This document shows, piece by piece, positions 1-64,000 of a stretch of 64,000 bases of DNA. The DNA is taken from contig NZ_LIOL01000008.1 in the NCBI RefSeq assembly GCF_001418005.1, positions 62,001-126,000 on the forward strand. Reading direction: 5' to 3'. The position numbers and the translations under genes were made by a program. How positions within the stretch are numbered: position 1 is the stretch's first letter; each line of letters starts with the position of its first letter. The notes under the pieces are model-generated. The model saw only the letters and a program-made list of their open reading frames with translations. It made no database searches and was not told where the DNA came from. This stretch comes from Chelatococcus sambhunathii (lineage in GTDB: Bacteria; Pseudomonadota; Alphaproteobacteria; Rhizobiales; Beijerinckiaceae).

Positions 1-89
1 GGCGCGGCGGCCGGAGTGGGCCGCGCCGGCTGGAAGGCCGGTGCCGCCCCGCCGAGGGGGCCGTTCTGGCTCGTCCGCTTGCCGAACAT
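1..89 (-). CDS. cpaF: CpaF pilus ATPase, N-terminal fragment cut by the window edge
   Basis: Reading leftward from an ATG at 89-87, the frame stays open to the window edge for 29 codons and starts MFGKRTSQNG followed by a Pro/Ala-rich stretch. Rhizobial CpaF proteins, the hexameric ATPase that powers Tad pilus extension, typically begin with an MFGKR segment and a disordered Ala/Pro linker. It lies 25 bases downstream of cpaE on the same strand, which is the usual cpaE-cpaF order. No catalytic motif is inside the window, so the call rests on the N-terminus and on context. Confidence 0.7.
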   Translation of the reverse strand, partial: MFGKRTSQNGPLGGAAPAFQPARPTPAAA

Positions 90-114
90 GTCGCGTCCCG
101 TTTCTGTGCCGCCG

Positions 115-1374
115 CTATGATTTGCGCCGGGCGAGCCGGGCGATGATAGGCGTCAGGAAGGCACTAGCCCGCCCCCGCCGCTGCTCGGCCCGCCCGGTGA
201 TGGCTGCGGCGAGCTCGTCGAAGACGGCGGGCACCTTGCCGGAGGGCTGCACCTCCGACAGCATCTGCCCGCCGTTTGCCGCCGTTCCGAAAAGCTGCGC
301 ATCGAAGGGAATGGTGGCGGCGAGCTCGGCGTCGAACGCCTTCAGGAAGTCGGCAGCCGTGATCTCCGGCCGCTTGGGCACGCCGACACGGTTGAGCACG
401 AGGCGCGGCTTGCGGTCGTTCGGGCGCGTCTGACGCAGGAGGTCGGCGAGATTCTTGGCGTTGCGCAGGTTGGCGAGGTCCGGTTCGACGACGATGACGA
501 TCTCGTCGGCGGCGATCAGCACCCGGCGCAGCCAGGCCGTCCAGACGTGCGGCATGTCGAGGACGATGGCCGGGATCGAGGCGCGCAACACGTCGAGAAG
601 CTGGTCGAAGGCGCTTTCGTTGAGGTCACAGGTGCGGTCGAGCACGGCCGGGGCGGCCAGCAGGCTGAGATTGTCGCTGCAGCGCGACAGCAGGCGGTCG
701 ACGAGATTGGCGTCGACCCGGTCCGGCGAGAACACGGCCTCGGCGATGCCCTGCGGCGGGTCCTGGTTGAAGTCGAGGCCGGCGGTGCCGAAGGCGATGT
801 CGAGATCGGCGATGACGGTGGCCAGATGCGCCGACCGGGCGATGGACCAGCCGAGGTTGTGCGCCACGGTGGAGGCGCCGACGCCGCCTTTGGCGCCGAT
901 GACCGCGATGGTGCGTCCCAGCGGCTCGGCCCCGGGCGTCGCGAACAGATCCGAAATGGCGGCGATTGTGTCGACGACGGAGAGCGGGGCGATGAGATAG
1001 TCGCTGACGCCGCGGCGCACGAGCTCGCGATAGAGCTGAACGTCGTTGACATGGCCGACGACGAGCACCCGGGTGCCGACGTCACAGACCTCCGACAGAC
1101 TGTCGAGATGGGTGAGGATCGCCTCGCGGTCGCTGTTCGTCTCGAGGATGATGACGTTGGGCGTAGGGGCGTGGCGGAAGGCCTCGACCGCCGCCGAGGC
1201 GCCGCCCATGGCGAGCTTGGTTTGGGCGCGGGCGAGGCGCCGGTCGGCAGCGACGATCTCCATTACCGCGGCGACGGCCGGCGTCTCGCAGAAGGCCTCG
1301 ATGGTGACGCGCGGCACCGGCGCGATCAGGCGCTCTCCGGTCTCGTTGCGCGCAGGGTCATGGGCGCTCGCCAT
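115..1374 (-). CDS. cpaE: CpaE pilus assembly / localization ATPase
   Basis: This is a 419-residue MinD/ParA-type protein of the Tad pilus system. Residues about 25-140 form a receiver-like domain without a clear phosphoacceptor, and the P-loop AKGGVGAS lies at about 161-168, a deviant Walker A with the first lysine early as in CpaE. A Walker-B-like stretch VIADLDIAFG follows. CpaE proteins direct the pilus machinery to its site at the cell membrane, often the pole. The start ATG shares its A with the cpaD stop codon (TGATG at 1376-1372), so translation is coupled to cpaD. Confidence 0.93.
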   Translation of the reverse strand: MASAHDPARNETGERLIAPVPRVTIEAFCETPAVAAVMEIVAADRRLARAQTKLAMGGASAAVEAFRHAPTPNVIILETNSDREAILTHLDSLSEVCDVGTRVLVVGHVNDVQLYRELVRRGVSDYLIAPLSVVDTIAAISDLFATPGAEPLGRTIAVIGAKGGVGASTVAHNLGWSIARSAHLATVIADLDIAFGTAGLDFNQDPPQGIAEAVFSPDRVDANLVDRLLSRCSDNLSLLAAPAVLDRTCDLNESAFDQLLDVLRASIPAIVLDMPHVWTAWLRRVLIAADEIVIVVEPDLANLRNAKNLADLLRQTRPNDRKPRLVLNRVGVPKRPEITAADFLKAFDAELAATIPFDAQLFGTAANGGQMLSEVQPSGKVPAVFDELAAAITGRAEQRRGRASAFLTPIIARLARRKS

Positions 1375-2096
1375 CAGTTGCCTCCGGCCGCGTCGCTGAT
1401 CTGGGTGGCGTCGATGGTGTATTTCGTCGAGGGATCCTGCCCCTGGCGCAGCTTCTCGTTGGCGTTGAGCCGCTTGACAGTGTCGACACGCCCCTCGGGC
1501 CGCGACCGGGCAAGGTCGAGCGGATCGGCGACCTGCGCCGCGAAATTGGCCTGGTAGGCGCAGCCGAGATTCCAGTAGGGCCGATTCTTCCAGCCGTCGA
1601 CGCTGCTGCCGCTGGCGAGGTCCTCAGGCCACTCGCCGCACTTGCTGTCGACGCGGGCGCCCAGCTTGGCATAGCTCAGACGGATGGGCGCCGCGAGCAT
1701 CGGCTCGGTCGGATTGTAGCGCGCCACGGTCAGGGCGGAGGCCGGTACGCCAGCCTCGGAAAAGACCTGCCGAACCGCCTGCAGCGCCCCGTGGAGGGCG
1801 CGTTCCTGTCCGGTGCCGGCCGGCATGTAGGCGGTGACGAGGCTCTTGCCGTGGCGGCGGTATTCGGCCGCGTAGGCGAGGATATCGGCGCGCTGGCGGG
1901 CATCGATGCCGCGGGCCGATGTCACGAAGACGTCCAGTGTCTCCGGCGCGTCGACAAGGGTGATCGGGTGACGCTCGCGGAAGTCGGCCGGATAGGTCGC
2001 GTTGGTCACGTAGCGGTCGGCTCCGCAGGCGGCGAAGGGCAGGGCGAGGAGCGCCGCGGCAAGACGAGGGAGGGCTGTGGAGCGGGTGCGGGGCAT
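1374..2096 (-). CDS. cpaD: CpaD pilus assembly lipoprotein
   Basis: The 240-residue product starts MPRTRSTALP, has a hydrophobic signal peptide and a lipobox LPFAAC with the lipidated cysteine at residue 24, as expected for CpaD, the outer-membrane lipoprotein that accompanies the CpaC secretin. The frame is open further upstream, to 2276, but only a start at 2096 places the lipoprotein signal at the N-terminus. A C-terminal segment rich in NLGCAYQANFAAQVADP is typical of the CpaD family. It begins 31 bases after the cpaC stop and overlaps cpaE by one base. Confidence 0.88.
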   Translation of the reverse strand: MPRTRSTALPRLAAALLALPFAACGADRYVTNATYPADFRERHPITLVDAPETLDVFVTSARGIDARQRADILAYAAEYRRHGKSLVTAYMPAGTGQERALHGALQAVRQVFSEAGVPASALTVARYNPTEPMLAAPIRLSYAKLGARVDSKCGEWPEDLASGSSVDGWKNRPYWNLGCAYQANFAAQVADPLDLARSRPEGRVDTVKRLNANEKLRQGQDPSTKYTIDATQISDAAGGN

Positions 2097-2127
2097 GGCG
2101 GCGTCTCCGCGCGAGTGGCTGGTCCCG

Positions 2128-3648
2128 TCAGTCATTGATGAAACCGAAGATACCGCGCGCCACGGCGGGCTGCGGAGCGTTGCTGCCCTTGCCGTAAACG
2201 CGGTTGAGGCGTCCGAGGAAGACCGTCTGCGGATCCATGGCGTCGGCAAAGCCGGCGTCAGGCCGGGTAACGGCATTGGCGCTCATGGGCTTGGCGATAT
2301 AGGGCGTGACGGCAATCATCAGCTCGCTCTCGTCGCGCTGGTAGTCGCGCGAGCGGAAGAGCGTGCCGAGGATCGGGATGTTGAGCAGGCCCGGGAAGCC
2401 GTTGATGGCCTGGCGCGACTTCTGCTGGATGAGGCCGGCCGTGACGAGCGTGCCGCCGGAAGGCAGTTCGACCGTGGTCTCCGACCGGCGCACGGTGAAG
2501 CCGGGGATGATGAGGGTGTTGCTGCGGTAAGTGTTCTGGTTGTCGATCTCCGACACCTCGGTCGCGACGCGCAGGCTCATGCGTGCTTCCGACTGCACGA
2601 CCGGCGTGAAGGTGAGGGCGACGCCGAACTTCTTGAAGGTCACCGTCGTCGTGCAGTTGCTGCCGTTCGGACCCTGGCAGTCGTAGCCGGTCGGGATCGG
2701 CACCTCGCCGCCGACGAGAAAGGTCGCCGTTTCGCCCGAAACGGCGGTGAGCGTCGGCTCGGCGAGGGTGCGGGCGACGCCGGCCTGCTCGAGGGCGCGC
2801 AAGGTCGCGGAATTGCCGCCGCCGCTGACGCCGATACTGCTCGCCGGCGATTCATTGCCGAGACCGAAGGCGTTGGTGACGGCCCCGGTCAATGTCATGT
2901 CGCCGAGCCGCCATTCACCGGTCGTGTCGATGCCGAGCTGCTTGACGACGTTGCGCTTGATCTCCGCCACGGTGACGCGGAGCATGACCTGATCCTTGCC
3001 CCGGATCGTGAGCGCGTTGATGACTCGGCTCGGGGAGCCGCCCGCTCCTTGGCCGCCACTTCCATTGGCGCCGCCGGTGTCGCCGAGGAAGGCACCGGCG
3101 ATATCGCTCGCTTGCTGGGCCTCGCCCGCATTGGCGACGGAGCCGACGAGGAGCACGGATTCGCCCGCCGGCTTCACCTCGATCTGGGCATGCGGCATGG
3201 CCGTGCGCAAGGTCTGACGCAGGATGTTGAGGTCCCGGCCCACTGTGATCTCGAAGGCCGCGATCTGCCGGCCGGCGGCGTCCATGACAAAGATGGAGGT
3301 GGCGCCGTCGGCGACGCCGATGAGGAAGACCTTGCGTGTCGAGCGCACCACGGCATTGGCGATCTTGGGGTCGGCGACAAAGACCTCCTTGGCGTCGCGC
3401 GGCAGATCGACCACGATCGAACGGCCGATGGAGAGGTCGATGCGGCGGGCGATGGCATGCTCGTCGCCGCCAACAGCGAGCGTGGGGGCGGCCATCGTTC
3501 CCTGCGGGGAAGCCGCCGCCGGCAGGGCGAGTGCCGCGGCGGCGAGGCCGGCGAGCAGGAGAAGCCGCAGGCTCCTCCGCTCGGCGGTTCCGGTGGCTTG
3601 CGGCCCGGGCGCCGCCGGCTGTGCTGTCTTGTGCATCGGGGCTGCCAT
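2128..3648 (-). CDS. cpaC: CpaC secretin of the Tad pilus
   Basis: A 506-residue secretin that forms the outer-membrane channel for the Flp pilus. A hydrophobic signal peptide covers about residues 27-46 (a start at Met5 is also possible). A pilus N-terminal domain follows (VDLPRDAKEVFVADP), then the secretin core with a VGGEVPIP loop and a C-terminal conserved stretch (GFPGLLNIPILGTLFRS). A central Gly/Ser-rich patch (about 190-205) with GGANGSGGQGAGG is probably a linker. Its start lies only 3 bases past the cpaB stop, so cpaB-cpaC are very probably one transcript. Confidence 0.93.
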   Translation of the reverse strand: MAAPMHKTAQPAAPGPQATGTAERRSLRLLLLAGLAAAALALPAAASPQGTMAAPTLAVGGDEHAIARRIDLSIGRSIVVDLPRDAKEVFVADPKIANAVVRSTRKVFLIGVADGATSIFVMDAAGRQIAAFEITVGRDLNILRQTLRTAMPHAQIEVKPAGESVLLVGSVANAGEAQQASDIAGAFLGDTGGANGSGGQGAGGSPSRVINALTIRGKDQVMLRVTVAEIKRNVVKQLGIDTTGEWRLGDMTLTGAVTNAFGLGNESPASSIGVSGGGNSATLRALEQAGVARTLAEPTLTAVSGETATFLVGGEVPIPTGYDCQGPNGSNCTTTVTFKKFGVALTFTPVVQSEARMSLRVATEVSEIDNQNTYRSNTLIIPGFTVRRSETTVELPSGGTLVTAGLIQQKSRQAINGFPGLLNIPILGTLFRSRDYQRDESELMIAVTPYIAKPMSANAVTRPDAGFADAMDPQTVFLGRLNRVYGKGSNAPQPAVARGIFGFIND

Positions 3649-3651
3649 GGC

Positions 3652-4446
3652 TCAGCGTCTCGGGGTCTGCACCGGCACGCCGAAGCGCACGATGGTGAGC
3701 GGGCCATCGTCGCCGCGGGTGATCGCGCCGGTATCGTTGGCATCGGCGAGGGAGCGCAGGGCGAGCGAGATCTGCCCCACCTTCTGGGCGAGCGTCAGGA
3801 CTTCCGCCTGGGCGGGATCGACCTCAAGCGTCGCCGTCTCGCCGGTGACGACCTTTTCCCCGTCCTTCTCCTGCACGGTCTGGCCGATGGCGAGCACGCG
3901 GATGTTGGTGAGGACGGTCTCGGCCACCGTCACGTCGACGCCCTGTTGCTTCGAGGCCTCCTCGTCGCGCCAGGTGCGGATGACGTCGACATGGTCGTTG
4001 GGCAGGATGAAGCCACCGGCGGAGGAGGCGCCGCGGTTGTCGATGCTGATGGCGATGGCGCGCTTGCCGGTGGGCAGGATGGCTGACATGAAGCCCGAGC
4101 CGTCGGCCTTGATCAGTCGCTCGTGTCGGACGGGCTCGCCCGCCAGGATGGCGGTGCGTGCGATCGCGCCGGAGATGTCCTCCATGGCGCCGGGGCTTGC
4201 CGCGCGGGTGATGGCGCCCTTTGGTACGCCATCCTCCGGCCAGGCCTGCCAGCGCAGGTCCGCCGCCTTGAGGCCGTTGCCCATGGGTACGTCGACGGCG
4301 GCGACGAGCACTTCTTCAATCTTCTGCGCCGGGGCGGTCGCGACGGGAGCCGGCGCGGGCGGCGGCTTGCGGCCTGCAGCGAGATAGGCTGCGGCCACGC
4401 CCGCGACGAGCGCGACGCCGAGGATGACGAGACGGGCTGGTTTCAT
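3652..4446 (-). CDS. cpaB: CpaB (RcpC-like) pilus assembly protein, SAF domain
   Basis: The 264-residue protein begins with a membrane anchor (LVILGVALVAGVAAAYLA, residues about 6-23) and carries a SAF domain near 45-110 (VAAVDVPMGNGLKAADLRW), the layout of CpaB/RcpC periplasmic proteins that stabilise the secretin. The rest is the RcpC-type C-terminal region. It is the first gene after a 122-base gap behind cpaA. That gap is AT-rich near 4488-4530, so a promoter of its own is possible. Confidence 0.92.
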   Translation of the reverse strand: MKPARLVILGVALVAGVAAAYLAAGRKPPPAPAPVATAPAQKIEEVLVAAVDVPMGNGLKAADLRWQAWPEDGVPKGAITRAASPGAMEDISGAIARTAILAGEPVRHERLIKADGSGFMSAILPTGKRAIAISIDNRGASSAGGFILPNDHVDVIRTWRDEEASKQQGVDVTVAETVLTNIRVLAIGQTVQEKDGEKVVTGETATLEVDPAQAEVLTLAQKVGQISLALRSLADANDTGAITRGDDGPLTIVRFGVPVQTPRR

Positions 4447-4568
4447 GTCGATCAGAGACCCGGACGAGGGTCACTCCCCCATTGTCGCGAATCTGATCAG
4501 CCAATCGTCAAATTATGGTTAACAGAACGTATGTCCGACCGCTCGAATGGTGCGCGTGGGTGGATCCC

Positions 4569-5078
4569 TCAACGGGCTATGAGCGCTGCCTGCCAGATGT
4601 CCGTGTGCGGATAGACGAAAAGCGCGGCGCCGGCGAGGGCGACGCCATAGGGAATGCCGCGGTTGGCGGCATGCAGGCGCTGCGCCCAGCCCCAGCCGAG
4701 GGCGAAGGCCGGCAGCGGCGTTCTGCGCAGCTTCAGGAACACGAGGGTGAGAAGGCCGCCGAGGACTGAGGTGACGATGAGATAAGGCACCAGGTGGCCG
4801 AAGCCAAACCAGAGCGCGGTCGCCGCCGCGAGCTTGGCATCGCCCCCGCCGATCCAACCTGCAGCGAAGAGGGCGAAGGTGATCCCCAGAACGAGACCGC
4901 CCGCCACCAGATGCCAGCCGATCACCGGCAGCGGCAGGCTGGCGGCGAAGGCGACGAGGAAGAAACCGGCGACAAGCGCGAGGCTGACCTTGTTCGAGAT
5001 CGTCATCGTCGCAATGTCGCTCGCGGCCGCGAAGGCCATGAGCGCAGGAAAGAGCGTAAGGATGGCGATGTCGATCAT
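4569..5078 (-). CDS. cpaA: CpaA prepilin peptidase (A24)
   Basis: A 169-residue, almost entirely hydrophobic membrane aspartyl protease that cleaves the leader of the Flp prepilin on the cytoplasmic face of the inner membrane. The two expected aspartates are visible: one in AASDIATMTISN (about residue 21) and one in the GGGDAK motif (about residue 79). Length fits the short CpaA/TadV class, which lacks the N-terminal methylase domain of PilD. It sits between flp and cpaB in the same direction. Confidence 0.92.
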   Translation of the reverse strand: MIDIAILTLFPALMAFAAASDIATMTISNKVSLALVAGFFLVAFAASLPLPVIGWHLVAGGLVLGITFALFAAGWIGGGDAKLAAATALWFGFGHLVPYLIVTSVLGGLLTLVFLKLRRTPLPAFALGWGWAQRLHAANRGIPYGVALAGAALFVYPHTDIWQAALIAR

Positions 5079-5134
5079 GGCTGCGACTCCAAGGGATGTT
5101 TGATCTGTATCCAGACATCCGGAGCTTCAAATAG

Positions 5135-5164
5135 GGATAACGGCCCCGCATAGGGCCGTTATCC
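5135..5164 (-). terminator. Perfect 12-bp hairpin between flp and cpaA
   Basis: Bases 5135-5146 and 5153-5164 are exact reverse complements (GGATAACGGCCC arms, 6-base loop). In the direction of transcription it starts 15 bases after the flp stop codon and ends 57 bases before cpaA. Only a short TATTT run follows, so it may act as a leaky terminator or as a 3-prime stabilising stem-loop that keeps the pilin message more abundant than that of the assembly genes. The structure is certain; the role is inferred. Confidence 0.7.
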
Positions 5165-5179
5165 TACAAAGCGCAAATT

Positions 5180-5356
5180 TTAATTTGCCGCCTTCTGCAA
5201 TTCTCCGCTGACCTTGCCGAAGATGCTGCCGAGATCCGTTCCGAGCGTAGTAAGCGCGGTAATGATGGCAACGGCTACTAAAGCGGCAATCAGACCGTAT
5301 TCGATGGCGGTGGCGCCGGACTCGTCGCTGACAAAACGGGAAAACAGCATCTTCAT
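5180..5356 (-). CDS. flp: Flp-type IVb pilin (PilA)
   Basis: A 58-residue small pilin. After a short leader it has the Flp motif: ESGATAIEYGLIAALVAVA, with processing expected after the glycine of SGA by CpaA, then a hydrophobic helix (LIAALVAVAIIT) and a Gly/Lys-rich tail. The glutamate and tyrosine (E19, Y20) that define the Flp family are present. A good ribosome site (AGGAG, 8 bases before ATG) precedes it. It is the structural subunit of the fibre assembled by the downstream cpa genes. Confidence 0.95.
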   Translation of the reverse strand: MKMLFSRFVSDESGATAIEYGLIAALVAVAIITALTTLGTDLGSIFGKVSGELQKAAN

Positions 5357-5504
5357 GGATGAACTCCTGCTATCACTGCTGCACTGTCCGCCGGTTGTTT
5401 TCGCTGCACCGCTCGGAACTGGCGTCGACGTTATCGCCTGCTTCTTTCGGCAAAGTTAAAGTGATCAGAGAAAGTGGCACATGCTGACGACTTGCGCAAC
5501 ATAG

Positions 5505-5519
5505 TTAAACGTAGGTTAT
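5505..5519. promoter_or_regulatory. CtrA-like box in the AT-rich flp upstream region
   Basis: TTAA-N7-TTAT at 5505-5519 matches the alphaproteobacterial CtrA site TTAA-N7-TTAA at seven of eight bases. It lies about 150 bases upstream of flp in a markedly AT-rich stretch (about 5450-5545) that also holds the 10-bp palindrome TTGTCGACAA (5525-5534). pilA/flp is a known CtrA target in Caulobacter. No convincing -35/-10 pair was recognised, so the box is only a candidate. Bases 5357-5881 contain no gene. Confidence 0.35.
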
Positions 5520-5650
5520 TACAATTGTCGACAAATAGTAACTGTCCCGTCCGGAGGAGGGGCGGCGGGGATGCCCAATCTGGTCCTGCGCCGGGTTTGT
5601 CGAAGCTGTTCCGCATGTGAGCGTTTCGGCGGCGCTGGGCGCACCGCTCC

Positions 5651-5740
5651 CGTCATGGCCGGGCTCGTCCCGGCCATCCACGCCTTGATGTTGCGCGACT
5701 TCCGGGAGGTGGATGCCCGCGACAAGCCCGGGCATGACGG
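5651..5740. repeat. Dispersed palindromic repeat, full copy
   Basis: Two imperfect palindromes joined by a short spacer: 5652-5684 (core GTCATGGCCGGG and its complement) and 5711-5740 (ATGCCCG and CGGGCATGACGG). Related copies occur at 31846, 33807, 36410 and 41421 in this window, always between genes. Repeats of this form are widespread in rhizobial genomes. When translated they give the familiar spurious peptides with a MAGLVPAIH or DKPGHDG look, so the open frame covering it is not a gene. Confidence 0.8.
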
Positions 5741-5881
5741 CTGGAGGCGGTCGCGCACTCCAGCGCCGTGCTGTTGCACTGTTTGCATCAATGGACATGG
5801 GGGCGAGGTGCGTTAGGCAAAGTTTCACCATTCTCCGGCAAGTTGTCGGCAATATTCGTGGGAAGGTGAGGGATTGGCGGC

Positions 5882-6370
5882 ATGATGGGGCGCTGGAACA
5901 TGAGCTTGGCCTATGGCCGGGCCGGACTTGCCGCGGTTGCCGTAGCGCTTGCCTGTCTTGCGGCCTCCTCGCCGGCGCAAGCGCTGACGGCGGGCGAGAC
6001 GGTCACGGTCACGGCCGACCAGGCGCGGCTCGTGCGCCTGCCGGCCGGCGCGCAGACGGTCGTCGTCGGGAATCCGGCCATCGCGGACGTGAACCTGCAG
6101 CGCAACGGCGTCCTCGTCGTCACCGGCAAGAGCTACGGCACCACCAATCTCATCGCGATCGACGCGGGCGGCAATGTCGTTGCCGAATCCCTGATCCAGG
6201 TGGAGGCGCCGGCGGCGACGGTCGTCACCGTCATGCGCGGCACCGGGCGGGAGTCGCTGTCGTGCACGCCGAATTGCCAGCCCATGCTGACGCTCGGCGA
6301 CGACATGAGCTACTTCTCCGAGCGGACAGAACAGGCCAAGCAGCGCAACAAGCTCGCCACCGGCGAATAG
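5882..6370 (+). CDS. Stand-alone pilus/secretin N-terminal domain protein
   Basis: A 162-residue exported protein. Residues about 16-35 form a signal peptide ending in AQA, and about 40-115 match the pilus assembly N-terminal domain seen at the front of CpaC (VRLPAGAQTVVVGNPAIADV, then VVTGKSYGTTNLIAID). It has no secretin core. The C-terminal part has a cysteine pair, C128 and C132, that could form a disulfide. It points away from flp and leads the two TadE-like genes, so a periplasmic role with the same pilus is likely. Met at 5900 is an alternative start. Confidence 0.8.
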   Translation: MMGRWNMSLAYGRAGLAAVAVALACLAASSPAQALTAGETVTVTADQARLVRLPAGAQTVVVGNPAIADVNLQRNGVLVVTGKSYGTTNLIAIDAGGNVVAESLIQVEAPAATVVTVMRGTGRESLSCTPNCQPMLTLGDDMSYFSERTEQAKQRNKLATGE

Positions 6371-6499
6371 TTGCCGTAACCATCGTTCCGGCTTTTGCTG
6401 GCGCTGCGGATTGCATGGCCATATCTTGCATCCCGTTGAAGGAAGGCACTGTCGGCCGGTGCGGGCGGCGGCGATGACGATGGGCAGGGGGAAAGCCAA

Positions 6500-7102
6500 A
6501 TGGGCTCGACCAAGCAACGTTCCCGCCGTTTCATATCCCTGTTGCGGCTGTTCGGCCGCAATGACGAGGGCGCGACGGCGGTCGAATTCGCCATCGTCGT
6601 CATCCCCTTTATAGCCCTGATGTTCACGCTGATCGAGACAGCGCTCGTCTTCTTTACGGAACAGTCGCTCGAGACGGCGGTGCAGAATTCGGCGCGGCTC
6701 ATCCTTACCGGCCAGGTGCAGGCCGGCGCCTACGGCGGCTCGATGGATGAAAAGCTGAAGAGATTCAAGGAGGACGTGTGCGCGCAGGGCCCCTTCGTGC
6801 TGGTCAGCGCGGAGGAGTGCCGCGCGCGCGCCGCCATCGACGTGCGCACCGTCGCCGGTTTTGCCGGGGCGGACACGTCGCTACCCATCAACGACCGGGG
6901 CGAGGTCGACACGCGCGACTTCACCTTCTCGCCGGGCCAGGCGGGCGACATCGTCGTGGTGCGCGTCGCGCTCGAGGTGCGGATCTTTGTGCCGCTGCTC
7001 AATCCCGGCCTCGGCAATCTCGCCAACGGCAACCGGCTGATCATGTCCTCGGCGGCCTTCCGCAACGAGCCATTTCCGCAGCCGCAGGCCTCGGGGGCAT
7101 GA
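6500..7102 (+). CDS. TadE-like pseudopilin
   Basis: The 200-residue product has a short basic N-terminus, then the TadE signature around residues 23-45 (EGATAVEFAIVVIPFIALM) with the conserved glutamate, and a periplasmic C-terminal domain with two cysteines (in EDVCAQGP and AEECRAR). TadE/TadF proteins are processed by the prepilin peptidase and needed for Flp fibre assembly. It ends 4 bases before the next gene, which is of the same family, so the two are co-translated. Confidence 0.88.
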   Translation: MGSTKQRSRRFISLLRLFGRNDEGATAVEFAIVVIPFIALMFTLIETALVFFTEQSLETAVQNSARLILTGQVQAGAYGGSMDEKLKRFKEDVCAQGPFVLVSAEECRARAAIDVRTVAGFAGADTSLPINDRGEVDTRDFTFSPGQAGDIVVVRVALEVRIFVPLLNPGLGNLANGNRLIMSSAAFRNEPFPQPQASGA

Positions 7103-7106
7103 GTGC

Positions 7107-7745
7107 ATGAGCGTTGCCGGCAAAATCTCCGCAGCCCCGACCCGTTTGACAGCGCGGTTCCGTGCCTTCAGGTGCGATCGGCGTGGCGTTGCCGCGGTCG
7201 AGTTCGCGCTCGTGCTGCCGCTCATGCTCATCATGTATCTCGGCATGGCCGTGACGACTATCGGCATCAGCATCGATCGTAAGCTGACCATCGCCTCGCG
7301 GGCGCTGGCCGATCTCACCGCCCAGCGCAGCCGCATCAGCGACAGCGAGAAGGACAACATTTTCGCGGCCGCGGCGGCGGTGATGGCGCCCTATTCTCCG
7401 GCCGCGGCGGAGCTTGCCCTCTTCAGCGTCTACATCGACAGCAAGGGGGCGGCGCGCGTGTGCTGGTCCGATGCCAACAAGGCCGGCATCGCGCCGGCGG
7501 CGGGGTCGGCATACACCTTCCCCGCGTCGGCGGCGGATCTTGCCAGCAACGTCAGTTCTTCCGTCATCGTCGGCCAGGTGACCTACCCCTATTCCACCGG
7601 TCTTGCCGGCGTCTTCGAGATGCTGGGCCTGTTCGGCAATGTCTTCGACAACGGCGTCCTGCGCATGACGGAGACGACCTACATGCGCCCACGCTCGGTG
7701 GCGCAGGTCGCGCGCGACGGCCAGTCGACCTGCAAGGTGAGCTGA
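7107..7745 (+). CDS. TadE/TadG-family pseudopilin
   Basis: This 212-residue protein has the same plan as its upstream neighbour: a basic start, the class III leader-like CDRRGVAAVEFALVLPLMLI (residues about 23-42) with the conserved VEF glutamate, one membrane helix, and a soluble domain with cysteines in VCWSD and STCKVS. It is much shorter than a true TadG with a von Willebrand domain, so it is better called a second TadE-like pseudopilin (possibly TadF-like). Confidence 0.85.
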   Translation: MSVAGKISAAPTRLTARFRAFRCDRRGVAAVEFALVLPLMLIMYLGMAVTTIGISIDRKLTIASRALADLTAQRSRISDSEKDNIFAAAAAVMAPYSPAAAELALFSVYIDSKGAARVCWSDANKAGIAPAAGSAYTFPASAADLASNVSSSVIVGQVTYPYSTGLAGVFEMLGLFGNVFDNGVLRMTETTYMRPRSVAQVARDGQSTCKVS

Positions 7746-7832
7746 ACGCGGACCCGCGCCGGCGACTTGTGCGCGCCGCCGCCGTGGCGCAGATTGCAGC
7801 CCGCGATTCAGCCTCAGGGAGCCAGCCGCACC

Positions 7833-8471
7833 ATGATCGACCGTGAGGTCGCGACCAGGACGCGCATCACCACCGTCGTCTTCGACGTCGGCAACGTTCT
7901 GATTTCCTGGGATCCGCGCCACCTCTACCGCCGCATTTTCGACGGTGACGAGGAGCGGGTCGAGCGCTTCCTGGCGGAGGTCTGCACGCCGGAATGGAAC
8001 CTGGAGCAGGATCGCGGCCGTTCCTTCGCCGAGGCAATTGCGGAACGCGTGGCGGCGTTCCCGCAGTGGCGGGCGGAGATCGAGGCCTATGACCGGCGCT
8101 GGGACGAGATGGTGCCGGGTGCCATCGAGGGCACGGTGCGCATCCTGGAGGCGTTGCGCGCCGCCGGTGTGCCGACCTATGCCATCACCAATTTCTCGGC
8201 CGAGAAGTTCGCCCTCGCGCGTGCGCGCTTTCCCTTCCTCGAGGGCTTCCTCGGCACCGTCGTCTCGGCGCAGGAGAAGCTGGTTAAGCCGGACGAGGCG
8301 ATCTACCGCCTGTTCGTCGAGCGTTACGGCCTCACTGCCGCGGAGTGCCTCTTCATCGACGACAGCCCGGCCAATGTGGCGGCGGCCCGTGCCGTCGGCA
8401 TGGCCGCGCACCATTTCACCGATCCTGTCCGCCTGGCGCAGGCCCTCAGGGCCGAGGGCCTGCCCGTGTGA
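7833..8471 (+). CDS. HAD-family (IA) phosphatase, YihX-like
   Basis: A 212-residue haloacid-dehalogenase hydrolase. The nucleophile aspartate is D18 in VVFDVGNVL, motif III lysine lies in EKLVKPDEAIY and motif IV is FIDDSPANV. The DxGN form of motif I is shared with YihX-type sugar phosphatases. The frame is open from 7767, but the ATG at 7833 fits the family start (MIDRE...TTVVFDVGN) and has a GGGAG-like site upstream. The substrate cannot be told; the neighbour converging on it is a phosphohexomutase. Confidence 0.85.
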   Translation: MIDREVATRTRITTVVFDVGNVLISWDPRHLYRRIFDGDEERVERFLAEVCTPEWNLEQDRGRSFAEAIAERVAAFPQWRAEIEAYDRRWDEMVPGAIEGTVRILEALRAAGVPTYAITNFSAEKFALARARFPFLEGFLGTVVSAQEKLVKPDEAIYRLFVERYGLTAAECLFIDDSPANVAAARAVGMAAHHFTDPVRLAQALRAEGLPV

Positions 8472-8480
8472 TACAGACGG

Positions 8481-9980
8481 TCAGATCGTCTGGTTGTACG
8501 TGCCGACTTCCGGGTTCTCGCGCAGCACCGTGTCGACGGCCTTGAACATCTCGCGCATGCGCGCTTCCGACACCGGGCTCTCGACGACGACGACGAGTTC
8601 CGGCTTGTTGGAGGAGGCGCGCACGAGACCCCAGGTGCCGTCCTCGGCGACGACGCGCACGCCGTTCACCGTGACGAGGTCCGCGATCTTCTGTCCGGCG
8701 ACGGCCTCGCCCGCGTCCTTCATTGCGACAAAGCGCTTCACCACGCGCTCGACGACCTCGTACTTCACCTCGTCGGCGCAGTGGGGCGCCATGGTTGGCG
8801 AGCCCCAGGTCTTCGGCAGGTCGCGGTAGAGATCGGCCATCGACTTCGTCGGGTTGCGGTCCAGCATGTCGCAGACGGCGAGGGCCGTCAGGATGCCGTC
8901 GTCATAGCCGCGGCCGACCGGCTTGTTGAAGAAGAAGTGGCCCGACTTCTCGAAGCCAGCGAGCGCCGAAAGCTCGCTGACGCGGCGCTTGATGTAGCTG
9001 TGGCCGGTCTTCCAGTAATCCACCTTCACGCCATTCTTCTGCAGGGCGGGATCGGTGTTGAAGAGGCCGGTCGACTTCACGTCCACCACGAAGGTGGCAC
9101 CGGGGTGGAGGTTCGACAGGTCGCGCGCGAGCATGACGCCGATCTTGTCGGCGAAGATCTCGTTGCCCTCGTTGTCGACGACGCCGCAGCGGTCGCCGTC
9201 GCCGTCGAAGCCGAGGCCGACGTCGGCGCCCGTCGCGCGCACCTTCTCCGCCATGGCATGAAGCATCTTCATGTCCTCGGGGTTGGGGTTGTAGCGCGGG
9301 AAGGTGTGGTCGAGCTCGGCATCGAGCGGGATCACCTCGCAGCCGATCGCCTCCAGCACCTTCGGCGCGAAGGCGCCGGCCGTGCCATTGCCGCACGCGG
9401 CGACGACCTTGATCTTGCGCGTCAGCTTCGGCCGGTCGGTGAGGTCGGCGATGTAGCGGGCGGGGAAGTTCTCGACGAATTCATAGGCGCCGCCGCCGGT
9501 GAGGTCGAAGCTTGCCGACAGCACGATGTCCTTGAGCCGGCCCATCTCCTCGGGGCCGAAAGTGACGGGGCGGCGCGCGCCCATCTTCACGCCCGTCCAG
9601 CCGTTGTCGTTGTGCGAGGCGGTGACCATGGCGACCGCCGGCACGTCGAGGTCGAACTGTGCGAAATAGGCCATCGGCGACAGAGCGAGGCCGATGTCCT
9701 TCACCCGGACGCCGGCGGCCATGAGGCCGGAGACGAGGGCATATTTGATGGCCGAGGAATAGCCGCGGAAGTCGTACCCGGTCACGATCTCGGGCTTGAC
9801 CCCCATCTCCTTGATGAGCGTGCCGAGGCCCATGCCCAGCGCCTGCACGCCCATGAGGTTGATTTCCTTCTGGAACAGCCAGCGGGCGTCGTATTCGCGA
9901 AAGCCGGTCGGCTTCACCATCGGCAGCGATTCGTAGTCGTAGGTGTTCGGCGTCAGGGCCGGCAGAGGCTTCGGAAACAT
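8481..9980 (-). CDS. Phosphomannomutase / phosphoglucomutase
   Basis: The 499-residue enzyme interconverts hexose 1- and 6-phosphates for envelope polysaccharide synthesis. The phosphoserine loop TASHNDNG puts the catalytic serine at residue 122, and the metal loop DGDGDR lies at about 259-264. The C-terminal sugar-phosphate loop (RASSNKPELVVVVES) is present. The start at 9980 (MFPKPLPALTP) with an AGAAGGA site fits the family length; the frame is open to 10082 but the extension looks non-coding. It converges with the HAD gene, 9 bases apart. Confidence 0.92.
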   Translation of the reverse strand: MFPKPLPALTPNTYDYESLPMVKPTGFREYDARWLFQKEINLMGVQALGMGLGTLIKEMGVKPEIVTGYDFRGYSSAIKYALVSGLMAAGVRVKDIGLALSPMAYFAQFDLDVPAVAMVTASHNDNGWTGVKMGARRPVTFGPEEMGRLKDIVLSASFDLTGGGAYEFVENFPARYIADLTDRPKLTRKIKVVAACGNGTAGAFAPKVLEAIGCEVIPLDAELDHTFPRYNPNPEDMKMLHAMAEKVRATGADVGLGFDGDGDRCGVVDNEGNEIFADKIGVMLARDLSNLHPGATFVVDVKSTGLFNTDPALQKNGVKVDYWKTGHSYIKRRVSELSALAGFEKSGHFFFNKPVGRGYDDGILTALAVCDMLDRNPTKSMADLYRDLPKTWGSPTMAPHCADEVKYEVVERVVKRFVAMKDAGEAVAGQKIADLVTVNGVRVVAEDGTWGLVRASSNKPELVVVVESPVSEARMREMFKAVDTVLRENPEVGTYNQTI

Positions 9981-10095
9981 GGAGTTGGCTTCGTCCTTCT
10001 GATGGGCACTCGGGATAACGGGCTGTGGCTCGGCTCCAAGCCTCGCCGCCAATGGCGGCGGAAGCTGGACCGAGGGGATCAACGTCGCTTTTGCC

Positions 10096-10635
10096 TCAAG
10101 GTTTCAACACCATCGTGTCGGCAGTGGTCTCGAAGCCGCCGAGGCGGGAGAGGAACGACATGCCGAGGAGCCCGCCGGTGGCGAGCGCCTCGCGCTTGAG
10201 GATGACGGCATCCACGTCGCGCACGACGATGCTTCCGAGCCGCACCTCGCGCAAGATGCTGCGAGCGCCCAGCGTCACACCGTTGGCGGTGTTCAGCCGG
10301 TGCCTGTAGTCGCTCGGGAAGGGGCGCATGCCGACGCGCGCCGCATCGTCCTCGTTGAGGACGACAAGGCTCGCGCCTGTGTCGACCAGCATGCGCACAG
10401 CGACGCCGTTGATGTGCGCCGCGGCCACGAAATGGCCGTTGCGGTCCTTGGTCAGGTGTTCGCTCGTGCCGCTCGCCGGCGATGGGGCAGGGATGTCGAC
10501 GGCTGAGGCGGCCGCCTCCGTGTCGGCGGGTCCGCCCGGCCCCGAGAGGCGTCCGGCAAGATCGGCCGTGACGAACAGGGCGAGCGCGACCACGACGAGC
10601 GCCGCCGCCGTGGTTTTCACGATGAACCCCGTCAT
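10096..10635 (-). CDS. Membrane-anchored retropepsin-like aspartic protease (TIGR02281 type)
   Basis: A 179-residue protein with an N-terminal membrane helix (about 7-26), a low-complexity linker, and a clan AA aspartic protease domain carrying a single LVDTGAS active-site motif (about residues 83-89), so it must act as a dimer. NGHF and NGV turns before the motif and GLLGMSFLSRL near the end match the TIGR02281 family found in alphaproteobacteria. The start has an AGGAAGG site six bases upstream. The substrate is unknown. Confidence 0.85.
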   Translation of the reverse strand: MTGFIVKTTAAALVVVALALFVTADLAGRLSGPGGPADTEAAASAVDIPAPSPASGTSEHLTKDRNGHFVAAAHINGVAVRMLVDTGASLVVLNEDDAARVGMRPFPSDYRHRLNTANGVTLGARSILREVRLGSIVVRDVDAVILKREALATGGLLGMSFLSRLGGFETTADTMVLKP

Positions 10636-10717
10636 GCAGCCCTTCCTCGCGCGCGGCGACGTCCGGCGCCATCATGCGGGGCAAGCATGAACGGCGCGTG
10701 AACTGCCGGCGTGGACA

Positions 10718-11320
10718 TCAGAACGACGTGCGCTGGCGGATGGCGGCCGAGAGCGTGCCCTCGTCGAGATAGTCGAGCTCGCCGCCGACAGGCACGCCAT
10801 GGGCGAGGCGCGTGATCTTCACCGGCAGCTGCGAGAGGAGGTCGGTGATGTAATGGGCTGTCGTCTGGCCGTCGACGGTGGCGTTGAGGGCGAGGATGAC
10901 TTCCTTGACCTCCGGCGCAGCGGCGCGCGCAACGAGCCCCTCGAGGTTCAGATCCTCCGGCCGCACGCCGTCGAGCGCCGAGAGCACGCCGCCGAGAACA
11001 TGGTAGCGCGCGTTCATGACGGCCGCGCGCTCCAGCGCCCACAGGTCGGACACGTCCTCGACCACGATGAGGACGGAGGGGTCGCGCCGCGCATCGGCGC
11101 AGATGGCGCAGGGGTCGCTGGTGTCGACATTGCCGCAGCTGGAGCAGACGACGACGCGCTCGGCGGCGATGCGCACAGCCTCGGCGAGCGGCGCGAGCAA
11201 TTGCTCGCGCTTCTTGATGAGATGCAGCGCCGCCCGCCGGGCCGAGCGGGGGCCGAGCCCGGGCAGGCGGGCGAGAAGTTGGATGAGACGCTCGATCTCG
11301 GGTCCGACGGGTGAGGGCAT
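10718..11320 (-). CDS. recR: Recombination mediator RecR
   Basis: RecR works with RecO/RecF to load RecA at gaps and is 200 residues here, the usual size. The N-terminal helix-hairpin-helix ([16 protein letters not shown], about 19-34), a C4 zinc finger (C59, C62, C71, C74) and the Toprim domain ([15 protein letters not shown]) are all visible. It normally follows ybaB directly; here an AT-rich gene stands between, ending 5 bases before the recR ATG. The ribosome site is therefore inside the foreign-looking gene and is weak (TAAGAA). Confidence 0.95.
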
Positions 11321-11325
11321 TATTC

Positions 11326-11868
11326 TTACTGCAATTTTGTTTTCAGTTCCGCCCCTGCGAGTGAATGGCGGACAATCTGAAGTATAGCTTCTTGCGCGGC
11401 GCCTTTAAGCTCGTTCACCTTTTCGGCGGCGGCTGCTTCTTCCATCTTTCCGCTTGTAGCATCCAGTCCTGCCTGTCGCAGTACCTGGTCAAGGGAAATC
11501 TGTATATTCTTTGCCGTCTGAATCCTGTAAAACATCTCGTACAAAAAATATCGAACTTCTTCCCGTAATTTTTCGTCCGTTACAAAAATCATATGCTCCA
11601 TATTTCTATTAAAAATCTGTATAGTTGTTTCTATTATGTCGATAATCTTGTACGATATAAATCCATTGATCTTATAAATATTGTCAAGCTCAATAGCCAT
11701 GTCATGGACATATGATATTGTATATTTACAAAGCGTTCTCACGCTTAGGTCACGCTCACGTTGCTGTCTGGTGAACTGCCAACGCAAAGACCAATAGGCA
11801 CCCGCAAGCGTAAATACGCCCGCCACGATACCTCCGAGAATTGCAGCAAGGCTCTGTTCTAGGAACAC
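11326..11868 (-). CDS. AT-rich hypothetical membrane-anchored protein inserted in the ybaB-recR operon
   Basis: No family was recognised for this 180-residue protein. It starts with GTG at 11868 behind a GAGGGG site, has one N-terminal membrane helix ([20 protein letters not shown], residues 8-27), a basic [12 protein letters not shown] segment, then a long helical region rich in Ile, Glu and Lys. Base composition is far more AT-rich than everything around it, with ATA, TTT and AAA codons that are rare elsewhere here, pointing to recent transfer. Yet it fits tightly in the operon: 10 bases after ybaB and 5 before recR. Confidence 0.75.
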
Positions 11869-11878
11869 GAAATACCCC

Positions 11879-12202
11879 TCAGAACGGCAGCTTCATCCCG
11901 GGCGGCAGCGGCAGGCCCTTGGTCAGTTCGGCCATGCGCTCCTGGGCGAGGCGTTCGCCCTTCTGGCGCGCGTCGTTGCTGGCGGCGACGAGGAGGTCTT
12001 CGAGGATCTCCTTCTCGTCGGCGTTCATCAGGCTCGGGTCGATGCTGACGGCGCGGACTTCGCCCTTGGCGGTCATACGGATGGAGACCACGCCGCCGCC
12101 AGCCGTGCCCTCGACCTCGAGGTTGCCGAGCTCGGCCTGCATGTCGGCCATCTTCTGCTGCATGGCCTGCGCCTGCTTCATCAGGCCCATCAGGTCCTTC
12201 AT
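11879..12202 (-). CDS. YbaB/EbfC nucleoid-associated protein
   Basis: A 107-residue DNA-binding protein that dimerises as a small clamp on DNA. It begins MKDLMGLMKQAQAMQQKM and carries the central VSIDPSLMNADEKEILEDLL segment characteristic of the family. It lies 55 bases after dnaX on the same strand, matching the conserved dnaX-ybaB-recR order. The ribosome site region contains GGGAG upstream of the ATG. Confidence 0.95.
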   Translation of the reverse strand: MKDLMGLMKQAQAMQQKMADMQAELGNLEVEGTAGGGVVSIRMTAKGEVRAVSIDPSLMNADEKEILEDLLVAASNDARQKGERLAQERMAELTKGLPLPPGMKLPF

Positions 12203-12257
12203 GGTCGTGGCTCCCGCTCAAGCGATCAGAACATCGGGCGACCGGACGCCGGTCCGA

Positions 12258-14096
12258 TCAGAAGTCATCGTCGATATAGAGCTCTTCGTCCGCCGGGGCG
12301 AGCCCTTCCCCCACCGGCTGCGCCGGAGCTTCCTCGGCCGTGATGTTGCGCACGTCGACGATCGCGGCGCCGGGAAAGCGCTGCATCACCGCCTGGACGA
12401 GCGGGTGGCCGGCGACGCCGCTGAGGCGCTCGGCAGCTTCCGCTTCCGCCTTCTCGTGCAGGGTCGGGGTGTCGGATTCGCGGGCGATGGAGACGACCCA
12501 GCGCCGACCCGTCCACTCCTGCAGGCGGCGCGAGAGGTCGCCGGCGAGCGTCTTGCTCGCCCCGTCGACGAGCGCAAATTCCACGTGCCCGTCCTCGAAA
12601 TGGGCGAGGCGCACGTCGCGCTCCAGCGCGCGCTTCAGCCCGATGTCACGCCTTTCGCCGGCGAGCGCCACGAGGTCCTCGAAGCGGGCGAGCCGCATCT
12701 GCGGCACGGCGGGCTCCATGGCCGGGGCCGCGGCGGGCGCCCGGGCGAGGGTAGGGCCGCTCGCGGCCAGCATCGGGCGCGGGCTTTCGGTGCCGCTCAT
12801 CGTCGCGCCGCCACCGGCGGGCCCGGCACCGCCGCTGCCCGGGGGGGCGGAGGCATTGCCCTCGCGCAGGAGGCGCAGCGCCTCGTCCGGCGTCGGCAGG
12901 TCGGCGGCATAGGCGAGGCGCACCAGCACCATCTCGGCGGCCGCGATGGGTCGGGGCGCCGCCTGCACCTCCGCGATGCCCTTTACCAGCATCTGCCAGG
13001 TGCGCGAGAGGATGCGCACCGAGAGCCGCGCCGCAAAGTCGGTGCCGCGCGTGCGCTCGACGTCCGTTATGGCGGCATCCTCACCCGCGGCCGGCACGAG
13101 CTTGAGGCGGGTGACGAAATGGGTGAAGCCGGCCAGGTCGGTGAGAATGACGGCGGGATCGGCACCGGCGTCATACTGGCTCTTCAACTCGCCGAGCGCG
13201 GCCGGCAGGTCGCCGCGCATCACATGCTCGAACAGGTCGATGATGCGGCCGCGGTCGGCGAGGCCCAGCATGGCGCGGACCTCCTCGACGCCGACGCGGC
13301 CCGCCCCGTGGGCGATGGCCTGGTCGAGCAACGAAAGCGAATCGCGCACCGAGCCCTCGGCGGCACGGGCCACCATGGCGAGGGCTTCCGGCTCGGCCTC
13401 CACCGCCTCGGCAGCGCAGATCCGCGTCAGATGCGCGACGAGCGTGCCCGCCTCGACGCGGCGCAGGTCGAAGCGCTGGCAGCGCGAGAGGATGGTGACG
13501 GGGACCTTGCGGATCTCCGTCGTCGCGAAGACGAACTTGGCGTGCGGCGGCGGCTCCTCCAGCGTCTTCAGGAAGGCGTTGAATGCCTTCTCCGAGAGCA
13601 TGTGAACCTCGTCGATGATGTAGACCTTGTAGCGGGCCGAGACGGGGGCGTAGCGGATGCCGTCGATGATCTGACGCACATCGTCGATACCGGTGTGCGA
13701 GGCGGCGTCCATCTCCATCACGTCGACATGGCGCGATTCCATGATGGCTTCGCAGTGCACGCCGAGCTCGGGCATGTGGACGGTGGGGCCGGTGACGCCG
13801 GGGCGCTCGTAGTTGAGGGCGCGGGCGAGGATGCGCGCGGTCGTCGTCTTGCCGACGCCGCGCACGCCGGTCAGCATCCAGGCCTGCGGGATGCGGCCGG
13901 TCTCGAAGGCGTTGGAGAGCGTGCGCACCATCGCCTCCTGCCCGATGAGATCGGGGAAGGCGCGGGGGCGGTACTTGCGGGCGAGGACGCGGTAGGCGCC
14001 GGATTGTGGCGCGGGGGTCGGCTGCGGCAGGCCCGGCAGGGCAGGCGCATCGTCCGGTGCGCCGCTTTCGTCCGTCACGGTGTCGAAATCCGTCAT
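12258..14096 (-). CDS. dnaX: DNA polymerase III tau/gamma subunit DnaX
   Basis: The clamp-loader ATPase is 612 residues from the ATG at 14096, which has a GAAGGGG site; the frame stays open 15 codons further. Walker A GVRGVGKTT is at 77-85, followed by DEVHMLS and the sensor-1 region FVFATTEIRKVP. The four zinc-binding cysteines of the E. coli protein are replaced (PELGVHCEAI keeps only one), which is normal for alphaproteobacteria. A Gly/Pro/Ala-rich linker near 435-480 separates the clamp-loader core from the tau tail. Confidence 0.95.
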   Translation of the reverse strand: MTDFDTVTDESGAPDDAPALPGLPQPTPAPQSGAYRVLARKYRPRAFPDLIGQEAMVRTLSNAFETGRIPQAWMLTGVRGVGKTTTARILARALNYERPGVTGPTVHMPELGVHCEAIMESRHVDVMEMDAASHTGIDDVRQIIDGIRYAPVSARYKVYIIDEVHMLSEKAFNAFLKTLEEPPPHAKFVFATTEIRKVPVTILSRCQRFDLRRVEAGTLVAHLTRICAAEAVEAEPEALAMVARAAEGSVRDSLSLLDQAIAHGAGRVGVEEVRAMLGLADRGRIIDLFEHVMRGDLPAALGELKSQYDAGADPAVILTDLAGFTHFVTRLKLVPAAGEDAAITDVERTRGTDFAARLSVRILSRTWQMLVKGIAEVQAAPRPIAAAEMVLVRLAYAADLPTPDEALRLLREGNASAPPGSGGAGPAGGGATMSGTESPRPMLAASGPTLARAPAAAPAMEPAVPQMRLARFEDLVALAGERRDIGLKRALERDVRLAHFEDGHVEFALVDGASKTLAGDLSRRLQEWTGRRWVVSIARESDTPTLHEKAEAEAAERLSGVAGHPLVQAVMQRFPGAAIVDVRNITAEEAPAQPVGEGLAPADEELYIDDDF

Positions 14097-14195
14097 CGGC
14101 CCCTTCACGCTGCGGCTCACGGGGAGCGTGGCCGCAACCACGTGTCCGACGCCGTGGGCGACGTTCCGAGAGCGAGGCCAGATCCCGGTCTGATA

Positions 14196-14292
14196 GGTGG
14201 GAGGCTGAACGAAGACCCGCCCGTGCTCGTTAGGGCTGCTTCCTTCCGGACCTGACCCGGTTGGCGAGTGGAACGTCCAACGCCAACCTCCC
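14196..14292 (-). ncRNA. ffs: Signal recognition particle RNA (4.5S type)
   Basis: On the minus strand the SRP apical loop motif GGTCAGGTCCGGAAGGAAGC is present (complement of about 14234-14258), the Ffh-binding domain IV. Flanking bases GGGAGGTTGG at the 5-prime side and CAGCCTCCC at the 3-prime side pair to close the rod, giving a small RNA of about 97 bases. It lies 100 bases upstream of dnaX in the same direction, a common alphaproteobacterial position. Ends are estimated from pairing. The rest of 14097-14461 shows no gene. Confidence 0.93.
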
Positions 14293-14461
14293 GCCCCCTA
14301 TATCGGGGATCGTGGCCGCTTGTGCAAGCTTCAAGCGGGAGCCGCTCCACAGCGCGGGGCGCGCGAATGCGCGCCCCGCCCACTTTCGTCGTTGGCCGAT
14401 CGCCGCGGCAGGCCTATAGATTGGGCAATTGCCGGACCGACCGGATGCGGACCTCCCCGAC

Positions 14462-14887
14462 ATGCCAGACAGCGCCACCGATGCCTTCCAGCTCGACGCA
14501 CGCCTTGAGGCGGACACGCGCGCCATTGGCGAGCTTGGGCTGTCGCGACTCCTCCTGATGAACGACAGCCGCTTTCCTTGGCTCATCCTCGTGCCGCGCC
14601 GGGCGCAGGCGCGCGAACTCGTCGATCTGTCGGAAGCGGACCACGCGACGCTGAGCGCCGAGATTAGGCAGGTGTCGCAGGCGCTGCGCGATCTCGTGCC
14701 GACGGACAAGCTCAACGTGGCGGCGCTGGGCAACATGGTGCCGCAGCTGCATGTCCACGTGATCGCGCGTACGAGGGGCGATGCCGCCTGGCCGGGCCCG
14801 GTCTGGGGCGCCGGCCGTGCCGAGCCTTATGATGTCGCCGCGGCCGAGCGCCTCATGGCGGGACTGCGCGCCCGGCTTGGCCTATGA
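14462..14887 (+). CDS. HIT-domain protein
   Basis: A 141-residue histidine-triad-like nucleotide-binding protein. The signature reads QLHVHVIAR, so the first histidine of the triad is glutamine while H97 and H99 remain; this variant is usual in the rhizobial members that continue with a WPGPVWG motif, also seen here. The ATG at 14462 is preferred over a TTG at 14429. Its last codons overlap nudC by four bases (ATGA), tying it to NAD or nucleotide turnover. The exact substrate is not known. Confidence 0.88.
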   Translation: MPDSATDAFQLDARLEADTRAIGELGLSRLLLMNDSRFPWLILVPRRAQARELVDLSEADHATLSAEIRQVSQALRDLVPTDKLNVAALGNMVPQLHVHVIARTRGDAAWPGPVWGAGRAEPYDVAAAERLMAGLRARLGL

Positions 14888-15879
14888 CAGGAATGGAATG
14901 TATGGCCCGCAACATGTCCGACAACACGGCCTTACCGGCCGGCGAGATCTTTCCTGAACGGTCGGCGCGGATCGGCTTCTCCCGCAACCGTCTCGTCCGC
15001 CACTCCGAGCGGCGCGAGAAGGCGAGCGACATTGCAGCGATGATGGCGCTGCCCGAGGCGCGCTCCTTCGTCATCGCCGGAGACGTCCCGATCCTCAGGC
15101 GCGATGGCGAGGCCTTCACGCCCCGCTTCACCATGGCCGAGGCCGGGGCGCTCGCCCCGGTCGCCGAGACGGCCCTGCTCGGCACGCTCGACGGTACGCC
15201 GTTGTTCGCGACGCTGATCGCAACCGGCGAGGTGGAGCGGCTCAAGGAGACCGGCCTGTTCGCCATCGACCTGCGCTCCATCGCCGTGCAGGGTCTGTTG
15301 CCGCAGGACGAACTCGGCCCGCTCGGCGAAGGCAAGGCCCTGATGGATTGGCACCGCCGGCACGGCTTCTGCGCCAATTGCGGAGCGCGGACGGCGAGCG
15401 CCAGCGGCGGCTGGCGGCGGGATTGCGCCGCCTGCGGGGCCCAGCACTTTCCGCGCACCGACCCGGTCGTCATCATGCTGGCGGTTCGTGGAGACCGTTG
15501 TCTGCTCGGCCGGCAGGCGCGCTTCGCGCCCGGCATGTATTCCTGCCTCGCCGGCTTCGTGGAGCCGGGCGAGACGGTGGAGGACGCCGTGCGCCGCGAG
15601 ACCATGGAGGAGGCAGGCATCCGCACCGGGAGGGTGCGCTACCTCGCCTCGCAACCCTGGCCGTTTCCGTCGTCGTTGATGGTCGGCTGCCTCGCCGAGG
15701 CCCTCGACGAGGATCTCGTGGTGGATGCGATCGAACTGGAGCACGCGCGCTGGTTCACGCGGGCGGAGGTCGGTGCCATGCTGCGCGGCGAGCACCCGGA
15801 CGGGTTCACCGCCCCGCTGCCCTTCGCCATCGCGCACCACATCCTCAAGGCCTTCGTCGAGGAGGGCGAGAGCTTCTGA
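14884..15879 (+). CDS. nudC: NADH pyrophosphatase / RNA NAD-decapping hydrolase NudC
   Basis: A 331-residue Nudix enzyme that splits NAD(H) to NMN(H) and AMP and removes NAD caps from RNA. The C4 zinc site is complete (C163, C166, C181, C184), the Nudix box GFVEPGETVEDAVRRETMEE follows, and the NudC-specific SQPWPFPSSLM stretch marks it out from generic Nudix proteins. The start ATG overlaps the HIT gene stop, so the two are translationally coupled. Confidence 0.95.
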   Translation: MTGMECMARNMSDNTALPAGEIFPERSARIGFSRNRLVRHSERREKASDIAAMMALPEARSFVIAGDVPILRRDGEAFTPRFTMAEAGALAPVAETALLGTLDGTPLFATLIATGEVERLKETGLFAIDLRSIAVQGLLPQDELGPLGEGKALMDWHRRHGFCANCGARTASASGGWRRDCAACGAQHFPRTDPVVIMLAVRGDRCLLGRQARFAPGMYSCLAGFVEPGETVEDAVRRETMEEAGIRTGRVRYLASQPWPFPSSLMVGCLAEALDEDLVVDAIELEHARWFTRAEVGAMLRGEHPDGFTAPLPFAIAHHILKAFVEEGESF

Positions 15880-15887
15880 GCCGCCGA

Positions 15888-16526
15888 TCAGCCGCCTGGC
15901 CGCAGTCGGGCGAGCGCATCGGCGGCGACGATGTCGGATGCCGCAAGGCCCGGTGCCGCCCGGCCGGCGCGGGAGAGTGCGACCGGCTCCTCGTGCCAGA
16001 CGGCGAGATCGTTGAGATCGGGCCAGATGACCGCTATTTCCTCGAGCATCGTCTCGCCGGCGCAGGTGCTGCGCGTGCCGGCGACGGTGCCGCCCAGCGC
16101 GCGGGCGAAGGCCACCGCCGCCACGTTGTCGCGCGGAATCCAAAGGCCGGCGCTGGCATGACCAGAGGCCATGAGCGCATGGGCGAGGCCGCCCATCAGG
16201 CGTCCGCCGATGCCGCGGAACTGGAGCCGTCGGGCGACATAGGGGGGCGCGATCTCGGCTGCGGTGCCGAGGCTGCCGTCAGTCGCGGGACCCGCGGCGG
16301 CGAAGCCTACAATTGCGCCGGCCCGCTCGGCGACGAGCGCGGCGCGGCCGCTGCCGTCGCTGTCGAGCCCGACGAAGCGGATGCTGCGCTCGCCGACCGG
16401 CACGGTCTGGGTCGCGAGCACATAGTCGGACAGGATGCCGCGGTAGGTCTCCCGCCAAACGTCGATGACGAGACGACCGATGGCCTCGATGTCGGCCGGT
16501 GTGGCACGTCTGATGATGATCGACAT
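15888..16526 (-). CDS. GNAT-family N-acetyltransferase
   Basis: The 212-residue protein begins MSIIIRRATPADIEAIGRLV, a typical GNAT start, and has the acetyl-CoA pyrophosphate loop QFRGIGGRL in the middle. The last 45 residues extend past the GNAT fold and match nothing I recognise. The frame is open to 16688, but only the ATG at 16526 gives the family N-terminus. It converges with nudC (8 bases apart). The acceptor substrate cannot be inferred. Confidence 0.85.
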   Translation of the reverse strand: MSIIIRRATPADIEAIGRLVIDVWRETYRGILSDYVLATQTVPVGERSIRFVGLDSDGSGRAALVAERAGAIVGFAAAGPATDGSLGTAAEIAPPYVARRLQFRGIGGRLMGGLAHALMASGHASAGLWIPRDNVAAVAFARALGGTVAGTRSTCAGETMLEEIAVIWPDLNDLAVWHEEPVALSRAGRAAPGLAASDIVAADALARLRPGG

Positions 16527-16703
16527 GGCGCGGCTCCCTGATCTAGCGATTGGCGTGCAGCCTCGACCAGGAGAACGGCCACAAAAGGGCGACACTGGTA
16601 CGACAACACGACTTTCGCTGAGCCGGCTGACGGGGCCAGCTTCATCTTGTTGCGGTACCATATCACGTTGCGGCAGGCCGCGCAGCACCGCGGCCCGCGG
16701 CTT

Positions 16704-17561
16704 CTACTCGGCCGCCTCGCGAATATTCTCGCGATAGGGATGGGCGGGGAAGACACCGAGAATGTTGAGCTCGCGCGAGAAGAAGCCGAGTTCCTCCAGT
16801 GCCAGCTTGAGCGACCTGTCATCCGGGTGGCCTTCGACCTCCGCATAGAACTGGGTGGCGAAGAAATGTCCCTCGATCATGTAGCTCTCGAGCTTCGTCA
16901 TGTTGATGCCGTTGGTGGCGAAGCCGCCGAGCGCCTTGTAAAGCGCCGCCGGCACGTTGCGCACGCGGAAGACGAAGCTGGTGACAGCCTTTCCGTTGCC
17001 GGCTTCCGTCCACTGCGCCGTGCGCGACAGGATGACGAAACGGGTGGTGTTGTGGGCCTCGTCCTCGACGTCCTCCATGAGCGTGTCGAGGCCGTAGATC
17101 TCGCCGGCGAGCCGCGTGGCGAGCGAGGCCGAGGCGGGATCGTTCCATTCCGCGACCATGCGGGCCGATCCTGCCGTATCAGCCGCGACCACGGCCTTCA
17201 GACCGAGCTTGCGGATGATCTTGCGGCACTGGCCGAGCCCGTGCACGTGGCTGTAGACCGTCTTGATCGTGGCGAGCGTTGCTCCCTTCGGCGCGAGCAA
17301 CTGGAAGTGGATGGGCAAGAAATATTCGCCGACGATGTGAAGGCCGGAGGTCGGCAGGAGGTGGTGGATGTCGGCGACGCGCCCGGCAATCGAGTTGTCG
17401 ATCGGGATCATGCCGAGCTCCGCTCGCCCCTCCTGCACCGCGGCAAAGGCGTCCTCGAAGGTCGCGCAGGGCAGGGGTTCCCAGTCGGGATAGACGTCCT
17501 TGCAGGCAATGTGCGAATTGGCGCCGGGCTCGCCCTGATAGGCGATGATCTTCTTGGCCAT
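16704..17561 (-). CDS. pheA: Prephenate dehydratase
   Basis: A 285-residue monofunctional enzyme turning prephenate into phenylpyruvate for phenylalanine synthesis. The substrate-site motif GEPGANSH lies near the N-terminus, the TRF motif that includes the catalytic threonine is in NTTRFVIL, and an ACT regulatory domain closes the protein with ESYMIEGHF, the phenylalanine-binding site. No chorismate mutase domain is fused. It starts 25 bases after the kdsB stop, so the two genes probably share a message. Confidence 0.95.
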   Translation of the reverse strand: MAKKIIAYQGEPGANSHIACKDVYPDWEPLPCATFEDAFAAVQEGRAELGMIPIDNSIAGRVADIHHLLPTSGLHIVGEYFLPIHFQLLAPKGATLATIKTVYSHVHGLGQCRKIIRKLGLKAVVAADTAGSARMVAEWNDPASASLATRLAGEIYGLDTLMEDVEDEAHNTTRFVILSRTAQWTEAGNGKAVTSFVFRVRNVPAALYKALGGFATNGINMTKLESYMIEGHFFATQFYAEVEGHPDDRSLKLALEELGFFSRELNILGVFPAHPYRENIREAAE

Positions 17562-17586
17562 TGGGGAAGTCCTCGCGGATAAAAGG

Positions 17587-18324
17587 TCAGCGGCGCGGCG
17601 CGAGCATGGCGCGGGCGCGTTCGAGATCGTGCGGCGTGTCGACGCCGAGTGGCACGTCGTCCACGACGACGATGTCGATGCGCATTCCGGCTTCGATCGC
17701 CCGCAGCTGCTCGAGCCGCTCGCGGCGCTCCAGCGGCGAGGGTGGCAGGGCGACAAAGCGCGCGAGCGCGGCACGGCGATAGGTATAGAGGCCGATGTGA
17801 TGCAGCAGCGGCCCTTCGCCGTAGGGTGCGGTGGCGCGGGTGAAGTAGAGCGCGCGCAGGTGCCTTGGCGCGATCTCGCTGCCGATGGCCTTGACCACAC
17901 TCGGTTCCGTCCGCTCCTCCTCGCGGGTGATGACCGCGGCAAGCGTCGCGATGTCGACGGCGGGGTCGGCGAGGGGGCGCGCCGAGGCCACGATGACGCG
18001 CGGATCGATGGTTGGCAGGTCACCCTGCACGTTGACAACGATGTCGTGCCGGCCATCGGGGTCGAGGCGCTCGAGAGCCTCGTAAATCCGGTCCGAGCCC
18101 GACTGGTGGTCCGAGCGCGTCATCACCGCGCGTCCGCCGGCTTTCGTGACGGCCTCGGCGATCGCGGGCGTGTCGGTTGCCACGGCGACCGGGCCGATGC
18201 CCGCTTCCTCGGCCCGCCGCAAGACGTGCACGATCATCGGCTCCCCGTGGATGTCCGCGAGGGGCTTATCCGGCAGGCGTGTCGCGGCGAGGCGGGCGGG
18301 GATGAGGACGATGGGATCGGGCAT
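17587..18324 (-). CDS. kdsB: CMP-KDO synthetase (3-deoxy-manno-octulosonate cytidylyltransferase)
   Basis: A 245-residue enzyme that activates KDO with CTP for lipid A core synthesis. It opens with [18 protein letters not shown], carries [10 protein letters not shown] and the metal-site region NVQGDLP, in which the usual NVQGDEP glutamate is leucine, then [13 protein letters not shown]. Although the frame stays open far upstream, the ATG at 18324 gives the exact family start. The upstream gene on the other strand, a cytochrome c, is divergent with a 279-base gap. Confidence 0.93.
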
Positions 18325-18603
18325 GTCGGCGTTTCGCTGGTCGTTCTCGTTGCGGCCGCCGGATATCCGCGGGGAGCGGCCGGTGCGCCGGGCGCTTATA
18401 GCAGGCGCTGCGCCGTCCGTCCTCCCCGACGCGCGGTGGACAATTGCGCGCGCGAGGGCGGTGCGACGACATAACCGCACGCGCCTTATTGCCAAGCGCC
18501 CGCCAAAGCGGGTAATCATCCGCCGCCGCAGGGGGCTCGCCCCGTGCGGCGCCTTGCCTTTGCCGACACCTCGTCCGTAGCGACGGACCGGAGCTGCCGA
18601 CCG

Positions 18604-19158
18604 ATGGATTCCTTCGAGCTCAACAAGATCGCGGGCGCCGTGCTGGGCACCCTTCTGTTTGTCATGGGCCTCAATATCGTGGCGGGTATCGTCTTTGCCC
18701 CGCACCGGCCCGCAGTGCCCGGCTACGACCTGCCTTCGGCCGAGGAAGCGACCGCGGGTGGCGGCGAGGCCACACCCCAGACGCCGACGGTGCCGCTGCC
18801 CGAACTCCTGGCGAAGGCCGACCCGGCCCGCGGTGAGAAGGCGGTTGCCAAGTGCAAGGCCTGCCACACCTTCGAGAAGGGTGGCCCCAACAAGGTCGGC
18901 CCGCACCTGTGGGACGTCGTTGACCGGCAGATCGCGGAAGTGTCGGACTTCAGCTACTCTGCCACACTCAAGGAACACGGCGCCAACGGCGAGAAGTGGA
19001 CCTTTGAGCACCTCAACGAGTTCATCGCCAACCCGCGCGGCTATATGAAGGGCACGATCATGGCCTTCGCCGGCGTTGCCAAGCCGGAAGAGCGGGCGGA
19101 TATCCTCGCCTACCTGCGCACCCTCTCCGACAATCCGGCGCCCCTGCCGGCAGAGTGA
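18604..19158 (+). CDS. Membrane-anchored cytochrome c (CycM type)
   Basis: A 184-residue electron carrier with an uncleaved N-terminal membrane helix (about residues 7-29), an Ala/Pro-rich linker and one class I haem c domain: CKACH at 84-88 and a methionine ligand in the GTIMAFAG loop. This arrangement matches CycM/cytochrome c552-like proteins that feed electrons to terminal oxidases from the periplasmic side. The ATG at 18604 is chosen because upstream codons would precede the membrane anchor with charged sequence. Confidence 0.92.
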
Positions 19159-19182
19159 GAGGGATATCCGGGACAGTTGAAA

Positions 19183-19205
19183 CGGCCGGGCCATTAGCCC
19201 GGCCG
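19183..19205 (+). terminator. Stem-loop after the cytochrome c gene
   Basis: CGGCCGGGC at 19183-19191 pairs with GCCCGGCCG at 19197-19205 around a 5-base loop, 24 bases past the cytochrome c stop codon. Only a short TTT follows within a few bases, so termination efficiency is uncertain. Confidence 0.5.
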
Positions 19206-19392
19206 AATCGTTTCTGGACGCCGCGCCGGCGCTTCTCCCGCCACACAATTTCGACAACCGGGGTTCCGCTGACCCTGCCGGCCGTCTTAGTGTGCCGATC
19301 ATCGCGCCCGTCAAAAGCAGGGGCGCGCAGGAGGCTGGCCGCCTGGTCCGTTGATCGGCGCACCCGGCTTCGTGACGTAGGAGACGAGACAC

Positions 19393-21279
19393 GTGAACGG
19401 ACCGCTGTTCGACCCGACGCGCTTTTCTTTCACCCGGCGCGCCCTGCTCGCGGCGGGCGGCGCGACGGCCGCCGGACTGTTCATGCCGCGCATGGGGCTG
19501 GCCGACGAGGCCGAGGTGCACGGCCTGTCCGCCTTCGGCGACCTCGCCTATCCGCCGGACTTCAAGCACTTCAGCTACGTTAACCCAAACGCGCCGAAGG
19601 GTGGCACGCTCTCGCTGCAGATCAAGCAGGCGGGCGGCAACCAGAATTTCGACACCTTCAACACCCTCAACATCTTCGTGCTGCGCGGCGACGGCGCGGC
19701 GGGGATGGACCTGACCTACGACACGCTGATGGCCGGCTCGGGTGACGAGCCCGATGCACTCTACGGCCTCGTGGCGCGTGCCGTGCGCATCTCGCCGGAT
19801 GAACTGACCTACCGCTTCGTGCTGCGGCCTGAAGCGCGCTTTCACGACGGCTCGCGTATCACGGCCGAGGACGTCGCCTTCTCGCTCGATACCCTCAAGA
19901 CCAAGGGGCATCCGAACTACCGCGCCATTCTCACGGAAGTCGTCGGCGCGGAGGTGGAGCGCGAGGATGTCGTTGCCATCCGCCTGTCGCCGCAGCGCAG
20001 CCGCGACCTGCACCTCGTCGTGGCGAGCCTGCCCGTCTTTTCCAGGGCCTACTGGAACGGGCGCGACTTCGAGGCGACGACGCTCGAGGCGCCGCTCGGC
20101 TCCGGTCCCTACCGGGTCGGGCGCTTCGAGGTTGGCCGCTTCATAGAGTTCGAGCGGGTGGAGGACTATTGGGCGCGCGATCTGCCGGTGAATGTCGGCG
20201 GCAACAATTTCGGCCGCATCCGCTACGAGTATTTCCGCGACCGGCAGGTGGCCTTCGAGGCCTTCAAGTCCGGCGCCTTCAATTACCATGAGGAATATAC
20301 GGCCCGCATCTGGGCGACGGGATACGACTTCCCCGCCGTGCGTGAAGGCCGTGTCAAGCGCGAGGAGATCCCGACGCGCTCGGCCGTGCCGACGCAGGGC
20401 TGGTACTTCAACACGCGCCGCGCCCAGTTCCGCGACCCGCGCGTGCGCGAGGCGATCGGCCTCGCCTTCGATTTCGAATGGACGAACAAGAACATCATGT
20501 ATTCGGCCTACAAGCGGCTGACCTCCTTCTTCGAGGCCTCGGAGATGAAGGCGACGGGCATGCCATCGCCGGAGGAACTGGCGCTCCTCGAGCCGTTCCG
20601 GACCGATCTACCGGAGGAGGTCTTCGGCGAGCCCTACGTGCCGCCGGTGTCCGACGGCTCCGGCAGCGACCGCGCCCTGCTGCGGCGGGCGGATGAGCTC
20701 CTGCGCGATGCGGGCTGCAAGCGCGAGGGGCGGCGGCTTCTCTTGCCGGATGGGCAGCCCTTCACCATCGAATTCCTCGACTTCCAGCCGACGCTGCAGC
20801 CGCACACCCAGCCCTTCCAGGAGAACCTGCAGCGGCTCGGCATCGAGGCGCGCTCGCGCATCGTCGATGCGGCCCAGTACCGGCGACGCATGGACGAATT
20901 CGACTTCGACATGGCGAGCATGGCACTGACCGGTAGCCTGACGCCCGGCGACAGCATGCGCGTCGTCTACGGCTCGGAGGCGGCGAAGACGCCAGGTTCG
21001 CGGAACGTCGCCGGCATCGCGAACCCTGCCATCGACGCGCTCATCGAGCGCATCGGCCGGGCCAAGACGCGCGCGGAGCTCACCATCGCCTGCCGGGCGC
21101 TGGACCGTGTCCTCAGGGCCGGCCGCTACTGGGTGCCGATGTGGTACAAGGACCAGACACTCGTCGCCTACTGGGATGTCTTCTCGCGGCCGGACAAGAC
21201 GCCGAAATACGGCTCGGGCGCGCCGGGCACGTGGTGGTACGACACTGCGAAGGCAAAGCGGATCGGCGTCGAGCGATGA
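19393..21279 (+). CDS. yejA: Peptide ABC transporter solute-binding protein, YejA type
   Basis: A 628-residue periplasmic binding protein (SBP family 5). It starts with GTG at 19393 behind AGGAGA, and its leader [16 protein letters not shown] is a twin-arginine signal. The mature part begins near [15 protein letters not shown], typical of YejA, with the family marker PKGGTLSLQ soon after. YejABEF imports oligopeptides, and in E. coli microcin C. It leads the operon with its permeases and ATPase downstream and a DUF4260 gene overlapping its stop codon. Confidence 0.9.
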
Positions 21280-21680
21280 ATATGTCGGACGAATTTAGAG
21301 GCGTTGCCGGCTTGCCGCGAACGATCCTGAAGATCGAAGCGCTGCTGACCTGGGGGGCTGCGACATTCGCGTTCTCCCTCACCGGGGCTCCCTGGTGGCT
21401 CTATGCGGCGCTCTTCTTCGTGCCGGACGTCAGTTTCCTTGGCTATCTGGCCGGTGCGCGGATCGGGGCAATCGCCTACAATGCTCTTCACTCGCATATC
21501 GCGCCCGTTCTGCTCGCCGCGGTCGGGTTTGCGCTGGGGGCACAGGAGGTGCTTGCGGTGGCTGCGATCTGGGTCGCCCACATCGGTTTCGACAGGACGC
21601 TCGGCTACGGGCTGAAATACGCAAGCGGCTTTTGCGATACACATCTCGGCCCGGTCGGCAGAAAGGCGGTGGCGTCGTAA
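21276..21680 (+). CDS. DUF4260 small membrane protein inside the yej operon
   Basis: A 134-residue hydrophobic protein with about four membrane segments and the DUF4260 hallmark stretches LGYLAGARIGAIAYN and HIGFDRTLGYGLKY. Its ATG overlaps the yejA stop (ATGA), and yejB starts directly after its own stop, so it is coupled on both sides. DUF4260 has no established function. Its position between a binding protein and its permease is not part of the usual yejABEF layout. Confidence 0.85.
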   Translation: MNMSDEFRGVAGLPRTILKIEALLTWGAATFAFSLTGAPWWLYAALFFVPDVSFLGYLAGARIGAIAYNALHSHIAPVLLAAVGFALGAQEVLAVAAIWVAHIGFDRTLGYGLKYASGFCDTHLGPVGRKAVAS

Positions 21681-22754
21681 ATGCTGGCCTACGCGCTGCG
21701 ACGCATTCTCCTCATGGTGCCGACGCTGTTCGGCATCATGCTCGTCTCCTTCGTCATCGTGCAGTTCGCACCGGGCGGCCCGGTGGAGCGGGTGCTCGCA
21801 CAGATCCAGGGCACCGACGCCGGCGCCACGGCCCGCTTCGCAGGCGGCGGCGCGGGGGATGCCGGCCAGTCGCGCTATCGCGGCGCGCAGGGGCTCGACC
21901 CGGCCTTCATCAAGGAGCTCGAGCGGCAGTTCGGCTTCGACAAGCCGGCGCCCGAGCGCTTCGCCAAGATGATGGTGGACTACGCCACCTTCGACTTCGG
22001 CCGCAGCTACTTCCGCGACATCGCCGTCGTCGACCTTATCGCCGAAAAGCTGCCCGTGTCGATCTCGCTCGGGCTGTGGATGATGCTGATCTCCTATGCC
22101 ATTTCGATTCCGCTCGGCATCGCCAAGGCGGTGCGCGACGGCGAGCGCTTCGACACCTGGACCTCGGCCGTCGTCGTCGTCGGCTATGCCATCCCGAGCT
22201 TTCTCTTCGCCATCCTGCTCATCGTGCTCTTTGCCGGTGGCTCCTTCTGGCAGCTCTTCCCGCTCAGGGGGCTGACCTCGGACAACTGGCGCGACTTGTC
22301 GCTCATGGCCAAGGTCGGCGACTATCTGTGGCACATCGCGCTGCCAGTGCTGGCGCTCACGCTCGGCGCCTTCGCGACGACGACGCTGCTGACCAAGAAC
22401 TCCTTTCTCGAGGAGATCCGCAAGCACTACGTGCTGACGGCGCGGATGAAGGGCCTGTCGGAGCGGCAAGTGCTCTACGGGCACGTCTTCCGCAACGCCA
22501 TGCTGATCGTGGTCTCGGGCTTTCCGGGCGCTTTCATCGGTGCCTTCTTCACCGGCTCGCTGCTGATCGAGACCATCTTCTCGCTCGACGGACTGGGGCT
22601 CCTGTCCTTCGAGGCCATCGTCAACCGCGACTATCCCGTCGTCTTCGCCAATCTTTACATCTTTGCCCTCATCGGCCTTCTCGTGAATCTCCTCTCCGAC
22701 CTCACCTACATGTGGATCGATCCGCGCATCGATTTCGAGACGCGCGAGGTGTGA
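21681..22754 (+). CDS. yejB: Peptide ABC transporter permease YejB
   Basis: A 357-residue inner-membrane permease with the DppB-type N-terminus ([21 protein letters not shown]), a long periplasmic loop with Gly-rich sequence around 50-65, and the EAA coupling loop ([21 protein letters not shown]) that contacts the ATPase. About six membrane helices are visible. It begins immediately after the DUF4260 stop codon and is followed 1 base later by yejE. Confidence 0.92.
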
Positions 22755-22755
22755 C

Positions 22756-23922
22756 GTGGCCGAGACCTCGACCCTCACGAAGCCCGAGAAGACGGCCAAG
22801 CTCGCCCCGCCGCTGCCGCGCCGAGGGGTTTTGCGCCTGTCGCCGATCAACGCCCGTCGTCTCGCCAATTTCCGGGCGAACCGGCGCGGCCACTGGTCGT
22901 TCTGGATCTTTCTGGCGCTCTTCGTTCTCAGCCTTTTCGCCGAGTTCATCGCCAATGACCGGCCGATTCTCGTCTCCTACAAGGGCGAGTTCCTGATGCC
23001 GGTGCTCATCGACTATCCGGAGGAGAAGTTCGGCGGCTTCCTCGCCGTCACCGACTACCGCGACCCCGCCATCGCCTCAGAGATTGCCGAGAACGGCTGG
23101 TCCCTGTGGCCGCCGATCCGCTTCTCCTACAACACGCACAACCGCAACCTGCCGGTGCCGGCGCCCTCGCCGCCGACGTGGCTGCTCAGCGACGCCGAGT
23201 GCCGCCCCTCCGCCGAGCGCGTCGGCGGCAGCACCTGCGCCGACATCGAATGGAATTGGCTCGGCACCGACGACCAGGGCCGCGACGTCGTGGCGCGGCT
23301 CATCTACGGCTTCCGCATCTCCGTCCTCTTCGGCCTGACCCTGACTGTCGTCTCCTCGCTGATCGGCGTCGCGGCGGGCGCGGTGCAGGGTTATTTCGGC
23401 GGCTGGATCGACCTCCTCTTCCAGCGGCTGATCGAAATCTGGACGGCGATCCCGGCGCTCTATCTCCTCATCATCATCTCGGCCGTCATCACGCCGGGCT
23501 TCTTCGTGCTGCTCGGCATCCTGCTGCTGTTCTCGTGGGTGGCGCTCGTCGGCGTGGTGCGGGCCGAATTCTTGCGTGCGCGCAATTTCGAATATGTGCG
23601 CGCCGCCCGGGCACTCGGCCTGCCGAACGGGACCATCATGCTCCGCCACCTCCTGCCGAATGCCATGGTGGCGACGCTGACCTTCCTGCCCTTCATCCTC
23701 AACGGCTCGATCACGACACTGACGTCGCTCGACTTCCTCGGCTTCGGCCTGCCGCCGGGCTCGCCGTCACTCGGGGAACTGCTGGCGCAGGGCAAGAACC
23801 ACCTCGAGGCGCCGTGGCTCGGCCTCACCGGCTTCTTCGTCATCGCCATCATGCTGTCGCTGCTGATCTTCGTCGGCGAAGCGGTGCGCGATGCCTTCGA
23901 CCCGCGAAAGACCTTCGGTTGA
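22756..23922 (+). CDS. yejE: Peptide ABC transporter permease YejE
   Basis: A 388-residue permease of the DppC/OppC group. It starts with GTG at 22756. After a cytoplasmic start and first helix (WIFLALFVLSLFAEFI) it has a large periplasmic insertion containing WNWLGTDDQGRDVVAR, the conserved stretch before the transport domain, then the EAA loop (AARALGLPNGTIMLRHLLPN). The long insertion with two cysteines is usual for YejE. It is followed 3 bases later by yejF. Confidence 0.92.
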   Translation: MAETSTLTKPEKTAKLAPPLPRRGVLRLSPINARRLANFRANRRGHWSFWIFLALFVLSLFAEFIANDRPILVSYKGEFLMPVLIDYPEEKFGGFLAVTDYRDPAIASEIAENGWSLWPPIRFSYNTHNRNLPVPAPSPPTWLLSDAECRPSAERVGGSTCADIEWNWLGTDDQGRDVVARLIYGFRISVLFGLTLTVVSSLIGVAAGAVQGYFGGWIDLLFQRLIEIWTAIPALYLLIIISAVITPGFFVLLGILLLFSWVALVGVVRAEFLRARNFEYVRAARALGLPNGTIMLRHLLPNAMVATLTFLPFILNGSITTLTSLDFLGFGLPPGSPSLGELLAQGKNHLEAPWLGLTGFFVIAIMLSLLIFVGEAVRDAFDPRKTFG

Positions 23923-23925
23923 GCC

Positions 23926-25539
<1,614 letters not shown>

Positions 25540-25625
25540 AACAATCTGCAAAGTTAAATGACTTCGCAGGCTGCCGGGCGCACCTTACAACCGGCCTCCC
25601 ACACATTCCTCTGAGACCCGACGCC

Positions 25626-26852
25626 ATGCCACGCGCCCTGCTTATCGTGCTCGATTCGGTCGGCGCCGGCGGCGCCCCCGATGCCGCGGCCTTCGGCGAC
25701 GAGGGGGCCAACACGCTCGGCCATATCGCCGCGGCCTGTGCCTCGGGCGAGGCGGACAGGCAGGGCCTGCGCCGGGGGCCGCTCGCGATCCCCAACCTCG
25801 CCCGCCTCGGGCTCTCGCAGGCCTGCGAATTGTCGACCGGGCGCCCGCTCGCCGGCGTGGCGCGGCCGGACGAGCCGGCGGGGCAGTGGGGCGTCGCGCG
25901 CGAGACCTCCATCGGCAAGGACACTCCCTCCGGCCACTGGGAGATCGCGGGGCGGCCGGTACCCTTCGCCTGGGGCTACTTCCCGAACACGCGCCCCGCC
26001 TTCCCGCCGGAGCTCGTGGCGAAGATCGTCGCGGCGGCGAAGCTGCCCGGTATCCTCGGCGACAGGCATGCTTCCGGCACCGCCATCATCGAGGAGCTCG
26101 GCGCCGAGCACGTAGCGAGCGGCAAGCCGATCCTCTACACCTCCGTCGATTCCGTGCTGCAGATCGCCGCGCATGAGGAGACCTTCGGCCTCGAGCGGCT
26201 CTACGAGCTGTGCCGCATCGTCCGCCCCTTGGTCGACCCGCTCAGGATCGGCCGCGTCATCGCTCGGCCGTTCGTCGGCACGCCGGACGGTGGCTTCACC
26301 CGCACTGGCAACCGCAAGGATTTTGCCATCCCCCCGCCGGAAGGAACAATTCTCGACCGGCTCGACGATGCCGGCCGCGCCGTCGTCACGGTGGGCAAGA
26401 TCGGCGACATCTTCGCCCATCGGCACACGGGGCGGGAGATCAAGCCGCACGGCAACGACGCCGTGCTGACGGCGACCCTCGAAGCCTTCCGCACGCTGCC
26501 GGACGGTGGCCTCGTATTCTCCAATCTCGTCGATTTCGACACCGAGTACGGCCACCGCCGGGATGTGGCCGGCTATGCTGCCGCCATCGAGGCCTTCGAC
26601 CGGCGCGTGCCGGAGATCGAGGCCCTGCTCGGACCCGCGGATGTTGCCGTCGTCACCGCCGATCACGGCAACGACCCGACCTGGCGCGGCACCGATCATA
26701 CCCGCGAGCAGGTGCCGGTGCTTGCCTTCGGTCCGGCCGTCGCGCCGGGGTCGATCGGCCTCAGGACAACCTTCGCCGATATCGGCGAAACGCTCGCCGC
26801 CCATCTCGGCTTGCCAGGTTCGGGGCCTGGCAGGCCGTGGTCCTTCATCTGA
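25626..26852 (+). CDS. deoB: Phosphopentomutase
   Basis: A 408-residue alkaline-phosphatase-superfamily enzyme that converts (deoxy)ribose 1-phosphate to the 5-phosphate after nucleoside phosphorolysis. The metal sites are visible in [15 protein letters not shown] at the start and [19 protein letters not shown] near the end; [12 protein letters not shown] includes the phosphorylated threonine. It converges with the flavodoxin-like gene 9 bases away. deoA at 38808 supplies the deoxyribose 1-phosphate that it uses. Confidence 0.95.
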
Positions 26853-26861
26853 TATCTGCCG

Positions 26862-27443
26862 CTAGCGGCCCTCGCGCCCGAGGCTCGCCATGCGCGCAAG
26901 CCAGAGCCGGCGCTTCTCCTCGTTGGCCGTGCCGACGCCGCCGAACAGGCTGCGGCGGATCGGCCCCAGGCCGACGAAGGAAAGGATGTTGCGCTCAAGG
27001 CCGCGCAGGCCGTGGGCACCGTACCACCAGCGGTAGATGAAGGCCGGCATGCCCATGGTCACGACGATGCGGACGGAACGGCCGGTGAGCAGCTTCTCGG
27101 GCACCCCGCCGTCGTTGTAGCGAAAGGCGGTGCCGGGGCGCAGCACCTGCTCGAGGAAGGCCTTGGCAAGGGCCGGCAATGTCCCGAGCCAGAGGGGGAA
27201 GACGAGGACGACGTGGTCCGCCCAGGCGAGTGCCTCGCCCGCCTCGGCAAGGCCTTCCGGCATCAGCCCGAGCTCGAAATCGTTCTGCGTGCGCAGGAAC
27301 GGCACGTCGAGCCGGGCGATATCGACCTCCTTCACGCTATGGCCGCCGGCGCGGGCGCCTTCCGCATAGGCGGCCGCCAGGGCGCGGCACAGGCGGGCGG
27401 GATCATTGTCGGGGTGGCCCTGGAGAATGGTGATCTTACGCAT
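26862..27443 (-). CDS. Flavodoxin-fold NAD(P)H oxidoreductase (quinone reductase / MdaB-like)
   Basis: A 193-residue FMN- or FAD-dependent reductase of the NQO/YwrO family: it starts MRKITILQGHPDND, has the phosphate-binding region after it, the WADHVVLVFPLWLGTLPA core strand and loop, and the YRWWYGAHGLRGLERN stretch shared by the family. It is divergent from the uracil-degradation-like operon, with 191 bases between the starts, so a common regulator or function is possible. The physiological substrate is unknown. Confidence 0.82.
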   Translation of the reverse strand: MRKITILQGHPDNDPARLCRALAAAYAEGARAGGHSVKEVDIARLDVPFLRTQNDFELGLMPEGLAEAGEALAWADHVVLVFPLWLGTLPALAKAFLEQVLRPGTAFRYNDGGVPEKLLTGRSVRIVVTMGMPAFIYRWWYGAHGLRGLERNILSFVGLGPIRRSLFGGVGTANEEKRRLWLARMASLGREGR

Positions 27444-27634
27444 GCACTCATCCCATCGAGAACAGTCGCTATGTTCGGCGCAGGCGACGCCGTTTGGTTT
27501 GATGCAGGTCACACGCGCACCATTTGCGCTGCGAGTTGACGCCATCGCCGCGGTGCAGCAAGCTCCCTCCGGTCGAGACCCTTCGAGCCCTCCAGCCTTT
27601 TCGGCGAGGGCTCGTTCTCTTCGGGGCACAGGCC

Positions 27635-28894
27635 ATGACGACGCCGAATCGGTCGAGCCATATCCGTCTCACCTCCCATCCCGAGCCCGAGACGCCTGCG
27701 CGCTTTCCCATCCGCTGGGGCGCGGACACGCCCGCGGAGCGGGGGCCGGTGATCGGCACCGTCACCAATCCGGGCCTGCGCAATGTCATCGGCGCGCATG
27801 GTGGTGCCTATGCGCTCTACCGCGCGCTCGCTGTCTCGTCCGGCGCGCTCAACCCGCTGGTGCGGCCCGACCTCACCAACACCGATCCCGTTGTCGCCAT
27901 CGGGCCGCATCCGCAATGGAGCGAGCCCGGCCGCATCGTCTCGCTCGATCCCTTCGGCCACATGGTGGCGAGCGCCTTTGCTCGCGATGTGGCGGAGGGG
28001 GCTGACATCCGGCCCTCCATCGCCGTCACCCGGGCGCGGCTCAACCTGCCCGAGATCCTCGCCGCCATCGCCGGCCACCGCCTCGCGGCCGACGGCACCA
28101 TCCTGCACGCCTCCGGCGACATCGCCGTCACCAAGATTGCCATCGATCCGGTTTGGCACCTGCCGGGGGTCGCCGAGCGCTTCGGCACGAGCGAACAGAA
28201 GCTGCGGCGCACGCTGTTCGAGCAGACGGGTGGCATGTTCCCGGAGCTCGTGACGCGGCCGGACCTGCACGTCTTCCTGCCGCCCATCGGGGGTACCACG
28301 GTCTATATCGTCGGGGAGGTCGCGGCGCTGACCGACGAGAAGCGCACCATCGCTTGCCGGGTGCACGACGAGTGCAACGGCTCCGACGTCTTCGGCTCCG
28401 ACATCTGCACCTGCCGCCCCTATCTGGTGCACGGCATCGAGGAATGCGTGCGCGAAGCGCAGAAGGGCGGCGCCGGCGTCATCGTCTACAACCGCAAGGA
28501 GGGGCGGGCGCTCGGCGAGGTCACGAAGTTCCTCGTCTACAACGCCCGCAAGCGCCAGGAGGGCGGCGACCAGGCGGCCACCTATTTCGAGCGCACGGAA
28601 TGCGTTGCCGGCGTGCAGGACGCACGCTTCCAGCAGCTGATGCCGGATGTGCTGCACTGGCTCGGCATCCGCCGCATCGACCGGTTCGTCTCCATGTCCA
28701 ACATGAAGTACGACGCCATCACCGGCTCGGGCATCGAGATCGGAGAGCGGGTGCCGATCCCGGACGAACTCGTGCCGCCCGATGCGCAGGTGGAACTCGC
28801 GGCCAAGAAGGCGGCCGGCTACTATACGCCGGAGACGCCGCCGGACGAGGCCGCGCTCAAGGCGACGGTCGGCCGCGACCTCGATCGCTATTGA
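27635..28894 (+). CDS. URC1-like GTP cyclohydrolase II homologue
   Basis: A 419-residue RibA-family protein, twice the size of a normal GTP cyclohydrolase II (about 200) because of a long N-terminal part. The zinc cysteines are kept with exact GCHII spacing: C247, C258, C260 (C-X10-C-X-C), and YNRKEGRALG matches the YxRQEGRxxG substrate motif. Followed by DUF1688 and upp, it fits URC1, which acts on the uracil ring in the URC degradation pathway described in the yeast Lachancea kluyveri. The ATG at 27635 is preferred over an upstream extension. Confidence 0.85.
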   Translation: MTTPNRSSHIRLTSHPEPETPARFPIRWGADTPAERGPVIGTVTNPGLRNVIGAHGGAYALYRALAVSSGALNPLVRPDLTNTDPVVAIGPHPQWSEPGRIVSLDPFGHMVASAFARDVAEGADIRPSIAVTRARLNLPEILAAIAGHRLAADGTILHASGDIAVTKIAIDPVWHLPGVAERFGTSEQKLRRTLFEQTGGMFPELVTRPDLHVFLPPIGGTTVYIVGEVAALTDEKRTIACRVHDECNGSDVFGSDICTCRPYLVHGIEECVREAQKGGAGVIVYNRKEGRALGEVTKFLVYNARKRQEGGDQAATYFERTECVAGVQDARFQQLMPDVLHWLGIRRIDRFVSMSNMKYDAITGSGIEIGERVPIPDELVPPDAQVELAAKKAAGYYTPETPPDEAALKATVGRDLDRY

Positions 28895-28908
28895 GGGACT
28901 GGCGGGTG

Positions 28909-30177
28909 ATGACGGAATTGTCGGTGCGTACGAGCGAGGCCGGGGGCGTTTCGCCCGATGCGGTCAGGGCGCTGCTGTCGGCGCGGGCGGTGCGCGAGCG
29001 GGCTCGCACCATGCTCGGCCTCGCTGAGGACGGACGCCTCCTCCACTGCGCCGTCGATATGGACCGGCTGCCCCTCGTGGCGGATTATGTCGTCGACACG
29101 ATCCGGGCCAATTACCCGACGCTCGCCATCCCCTTCCACGCCCGCTGGCGGCATTTCGCGGCGGGCGGCCATGACCGCTGGGGGGCGCTCGCGGCGCGAA
29201 CGCGCTGGCCGGATACCGCCGGCAAGGCCCGGGCCGCCTTCGACCTCGCCATCCTCAGCGTGCTCCTCGACGCCGGCGCGGGTCCCGTCTGGCGCTACCG
29301 GGAGGACGAGACGGGGGAGGCCTATGCCCGCTCCGAGGGCCTCGCGGTCGCCTCGCTGCGCATGTTCGAGGCGGGGCTCTTCTCCTTCTGCGCCGAAGAT
29401 CCGCTGCGTGCCGACGCCAAGCGGCTGCGCGAGGTGACCGCGCGCGACCTCGCCACCGGCTTCAAGGCGAGCGAGCAGAACGCGCTCGTCGGGCTCGAGG
29501 GCCGGGCCGCGCTGCTCTACGGCCTCGGCACGGTGGCTGCGGCCAAGCCCGAGGTCTTCGCCCGCGCCGACGGGCCGCGCCCCGGCGGGCTGTTCGATGC
29601 CCTCGTGGCCGAGGGCGCTGGCGGCGAGGTGCCGGCGGAGCTGATCCTGCACATGCTGCTCGCCCATCTGTCCGCGGTCTGGCCGGCGCGGCTCACCATC
29701 GCCGGCATCGAGCTCGGCGACACGTGGATGCACCCGCTGATGCCGGGCGAGGGGGGCACGGCCGGCCTCGTACCCTTCCACAAGCTGTCGCAATGGCTGG
29801 CCTATTCGCTCATCGAGCCGCTGGAGGAGGCGGGGCTTGTCGTCACCGGCATCGATGGGCTCACGGGCCTGCCGGAATATCGCAACGGCGGCCTCCTCAT
29901 CGACCTCGGCGCGATTCGCCTGAAGGATCCGGAGGATCTGGCGCGCACCCACGAGGTGTCCTCGCCGCTGGTCGTCGAGTGGCGGGCGCTGACGGTGGCC
30001 CTGCTCGACGCGGTGGCTCGCCTCGTGCGCGAACGGCTCGGCTGCGACGAGCGGGCGATGCCGCTTGCCCGCGTGCTCGAGGGCGGCACCTGGGCGGCCG
30101 GCCGCCGCATCGCGCGCGAGACTCGCGGCGACGGTTCTCCACCGCTTTCCATCGCCAGCGACGGCACGGTGTTCTGA
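28909..30177 (+). CDS. URC4-like DUF1688 protein
   Basis: A 422-residue DUF1688 family member, full length, with the family stretches [24 protein letters not shown]-like [22 protein letters not shown] and [16 protein letters not shown]. In L. kluyveri URC4 is essential for uracil catabolism although its reaction is not settled. The ATG at 28909 lies 14 bases after the URC1 stop. Conserved His and Trp residues suggest an enzyme, but no named fold was recognised. Confidence 0.87.
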
Positions 30178-30269
30178 TTCCGCCTTCCCGCGGTGGCGCG
30201 CCGGTGCTTATTGTCGGGCAAGCGGCGCAGAACCGCACGTGTCAACCATCCAGAGGCCGGAGCCGATCC

Positions 30270-30899
30270 ATGGAAGGCGTTACCGTCGTCGACCATCCGC
30301 TGGTGCAGCACAAGCTGACGCTGATGCGCGACAAGTCGCGCTCCACCAAGGGCTTTCGCCAGCTGCTGAACGAGATCGGCATGCTGCTGTGCTACGAGGT
30401 AACGCGCGATCTGCCGCTCGAGGACGTCGACATCGAAACGCCACTGATGCCGATGCGCGCGCCGATGCTGGCGGGCAAGAAACTCGTCTTCGCGCCCATC
30501 CTGCGCGCCGGCGTCGGATTCCTCGACGGCATGCTCGATCTCGTGCCCTCCGCGCGTGTCGCTCACATTGGTCTCTACCGCGATCCCGAGACGCTGACGG
30601 CCGTCGAATATTACTTCAAGGCCCCGGCCAATCTCGCCGAGCGTCTCGTCATCGTCATGGACCCGATGCTGGCGACGGCCAATTCCGCCGTGGCCGCCAT
30701 CGACCGGTTGAAGGAGCGCGGTGCCAAGGAGATGCGTTTCGTCTGTCTGCTGGCCGCTCCGGAGGGTATCGAGAAGCTGCGCGGCGAGCATCCCGACGTG
30801 CCGATCTGGACCGCGGCCATCGACGAGCATCTGAACGACCACGGCTACATCATGCCGGGCCTCGGCGACGCCGGTGACCGCATGTACGGCACCAAGTGA
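30270..30899 (+). CDS. upp: Uracil phosphoribosyltransferase
   Basis: A 209-residue UPRT making UMP from uracil and PRPP. The C-terminal uracil site [14 protein letters not shown] is intact. The PRPP loop reads DPMLATANS at residues 131-139 instead of the common DPMLATGGS. Its place after the URC1 and URC4 homologues matches URC6, the UPRT that starts uracil degradation in the yeast pathway, so this copy may serve catabolism rather than only salvage. Start ATG at 30270; the URC4 gap is 92 bases. Confidence 0.95.
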
Positions 30900-30907
30900 C
30901 TGCAGCC

Positions 30908-31816
30908 ATGATCGTCGTCTTCGGTTCGCTCAACGCCGATCTCGTCACGCGCGTAGGGCACATTCCGGCGCCGGGCGAGACCGTGATCGGTCCCGGTTAT
31001 GCCGTGCACCCCGGGGGAAAGGGTGCCAACCAGGCGCTCGCCGCCGCCCGGGCGGGCGCGCGGGTGATCATGGCCGGGGCGGTCGGGCATGACGGGCTCG
31101 CCAAGGCGGCGCTCGGCCTCCTCTCCGCCGAGGGTGTCGATCTCTCCCTTGTCGCGCGTCTCGATGAGCCGACGGGCGCTGCCTTCATCACGGTGGATGC
31201 GGCGGGCGAGAACGCCATCGTCGTCGCGGCCGGCGCCAATGGCCATGCACGCGCCGAGACGCTCGCCGGGATTGCCTGGGAGGACGGAGCGATCCTGCTC
31301 CTGCAACGCGAGGTGCCGGAAGCCGAGTGCATCGCCGCCGCGCGCATCGCCAAGGCTCATGGCGCGCGCGTCATGCTCAACCTCGCCCCGGCAGGACGGC
31401 CGGACCCGGAACTCGTGGCCCTCCTCGACATCCTTGTCATGAACGAGCACGAGGCGCGGGTCATGGCCGACGCCCTTGGCATCGCGGAAGGCAACCCGGA
31501 TGCCATCGCCCGCGTGATCGACGCCCGCCACGGCATCGCGGCCATCGTGACGCTCGGAGCCGAAGGGCTCGTCGCCTGGACGGGCGGGGTGCGCCGGGCC
31601 GTGCCGGCGCCGCCCGTCGCGGTGGTCGACACGACGGCGGCGGGCGATACGTTCTGCGGCGCTTTCGCCGCAGCGCTCGCCGGTGGCTACGGCTTCACCG
31701 GAGCCTTGCAACGTGGCGTTGCCGCCGGCAGCCTCGCCTGCACGAAGGCCGGCGCGCAGCCGAGCATTCCGGACAAGGCGGCGATCGAGGCGCTGGTGGC
31801 GGGGCAGTTCGTTTGA
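30908..31816 (+). CDS. rbsK: Ribokinase (PfkB family)
   Basis: A 302-residue sugar kinase. Signature 1 is HPGGKGANQALAAARAGA near the N-terminus, and signature 2 is DTTAAGDTFCGAFAAAL with catalytic base D247; the usual GAGD reads AAGD here. NADLV near the start binds the sugar. It lies 8 bases after upp (a GTG overlapping the upp stop at 30896 is an alternative start). In this context it would recover ribose released from uridine or from the ribosyl intermediate of the URC route as ribose 5-phosphate. Confidence 0.88.
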   Translation: MIVVFGSLNADLVTRVGHIPAPGETVIGPGYAVHPGGKGANQALAAARAGARVIMAGAVGHDGLAKAALGLLSAEGVDLSLVARLDEPTGAAFITVDAAGENAIVVAAGANGHARAETLAGIAWEDGAILLLQREVPEAECIAAARIAKAHGARVMLNLAPAGRPDPELVALLDILVMNEHEARVMADALGIAEGNPDAIARVIDARHGIAAIVTLGAEGLVAWTGGVRRAVPAPPVAVVDTTAAGDTFCGAFAAALAGGYGFTGALQRGVAAGSLACTKAGAQPSIPDKAAIEALVAGQFV

Positions 31817-31845
31817 GGATGTGAGGCCGGCGGCTTCCATGGGCT

Positions 31846-31936
31846 GTCATGCCCCCGCTTGTCGCGGGCATCCGCGCCGCGCCGAACATCGCGCAACGCA
31901 AGGGCGTGGATGGCCGGGACGCGCCGGCCATGACGG
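31846..31936. repeat. Dispersed palindromic repeat, full copy
   Basis: Same two-palindrome layout as the copy at 5651: GTCATGCCCCCGC with CGCGGGCATCC at the left, GGATGGCCGGG with CGCCGGCCATGACGG at the right, joined by the shared GCGCAACGCAAGGGCGT spacer. It lies between the convergent rbsK and rmuC genes, where it could also act as a bidirectional terminator. Confidence 0.8.
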
Positions 31937-31995
31937 AGCGGCGGAAACGCAAAGAGACCCCCGATGGGCCGGTGCACCGCTTATCGAACGGTGCC

Positions 31996-33165
31996 CTATT
32001 CCGCCGCCCTGACGGGGCTGGCAATGGCCGGGCGCGGCTGCTCGGCATCGTCGAACTCGAGGGCGTCGATGCGCTCGCCGCGCTTGACGATCTTGTCGGT
32101 CGAGATGCGGATCTGGCCCACATCCTCCTGGGCCTGGCGGAAGTGGGTATCGAGCCTTTCCACTCGGTCGCTCAGGCGCTTCACGTCGTCGAGCAGACGC
32201 CGCACCTCCACCTGGATCTTCTGCGCCTCCTCGCGCATGCGTGCGTCGCGCACCAACGTCTGCATCACTTGGATGGCGAGCGCCAGGAGCGAGGGAGAGA
32301 CGACCACGACGCGCGCACGGTGTGCGCGCTGCACCACGTCGTCGAAATATTCGTGCAGGTCGGCATAGATGGCCTCGGACGGCACGAAGAGCAGCGCCAT
32401 GTCCTGCGTCTCGCCGGGGATGAGGTATTTCTCGGCGATGTCGCGCACGTGGGTCGCGACATCCGCCTTCACGCGCTGGCCGGCCTGCCGACGCGCCTCC
32501 TCGCTTTTGGCTTCGCGAAAGGCCGAAAAGCCCTCGAGCGGGAACTTGGCGTCGATGACGAGCGGATGGTCGCCCGGCAGGTGCACGAGGCAGTCCGGCC
32601 GCGTACGGTTCGACAGCGTCGCCTGGAAGGTATAGGCACCCGCCGGCAGGCCGTCGCGGATGATCGCCTCCATCCGTCCCTGGCCGTAGGCGCCGCGCGC
32701 CTGCTTGTTGGCCAGGATGTCCTTGAGGCCGACCACCTCGCCGGTGAGATCGGTGAGGTTCTTCTGCGCGGCGTCGATGACGGCGAGGCGCTCGTTGAGG
32801 CGGGCGATGTTCTCGCTCGTCTGGCGGGCCGTCGTCTCCAGCCCCTGGCCGACCCGGTGCTGCAGGCCGTCGAGCCGCTCGCTCAAGAGGCGCGCGAGAT
32901 CCGCCTGGCGGGTGCCGAAGATCTCGGCCATCGTCTGCATGCGACCCTGCATCTCCGCCTGCAGGCGCGTCATCTCCGCCACCTTGTCGTCGAACTCGCG
33001 CGCACGTTCCGCCGCGGCGGCCGCCTCCAGCGAGCGCTCGCGCCCCGCTCGGGCGGTGCTGCGGGCGAGCAGCGCGAGCAGCAGGATGACGGCGAGCGCG
33101 AAGCCGAGCGCCACCTGGGCATAGGTGAAGGCGTGAGCGCCGATGGTGAGGGCGATGTCGTTCAT
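31996..33165 (-). CDS. rmuC: RmuC family DNA recombination protein
   Basis: A 389-residue membrane-tethered protein with an N-terminal helix (FALAVILLLALLA, about residues 20-34), a long coiled coil from about 40 to 150, and the RmuC nuclease-like domain (LVIDAKFPLEGF, AHVRDIAEKYLIPGETQDMALLF-type stretch with the core YLIPGETQD). The acidic/lysine pattern DAKFP resembles the PD-(D/E)XK fold. RmuC limits sequence inversions in E. coli. The ATG at 33165 places the membrane helix near the N-terminus; an upstream extension to 33216 is unlikely. Confidence 0.9.
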   Translation of the reverse strand: MNDIALTIGAHAFTYAQVALGFALAVILLLALLARSTARAGRERSLEAAAAAERAREFDDKVAEMTRLQAEMQGRMQTMAEIFGTRQADLARLLSERLDGLQHRVGQGLETTARQTSENIARLNERLAVIDAAQKNLTDLTGEVVGLKDILANKQARGAYGQGRMEAIIRDGLPAGAYTFQATLSNRTRPDCLVHLPGDHPLVIDAKFPLEGFSAFREAKSEEARRQAGQRVKADVATHVRDIAEKYLIPGETQDMALLFVPSEAIYADLHEYFDDVVQRAHRARVVVVSPSLLALAIQVMQTLVRDARMREEAQKIQVEVRRLLDDVKRLSDRVERLDTHFRQAQEDVGQIRISTDKIVKRGERIDALEFDDAEQPRPAIASPVRAAE

Positions 33166-33272
33166 GCACCCAACGCTAGCCGATTCGTGCGCCCGATGCG
33201 AACGAAAGCGGAACACGTTGACCGGCGCGACGGGAATGATTATGTCGCCTGTGTTCCAACCCAGCGTGTGCC

Positions 33273-33791
33273 ATGACCATCCGTCGCATCATCGTCATTC
33301 CCGATCCCCGCCTGAAGCAGCCGTCCGCACCCGTCGAGGCGGTCACGGACGAGATCCGCCAGTTGGCCGACGACATGCTGGAGACGATGTATGACGCGCC
33401 GGGTATCGGCCTCGCGGCCGTGCAGATCGGCGTCATGAAGCGCATCCTCGTGCTCGACGTCTCGCGCGAGGGCGAGGACAAGCGCCCGATGGTGTTCATC
33501 AACCCGCAGATCGTGTGGTCCTCGGAAGAGACGAGCACCTACGAGGAAGGCTGCCTTTCCATCCCCGAATATTATGAGGAGGTGGAGCGGCCGGCGCGCG
33601 TGCGGGTTCGCTATGTCGACCTGGACGGCAAGGCGCAGGAGATCGAGGCGGACGGGCTGCTCGCCACCTGCCTGCAGCACGAGATCGACCATCTCGACGG
33701 GATCCTCTTCCTCGATCACCTGTCGAAGCTCAAGCGCGACCGCGTGATGAAGAAGTTCTCCAAGGTGGCCCGGCGCGAGGCGGCAGGGTAA
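33273..33791 (+). CDS. def: Peptide deformylase
   Basis: A 172-residue metalloenzyme removing formyl groups from nascent proteins. All three motifs are present: [18 protein letters not shown] with metal ligand C94, and HEIDH with H136, E137 and H140. It pairs functionally with fmt, the formyltransferase next downstream, although a full-length palindromic repeat separates the two genes here by 273 bases. Confidence 0.97.
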
Positions 33792-33806
33792 TCAGCACCA
33801 TTGCCC

Positions 33807-33892
33807 GTCATGCCCGCCCCAGCCGCGGGCATCGACGCCTCATTGCGCAACGTTGAGGGCGTGGATGGCCGAGACGCCACCGGCCATGACGG
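33807..33892. repeat. Dispersed palindromic repeat, full copy between def and fmt
   Basis: The copy reads GTCATGCCCGCCCC with GCGGGCATCGACGCC on the left and GGCGTGGATGGCC with GGCCATGACGG on the right. It separates def from fmt, which are directly adjacent in many bacteria, so it might have been inserted into the operon. The rest of 33893-34064 shows no gene. Confidence 0.8.
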
Positions 33893-34064
33893 GTGGAAGG
33901 CGGGCCATCGCGTAGATCCTGTTTCTGTCGGCAACGGCGGCTTTCGGCTGTGAGCGGCAGCAGAGTGCGGCGGCCGCGGAGCATGGGGCTTGCCCTTGCC
34001 TGCCGCAGGCGTTTAGGGAAGGGCGCTTGCGGCGCCGCTCGCCGCCCCACATCCGGCAGGTGCC

Positions 34065-34997
34065 ATGTCGCTGCGCATCGTTTTCATGGGCACGCCCGAT
34101 TTCGCCGTGCCGACGCTCGCCGAAATCGTCGGCCAGGGCCACGAAGTCGTCGCCGTCTACACCCGCGCGCCGGCCAGGGCCGGGCGCGGCATGGGCGAGA
34201 AGCGCTCGCCGGTGCACGAGATGGCCGAGCGTTTCGCCATCCCCGTCTATACGCCCAGGAGTCTGCGCGGCCCGGAGGAACAGGAGACCTTGCGTTCGCT
34301 GGCGGCCGATGTCGCGGTGGTCGTCGCCTATGGCCTCATCCTGCCCGTGCCGATGCTGGAGGCGCCGAGGCTCGGCTGCCTCAACCTGCATGCCTCGCTG
34401 CTACCGCGCTGGCGTGGCGCCGCTCCCATCCAGCGCGCCGTGATGGCAGGCGATGCCGAGACTGGTGTTGCCGTCATGAAGATGGAGGAGGGGCTCGATA
34501 CCGGGCCTGTCGCGATGGTGGAGCGGATCGCCATCGCTCCGGACATGACGGCCGGTGAGCTGCACGACCGACTTGCCGTGCTCGGCGCCGACCTGATGGT
34601 GCGCGCGCTCGCGGCGCTTTCACGCGATGCGCTCTCCTTCGTGCCGCAGGCCGCTGAGGGTGTCGCCTATGCCGCCAAGATCACCAACGAGGAGGCGCGC
34701 ATCGACTGGTCGCGTCCGGCCGGCGAGGTGCACAACCTGGTGCGCGGCCTGTCGCCCTTTCCCGGCGCCTTTCTCATGGTCGACCTCGGCAAGGGGGCCG
34801 AGCGCGTGAAGGTGCTGCGCACGCGCCGCGCTGACGGCGCCGGGCCGCCGGGCACATTGCTTGCGGGCGGGCTTGTCGTCGCCTGCGGCGAGGGCGCCGT
34901 CGAGCTTCTGCAGGTGCAGCGCGCCGGGCGCGACGTGACGAGCGGCGAGGAGTTTCTGCGTGGCGCCCGTCTCGCGCCAGGCACCGTACTGGCGTGA
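34065..34997 (+). CDS. fmt: Methionyl-tRNA formyltransferase
   Basis: A 310-residue enzyme that formylates initiator Met-tRNA using 10-formyl-THF. The catalytic segment [18 protein letters not shown] carries the Asn/His pair, [11 protein letters not shown] starts the Rossmann domain, and the C-terminal tRNA-binding domain ([15 protein letters not shown]) is complete. The stop lies just before the truA start, so translation is probably linked. Confidence 0.97.
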
Positions 34998-34999
34998 TC

Positions 35000-35743
35000 A
35001 TGCCGCGCTACAGGCTCATCGTCGAATATGACGGCAGTCCCTATGTCGGCTGGCAGTGGCAGGAGACGGGGCGCTCCGTGCAGCAGGCGCTGGAAGAGGC
35101 GCTCGCCCGCTTCTGCGGCGAAAGCCCGCGTGTGCAATGCGCCGGGCGCACCGATGCCGGCGTGCATGCCATCGGCCAGGTGGTGCATTTCGACCTCTCC
35201 CGGCCGTGGCGCACGGATACGCTGCGCGATGCGACGAATGCGCATCTGAAGCTCATGGGCGATGCGGCGGCGGTGCTCCTTGCCGCCGAGGTGCCGGCGG
35301 ATTTCGATGCCCGCCGCTCCGCCGTGAAGCGGCACTATCTCTACCGCATCCTCAACCGACGGCCGCAGCCGGTGCTCGATGCGCGCCTCGTCTGGCATGT
35401 GCCCGGGCCGCTCGACGCTGCGGCGATGCACGAGGCGGCGCAGCACCTCGTCGGCCGACACGATTTCACGACCTTTCGTGCCGCGGAATGTCAGGCATCC
35501 GGTCCCGTGCGCACGCTTGACCGGCTCGATGTCAGCCGCCTCGGCGACGAGATCCGCATCGAGGCCTCGGCGCGCTCCTTTCTGCACCACCAGGTGCGCT
35601 CGATGGTCGGCACGCTGGAGCGCGTGGGTGCTGGCAAGTGGCGGCCGGAGGACGTGCGCCGCGCCCTTCAGGCGCGCAACCGCAAGGCGTGCGGGCCGAT
35701 GGCGCCGGCGTGCGGGCTGTATCTCGTCGGCGTCGATTACTGA
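35000..35743 (+). CDS. truA: tRNA pseudouridine synthase A (positions 38-40)
   Basis: A 247-residue enzyme acting on the anticodon stem-loop of tRNAs. The catalytic aspartate is D52 in [11 protein letters not shown], and [13 protein letters not shown] near the end is the second family motif. The ATG at 35000 gives the family start [19 protein letters not shown]; a GTG six bases earlier overlaps the fmt stop and is less likely. It converges with the membrane protein that ends 3 bases away. Confidence 0.96.
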
Positions 35744-35746
35744 TCG

Positions 35747-36331
35747 TCAGCCGACGAAAGTGCGCACCAGCACGAAGGTGGCGATGTCCATGGCGACGAT
35801 GAAGCCGGCAAGGCCCGCGGAGATGCCGAGCGCGATCCGGGCGAGGACCCAGCGGAAATAGAAGACGATGAAGCCGAAGGCGAGGGCGTAGAACACGGCC
35901 AGGCCCGCCGTGGCGAGGCCCAGCACATGCAGCGCCGGCGGTAGGGCGAGCAGGAGAAGGGCCGCCACGTTCGACCAGTTGTAGGCGACGATATAGCCGA
36001 CATAGCGCCGCTCGAGCCCCATGAGCCGCACGAAGCCGAGCATCAGCAGCGGAAAGAGCAGCCAGGCCGAGGCGATGACGAGCGCCTGGGCGAACAGGAT
36101 GTCGGGCATGTCGAAGAGCCCGCCGTCGTGCATCCAGTCCGGGCCGGAGCGGGTGAAGCGGGCGGCGGCGACGCCGACGACGAAGGCTGGCGCGGCGAGC
36201 GCCATGGCGAGGAACGAATGCCAGAAGCCGGTGAAGCTGACGTCGAAGGTTTCGAGCGCGCCCTTGCTGCGGTTCAGGACCTGCCAGCAGCCGCGTAGCG
36301 AGCGGGCTACCTCGTCGGCCGTGATGAGCAT
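35747..36331 (-). CDS. Conserved membrane protein of unknown function
   Basis: A 194-residue protein with about five membrane helices (for example FLAMALAAPAFVVGVAAA, LVIASAWLLFPLLMLGFV, VAALLLLALPPALHVL, AGLAVFYALAFGFIVFYF, ISAGLAGFIVAMDIATFVLV). The N-terminus MLITADEVARSLRGCWQVLNR is soluble. I recognise the general Yip1-like layout but no defined family. It stands alone between truA and marR, transcribed towards truA. Confidence 0.75.
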   Translation of the reverse strand: MLITADEVARSLRGCWQVLNRSKGALETFDVSFTGFWHSFLAMALAAPAFVVGVAAARFTRSGPDWMHDGGLFDMPDILFAQALVIASAWLLFPLLMLGFVRLMGLERRYVGYIVAYNWSNVAALLLLALPPALHVLGLATAGLAVFYALAFGFIVFYFRWVLARIALGISAGLAGFIVAMDIATFVLVRTFVG

Positions 36332-36409
36332 GTCAGCCTCGGATGTTGCGTTGCATATAATACGAAAGTCGTAGGCCTTTTGTCTAGAGGTGGCGCGTCC
36401 CGCTCAGCC

Positions 36410-36438
36410 GTCATGCCCGCGACAGGCGCGGCCATGAC
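36410..36438. repeat. Degenerate half copy of the palindromic repeat
   Basis: GTCATGCCCGC and GCGGCCATGAC flank a short spacer, which resembles the outer arms of the full repeat with the middle deleted. It lies in the 300-base gap 36332-36631 upstream of marR, in which I see no gene. Confidence 0.5.
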
Positions 36439-36631
36439 AACAGGGAAGCGTCGCGCTTTGCCGCTTCACGTCTGGTGGCGAGCCGGGGCAAGAGCCAAGC
36501 GACAGGTGCCCGAATGTTGCTCGCGAAGGCTGCATGAGGCCTTTCTTAACCGCGCGCACGGGTCGTGCTTGCCCGCCGATCGCCCGGCCGAAATAATACG
36601 GAACCGAAACGATCCGGCCCCCTTGCGTTCC

Positions 36632-36994
36632 ATGCCCGTCGAACTGCGGCCCCTCGAAGCTCTCACCCTCTGGCATCGCGTCACACTCGATCTCGTGCGC
36701 GAGGACGGGCAGGATCTGTCGCATGACCTCTCCGCGCGGCAGCTTGCCATTTTGCTCACGATCTATCTGGAGCCGCCGCCGCACACGGTGCGCGGGCTCG
36801 CCGGCAAGCTCGGCGTGACGAAGCCGGTCATCACACGCGCGCTCGACACAATGGGCCGGCTGGATCTCGTCGCCCGCCGCAGGGATGATGCGGACCGCCG
36901 CAATGTCGTGATACAGCGGACGGTGAAGGGCGCGCTCGCCGTGGAGCGGCTGGGCGACCTCATCGTCGCGCATGGCAGGGTGCTGCCGCGATAG
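36632..36994 (+). CDS. MarR-family transcriptional regulator
   Basis: A 120-residue winged-helix regulator: helix-turn-helix in TVRGLAGKLGVTKPVITRAL followed by the wing LVARRRDDADRRNVV with the typical D-x-R pattern. It is shorter than average MarR proteins (about 140-160) because the C-terminal dimerisation helix is brief. The ATG at 36632 was chosen because the upstream open frame overlaps the degenerate repeat. It lies 14 bases before the NlpC/P60 gene and may control it. Confidence 0.85.
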   Translation: MPVELRPLEALTLWHRVTLDLVREDGQDLSHDLSARQLAILLTIYLEPPPHTVRGLAGKLGVTKPVITRALDTMGRLDLVARRRDDADRRNVVIQRTVKGALAVERLGDLIVAHGRVLPR

Positions 36995-37008
36995 AGGGAT
37001 ACACGGAA

Positions 37009-37863
37009 ATGATGCTGACCGATCCGCGCACAACCCCCGCCCGACCCGACCTCGCGGCCGATTTCCTCGCGGGCACGGTGGTGGCCACGCGCTACGTCAG
37101 GGCGCGGGAGCAGCGCATCGTCGCGGCGAGCGCGCCGCTCCGGCGGGAGCCGCGGCCCGATGCGCTGCTCGACACCGAGGCGCTCGCCGGCGAGGCCGTG
37201 CGCGTCTTCGAGGAGGAGGAGGGCTGGGCCTGGGCGCAACTCGCCGGCGACGGCTATGTCGGCTACCTGCCGGTGTCGGCCCTCGGCGCCTTCGAGCCCG
37301 CGCCGACGCATCGGGTGGCCGTGCTGCGTACCTTCGTCTACCCCGGCCCGTCCATCAAGCTGCCGCCGGTTGGGGCGCTATCGCTCATGGCGGGCGTGAC
37401 GGTGAGCGGTTTCGAGGGCGATTTCGCGCACCTTGCCGATGGCAGCGCCATCTTCGCGCGGCACCTCGCCTTCGTCGGCCCGCCGCTTGCCGATGATTTC
37501 GTCACCATCGCCGAGCGCTTCGTCGGCGTGCCCTATCTGTGGGGCGGCAAGACCAGCCTGGGCATCGACTGTTCGGGCCTCGTGCAGCTCGCGCTCTCGG
37601 CTGCCGCCGTCGAGGCGCCGCGCGACAGCGACCTGCAGGAGCGGACGCTCGGCTCGCCACTGCCTATCACCGAGGAGTTCACGGGGCTCAGGCGCGGCGA
37701 CCTCGTGTTCTGGAAGGGGCACGTCGGCATCATGGTCGACAGTGCCAACCTGCTGCACGCCAACGGCCACCACATGGCGACGGTGATCGAGCCGCTTGCC
37801 GTCGCGGCGGCGCGGATCGAAGCTGCCGGCGCCGGGCCGGTCACCAGCATCAAGCGGCTCTGA
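37009..37863 (+). CDS. NlpC/P60 peptidoglycan hydrolase with SH3 domains
   Basis: A 284-residue cell-wall cysteine peptidase. The first two thirds hold two bacterial SH3-like domains (LAGDGYVGYLPVSALG and a second around 115-155), then the P60 domain with catalytic C188 in IDCSGLVQ, H238 in KGHVGIM and a third polar residue in the NGHH segment. No signal peptide is visible, as in the rhizobial homologues. It cuts D-Glu to diamino-acid bonds in muropeptides. MarR upstream is probably co-transcribed. Confidence 0.9.
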   Translation: MMLTDPRTTPARPDLAADFLAGTVVATRYVRAREQRIVAASAPLRREPRPDALLDTEALAGEAVRVFEEEEGWAWAQLAGDGYVGYLPVSALGAFEPAPTHRVAVLRTFVYPGPSIKLPPVGALSLMAGVTVSGFEGDFAHLADGSAIFARHLAFVGPPLADDFVTIAERFVGVPYLWGGKTSLGIDCSGLVQLALSAAAVEAPRDSDLQERTLGSPLPITEEFTGLRRGDLVFWKGHVGIMVDSANLLHANGHHMATVIEPLAVAAARIEAAGAGPVTSIKRL

Positions 37864-37866
37864 GCC

Positions 37867-38811
37867 TCAATATCCCCGCTGCCGGTCGACGAGGTGCTCG
37901 AGCGGCTCGCCGGCCTCGAAGCAAGCGATCTGGCGGGCGACGAGGCGGATGATGCTGTCCGGATCGCTCATGGCGGCGTTGTGCGGCGTCACGATCACGC
38001 TCGGGTGGTCCCAGAAGCGGGAGCTGTCGGGTAGCGGCTCGGTCTCGAACACGTCGAGCGAGGCCGCCATGAGCGTGCCGTCGTCGAGCGCCCGGAGGAT
38101 GTCCTCCTCGACCTGCAGCCCGCCGCGACCGGCATTGACGAAGACCGGGCCACCGAGGCGCCCGCCGCGGGCGAGGCCCTTGAACAGGGCGTAGTTGGCG
38201 ATGCCGTGCGTCTCCGGCGTGAGCGGCAGGAGAAGGACGAGGATGTCGGTGCGGGCGAGGAAGGCGGCGCGCTCCGCCTCGCCGGTGAAGACCTGGAGCC
38301 CCGGACAGTCCTTGGGCGTGCGGCTCCAGCCCGCGACGTCGAAGCCCATGAAGGCGAGCTTGCGGGCGGCATCCTGCCCGAGGACGCCGAGCCCCATGAC
38401 ACCGACCCTGACGTCGCGCGCGGCCGGCTGGTGGCGGTCGTCCTCCCACATATGCGCGCGCTGCTGCGCGTCGTAGCGGCGCTGCTGGCGCAGGTGCATC
38501 AGGCAGTGCAGGACGACATATTCGCTCATGCGGTTGGTGAGGTCGTCGTCGACGACACGCGTGATCGGCACGTCCGGCAGGTCGGGATCGCCCATCAGGT
38601 GGTCGACGCCGGCGCCGAGGGAGAATATCGCCTCCAGGTTCGGCAGGCCGCGAAAGGCGCCGGGCGGGTGCTTCCAGGCCACGGCATAGGTAACCGCCGC
38701 GGGGTCGTAGGCATCGCCGAGGCGCACGACGCGCCGGCCCGGCAGCAGCCGCTCCAGCCGCTCGACCCAGGAATCGACGTGCCAGCCCGTGAGGGCGACG
38801 AGAATGGTCAT
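37867..38811 (-). CDS. ghrA: Glyoxylate / hydroxypyruvate reductase A-type dehydrogenase
   Basis: A 314-residue D-2-hydroxyacid dehydrogenase of the GhrA group. The dinucleotide motif is GVMGLGVLGQDAA, the catalytic arginine lies in FVNAGRGG, and the catalytic histidine in VTPHNAAMS. The start FSLGAGVDHL region matches GhrA rather than PdxB or SerA. Its ATG overlaps the deoA stop by four bases. Glyoxylate and hydroxypyruvate are likely substrates, but this is from family only. Confidence 0.85.
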   Translation of the reverse strand: MTILVALTGWHVDSWVERLERLLPGRRVVRLGDAYDPAAVTYAVAWKHPPGAFRGLPNLEAIFSLGAGVDHLMGDPDLPDVPITRVVDDDLTNRMSEYVVLHCLMHLRQQRRYDAQQRAHMWEDDRHQPAARDVRVGVMGLGVLGQDAARKLAFMGFDVAGWSRTPKDCPGLQVFTGEAERAAFLARTDILVLLLPLTPETHGIANYALFKGLARGGRLGGPVFVNAGRGGLQVEEDILRALDDGTLMAASLDVFETEPLPDSSRFWDHPSVIVTPHNAAMSDPDSIIRLVARQIACFEAGEPLEHLVDRQRGY

Positions 38812-40133
38812 GCCACACGCTCCGCCATGCGCTCGAGGATGATGCCGCGCCCGGCCGGCTTGTCCTGCCCGATCACGTAGGCCCGGCGCAGCGTGGCCTC
38901 GGCCGCATCGGCCGCGCCTTCGCCGCGGGCGTGCACGATGGCGAGCGGCCGGCCGGGACCCACCTCGTCGCCGGGGCCGGCAAGGTCGGTGAGGCCAACG
39001 GCATGGTCGATCGCATCCTCGGCGCGGGTGCGGCCGCCGCCGAGCGCGATGACCGCGATGCCGACGGCGCGCGTGTCGACCGACGTGACGAAGCCGGTGC
39101 GATGCGCATGGACGGCGCGCACCACCGGCGCGCGGGCGAGGTGGCGCTCGCTCGCCTCGGCGAAATCCGTCGGCCCGCCGAGCGCCGCGACCATCATGCC
39201 GAACCGTTCGGCCGCCCGGCCGCTGGCGATGGCCTCTTCCATGCGCACACGGCCGTCGCCAATGCTCGCCACGATGCGACCGAGGAAGAGCATCTCGGCA
39301 CCGAGCCGCATGGTCACCTCGTGAAAGCGCGGCTCGCGCCGGCGGCCGGTGAGATAGTCGACCGCATAGGCGACCTCGACCGCATTGCCCGCCGCGCTCG
39401 CGAGCGGCGCGTCCATGTCTGTGAGAAGCGCGCTCGTCGGCAGGCCGGCGCGGTTCGCCACGGTCACGAGGCTTTTCGCCAGCGACTGCGCCTCCTCGAG
39501 GCTCGCCATGAAGGCGCCGGAGCCCACCTTGACGTCCATGACGAGGCCTTCGAGCCCGGCGGCGAGCTTCTTCGACAGGATCGAGGCGGTGATGAGCGGG
39601 ATCGACTCGACCGTCGCCGTGACGTCGCGGATGGCGTAGAGCCGCTTGTCGGCGGGGGCGAGATCGCCCGTCTGGCCGATGATGGCGCAGCCGACGTTGC
39701 GCGTGACGGCGCGGAAGGTGTCGGCATCCGGCTGCGAGACATAGCCGGGGATGGCATCGAGCTTGTCGAGCGTGCCGCCGGTATGGCCGAGGCCGCGGCC
39801 GGAGATCATCGGCACGTAGCCGCCGCAAGCGGCGACGGCGGGCGCGAGGGCGAGGCTCACCGTGTCGCCGACGCCGCCGGTCGAATGCTTGTCGAGCACC
39901 GGGCCGGGCAGGTCCCACTGCAGCACCTCGCCCGAGCGCATCATGGCCTCGGTCAGCGCCACCCGCTCGTCGAGGCCCATGCCGCGGAAGAAGACGGCCA
40001 TGGCGAAGGCCGCCGCCTGGCCCTCGGTGACCCGCCCACGGGTCAGACCCTCGATGAGGAAGAAGATCTCCTCCTCGGTGAGCGCCGCTCCGTCGCGCTT
40101 CTTGCGGATGATTTCCTGCGGCAGAAAGCCCAT
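38808..40133 (-). CDS. deoA: Thymidine phosphorylase
   Basis: A 441-residue enzyme splitting thymidine and deoxyuridine to base and deoxyribose 1-phosphate. The phosphate-binding loop KHSTGGVGDTVSL and the substrate segment SGRGLGHTGGTLDKL are intact, as is the C-terminal domain (GGGRTRAEDAIDHAVG). The ATG at 40133 has a GAGG site six bases away; open frame upstream is not family-like. With deoB, upp and rbsK it gives the window a nucleoside-use theme. Confidence 0.95.
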   Translation of the reverse strand: MGFLPQEIIRKKRDGAALTEEEIFFLIEGLTRGRVTEGQAAAFAMAVFFRGMGLDERVALTEAMMRSGEVLQWDLPGPVLDKHSTGGVGDTVSLALAPAVAACGGYVPMISGRGLGHTGGTLDKLDAIPGYVSQPDADTFRAVTRNVGCAIIGQTGDLAPADKRLYAIRDVTATVESIPLITASILSKKLAAGLEGLVMDVKVGSGAFMASLEEAQSLAKSLVTVANRAGLPTSALLTDMDAPLASAAGNAVEVAYAVDYLTGRRREPRFHEVTMRLGAEMLFLGRIVASIGDGRVRMEEAIASGRAAERFGMMVAALGGPTDFAEASERHLARAPVVRAVHAHRTGFVTSVDTRAVGIAVIALGGGRTRAEDAIDHAVGLTDLAGPGDEVGPGRPLAIVHARGEGAADAAEATLRRAYVIGQDKPAGRGIILERMAERVA

Positions 40134-40227
40134 GCGCGCCTCGTCGGGAATGCGCCGTGCCGGCGCCTGAATCGTGCCGCCGCAGGGTGCCCGCGCCGCG
40201 CCGGCTTGTCCATGCCGGTGGATCACG

Positions 40228-41391
40228 TCAGGACGGCATGAAATACCGGCCGAGCACCGTCTCGTAGATGGCGGTGAGCGCCTCGATGTCGCTGACGCGG
40301 GCGCATTCGTCGACCTGGTGCATGGTTTCGCCCACGAGGCCGTATTCGATCACCGGGCAATGGTCCTTGATGAAGCGCGCGTCGGACGTGCCGCCCGTGG
40401 TCGACAGCGCCGGCCGCCGGCCGGTATGGGCTTCGACCGCATCCTGCACGAGGGTGACGAAATCGCCGGGCTCGGTCACGAAGGCAGTGGCGTTGGTGGG
40501 CGCGAAGGCGACCTCGTAGCGCACGGCATTGCCGGCCGCCGCGGCGAGGCGGCGCTCGATCTCGGCGGCGAGCGTTGCGGGCAGCCACGTGTCGTTGAAG
40601 CGGATGTTGAAGGTCGCCCGCGCCTCGGCCGGGATGACGTTGGAGGCGGGATTGCCCACGTCGAAGGTCGTCATCTCGAGGTTCGACGGCGCGAAATGCG
40701 CGGTGCCGGCATCGAGCGGCTCGGCGAGTAGCGCCGAGATGAGGCGCACCATGCCGTGGACAGGGTTGTCGGCGAGGTGCGGATAGGCGACATGGCCCTG
40801 CCGGCCGTGCACCGTCAGGTGGCCGGTCAGCGAGCCGCGCCGGCCGATCTTGATCATATCGCCGAGATGCTTCGGGTTCGTCGGTTCGCCGAGGATGCAG
40901 TGGTCGAAGCGCTCGCCCCTCGCCTTGGCCCATTCGAGCAGCTTGACGGTGCCGTTGACGGCCGGGCCTTCCTCGTCGCCCGTCAGCAGGAAGCCGATCG
41001 AGCCGCCGAAGCCGGGATTGGCCATCACGAAACGGATGGCGGCCGCGAGCATGGCGGCGACGCCGCCCTTCATGTCGCAGGCGCCGCGGCCGTAGAGGAC
41101 ACCGTCCTCGATGGTGCCGGAGAAGGGATCGTGGCGCCAGCGTCCGGCGTCGCCGGGCGGCACCACGTCGGTGTGGCCGGCGAAGAGGAGATAGGGCGCA
41201 CCCGTGCCGCAGCGCGCATAGAGGTTCTCGACATCCGGCGTGCCGGGCGTCGAGAAGGTGACGCGCTCGGTCGCAAAGCCCGCCTCGGCGAGCACCTTCT
41301 CGCAGAAGGCGAGCGCCCCGGCCTCGTCAGGCGTGACGGAGGGGCAGCGGATCAGCGCCTCGGCGAGGGCGACGGGGTCGGCTGAGGTCAT
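40228..41391 (-). CDS. dapE: Succinyl-diaminopimelate desuccinylase
   Basis: A 387-residue zinc peptidase-fold enzyme of lysine and peptidoglycan precursor synthesis. Metal ligands and catalytic residues are seen in [33 protein letters not shown] (general-base glutamate), ILGEPT and the final GETMHQVDE. It follows dapD in the same direction, 81 bases apart, with a half repeat in between. The next gene downstream is deoA, 94 bases on. Confidence 0.96.
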
Positions 41392-41420
41392 GGGGAGCCT
41401 CGGATAGGCGGCTTTACGGC

Positions 41421-41449
41421 GTCATGGCCGGGCTTGTCCCGGCCACGAC
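41421..41449. repeat. Half copy of the palindromic repeat between dapE and dapD
   Basis: GTCATGGCCGGGC at the left with GCTTGTCCCGGCCACGAC at the right forms a single palindrome equal to the left half of the full element at 5651. Placed between dapD and dapE it could form a stem-loop in their shared transcript. Confidence 0.75.
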
Positions 41450-41472
41450 GTCCAAATGACGATCGACGAGCC

Positions 41473-42315
41473 TCAGTCCCGGAGAAGCTCGTTGATGCTG
41501 GTCTTGGCCCGTGTCTGGGCGTCGACGCGCTTGACGATGACGGCGCAGTAGAGCGAGGGGCCGGGCGTGCCGTCGGGCAGCGGCTTGCCGGGCAGGTTGC
41601 CGGGCACGACGACGGAATAGGGCGGCACGCGGCCGACGAAGACCTCGCCCGTGGCGCGATCGATGATCTTGGTCGAGGCGCTGATGAAGACGCCCATGGA
41701 CAGCACCGAACCCTCGCCCACGATGACGCCCTCGACGACCTCCGAGCGGGCGCCGATGAAGCAGTCATCCTCGATGATGACCGGATTCGCCTGCAGGGGC
41801 TCCAGGACGCCGCCGATGCCGACGCCGCCGGACAGGTGCACGTTCTTGCCGATCTGCGCACAGGAGCCGACCGTGACCCAGGTGTCGACCATGGTGCCCT
41901 CGTCGACATAGGCGCCGAGATTGACGAAGGAGGGCATCAGTACGACGCCCGGCGCGACATGGGCGCCGCGGCGCACCACGCAACCGGGCACGGCGCGGAA
42001 GCCGGCGGCCTTGAACGCGGTGTCATCCCAGCCGTCGAACTTCGAGGGCACCTTGTCCCACCAGGTGGCCTTGCCCGGCCCGCCAGGGATGACCGTCATG
42101 TCGTTGAGGCGGAAGGAGAGCAGCACAGCCTTCTTGAGCCACTGGTTGACCTGCCAGGCGCCGTCCACCTTCTCGGCGACGCGCGCCTTGCCGGAATCGA
42201 GCAGCGCGAGCGCCGTCTCCACCGCCTCGCGCACGGGGCCGCGCGTCGCGGGCGAGATGCCGGCCCGCTCTTCCCAGGCGGTGTCGATGGTGGTGGCGAG
42301 ATCGGCGTGCGTCAT
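41473..42315 (-). CDS. dapD: Tetrahydrodipicolinate N-succinyltransferase
   Basis: A 280-residue enzyme with a helical N-terminal domain and a left-handed beta-helix of hexapeptide repeats ([18 protein letters not shown], then [19 protein letters not shown]). It adds succinyl to tetrahydrodipicolinate, the step before DapC and DapE. The ATG at 42315 has an AAGGAA site five bases upstream. The gene is followed by dapE on the same strand. Confidence 0.97.
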
Positions 42316-42432
42316 GGCTGTTCCTTGGCTCTTCCTCAGCGGCATTCGTCGAGGCTTTGTGGCAGCGGTGCTGCCGGTGTCAAGTCGCGGGGGAGGGCCG
42401 CCCCGCGACGTGGCAGGTCGATCCTCCCCCGC

Positions 42433-44461
<2,029 letters not shown>

Positions 44462-44473
44462 ACATGGGGCGAG

Positions 44474-44502
44474 AGTCTTGGGCTTTTGGCGCTCTTTGTC
44501 AA
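44474..44502 (-). promoter_or_regulatory. Predicted thiC promoter
   Basis: A perfect TTGACA (complement of 44497-44502), a 17-base spacer and AAGACT (complement of 44474-44479) place the start of transcription a few bases before the riboswitch. The -35 is strong; the -10 matches only half the consensus. Confidence 0.5.
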
Positions 44503-44526
44503 CGAGGCATCTGAGGGAAACAACGG

Positions 44527-44868
44527 CTACTCCTCGTCGGTGGTTCGACTTGCCATACGATGTAAAACGCGATTGAGAATCTGAGCGATTTCCTGCATTC
44601 CCATGCGCTGAGCTAGGGGGATAAGAATCAAAAGCTCAAGTACAAGTAATGCTATAGGCCCGCCAAAGTTCGGCATGACGGAGAAAAATACCACATTTAG
44701 CAGGAGTGCAAGGCAGACAATTCCAACAAACCGATCCTCGCGACGGGCGTCGCGTTCATATGCTAGCTGTTTCTGAAGTTCTTCAATTTGCTGATCTTGT
44801 TTTGTGGGTTCCGTCGAAGCGAGAACGTCGAAGCTCTTTTGCCTTGGGGTTCCCTCATCGGCTGCCAT
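44527..44868 (-). CDS. Small two-helix membrane protein, candidate toxin paired with a Panacea protein
   Basis: A 113-residue protein of no recognised family. Residues about 20-45 are a charged coiled coil (TKQDQQIEELQKQLAYERDARRED), followed by two membrane helices (IVCLALLLNVVFFSVM and IALLVLELLILIPLA) and a charged tail. Its ATG overlaps the end of the upstream Panacea gene by 14 bases in another frame, which implies coupled translation. The region is AT-rich. By analogy with Panacea-linked toxin genes it could be a membrane-acting toxin; this is inference from context only. Confidence 0.65.
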   Translation of the reverse strand: MAADEGTPRQKSFDVLASTEPTKQDQQIEELQKQLAYERDARREDRFVGIVCLALLLNVVFFSVMPNFGGPIALLVLELLILIPLAQRMGMQEIAQILNRVLHRMASRTTDEE

Positions 44869-45304
44869 TATTCAGCTTCCGATATTCGTTCAGAATGTCG
44901 TCATTTGAGATAATTATATGTCGTACGCCGGGCACATAATTAGTATCCCACGCGCCTCCAGGGCGATGTGTGGCACTCACTAACCTTCCTGGGCCTGCTT
45001 TTCCGAGCTTTTCATAAGCTTCATCAAGTATTTCTCTTTCCGGTCCCGCGCCTAGGTCAGCAACGCCGTGGAAGATATTCTCCACCGGGTCAGCGCCAAA
45101 TATCTTCGCCTTGTGGTAAAGATCTGGATGAACAGGACCATAATCCCAGGCCTCGAAGTGCCCTGGGACCAGAGGCTCTCCGCCCGTTCGCCCAAGGTAA
45201 AACATGTGGGCGAGATACAGGATTTTTTGTAGCTCTAAGTTTGATAACGTCCAGCTGGACTGTTGTGCTAGCCGCTTTGCGGCTGAGAGGACAGGCACTG
45301 TCAT
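44855..45304 (-). CDS. Panacea (DUF4065 / SocA-like) domain protein, candidate antitoxin
   Basis: A 149-residue protein with the Panacea/DUF4065 fold: TLSNLELQKILYLAHMFYLG, then FEAWDYGPVHPDLYHKAKIFG with the conserved W-x-x-GPV-x-P signature. Panacea domains serve as antitoxins to many unrelated toxins; SocA of Caulobacter is one. The ATG at 45304 follows an AAGAGG site; the frame is open 16 codons further. A TATAGT hexamer (complement of 45361-45366) may be its -10. Composition is AT-richer than thiC and argG on either side, pointing to acquisition. Confidence 0.87.
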   Translation of the reverse strand: MTVPVLSAAKRLAQQSSWTLSNLELQKILYLAHMFYLGRTGGEPLVPGHFEAWDYGPVHPDLYHKAKIFGADPVENIFHGVADLGAGPEREILDEAYEKLGKAGPGRLVSATHRPGGAWDTNYVPGVRHIIISNDDILNEYRKLNNGSR

Positions 45305-45445
45305 ATCAACCTCTTGAAGCGGGTGTGAAAGCTTTGTTGAAAGCGAAAACACCGAAAGCTACTATAGCAGATCGTCCGGCTACTTCATTCTGCAGCTTTC
45401 TGTCCACGACCTACGGTCAATATAGTGTGCCATGAGATTGATTGC

Positions 45446-45472
45446 AAAAGGCCGGGGCCAGCCCGGCCTTTT
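45446..45472 (-). terminator. Bidirectional intrinsic terminator downstream of argG
   Basis: AAAAGGCCGGG (45446-45456) pairs perfectly with CCCGGCCTTTT (45462-45472), an 11-bp stem with a 5-base loop and T runs on both sides. It lies 23 bases past the argG stop codon and separates argG from the Panacea locus promoter. Confidence 0.88.
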
Positions 45473-45495
45473 TGGGGGGAATCGATTCCGCCCGC

Positions 45496-46728
<1,233 letters not shown>

Positions 46729-46792
46729 GATCGGGAACTCGTGAGGCTCGTGTGAGCGGCCGCTGCCGCCATGAAGCAGTGAAAGCGGGCGG

Positions 46793-46820
46793 ACTATAGT
46801 GAGGCTGCGGCCGGGTGCAA
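46793..46820 (-). promoter_or_regulatory. Predicted argG promoter
   Basis: TTGCAC (complement of 46815-46820), a 16-base spacer and TATAGT (complement of 46793-46798) form a sigma-70-like promoter about 65 bases before the argG ATG. No ArgR-type operator was recognised. Confidence 0.5.
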
Positions 46821-46935
46821 GCCGTGGATAGCGGGGACGGAGAGCGGTGGCGCGTGCATGCCACGCGAAAGCCGCGATTATGGGTGAGGGAACGTCGCTT
46901 CCCCGCCCCGCCTCCTCCAGCGTTTCGAGTTCTCA

Positions 46936-47559
46936 GTGCCGCAACGTCCCGTCCTCGACTTCTGGTATGACTTCGCCTCGACCTATTCCTATCTCGCCGC
47001 CATGCGCATCGAGCCACTCGCCGAGGCGGCGGGCGTCGAGCTAAGGTGGCGGCCCTTCCTGCTCGGGCCGATCTTCGCCAGCCACGGCTGGACATCCTCG
47101 CCCTTCAACCTCTATCCGAGCAAGGGGCGCTACATGTGGCGGGACGTGGCGCGAGAGGCCGCTCAGCTCGGCCTGTCGCTGACGCGACCCGACCCCTTCC
47201 CGCAGAACAGCCTGATAGTGGCGCGGCTCGCCATCGCGCTGCGCGAGAAGGGGCTGGCGCCGGCCTTCACGCGCGCCGTCTTCGCCGCCCAGTTCGGCGA
47301 GGGGCGCTCGATCTCGGAAATGGCCGTCATCAGCGATATCCTGCGCGACCTCGACGTCGATGTCGCGTCTACCGTTTCGTCTGCGCAGGGCGATGCGGTG
47401 AAGGCACGGCTCAGGGCCGAGACGGAGGAGGCGCGCACGCGCGGCATCTTCGGTGCGCCGACCTTCCTCACCGCCGACGGCGAGATGTTCTGGGGCAACG
47501 ACCGGCTGGAAAGGGCGCTTGCCTGGGCGGCGGGTGAGCGCCCCATGGGGCTTCTCTAG
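46936..47559 (+). CDS. 2-hydroxychromene-2-carboxylate isomerase / GST-kappa family (DsbA fold)
   Basis: A 207-residue thioredoxin-fold protein without the DsbA CxxC. It begins with GTG and LDFWYDFASTYSYLAAMRI, where S15 is the glutathione-activating serine of the kappa class; GIFGAPTFLTADGEMFWGNDRLE near the end is the family C-terminal block. HCCA isomerases act in naphthalene breakdown, but most homologues in genomes without that pathway have unknown substrates. A possible upstream ATG was not found in frame. Confidence 0.88.
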   Translation: MPQRPVLDFWYDFASTYSYLAAMRIEPLAEAAGVELRWRPFLLGPIFASHGWTSSPFNLYPSKGRYMWRDVAREAAQLGLSLTRPDPFPQNSLIVARLAIALREKGLAPAFTRAVFAAQFGEGRSISEMAVISDILRDLDVDVASTVSSAQGDAVKARLRAETEEARTRGIFGAPTFLTADGEMFWGNDRLERALAWAAGERPMGLL

Positions 47560-47666
47560 GGCGCGGCGACGCCGCTTTGCCGGCTGCGGGGGTTGCGTCG
47601 GCGCGGCGGCGCGATTATGTTGCGGCCATCCTGACATCCAGAATGGTTCGGATGGAACCGTGACGG

Positions 47667-47695
47667 AGTGGGCCCCGGCGGGTCCGCTCTTTTTC
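47667..47695 (+). terminator. Intrinsic-terminator-like hairpin in the rimP leader
   Basis: GAGTGGGCCC (47667-47676) pairs with GGGTCCGCTC (47681-47690), ten pairs including two G-T, around a CGGC loop and followed at once by TTTTT (47691-47695). It is 107 bases past the isomerase stop and ends 71 bases before the rimP ATG. It could end the upstream transcript or attenuate the superoperon. Confidence 0.7.
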
Positions 47696-47766
47696 GTTCT
47701 GGACGTCGGCATCTTTTGCTGCGCGCCTCTTCCGGGGCCGCGCCACCGGCTGGAGGACGCCGTATC

Positions 47767-48366
47767 ATGGAGCTCGACGAGGCCCGCATCATCGAGGAGA
47801 CGGGCGTTGCCGCGCGCGTCGCCGCGATCGTCGCGCCCGTGCTCGGGGATCTCGGCTATAGACTCGTGCGCGTCAAGGTGACGGGCCAGAACGGCTGCAC
47901 CGTGCAGATCATGGCCGAGCGGCCGGATGGCACGATGACGGTGGATGACTGCGAGGCGGTGAGCCGCGGGGTCTCGCCGGTGCTCGACCTCGAGGATCCG
48001 ATCGAGCGCGCCTATCACCTCGAGATCTCCTCGCCCGGCATTGACCGGCCGCTGGTGCGCGCCTCCGATTTCGAGCGCTGGAGCGGCCACGAGGCCAAGG
48101 TGGAAACCAGCCTGCCGGTTTCGGGCCGCAAGCGTTTTCGTGGTATTCTTCTTGGGTTGGCCGACGGCGGCGTCAGGCTGCGGCGCAGCGACGCAAGGCC
48201 GGATGAGGAGCCCGAGGTGACGCTCGCCCTCGCCGATATCGCGGAGGCGCGGCTCGTCCTCACAGACGCCCTGATCACCGAGGCGCTGCGTCGCGGCAAG
48301 GCTGCCCAGACGGGCGACGATGCCGGCGAGGATGCGGGCGACGGCACAGGGGACGCAACCCACTAG
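47767..48366 (+). CDS. rimP: Ribosome maturation factor RimP
   Basis: A 199-residue factor needed for 30S assembly. The N-terminal domain contains [20 protein letters not shown], the family hallmark, and the C-terminal Sm-like domain follows; a Gly/Asp-rich tail of about 25 residues extends it. The ATG at 47767 is preferred over an upstream frame that would overlap the leader hairpin. It begins the rimP-nusA-ylxR-infB-rbfA-truB block. Confidence 0.92.
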
Positions 48367-48452
48367 CCGCAGCGGGGCTGCGGCAGCGCATTTCATCCTG
48401 CCGGCCGGGCGGTATGCCGGGCGGCGGGGCATCAGGAGGAGGAGTGACGGAC

Positions 48453-50066
48453 ATGGCCGTCAGCGCCAACAGGCTCGAGCTTTTGCAGATCGCGGACGCG
48501 GTTGCCCGGGAAAAGGTGATCGATCGCACCATCGTGCTCGCGGCGATGGAGGATGCGATCGCCAAGGCGGCGCGCTCGCGTTACGGGGCCGAGACGGACA
48601 TCCACGCCGAGATCAACCCGCGCACGGGAGAGCTCAGGCTGGCGCGCCACCTCCAGGTGGTCGAGGATGTGGAGGACATGGCGACGCAGATCAGCCTCGA
48701 CGATGCCCGTCGCCACAATCCGGCCGCCCAGGTCGGCGACGTGATCGCCGACACGCTGCCGCCCTTCGACTTCGGCCGCATCGCCGCCCAGTCGGCCAAG
48801 CAGGTCATCGTGCAGAAGGTGCGCGAGGCGGAGCGCGACCGGCAGTACGAGGAGTACAAGGACCGCATCGGCGAGATCGTCAACGGCACCGTCAAGCGCG
48901 CCGAATACGGCAACGTCATCGTCGACCTCGGCCGGGGCGAGGCCATCGTGCGCCGCGATGAGCTGATCCCGCGCGAGACCTTCCGCCCCGGCGACCGCAT
49001 CCGCGCCTATCTCTACGATGTGCGCCGCGAGACGCGCGGGCCGCAGATCTTCCTCTCGCGCACGCATCCGCAGTTCATGGCGAAGCTCTTCGCCCAGGAG
49101 GTGCCGGAGATCTACGACGGCATCGTCGAGGTGAGGGCCGTGGCGCGCGATCCGGGCTCGCGCGCCAAGATCGCGGTCATCTCGCGCGACAGCTCCATTG
49201 ACCCCGTCGGCGCCTGCGTCGGCATGCGCGGCTCGCGCGTGCAGGCCGTGGTGCAGGAGCTGCAGGGCGAGAAGATCGACATCATCCCCTGGTCGCAGGA
49301 CGCGGCGACCTTCATCGTCAACGCGCTGCAGCCAGCCGAGGTGGTGAAGGTGGTGCTCGACGAGGATTCCGAGCGTATCGAGGTCGTGGTGCCGGACGAG
49401 CAACTGTCGCTCGCCATCGGCCGGCGCGGCCAGAACGTGCGCCTCGCCTCCCAACTCACCGGCTGGGACATCGACATCCTCACCGAGGCCGAGGAATCGG
49501 AGCGCCGTCAGAAAGAATTCGTCGAGCGCACCAAGCTGTTCATGGAAGCGCTCGACGTCGACGAGGTCGTTGGCCAACTGCTCGCTTCGGAAGGTTTCAG
49601 CTCGGTCGAGGAGATCGCTTATGTCGAGCTGCCTGAGCTTTCGACCATCGAGGGCTTCGACGAGGAGACCGCGCAGGAGATCCAGACCCGTGCCGAGGAA
49701 TATCTCGCCAGGCTCGAGGCCGAGCTCGACGCCCGGCGCCGGGAGCTCGGCGTCGCTGACGAGTTGCGCGAGATCGACGGCGTGACGACGGCGATGCTGG
49801 TCGCCTTCGGCGAGAACGGCATCAAGTCGATCGAGGATCTGGCCGGCTGCGCCACGGATGAACTCGCCGGCTGGACCGAGCGCAACGGCTCCGAGACGAC
49901 TCGCCACAAGGGCATCCTCGATGACTTCGAGGTCTCGCGCCAGCAGGCCGAGGACATGATCATGGCCGCGCGTGTCAAGGCGGGCTGGATCGAGCCCCCG
50001 GCCGAGGATGAGGCAGAAGGTGAGGCCGACGGCAGCGGCTCGCCGGTGCAGGAACAGGAAGGCTGA
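48453..50066 (+). CDS. nusA: Transcription termination/antitermination factor NusA
   Basis: A 537-residue RNA polymerase-binding protein. From the N-terminus: the polymerase-binding domain (to about 130), an S1 domain ([19 protein letters not shown]), two KH domains ([12 protein letters not shown] and [20 protein letters not shown]), and two acidic helix-hairpin-helix repeats typical of proteobacteria. The ATG at 48453 follows an AGGAGGAG site by 8 bases; a GTG nine bases earlier is an alternative. The C-terminus ends in an acidic tail. Confidence 0.96.
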
Positions 50067-50124
50067 CGCGAGGTATCCTGCGGGTGCCGGCGGGGATTCC
50101 CGCCGGCCGCTTGAGGAGTTGGAC

Positions 50125-50823
50125 GTGCCGCGCAGCAGGGACGAAGGGCCGCACCGGCGCTGCATTGTGACGCGGGCCGAGCGCGATCCGGACGAGATGA
50201 TCCGCTTCGTCGCGGCGCCGGACGGCATGATCGTGCCCGATTTGCGCCGCAAATTGCCTGGGCGGGGCGTATGGGTCGGTGCCAGTCGTGCGCTGGTCGA
50301 GGAAGCTGTTCGCCGCAAGGCCTTCGCCAGGGGGCTCAAGGCTCAGGTGACGGTGCCCCAGACGCTGGCGGGCGACGTGGAGGGGCTCCTGCAGCGTGAC
50401 AGCGTGCAGGCGCTCGCCCTGGCCAACAAGGCGGGTCTCGTGGTCGCCGGCTTCGGCAAGGTGGAGGAGGCGGCGGCGGCCGGACGCGTCAAGGCCATCA
50501 TCCATGCCGCGGAGGCGGCGGCCGATGGGCGGCGCAAGATCGCGCAGGCGCTTTTCCGGGGGCTCGGCGAGCGCGCCGCAGAGGTCGACGTGGTCGAAGT
50601 TTTTGCTGGCCACGATTTGGATTTGGCATTGGGGCGCTCTCATGTGATACATGCTGCCCTGATTGCCGGGCCGGGCAGCGAGGGATTTCTTGCGCGGTGG
50701 CGCCGGCTGGCGCGCTACCGCAATGGAGAAGGCGGCACGCCGCCCGGGGAGGAAGCCCCGGGCGCGCCGCGCGAACGAGATTTGGACAAACACGAAGGCG
50801 CAGGATTCGAGCCGAATGAGTGA
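50125..50823 (+). CDS. YlxR (DUF448) RNA-binding protein fused to an L7Ae-like domain
   Basis: A 232-residue protein encoded between nusA and infB. The first 90 residues are a DUF448 domain ([19 protein letters not shown], then [19 protein letters not shown]), and about 95-180 resemble an L7Ae/L30e RNA-binding domain ([20 protein letters not shown]). The GTG at 50125 is chosen because of a GAGGAG site six bases upstream. The last eight bases overlap infB. The C-terminal 50 residues are low-complexity. Confidence 0.85.
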
Positions 50824-53482
50824 CACGAAAAACCCGACCGACAAGACGCTGAGCGTGACGCCGTCCAAGACGCTCACGCTGAAGCGCCCCGTCGAACAGG
50901 GCGTGGTGCGCCAGAGCTTTTCCCACGGCCGCTCGAAGGCGGTCGTGGTCGAGAAGGTGAAGCGTCGCGTCATCGGGCCGGGTGGCGACCAGCCGGCGCC
51001 GGCTCAACCGCAGGCGGCGCCCGCCGCGCCGGCCCCACGCCCGGCTCAGCCGCAGGGCGGCCGGCCGGCGCAGGGGCGTGGTCCGGGGGGGCAGCGTCCG
51101 TCCGGCGTCGTGCTGCGTTCCCTCACCGACGACGAGCGCGATGCGCGCCTGCAGGCCCTGCAGGACGCCAAGCGTCGCGAGATCGAGGATCGCCAGCGCG
51201 CCGAGGAAGAGGCGCGCCGCCGCGCCGAGCGTGAGGAGCAGGAGCGTCGCGAGCGCGAGGCCGCCGAGGCGCGCAAGCGTGAGGAAGACGAGCGGCGCCG
51301 TCTCGACGAGGAGCGCAAGCGCAAGGCTGAGGACGAGGCACGCCGCCGGCTCGGGACGGACGAGCGCCCGGCTGCCGCTGAGGCGCCGCGCGCCGCCGTC
51401 CCGCGCGGCGAGATGCGTCTGGCGACCCAGGCCGAGGCGCCGCGCCGTCCCGCCGGGACGTCTGCCGGTCGGGCCGGCGCCGAGGACGATGGCGAGAGCC
51501 GCGCCCCGCGCCGGGCACCCGGTGCCGCGCCGCGTCCGACCCCGGCGCCCGCTCCCAAGCCGAGCCGTGCCGGAGGCGAGGAGCGGCGCCGCGGCCGCCT
51601 GACGGTGACCGCCGCGTTGACGGGTGGCGACGAGGAGCGCACCCACTCGGCCGCCGCCTTCCGCCGCCGCCTGCAGCGCATGAAGGGTCACGGCCACAAC
51701 GAGCCGAAGGAGAAGATCAGCCGCGAGGTCGTCCTTCCAGAGACGATCACCATCCAGGAACTCGCCAATCGCATGTCGGAGCGGGGCGTGGACGTCATCC
51801 GCCTGCTGATGAAGCAGGGGCAGATGATGAAGATCACGGACGTGATCGATGCCGACACCGCGCAGCTCATCGCCGAAGAGATGGGTCACACGGTCAAGCG
51901 CGTCTCCGAAGCGGATGTCGAGGAGGGTCTCTTCGACGAGCCGGACGCGGAGGGCACGCTCCTGCCGCGCCCCCCGGTCGTCACCATCATGGGCCACGTC
52001 GATCACGGCAAGACGTCGCTGCTCGACGCAATTCGCCACGCCAATGTGGTGGCGGGCGAGGCCGGCGGCATCACCCAGCACATCGGCGCCTATCAGGTGA
52101 CCTCGCCGCTGGGCGGCAAGATCACCTTTATCGACACGCCCGGCCACGCGGCCTTCACCGCCATGCGCGCCCGCGGCGCCAAGGTGACGGACATCGTGGT
52201 GCTCGTGGTCGCTGCCGATGATGGTGTCATGCCGCAGACGGTCGAGGCCATCAACCATGCCAAGGCGGCCGGCGTGCCGCTGATCGTGGCGATCAACAAG
52301 ATCGACAAGCCCGACGCCAATCCCCAGCGCGTGCGCACGGAGCTGCTGCAGCACGAGGTGGTGGTGGAATCGATGGGCGGCGAGACGCTCGAGTTCGAGG
52401 TGTCGGCCAAGGCCGGCACCAATCTCGACAAGCTGCTCGAGGGACTGCAGTTGCAGGCCGAGATCCTCGACCTCAAGGCCAATCCGGAACGCGCGGCCGA
52501 AGGCACCGTCATCGAGGCGAAGCTCGATCGCGGCCGCGGCCCCGTCGCCACCGTGCTCGTGCAGCGCGGCACGCTCAAGGTCGGCGATATCGTCGTCGCC
52601 GGCGCCGAGTGGGGCAAAGTGCGCGCGCTTGTCGCCGACAATGGCGAGCAGCTCAAGGAGGCCGGTCCGTCCATGCCGGCCGAGGTGCTCGGCTTCAATG
52701 GCACGCCCGAGGCCGGCGATCGCGTGGCGGTGGTCGAATCCGAGGCCCGTGCCCGCGAGATCACCGGCTACCGCGAGCGCCTGAAGCGCGATCGCCTTGC
52801 GGCGCGCGGCGCCAGCCAGGCCCGCTCGCTCGCCGACATGATGCGCGACCTCAAGGAAGGCGCCGGCCGCAAGGAGTTCCCGCTCGTCGTCAAGGGCGAC
52901 GTGCAGGGATCGATTGAGGCCATCGTCGGCGCCCTCGAGAAGATCGGCAACGAGGAGGTGCAGGCACGCGTCATTCATGCGGGCGTCGGCGGCATCACCG
53001 AGAGCGACGTGACGCTGGCGGAGGCCTCGGGCGCAGCCGTCATCGGCTTCAACGTGCGTGCACACAAGGAAGCACGCGAGGCTTCCGACCGCCTCGGCAT
53101 CGAGATTCGCTACTACAACATCATCTACGACCTCGTGGATGACGTGAAGCAGGCGATGTCGGGCATGCTGGCGCCGACGCTGCGCGAGCACATGCTGGGC
53201 AATGCGCAGATCCTCGAGATCTTCAACATCACGAAGGTCGGCAAGATCGCGGGCTGCCGCGTCACCGACGGCGTCGTGCAGCGCGGGGCCAACGTGCGCC
53301 TCATCCGCGACAATGTCGTCATCCACGAGGGCAAGCTCAGCCAGCTCAAGCGCTTCAAGGACGACGCCAAAGAAGTCCTTGCCGGCCAGGAATGCGGCAT
53401 GGCCTTCGAGAACTACCAGGACATGCGCGCGGGCGACGTCATCGAGTGCTATCGCGTCGAGGAAATCAAGCGCACGCTGTGA
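50816..53482 (+). CDS. infB: Translation initiation factor IF-2
   Basis: An 888-residue GTPase that places initiator tRNA on the 30S subunit. A long charged N-terminal region (Ala/Arg/Glu, about 60-250) with coiled-coil content precedes the IF2-N fold, then the G domain: GHVDHGKTS near residue 393, DTPGH near 440, NKIDKPD near 495. Domains II-IV follow to a normal C-terminus ([14 protein letters not shown]). The ATG at 50816 overlaps the YlxR gene by eight bases, so translation is coupled. Confidence 0.97.
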
Positions 53483-53637
53483 GGGCTGCATAGAAGGCAG
53501 GTCCGCCGGGCAGGGCAGAGGCTCTTCCCGGCGGATATTGGCGCGCGACCTGCGGCCCCTTCTTCGGCCGCGGTGCGGGCGTGTTGTTGCAACCGGCCGC
53601 GAGGCTGCAGGACCCGGTCCGATCCCGGGGAGAAGAC

Positions 53638-54069
53638 ATGGCCAAATCACGTTTCGACACGGGCGCCGGCCCGTCCCAGCGGCAACTGCGGGTCGGCGAG
53701 GCGGTGCGCCACGCGATCGCCGAGATCCTCGCGCGCGGCGAGGTAATGGACGAGGTGATCGCCTCGCACGTCATCACCGTGCCCGAGGTGCGGATGAATC
53801 CGGACCTCAAGCTGGCGACGGTTTTCGTCATGCCACTCGGCGGGCAGGACGCGGAGCCGGTGCTCGCTGCGCTCGAGCGCAACCGCCGCTTCCTGCGCGG
53901 TGAATTGGCACGCCGCATCAACCTCAAGTTCGCGCCCGACGTGCGCTTTCGTCTCGACGAGAGCTTCGACGAGGCGCGGCGGATCGACACGCTCCTGCAG
54001 AGCGACAAGGTCCGACGCGACATCGCCCGCCCCCAAGGGGCGGACGACAATGACGACGACGAAGCCTGA
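53638..54069 (+). CDS. rbfA: Ribosome-binding factor A
   Basis: A 143-residue KH-fold protein that binds the 30S subunit during 16S rRNA maturation. It contains [37 protein letters not shown] and the [21 protein letters not shown] block of the family, with an acidic DDNDDDEA tail. The ATG at 53638 has a GGGGAGA site. It lies 155 bases after infB, 5 bases before truB. Confidence 0.95.
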
Positions 54070-54074
54070 CGGGC

Positions 54075-55106
54075 ATGGATCACCTCTCGATGAGCCAGGA
54101 CAAGGAACGGCCGGGCGGCGGCGTCGCGCCGGGCACCGGGGAAGGCGGCCCTCAGCCGCGCGAGGGCCAGCGTGGACCGCGGCCACCGCGGCCAAAGAAG
54201 CGCGACGTGCACGGATGGGTGGTGCTCGACAAGCCGGTCGGCATGACCTCGACCCACGCGGTTGCCATCATCAAGCGCATCTTCAACGCCAAGAAGGCCG
54301 GCCATGCCGGCACGCTCGATCCGCTCGCCTCCGGGCTCCTGCCCGTGGCACTGGGCGAGGCGACGAAGACCGTGCCTTTCGTCATGGACGGGCGCAAGGC
54401 CTATGCCTTTACCGTCAGCTGGGGCGCGGAGACGGACACCGACGACGCCGAGGGCACGGTGGTGGCGACGAGCGAGGCGCGGCCCGACCGCGCCGCCATC
54501 GAGGCGCTGCTGCCGCGTTTCACGGGCACCGTCATGCAGGTGCCGCCGCGTTTCTCCGCCATCAAGATCGACGGCGAGCGGGCCTACGACCTTGCCCGCG
54601 ACGGCGAGGTGGTGGAACTGCAGGCCCGCCCGGTGCAGATCGACCGCCTGAGCCTCGTTGCGCATGACGGGCAGTCGAGCGTCTTCGCCGCCGAATGCGG
54701 CAAGGGCACATATGTCAGGGCCATCGCCCGCGATCTCGGCCGGGCGCTCGGCTGCCTCGGCCATGTCGCGACGCTCCGGCGCACGCGCGTCGGCCCTTTC
54801 GAGGAGGCCGACGGCATCTCCATCGACGCCCTGCGCGAGCTCGAGGGGCTCGACGATGCGGCCCGGGCCGAGAAGGGTCTGAGGCCCGTGGCTGTCGGAC
54901 TTGGGGGCCTGCCGCAGGTCACGGTCACACGCTCGGACGCCGGCCGGCTGATGCGCGGCCAGTCCGTGCTCTTGCGCGGGCGCGATGCGCCGCTCGACGA
55001 GGGCTGTGTCGCCGTCTTCGCCCACGGAGCGCTGATCGCGCTGGGGGATCTGGAGCACGGGGAGCTGCATCCGCGGCGCATCTTCAACCTGCCGCAGGCG
55101 CGCTGA
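54075..55106 (+). CDS. truB: tRNA pseudouridine-55 synthase TruB
   Basis: A 343-residue enzyme making pseudouridine 55 in the T-loop. Catalytic D82 lies in [12 protein letters not shown], and [13 protein letters not shown] and [12 protein letters not shown] are the further motifs. The first 40 residues are a Gly/Pro/Arg-rich extension without known function. The start at 54075 is 5 bases after rbfA; Met at 54090 is an alternative. Confidence 0.95.
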
Positions 55107-55279
55107 CGGCCGCTCTGGCCTTGGCGCGCCAATGGGTATATAGAGACCGCTTCGCGTGGGGCATGTCTTCGCGCGCAGCATGCCGACCGCGCTGGACGAC
55201 ATCCCGGCCCGGCCGGCGGCAAACCGCCTCCCGCGAGAGCGGCGGCGGCATGGATGACATCAAGCGAAAGGATGAACCG

Positions 55280-55549
55280 ATGTCGATCACGGCCGAGCGC
55301 AAGCAGGCGCTTCTCAAGGAATATGCCCGCGAGGCGAACGATACGGGCTCCCCGGAAGTGCAGGTTGCGATCCTCACGGAGCGCATCGTCAACCTGACGG
55401 AGCATTTCAAGGTCCACGCCAAGGACAATCATTCCCGGCGTGGCCTTCTCAAGCTCGTGTCGCAGCGTCGTTCGCTGCTCGACTACCTGAAGAAGAAGGA
55501 TGAGGGCCGCTACCGCACCCTTATCGAGCGTCTCGGCCTTCGTCGCTGA
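55280..55549 (+). CDS. rpsO: Ribosomal protein S15
   Basis: An 89-residue protein that binds the 16S rRNA central domain, identical in length to most S15. The family start is [17 protein letters not shown], and [16 protein letters not shown] and [20 protein letters not shown] follow. An in-frame ATG ten codons upstream (55250) would add a non-family extension and is rejected. AAAGGA is eight bases before the chosen ATG. Next downstream is a strong stem-loop, then pnp. Confidence 0.97.
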
Positions 55550-55556
55550 GACTTCT

Positions 55557-55584
55557 GCCCGGAGCGTCCGCGCTCCGGGCATTT
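55557..55584 (+). terminator. Stem-loop terminator between rpsO and pnp
   Basis: GCCCGGAGCG (55557-55566) pairs exactly with CGCTCCGGGC (55571-55580) around TCCG, then ATTTT. It begins 7 bases past the rpsO stop. In E. coli the rpsO-pnp intergenic stem-loops are processed by RNases; a similar dual role is possible here. Confidence 0.75.
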
Positions 55585-55861
55585 TGCCAGGTGCCGCATC
55601 ATGCGATGCGGCCGAAGACTGGTGTGGCGCTCCCGGGGCGCAGCACCTCGAGCTGGAAGGGCCGTTGCATGTCGATGCAACCCTTCGGCTCTGCGTCAGG
55701 TCCTTCCATGGGGAGGGGCCGCGAACCGGCCAGGCTGACGACCATGGCAGGATCGCCAGACGCTTCCCGCCGTTCGCGCCCTTCAGGGCCGGCGGGGCGG
55801 GCAGCCTCTCGCCGTCTTGCTCATGGCGTCGACCACATGGCCCGACCATGAGAGAAAAGAC
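55585..55861 (+). other. Long pnp leader without a recognised gene
   Basis: Between the rpsO stem-loop and the pnp ATG no convincing coding frame, promoter or named RNA motif was seen. A direct repeat-like pair, GTTGCATGTCGATGCAACC near 55664-55682, can fold as a short hairpin (GTTGCAT with ATGCAAC). pnp leaders are autoregulated by RNase cleavage in enterobacteria, so this hairpin is a candidate for such control. Confidence 0.4.
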
Positions 55862-58006
<2,145 letters not shown>

Positions 58007-58122
58007 CGATCGGCCAGGGTCCGGACAGACCTGTGCTGTCCGGCCCTGCGGGAAGCGCTTCTATCGGCCTCACCGATGCTCGTCGCGGCCGCGGCGACTG
58101 TGCCTGTCGCTCCAGGCTGCAG

Positions 58123-58160
58123 GGCGTCGATGCCTGCAGCCAGCGCGGGCATGATGGCGG
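58123..58160. repeat. Possible eroded half copy of the palindromic repeat
   Basis: GGCGTCGATGCCTGCAG and GCGCGGGCATGATGGCGG resemble the right half of the full element (CGGGCATGACGG). It lies between convergent pnp and the S24 regulator gene. Similarity is partial. Confidence 0.35.
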
Positions 58161-58176
58161 AGACGACGCGGCTGAC

Positions 58177-58208
58177 AGAAAGCCGCCGGAGTGATCCGGC
58201 GGCTTTCT
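58177..58208. terminator. Bidirectional terminator between pnp and the S24 regulator
   Basis: AGAAAGCCGCCGGA (58177-58190) and TCCGGCGGCTTTCT (58195-58208) are perfect reverse complements, 14 pairs around a GTGA loop, with T-rich tails on both strands. It can end transcription from both convergent genes. Confidence 0.85.
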
Positions 58209-58234
58209 CCTTTGCGGCAAGCTTCCGACCCCGG

Positions 58235-58864
58235 CTACTGGCTCGACCAGATGATGCGAGCCATCCAGGCGATGTCACCAAGGGGAAGAGCGCGGTCCTC
58301 GTGCTCGGGGTTGAGCGAGCGCAGCTCCACCGTGCGGGCGGTGCGGCGCTTCAGCTCCTTGGCCATGAACTCGCCATCGGTCGTCTTGACGACGACCCGG
58401 TCACCGCGTCGGACGCTCGATGTCGGCGATACGATGATGACGTCACCGTCACGGTAGAGCGGCAGCATCGAATCGCCGGAGATTTCCAGCGCATAGACCT
58501 TCTCGTCGATGCCGTCGGGAAAGGACACCTCGTCCCAGCCGGAGCCGACGGGGAAGCCACCGTCGTCGAAGAAGCCGCCGCGTCCGGCCTGGGCGAAGCC
58601 GATGAGCGGAATTGTACGGTGAGGCACCTGTTCCTGATGGCGGACGACCGACAGGAAGTCGTCGATCGTCGCGCCAGTCGCATCCAACACCTTGGCGATC
58701 GATTCCGTCGAGGGCCAGCGCGGCCGTCCGTCCGCTCCGGTACGCTTGGAGCGGTTGAAGGCCGTCGGGTCGAGTCCGGCCTTGCGCGCAAGGCCCGAGG
58801 CGCTGAGGCCGTGCCGGGACGCCAGGGCGTCGATCGCGTTCCAGATCGCTTCGTGCGACAGCAT
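58235..58864 (-). CDS. LexA-like S24 family transcriptional regulator
   Basis: A 209-residue phage-repressor-type protein. An XRE-like helix-turn-helix covers about 10-65 (GLSASGLARKAGLDPTAF), followed by a peptidase S24 domain. The catalytic pair is S132 in ISGDSMLP and K169 in EFMAKELK, spaced 37 as in LexA (119/156). A93-G94 in FAQAGRGG is a plausible self-cleavage site. The ATG at 58864 has GGAGG five bases upstream. It is not LexA itself, whose winged helix differs. A predicted operator lies just upstream. Confidence 0.88.
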   Translation of the reverse strand: MLSHEAIWNAIDALASRHGLSASGLARKAGLDPTAFNRSKRTGADGRPRWPSTESIAKVLDATGATIDDFLSVVRHQEQVPHRTIPLIGFAQAGRGGFFDDGGFPVGSGWDEVSFPDGIDEKVYALEISGDSMLPLYRDGDVIIVSPTSSVRRGDRVVVKTTDGEFMAKELKRRTARTVELRSLNPEHEDRALPLGDIAWMARIIWSSQ

Positions 58865-58917
58865 GCCCACCTCCCGCTCCTTGGGAATGGCGCATCGCGC
58901 AGCGGGGGCACCGCCAC

Positions 58918-58963
58918 GTTAGGATGACAATCTAACTATAGGACTTATTGCCCCGTTTGTCTC
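58918..58963 (-). promoter_or_regulatory. Promoter and overlapping operator of the S24 regulator gene
   Basis: On the minus strand GAGACA (58963-58958), a 17-base spacer and TATAGT (58940-58935) form a sigma-70-like promoter. Overlapping the end of the -10, GTTAG and CTAAC (58936-58932 and 58922-58918 as paired arms, 9 bases apart) make an inverted repeat that would cover the transcription start. Such placement suits autorepression. It lies 54 bases before the ATG. Confidence 0.55.
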
Positions 58964-59058
58964 GTGCGAATTCTTGACGCAAGAGCCCCTGAATGGAGGG
59001 GCCTGCGCATTGATCTTCGCAGCGCGAGCCCCTACAGCGGGTGGGCACTCGCGGGAGC

Positions 59059-59406
59059 ATGGCGGTGGCGTTGGTATACAAGATCTGTCCGCGGCAGATG
59101 TGGGCCGAAGCGGAGGCTGCCGGTGTGTTTTCCGGCGCTCCCGTCGATGTCGCGGACGGCTTCATTCACTTCTCGACGGCCGCGCAGATGCGCGAGACGG
59201 CGGCGAAGCACTTCGCCGGCCAGAATGACCTCGTGCTGGTAGCCATCGAGGCAGCGGCCCTTGGTGAGGCGCTGCGCTGGGAGCCATCGCGCGGCGGGGA
59301 CCTCTTTCCGCATCTCTACGGGCCGCTTGCCCTTTCGGCGGTCCGCTCGGTCAGGCCGCTGCCGCTCGGCGCGGATGGGCTCCATCAGTTTCCGGACGAC
59401 CCGTAA
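59059..59406 (+). CDS. DUF952 family protein
   Basis: A 115-residue protein of the DUF952 family, recognised from VADGFIHFSTAAQMRETAAKHFAGQ and FPHLYGPL with LPLGADGLHQFP at the end. Its function is not established; the fold resembles ADP-ribosyltransferases with conserved His and Tyr positions. The ATG at 59059 is taken, although a GTG at 59041 is possible and neither has a clear ribosome site. It ends exactly where pyrD begins, so the two are co-translated. Confidence 0.82.
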   Translation: MAVALVYKICPRQMWAEAEAAGVFSGAPVDVADGFIHFSTAAQMRETAAKHFAGQNDLVLVAIEAAALGEALRWEPSRGGDLFPHLYGPLALSAVRSVRPLPLGADGLHQFPDDP

Positions 59407-60492
59407 ATGTTCTCGCTCCTCGCATCCTTGGCGCGGCCGGCGCTGCTCGCCCTCGATCCGGAACTCGGCCATCGCCTGGCGATCCGGGCGCTCTCGATGG
59501 CTTCGGCCGCGACGCCCGAGCCCGACGCGCCGGCGCTGAGCGTGAGGGCCTTTGGGCTCGAATTTCCCAATCCCGTTGGCCTGGCGGCGGGCTTCGACAA
59601 GAACGCCGAGGCGATCGAGGGGGCGCTCGGCCTCGGCTTCGGCTTCGTCGAGGTGGGCACGATGACGCCGCGTCCGCAGCCGGGCAACAGTCGGCCGCGG
59701 TTGTTCCGCCTGGTGCGGGACGAGGCGGTCATCAACCGGCTCGGTTTCAACAACGAGGGCCACGCGGCCGGGGTTGCGCGGCTTCGCCGCCGTGGCGGAC
59801 GGCCCGGCGTCGTCGGCGTCAACATCGGGGCGAACAAGGATACCGAGGACCGGATCAGCGACTATGTTGCCGGCATCCGTGCCTTCGCGCCGCATGCCGC
59901 CTATTTCACCGTCAACATCTCCTCGCCGAACACGCCCGGCCTGCGCGACCTGCAACATGCCGCAGCTCTCGATGACCTCATCGCCCGTGTGCTCGACATG
60001 CGGGATGCCGTGGCCGGCGAGCAGGGGCGACGGCCCGTCCTCATCAAGATTGCGCCGGACCTGACGCTGCCGGAGCTCGATGCCGTCGTCTCGGTGGCGC
60101 GCCGCCGCAGCATCGACGGGTTGATCGTATCCAACACCACGGTGACGCGCCCGCCCGGCCTCGTGGAGACGATGGTCGGCCAGGAGGCTGGGGGCCTGTC
60201 CGGCAAGCCGCTCTTTCCGCTCGCCACGGCGATGCTCGCGGCCACCTACCAGCGCGTTGAAGGAGCTTTCCCGCTCATTGGCGTCGGGGGCATCGATTCG
60301 GCGGAGACGGCCTGGACGAAGATCACTGCCGGTGCCACGCTGCTGCAACTCTACACGGCCCTCGTCTACAAGGGGCCCGGCCTCGTGCGCGACATCAAGG
60401 CAGGGCTGCGCGCGCGGCTGGCGCGCGAGAAACTAGACAGCCTGTCGGCTGTTGTCGGCCGAAACGCGGCCGACCTCGCCCTGAAGGCCTGA
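59407..60492 (+). CDS. pyrD: Dihydroorotate dehydrogenase, class 2
   Basis: A 361-residue membrane-associated flavoenzyme passing electrons from dihydroorotate to quinone in pyrimidine synthesis. The N-terminal amphipathic helix region ([21 protein letters not shown]) marks the quinone-dependent class; [15 protein letters not shown], the [11 protein letters not shown] loop (170-180) with the catalytic serine, and IGVGGIDS are intact. It starts in the base after the DUF952 stop. Confidence 0.96.
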
Positions 60493-60736
60493 GCGGTTCA
60501 GCCAGCCACCGGAGGAGAGGGCCGCGCGGGCAAGGTGAGGGGAGGGAGCCCCTGGCCGATGCTGCGGCCACGACGCTGCTGGCGCCGACGAGCGCCGTTG
60601 CGAGACCGAGCGGTTGCGTCGTCACATGTGCCTGCGTGTTGGCGGCGCCAGCAACACCAAGTGTCGATGGGTGGCCTCGAACCGGCGCGCGGCGATGGCG
60701 GGAACGGCGCGGACTCCGCTCACGGCCGGCGCACCC

Positions 60737-61003
60737 CTAGCGGCGGCCGAACAGTCGCACGATCAGCCAGACCGGCACGACGATGATGGCGCCGTACAGC
60801 AGCCATTGGCCAACCTCATGGAGAGCGGCGAAGCCGCGGCCGACGACGCGGCGGATGAAGTCGACGATGCCGTCGATGAGGCCGAGCGGCGTGATGCCGA
60901 GGAAGGCCATGATGGCGCCGACGAGAACCGACAGGAAAATGAGCTTGATCAGGACCGACAGGGGCGAGCCGCCGAGAAAACGCTGAAGCGAGCCGTTCGC
61001 CAT
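60737..61003 (-). CDS. DUF6460 small membrane protein
   Basis: An 88-residue protein with two membrane segments (LIKLIFLSVLVGAIMAFLGI and LYGAIIVVPVWLIVRLF). The sequence RFLGGSPLSVLIKL matches the start of a rhizobial family of small inner-membrane proteins (DUF6460). The start ATG at 61003 follows AGGGGA by 8 bases. It diverges from the esterase gene. No function is known. The 244 bases between pyrD and this gene show no gene. Confidence 0.75.
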   Translation of the reverse strand: MANGSLQRFLGGSPLSVLIKLIFLSVLVGAIMAFLGITPLGLIDGIVDFIRRVVGRGFAALHEVGQWLLYGAIIVVPVWLIVRLFGRR

Positions 61004-61104
61004 CGTCCAATCCCCTGTGTGCTGCGGCCGGCCCTTCGCTCTGGACCGGGCTGGCCTCGCATGGTTTCCTCGCATCGGCGCCTGCCGGCCGCCGCGCATG
61101 TCGC

Positions 61105-62091
61105 ATGCAACGTGACATGGACGATCCCTTCCTCGCGCGCAAGGTCCCGATGCTCGATCCCCGCCTCTTCCATCCCGATGCCGTCGATGCCGAAACCGCC
61201 GCCCTCAACGCGGACATCCTCGCCCGACTCACCGGCGCGCCCGACCAGTGGAGCGCACCCGCGGCCGTGGTGCGCGAGAACCGCGCCAAGGGGCTCGGGC
61301 CCTTTCCGCCGCTGCCGAAGAGCCCGCGGGCGAAGGTCGTCACCATCGACGGGCCAAGCGGGCCGCTTCACCTGCGCGTCATCGCGCCCGAGACGCCGCG
61401 GGGCGTCTTCCTCCACATCCACGGCGGCGGGTGGATGCTGGGCGCGGCCGACGAGCAGGACCCCTTCCTCGAATTTTTCGCCGAGCGGCTCGGCTTCGCC
61501 GCCGTATCTGTCGACTATCGCCTCGCGCCCGAGCATCCCTACCCGGCCGGGCCGGACGATTGCGAGGCGGCGGCGCTGTGGCTGGTGCGCGAGGGGCGCG
61601 AGCGCTTCGGCACCGAGCGCTTCATCATCGGCGGCGATTCCGCCGGGGCGCACCTGTCGGTGGTGACGATGCTGCGCCTGAGGGAGCGGCACGGCCTCAC
61701 GCCCTTTGCCGGCGCCAATCTCATCGCGGGCGTCTACGACCTCGCGCTGACGCCGAGCGTCCGGCGCTGGGGGGAGGAGAAGCTCATCCTCAACACGCGC
61801 GACATCTTCCTCTTCGTGCAAAGCTTCCTGCGCCGGGAGGGGGACGTGCGCGCTCCCGACGTCTCGCCGATCCATGCCGATCTTTCCGGCCTGCCGCCGG
61901 CGCTCTTCACCATCGGCACGCGCGATCCGCTCATCGACGATTCGCTCTTCATGGCAGGGCGCTGGGCGGCGGCCGGCAACCGCAGCGAACTCGCCGTCTG
62001 GCCGGGCGGCTGCCATGTCTTCACGCGCTTCGACATCGGCCTGACGCGCGAGGCGCTGGCGCGGATGGAAGGTTTTGTGGCGTCGCTCTAG
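61105..62091 (+). CDS. Alpha/beta hydrolase, hormone-sensitive lipase family
   Basis: A 328-residue esterase. The oxyanion motif HGGGW starts at H106, the nucleophile is S179 in GDSAGAH, and DPLID and the GGCHVF segment supply the acid and histidine of the triad. No signal peptide is seen, so it probably acts in the cytoplasm on short-chain esters. The neighbouring genes do not reveal a substrate. Met at 61117 is an alternative start. Confidence 0.9.
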   Translation: MQRDMDDPFLARKVPMLDPRLFHPDAVDAETAALNADILARLTGAPDQWSAPAAVVRENRAKGLGPFPPLPKSPRAKVVTIDGPSGPLHLRVIAPETPRGVFLHIHGGGWMLGAADEQDPFLEFFAERLGFAAVSVDYRLAPEHPYPAGPDDCEAAALWLVREGRERFGTERFIIGGDSAGAHLSVVTMLRLRERHGLTPFAGANLIAGVYDLALTPSVRRWGEEKLILNTRDIFLFVQSFLRREGDVRAPDVSPIHADLSGLPPALFTIGTRDPLIDDSLFMAGRWAAAGNRSELAVWPGGCHVFTRFDIGLTREALARMEGFVASL

Positions 62092-62092
62092 A

Positions 62093-62776
62093 TCAGGCCG
62101 CGCTCGGCGCGGGCACCTGCCCGGCGGCGGCGATCTTGGCCGCGGCGATCACCGCCTGCGTGCGGCTCTCGACGCCGAGCTTCTGCAGGATGGCCGAGAC
62201 ATGGGCCTTGACGGTCGCCTCGGACACGGAGAGCTCATAGGCGATCTGCTTGTTGAGCAGGCCCTCCGACAGCATCATCAGCACGCGCACCTGCTGCGGC
62301 GTGAGGCTGGCGAGGCGCTTGACGAGCTCGCCCGTCTCGCGGTCGACGGGGGCGGCGAGGTCGATGTCGGCTGGCGTCCAGTTGCCGCCGGCGAGCACGG
62401 TGCGGATGGCCGTGCGCATGTCCTCGGCGTCGAGCGCCTTGGGGATGAAGCCGGCGGCGCCGAAATCGATGCAGCGGCGGATGACCGAGGGTTCGTCGTT
62501 GGCCGAGACGATGACGACCGGGATGTCCGGATGCTGGGCGCGCAGGTACATCAGCCCGGAGAACCCCTGCACGCCGGGCATGGCGAGGTCGAGCAGCACG
62601 AGATCGGCGGAGGCGTCCGCATTGAGCGCGGCGCACATGTCGGCGAAGGAGCCGGCCTCGACGATGCTCGCGTCGGCGACCACCCCCGCCAGCGCCTGGC
62701 GCAAGGCGCCGCGGAACAGCGGATGGTCGTCCGCTATGATGATGCGTGCTGCGGAATCGCTCACGGCCCACCCCAT
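62093..62776 (-). CDS. NarL/LuxR-family response regulator
   Basis: A 227-residue two-component regulator. The receiver domain has the acidic pair D16/D17, phosphoacceptor D63 in LLDLAMPG, S91 and K113; the C-terminal helix-turn-helix is LTPQQVRVLMMLSEGLLNKQ with SEATVKAHVSAIL. The segment GLLNKQIAYELSVSEAT recalls CrbR/ErdR-type regulators of acetate use. Start at 62776 is uncertain (a GTG at 62764 is also possible). It is divergent from a membrane protein, 193 bases apart. No kinase is in the window. Confidence 0.88.
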   Translation of the reverse strand: MGWAVSDSAARIIIADDHPLFRGALRQALAGVVADASIVEAGSFADMCAALNADASADLVLLDLAMPGVQGFSGLMYLRAQHPDIPVVIVSANDEPSVIRRCIDFGAAGFIPKALDAEDMRTAIRTVLAGGNWTPADIDLAAPVDRETGELVKRLASLTPQQVRVLMMLSEGLLNKQIAYELSVSEATVKAHVSAILQKLGVESRTQAVIAAAKIAAAGQVPAPSAA

Positions 62777-62969
62777 GCTCTGCCGTGCTATTTTTCGCCC
62801 CGGGGCGACGAGACGGCAAGCCCCGCGTTCGTCGGTCCCGCACCCGTCAGGCAAAATCCGCACAATCGCCGAACCTTGCGGGACTGAGCCGAGCACGAGT
62901 TTGCCATGAGCGGTGCGTCATGTCACACCAAGATACTGCGGACAATAGCGGGAGCGGGAGGCTCGGGGC

Positions 62970-64000
62970 ATGATGGCTGGCGGCAGGCCGGTGGGTCAGG
63001 CGCAGCGCCTTCTGCTCGCGGCGGCGATGGCGTCCGTGATCGGGCTGATGTGGCTGCTCGAGCGGGTCGGCGTGCCCGAATCGCTCCTGACCCCCGTGCT
63101 GCTCAGCCTGCCGCTGATGCTGTTCCTCCTCGTCGGTCTGGGGGCGCGGACGATGAGCCTCGCCACCTTCGATGCCGCCGACCGCAGCCTGCCGGCGGCG
63201 GTGGCGACCCTCGCCCTGCCGGTCGTCGTGCTGGCACTCCTCGTGCTCGCCGGCAACGCACCCGCCCTGCGCTGGGGCGCCGTCGCCGGGCTCGTGCTGC
63301 ATGCGGTCCTCGCTCCCTTCCTCCACGATGTCGCCGCCCCGACGCCCGCCGGCACCCTCGCCGGGCGCTTCGGCGCGCCGGCGCGCTTCGCCGTTGTCGT
63401 CGTCCTCGTGCCCGTCACCTTCATCGCGCTCACCCTGATGCTGCAGGATGCGGCCGTCGTCCTCGCGCAATCGCTCGCCGTCGGCTATCCCGCCGCCTTG
63501 CGCCTTCTCTTCGTCCTCGCCGCGGTGGTCGCCATGGTGGGCGGGCTGAGGGCCGTCGCCGCGACGCTGGCCGTCCAGGGTGGGCTGGTGGCGGGCTTTG
63601 CCGGACTGCTGGCCGCGGCCCTTGCCGCGGCGTGGTGGCACACCTTCGTCGCAAGCCTGCGCTCGGGGATGGACACCGTGATGCCCTTTACCCGGGCGGG
63701 CGCGCCGCTTCTGACCTGGCTCGCGGCCGGGCCGGGGGAGGAGATCGTGCTGGCGCCCTTCCTCGTCGCGATGCTGGGCGTCGCGGCTTTGCCCATCGTG
63801 ACCTGCCTTTCCGGGGCCCTGCCGGGCAGGGGCCTTGCCGGCCGCGTCTCGCTGCGGGCGGCGGTGGTGCTTGCGGCGGTCGTCCTCGTCGCCGACGCCG
63901 CCGCGGTCTATCTTCCGGGGGCGCTGCTCGAAGGCTCCTGGCTGCTCAGGCAGATGTCGGCCGTCGCGCATCTGTCGACGATGCTGGCGGGCGTCGCCGC
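62970..64000 (+). CDS. Polytopic membrane protein, truncated by the window edge
   Basis: From an ATG at 62970, preceded by GGGAGG, the frame stays open to the end of the window (343 codons). About nine membrane helices are visible, with few charged residues. A loop GARTMSLATFDAADRSLPA loosely recalls the N-terminal loop of sodium/solute symporters (YFLAGR-like), so it might be a symporter-like transporter or the membrane part of a CrbS-like kinase. The family cannot be assigned without the missing end. Confidence 0.7.
   Translation, partial: MMAGGRPVGQAQRLLLAAAMASVIGLMWLLERVGVPESLLTPVLLSLPLMLFLLVGLGARTMSLATFDAADRSLPAAVATLALPVVVLALLVLAGNAPALRWGAVAGLVLHAVLAPFLHDVAAPTPAGTLAGRFGAPARFAVVVVLVPVTFIALTLMLQDAAVVLAQSLAVGYPAALRLLFVLAAVVAMVGGLRAVAATLAVQGGLVAGFAGLLAAALAAAWWHTFVASLRSGMDTVMPFTRAGAPLLTWLAAGPGEEIVLAPFLVAMLGVAALPIVTCLSGALPGRGLAGRVSLRAAVVLAAVVLVADAAAVYLPGALLEGSWLLRQMSAVAHLSTMLAGVA

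Follow-up and report, generated by a model that had tools for sequence, protein, structure and literature searches.

The window analyzed here, a stretch of 64,000 nucleotides from Chelatococcus sambhunathii on a host contig of 187 kb, raises the question of how an AT-rich gene came to lie between ybaB and recR, and of what it does there. A core operon whose translation is coupled does not seem a likely site for foreign genes. We think it fairly probable that this is a stand-alone, membrane-tethered accessory gene that has been acquired horizontally, and repeatedly, at the ybaB-recR slot, where it would be read together with recR.

An AT-rich gene between ybaB and recR

The features of the locus to which we refer below are the following (with the evidence for each in parentheses).

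11326 to 11868, minus strand: foreign gene for a 180-aa, single-TM helical protein of a family here called RNRE (ORF, composition, profiles, model)
11879 to 12202, minus strand: ybaB, EbfC/YbaB DNA-binding protein, upstream flank (Pfam PF02575)
10718 to 11320, minus strand: recR, downstream flank (Pfam Toprim and RecR domains)
12258 to 14141, minus strand: dnaX, upstream of ybaB (Pfam PF12169 and others)
11869 to 11878, minus strand: junction from ybaB stop to insert start, 10 nt (sequence)
11321 to 11325, minus strand: junction from insert stop to recR start, 5 nt (sequence)
11797 to 11853, minus strand: predicted N-terminal transmembrane segment, residues 6-24 (hydropathy, charge, conserved TM columns)
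11593 to 11607, minus strand: motif R-N-M-E-H, residues 88-92 (alignments)
11839 to 11850, no strand: inverted-repeat arm, 12 nt, near the insert 5' end (11/12 match to the partner arm)
11325 to 11336, no strand: inverted-repeat partner arm, at the insert 3' end (11/12 match to 11839-11850)

The reading frame starts with GTG and encodes 180 aa, and the insert contains nothing besides this gene; dnaX, ybaB, the insert, and recR all lie on the minus strand. The sequence and the Pfam assignments of the flanks confirm what an earlier note on this DNA had reported, namely an AT-rich ORF 10 nt past ybaB and 5 nt ahead of recR. That note had also called the codon use unlike that of the neighbors, and so it is. 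The gene has a GC content of 0.43 (GC1/2/3 of 0.52/0.33/0.45), and its GC3 of 0.45 compares with 0.89 in recR, 0.94 in ybaB, and 0.91 in dnaX. In 500-base windows, GC is 0.44-0.47 across the insert versus 0.64-0.76 over the rest of positions 8000-15000. The GC3 of 51 other ORFs chosen in the window ranges from 0.62 to 0.94, a range biased upward by the choice rule (which demanded GC3>GC1>GC2); the sliding GC shows the same dip without that bias. The codon-position pattern is what one would expect of a coding frame derived from AT-richer DNA.

That the gene was imported, as had been proposed, is backed by this foreign composition and by the results from 59 relatives (three congeners included), in which a search with the window protein gave no convincing match. 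Four weak matches there (E 0.035-0.074) fell in much longer frames (309-782 aa) and were not counted, and the own genome holds one match at E <= 1. A recR gene turned up in 57 of these 60 genomes, the own genome counted. The suggested comparison with close relatives delivered part of what was hoped for: the ybaB-recR spacers of the three congeners (299, 45, and 106 bp) lack the gene in every case, but no shared end sequence of the insert was found, nor was a donor or an integrase. Direct searches of genome contigs, viral contigs, plasmids, and phages with the window protein gave no homolog. Viral contigs gave no match to an alignment of the RNRE family (A1), and among the relatives introduced below, the G076 protein had no match in plasmids and phages and the L154 protein none in plasmids.

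The congeners also offer an observation on the spacer itself, which changes quickly between them although the coding flanks are largely alike. In the closest congener (G001, locus L007), the same slot holds the 299 bp spacer, which is GC-rich and has stretches that look palindrome-like by eye.

A diverged family and its positions in the order

Four further members within the order came from genome-wide searches that used no positional information. A single-sequence search of 397 order genomes gave new matches in G381 (E 4.5e-6) and G076 (E 1.1e-4), a three-row profile run over the order brought in G118 (E 4.4e-10), and a four-row profile over 87 genomes of G076's family brought in G834 (E 0.003). 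The last profile search, over 387 order genomes, gave no further convincing member; its weak matches in G081 (E 0.003, 598-aa frame) and G157 (E 0.007, 374-aa frame) were not counted, and neither was G773 (E 9e-4, 302-aa protein) from the class-wide search described below. Rather than being common in the order with normal composition, which would speak against import, the gene matched 3 and then 4 of the 397 genomes (own included). All five members are AT-rich (GC 0.43, 0.39, 0.38, 0.42, and 0.32), with a surrounding GC of 0.52-0.67 for three of them and flanks of 0.62 in G834 and 0.69 in the window.

The order members share 15-23% identity. With the database size set to 5000, leave-one-out profiles recovered the window protein at E 4.7e-18, G834 at 1.4e-5, and the other three at 1.1e-17, 7.4e-23, and 5.4e-14. 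It should be noted that G834 is a tentative member, taken in on its two weak scores (E 0.003 and the leave-one-out value) together with its position in the slot. As judged from pairwise scores, kinship among the members does not follow that of the species: G076 and G834, which belong to the same family and whose recR genes are 80% identical, score 7 bits, whereas G076 and the window protein, from different families, score 23 bits.

In G076 (L037), G118 (L041), and G834 (L051), the family gene lies exactly between ybaB and recR. The slot thus holds four of the five order members, window included, spread over three families. Because a genome offers several thousand intergenic sites, we infer that this recurrence at one site is not chance. 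The fifth copy (G381, L036 1474-2016) follows argG, and the ybaB-recR spacer of G381 itself measures 177 bp and has no family gene. Frames are intact in three of the four slot copies; that of G118 (L041 1492-2031) has one internal TGA, which may reflect decay, readthrough, or a sequencing error, and is otherwise open. The broken frame suggests that the gene can be dispensable.

For a survey of the slot, 200 of 210 fetched loci were parsed (196 unique), in a set that over-represents the families to which the window and G834 belong. The unparsed loci are L017, L141, L192, L194, L198, L247, L248, L249, L253, and L256, and the survey ran without the recR loci of G038, G049, G057, G088, G124, and G851. 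The spacer has a median of 42 bp (200 loci), and among the 196 unique slots it reaches at least 200 bp in 36, at least 300 bp in 24, and at least 500 bp in 18; with such counts, the earlier statement that dnaX, ybaB, and recR are almost always contiguous is too strong. The RNRE family was found at 3 of the 196 surveyed slots, with G076 (outside the survey) as the fourth, rather than across most of the order as for a core operon gene. No other spacer of at least 120 bp matched the RNRE profile at E <= 1.

These counts bear on a quite different history, in which the gene is an ancestral part of the operon, fast evolving and always located between ybaB and recR in the order, that has been lost many times, so that the spacers seen today are its remains. 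The precise fit in four genomes, the copy already broken in G118, and the fact that nothing left over from the spacers of relatives can be seen next to the insert (see below) would all suit it. But with so few slots occupied, dozens of losses would be needed, and the foreign composition would have to persist for the age of several families; the similarity among members ignores species kinship, and the other spacers of at least 120 bp do not match the profile at E <= 1. We consider this history decidedly improbable.

A second alternative draws on the same survey. The spacer may simply tolerate small genes that keep recR translated, in which case the gene would be a neutral passenger of no use to its host. 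Several long slots in other lineages do hold unrelated ORFs (by eye, cupin-like, SDR-like, glyoxalase-like, MOSC-like, RNA-binding, and membrane-protein), and the internal stop in one family copy points the same way. However, the unrelated inserts are near their flanks in composition (GC difference from the flank of -0.12 to +0.10). By contrast, the spacers of at least 300 bp whose GC is 15 points or more lower than that of the flanks (3 of 24, to which G076, outside the survey, would add a fourth) all belong to the RNRE family, which random tolerance does not predict. Given this, and the intact frames of three slot copies out of four, a passenger seems unlikely.

Two other arrangements were seen at recR. 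A cupin-like gene of host composition lies between ybaB and recR in G054 and G134 (L137, L191, L193), of one genus. In L089 (G846, 3107-4500), a LysR-like gene (by eye) follows recR and is itself followed by a second copy of the last ~28 codons of recR, at 86% identity, as if something had integrated at the recR 3' end with duplication.

Fit of the insert, expression of recR, and route of entry

Under the repeated acquisition that we favor, members would have been taken up from an AT-rich pool on several independent occasions, into the ybaB-recR spacer of related higher-GC alphaproteobacteria. The junctions suggest how this could be accommodated. In the window they read TGA-10 nt-GTG at the start and TAA-5 nt-ATG at the end; in G834 there are 11 nt and then a one-nucleotide TAATG overlap with recR, and in G076 and G118 there are 7 nt, and the insert overlaps recR by four nucleotides (ATGA). 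Relative to the recR ATG, the ends of the four slot copies fall between -4 and +5 nt. Three of them have TGAGG at the ybaB stop, and the TGAGGGG just 5' of the window GTG looks like a ribosome-binding site. For E. coli, the parts of PMC9610160 that concern this operon describe ybaB and recR frames that overlap by one base, with coupled translation, and a recR start with no ribosome-binding site nearby. An insert that starts just past the ybaB stop and ends on or near the recR ATG would keep such coupling, which would account for its being tolerated in the operon. The gene would occupy the spacer from the ybaB stop to the recR start, probably using the putative ribosome-binding site at the ybaB stop, and ribosomes would feed into recR via the overlapping or near-abutting stop and start, so that recR expression is kept. 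Translation of recR in the window strain would then follow that of the insert.

Co-transcription, which the close fit had been taken to imply, is plausible with gaps of 10 and 5 nt and no terminator-like site found between 11200 and 12000. The further claim that recR now depends on the insert stands less firmly. It is plausible, as the congener spacers are replaced and the copies end so close to the recR start, but there are promoter-like sites inside the insert. Five such sites occur between 11200 and 12000 (shuffle mean 0.7, both strands), three of them on the strand of the gene and within the insert or at its end. AT-rich DNA readily yields promoter-like sites. Because the sites exceed those of shuffles, recR may have its own transcript and may not depend on the insert.

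The flanks were compared in 60-nt windows for traces of the route of entry. The windows that abut the insert are 100% and 98% identical between the window and its closest congener, and 88% and 100% identical between G834 and L054. The first window of recR is lower in G076 (75-77%, although two unoccupied relatives differ equally, at 77%) and in G118 (70%, a figure without such a control). Import together with flanking donor DNA was considered and rejected, given that the identity windows of G000, G834, G076, and G118 show no clear donor-like stretch; the flanking DNA resembles that of the host right up to the junction, and hence there is no sign of a long, recent import from a distant donor. 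By eye, there is no remnant of the 115-116 bp spacers of the nearest unoccupied relatives beside the G834 insert, and none of the congener spacers beside the window insert, except for GGGG after the ybaB stop, which is shared with G001.

Conserved ends would point to a mobile element (a transposable element or an integron cassette), but shared terminal repeats are not supported. The window has an inverted repeat (11/12) that is reached in 1 of 300 shuffles and is possibly chance, and the other four order members have no equally good repeat.

What would fit these junctions is a swap of whole spacer alleles between close relatives via recombination in core genes. That one family has entered one slot repeatedly, with no other strongly AT-rich insert seen there in the survey, points either to an entry mechanism in which codon boundaries are respected or to selection tied to the operon. 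A bolder reading would make the ybaB-recR junction the dedicated home of a rapidly diversifying family of membrane-tethered proteins. These would protect the RecFOR/clamp-loader operon or exploit it (by sensing phage interference with repair, for instance), would be kept in step with RecR by translational coupling, and would have one AT-rich allele after another swapped in from outside. We give this bolder reading little credence.

The protein, its wider relatives, and known systems

The membrane-anchored product proposed in the earlier note is borne out at the level of hydropathy prediction, with a single hydrophobic segment that spans residues 6-24 and has a mean Kyte-Doolittle value of 1.97; the net charge is -1 ahead of the segment and +3 over residues 28-45, which follow it. 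The R-rich stretch RQQRER follows on the cytosolic side. As positive charge follows the segment, the C-terminus is predicted to be cytoplasmic. This order of N-terminal TM helix and basic stretch is present in the window protein by hydropathy, charge, and alignment, and it belongs to a core that most members share, in which the two are followed by [IVL]-x-[IL]-[FY]-x-R-N-[RM]-E. R88, N89, and E91 are conserved in all 20 rows of alignment A8. Among the five order members, R88 alone of the motif is invariant (G118 has R-Q-R-E and G834 has R-N-V-S). The motif sits near the end of the second predicted helix.

AlphaFold2 models, made with 20 sequences, point to an essentially helical protein. The model of a wider relative (the L154 protein) is confident (pLDDT 94.1, pTM 0.78) and has a very long N-terminal helix and then helices at 82-100, 102-107, 111-148, 152-194, and 199-209; the window protein (pLDDT 76.3, pTM 0.51) has predicted helices at 2-68, 73-95, 99-132, and 143-179. 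We thus picture the product as an inner-membrane protein in which one N-terminal TM helix would run on into a cytosolic helical domain with an R-N-R-E-like motif, this domain being a helical bundle in the confidently predicted relative. The structure-based search that had been suggested gave a resemblance to helical bundles but no significant Foldseek match: at E <= 0.001 there were 0 matches in the PDB for both models and 0 among viral models for one. VIA-align, run on the L154 model only, had sensor domains and designed four-helix bundles among its highest-ranking entries; the best, a designed four-helix bundle, has a Z of 12.6, a level that VIA calls common for bundles. The lack of other folds in that set proves nothing. 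Because the bundle fold is common, it gives no function.

Relatives also occur at other loci in other alphaproteobacteria. A class-wide profile search matched 4 of 385 genomes (own included) and added G428 (E 2e-9) and G741 (E 6e-9), both of one genus, in which 11 of 31 genomes carry a relative. Their leave-one-out E-values near 1e-30 mean little, the two being close to each other. The two copies have a GC3 of 0.87 and 0.77 and a GC near that of their loci, and the G428 protein is identical over its 210 residues to the protein of L154. A genome-contig scan with an alignment of these resident genes gave 77 candidates, of which 22 were confirmed; the titles of their records include Alphaproteobacteria, Proteobacteria, Rhizomicrobium, Caulobacteraceae, and Caulobacterales. 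In hhalign, the resident profile is matched at 97.2% (E 3.4e-11) by the profile of the five order members, with G381 among them, but at only 57% (E 1.1e-4) by the window protein alone. The resident alphaproteobacterial family (L154-L175) is like that of the order in its N-terminal TM-like helix, its R-N-R-E motif, and its predicted helix order. It differs in a composition near that of the local DNA, in its loci, in its length (~200 aa), and in sequence (15-21% identity to the window protein); no Pfam or NCBIfam match is common to L154-L175.

The loci of these relatives bear on whether the protein works with RecR. As a tether or guard at the membrane, it might sense or control the RecFOR machinery, and four of the five order members at ybaB-recR, with overlapping or near-abutting stop and start, are what such a partnership would produce; repeated landing in the slot would then be explained. 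Yet 36 loci at which relatives lie outside the slot (stretches of 3.1-6.6 kb, some genomes contributing several) showed no match to ybaB or recR, whereas the same query recovers both genes in 3 of 3 slot loci. Of the loci read in the resident genus, several share what by eye is a DEAD-box helicase and/or a DUF188-like neighbor, and others have different neighbors (again by eye, thymidylate synthase, for example); the G381 copy, as noted, follows argG. We therefore regard a functional partnership with RecR as very unlikely. Because relatives elsewhere have no recR neighbor in the stretches examined, the RNRE protein probably acts alone at the membrane, in a role that would not be tied to RecR.

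As for what that role might be, a benefit in protection against phages or other invaders is our favored guess. It is a plausible but tentative one, suggested by the pattern of a sporadic, foreign, fast-diverging, membrane-anchored gene rather than by library matches, which do not establish it. The window protein has weak matches, none significant, in Pfam, PHROGs, PADLOC, and the PDB sequences; NCBIfam has no match to the window protein by itself, and its matches to the member set are weak. The PADLOC model PDC-M37B matches the window protein at E 0.00097 (weak, with no curated cut-off), but it is absent in G428, G741, G381, G076, G834, and both G118 pieces, and in the member set it matches 1 of 20 (at the E-value of the window protein). 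Two 1TM effector models (E 0.003 and 0.006) each match weakly in 1 of 20 members, and SieB matches the membrane stretch of the G381 protein at E 0.0096, below the cut-off; other weak PADLOC matches (BrxC, type I methyltransferase, Cas8, HEC-08) are equally scattered. The defense or regulatory module suggested in the earlier note gains no support from PADLOC, whose matches are weak and uncorroborated.

Such matches could be read as those of a phage-defense effector proper, a 1-TM protein that blocks superinfection or kills the cell once infected, and that sits in a DNA-repair operon for constitutive expression. The sporadic occurrence, AT-richness, fast divergence, and single membrane helix with a cytosolic helical part would all agree with this, but none of the library matches is common to the homologs and no known defense partner is among the adjacent genes. 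A CBASS 1TM effector would be expected beside a CD-NTase; the adjacent genes here are dnaX, ybaB, and recR, and those beyond were read by eye only. Defense taken by itself is a possibility that we hold with considerable doubt, and the same function is the one favored within the preferred reading, in which a repeatedly acquired accessory protein would have a protective role (defense or superinfection-exclusion-like) that is functionally separate from RecR.

CBASS 1-TM effectors and superinfection-exclusion proteins such as SieB combine a single-helix anchor with a cytosolic part. The RNRE protein resembles them in this respect and in size, and it differs in its neighbors and in having no significant sequence match to them. 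Titles and abstract starts in the open-licence part of PMC yielded nothing on the family or on a recurrent gene at ybaB-recR; RNRE, with its motif and its predicted fold, is an undescribed family of proteins.

The slot also invites comparison with horizontal-transfer hotspots that have no mobile elements; according to parts of Oliveira et al. (2017, PMC5635113), such hotspots turn over through recombination at the core genes on either side. As far as those parts describe them, the two are alike in a sporadic foreign gene between conserved core genes, in that no integrase is seen, and in lineage-specific contents. Unlike such hotspots, the slot holds a single gene inside an operon, with overlapping or near-abutting stop and start, its flanks show no clear imported segment, and one family makes up the strongly AT-rich inserts. 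It offers a simple case of a repair gene whose expression may hinge on the end of a foreign one. The dnaX-ybaB-recR operon of E. coli, in the portions of PMC9610160 that treat it, has the same flanking genes without the extra, unrelated gene seen here between ybaB and recR, and the overlap by which the G834 insert meets recR is of the same kind as the one-nucleotide overlap of ybaB and recR in that operon.
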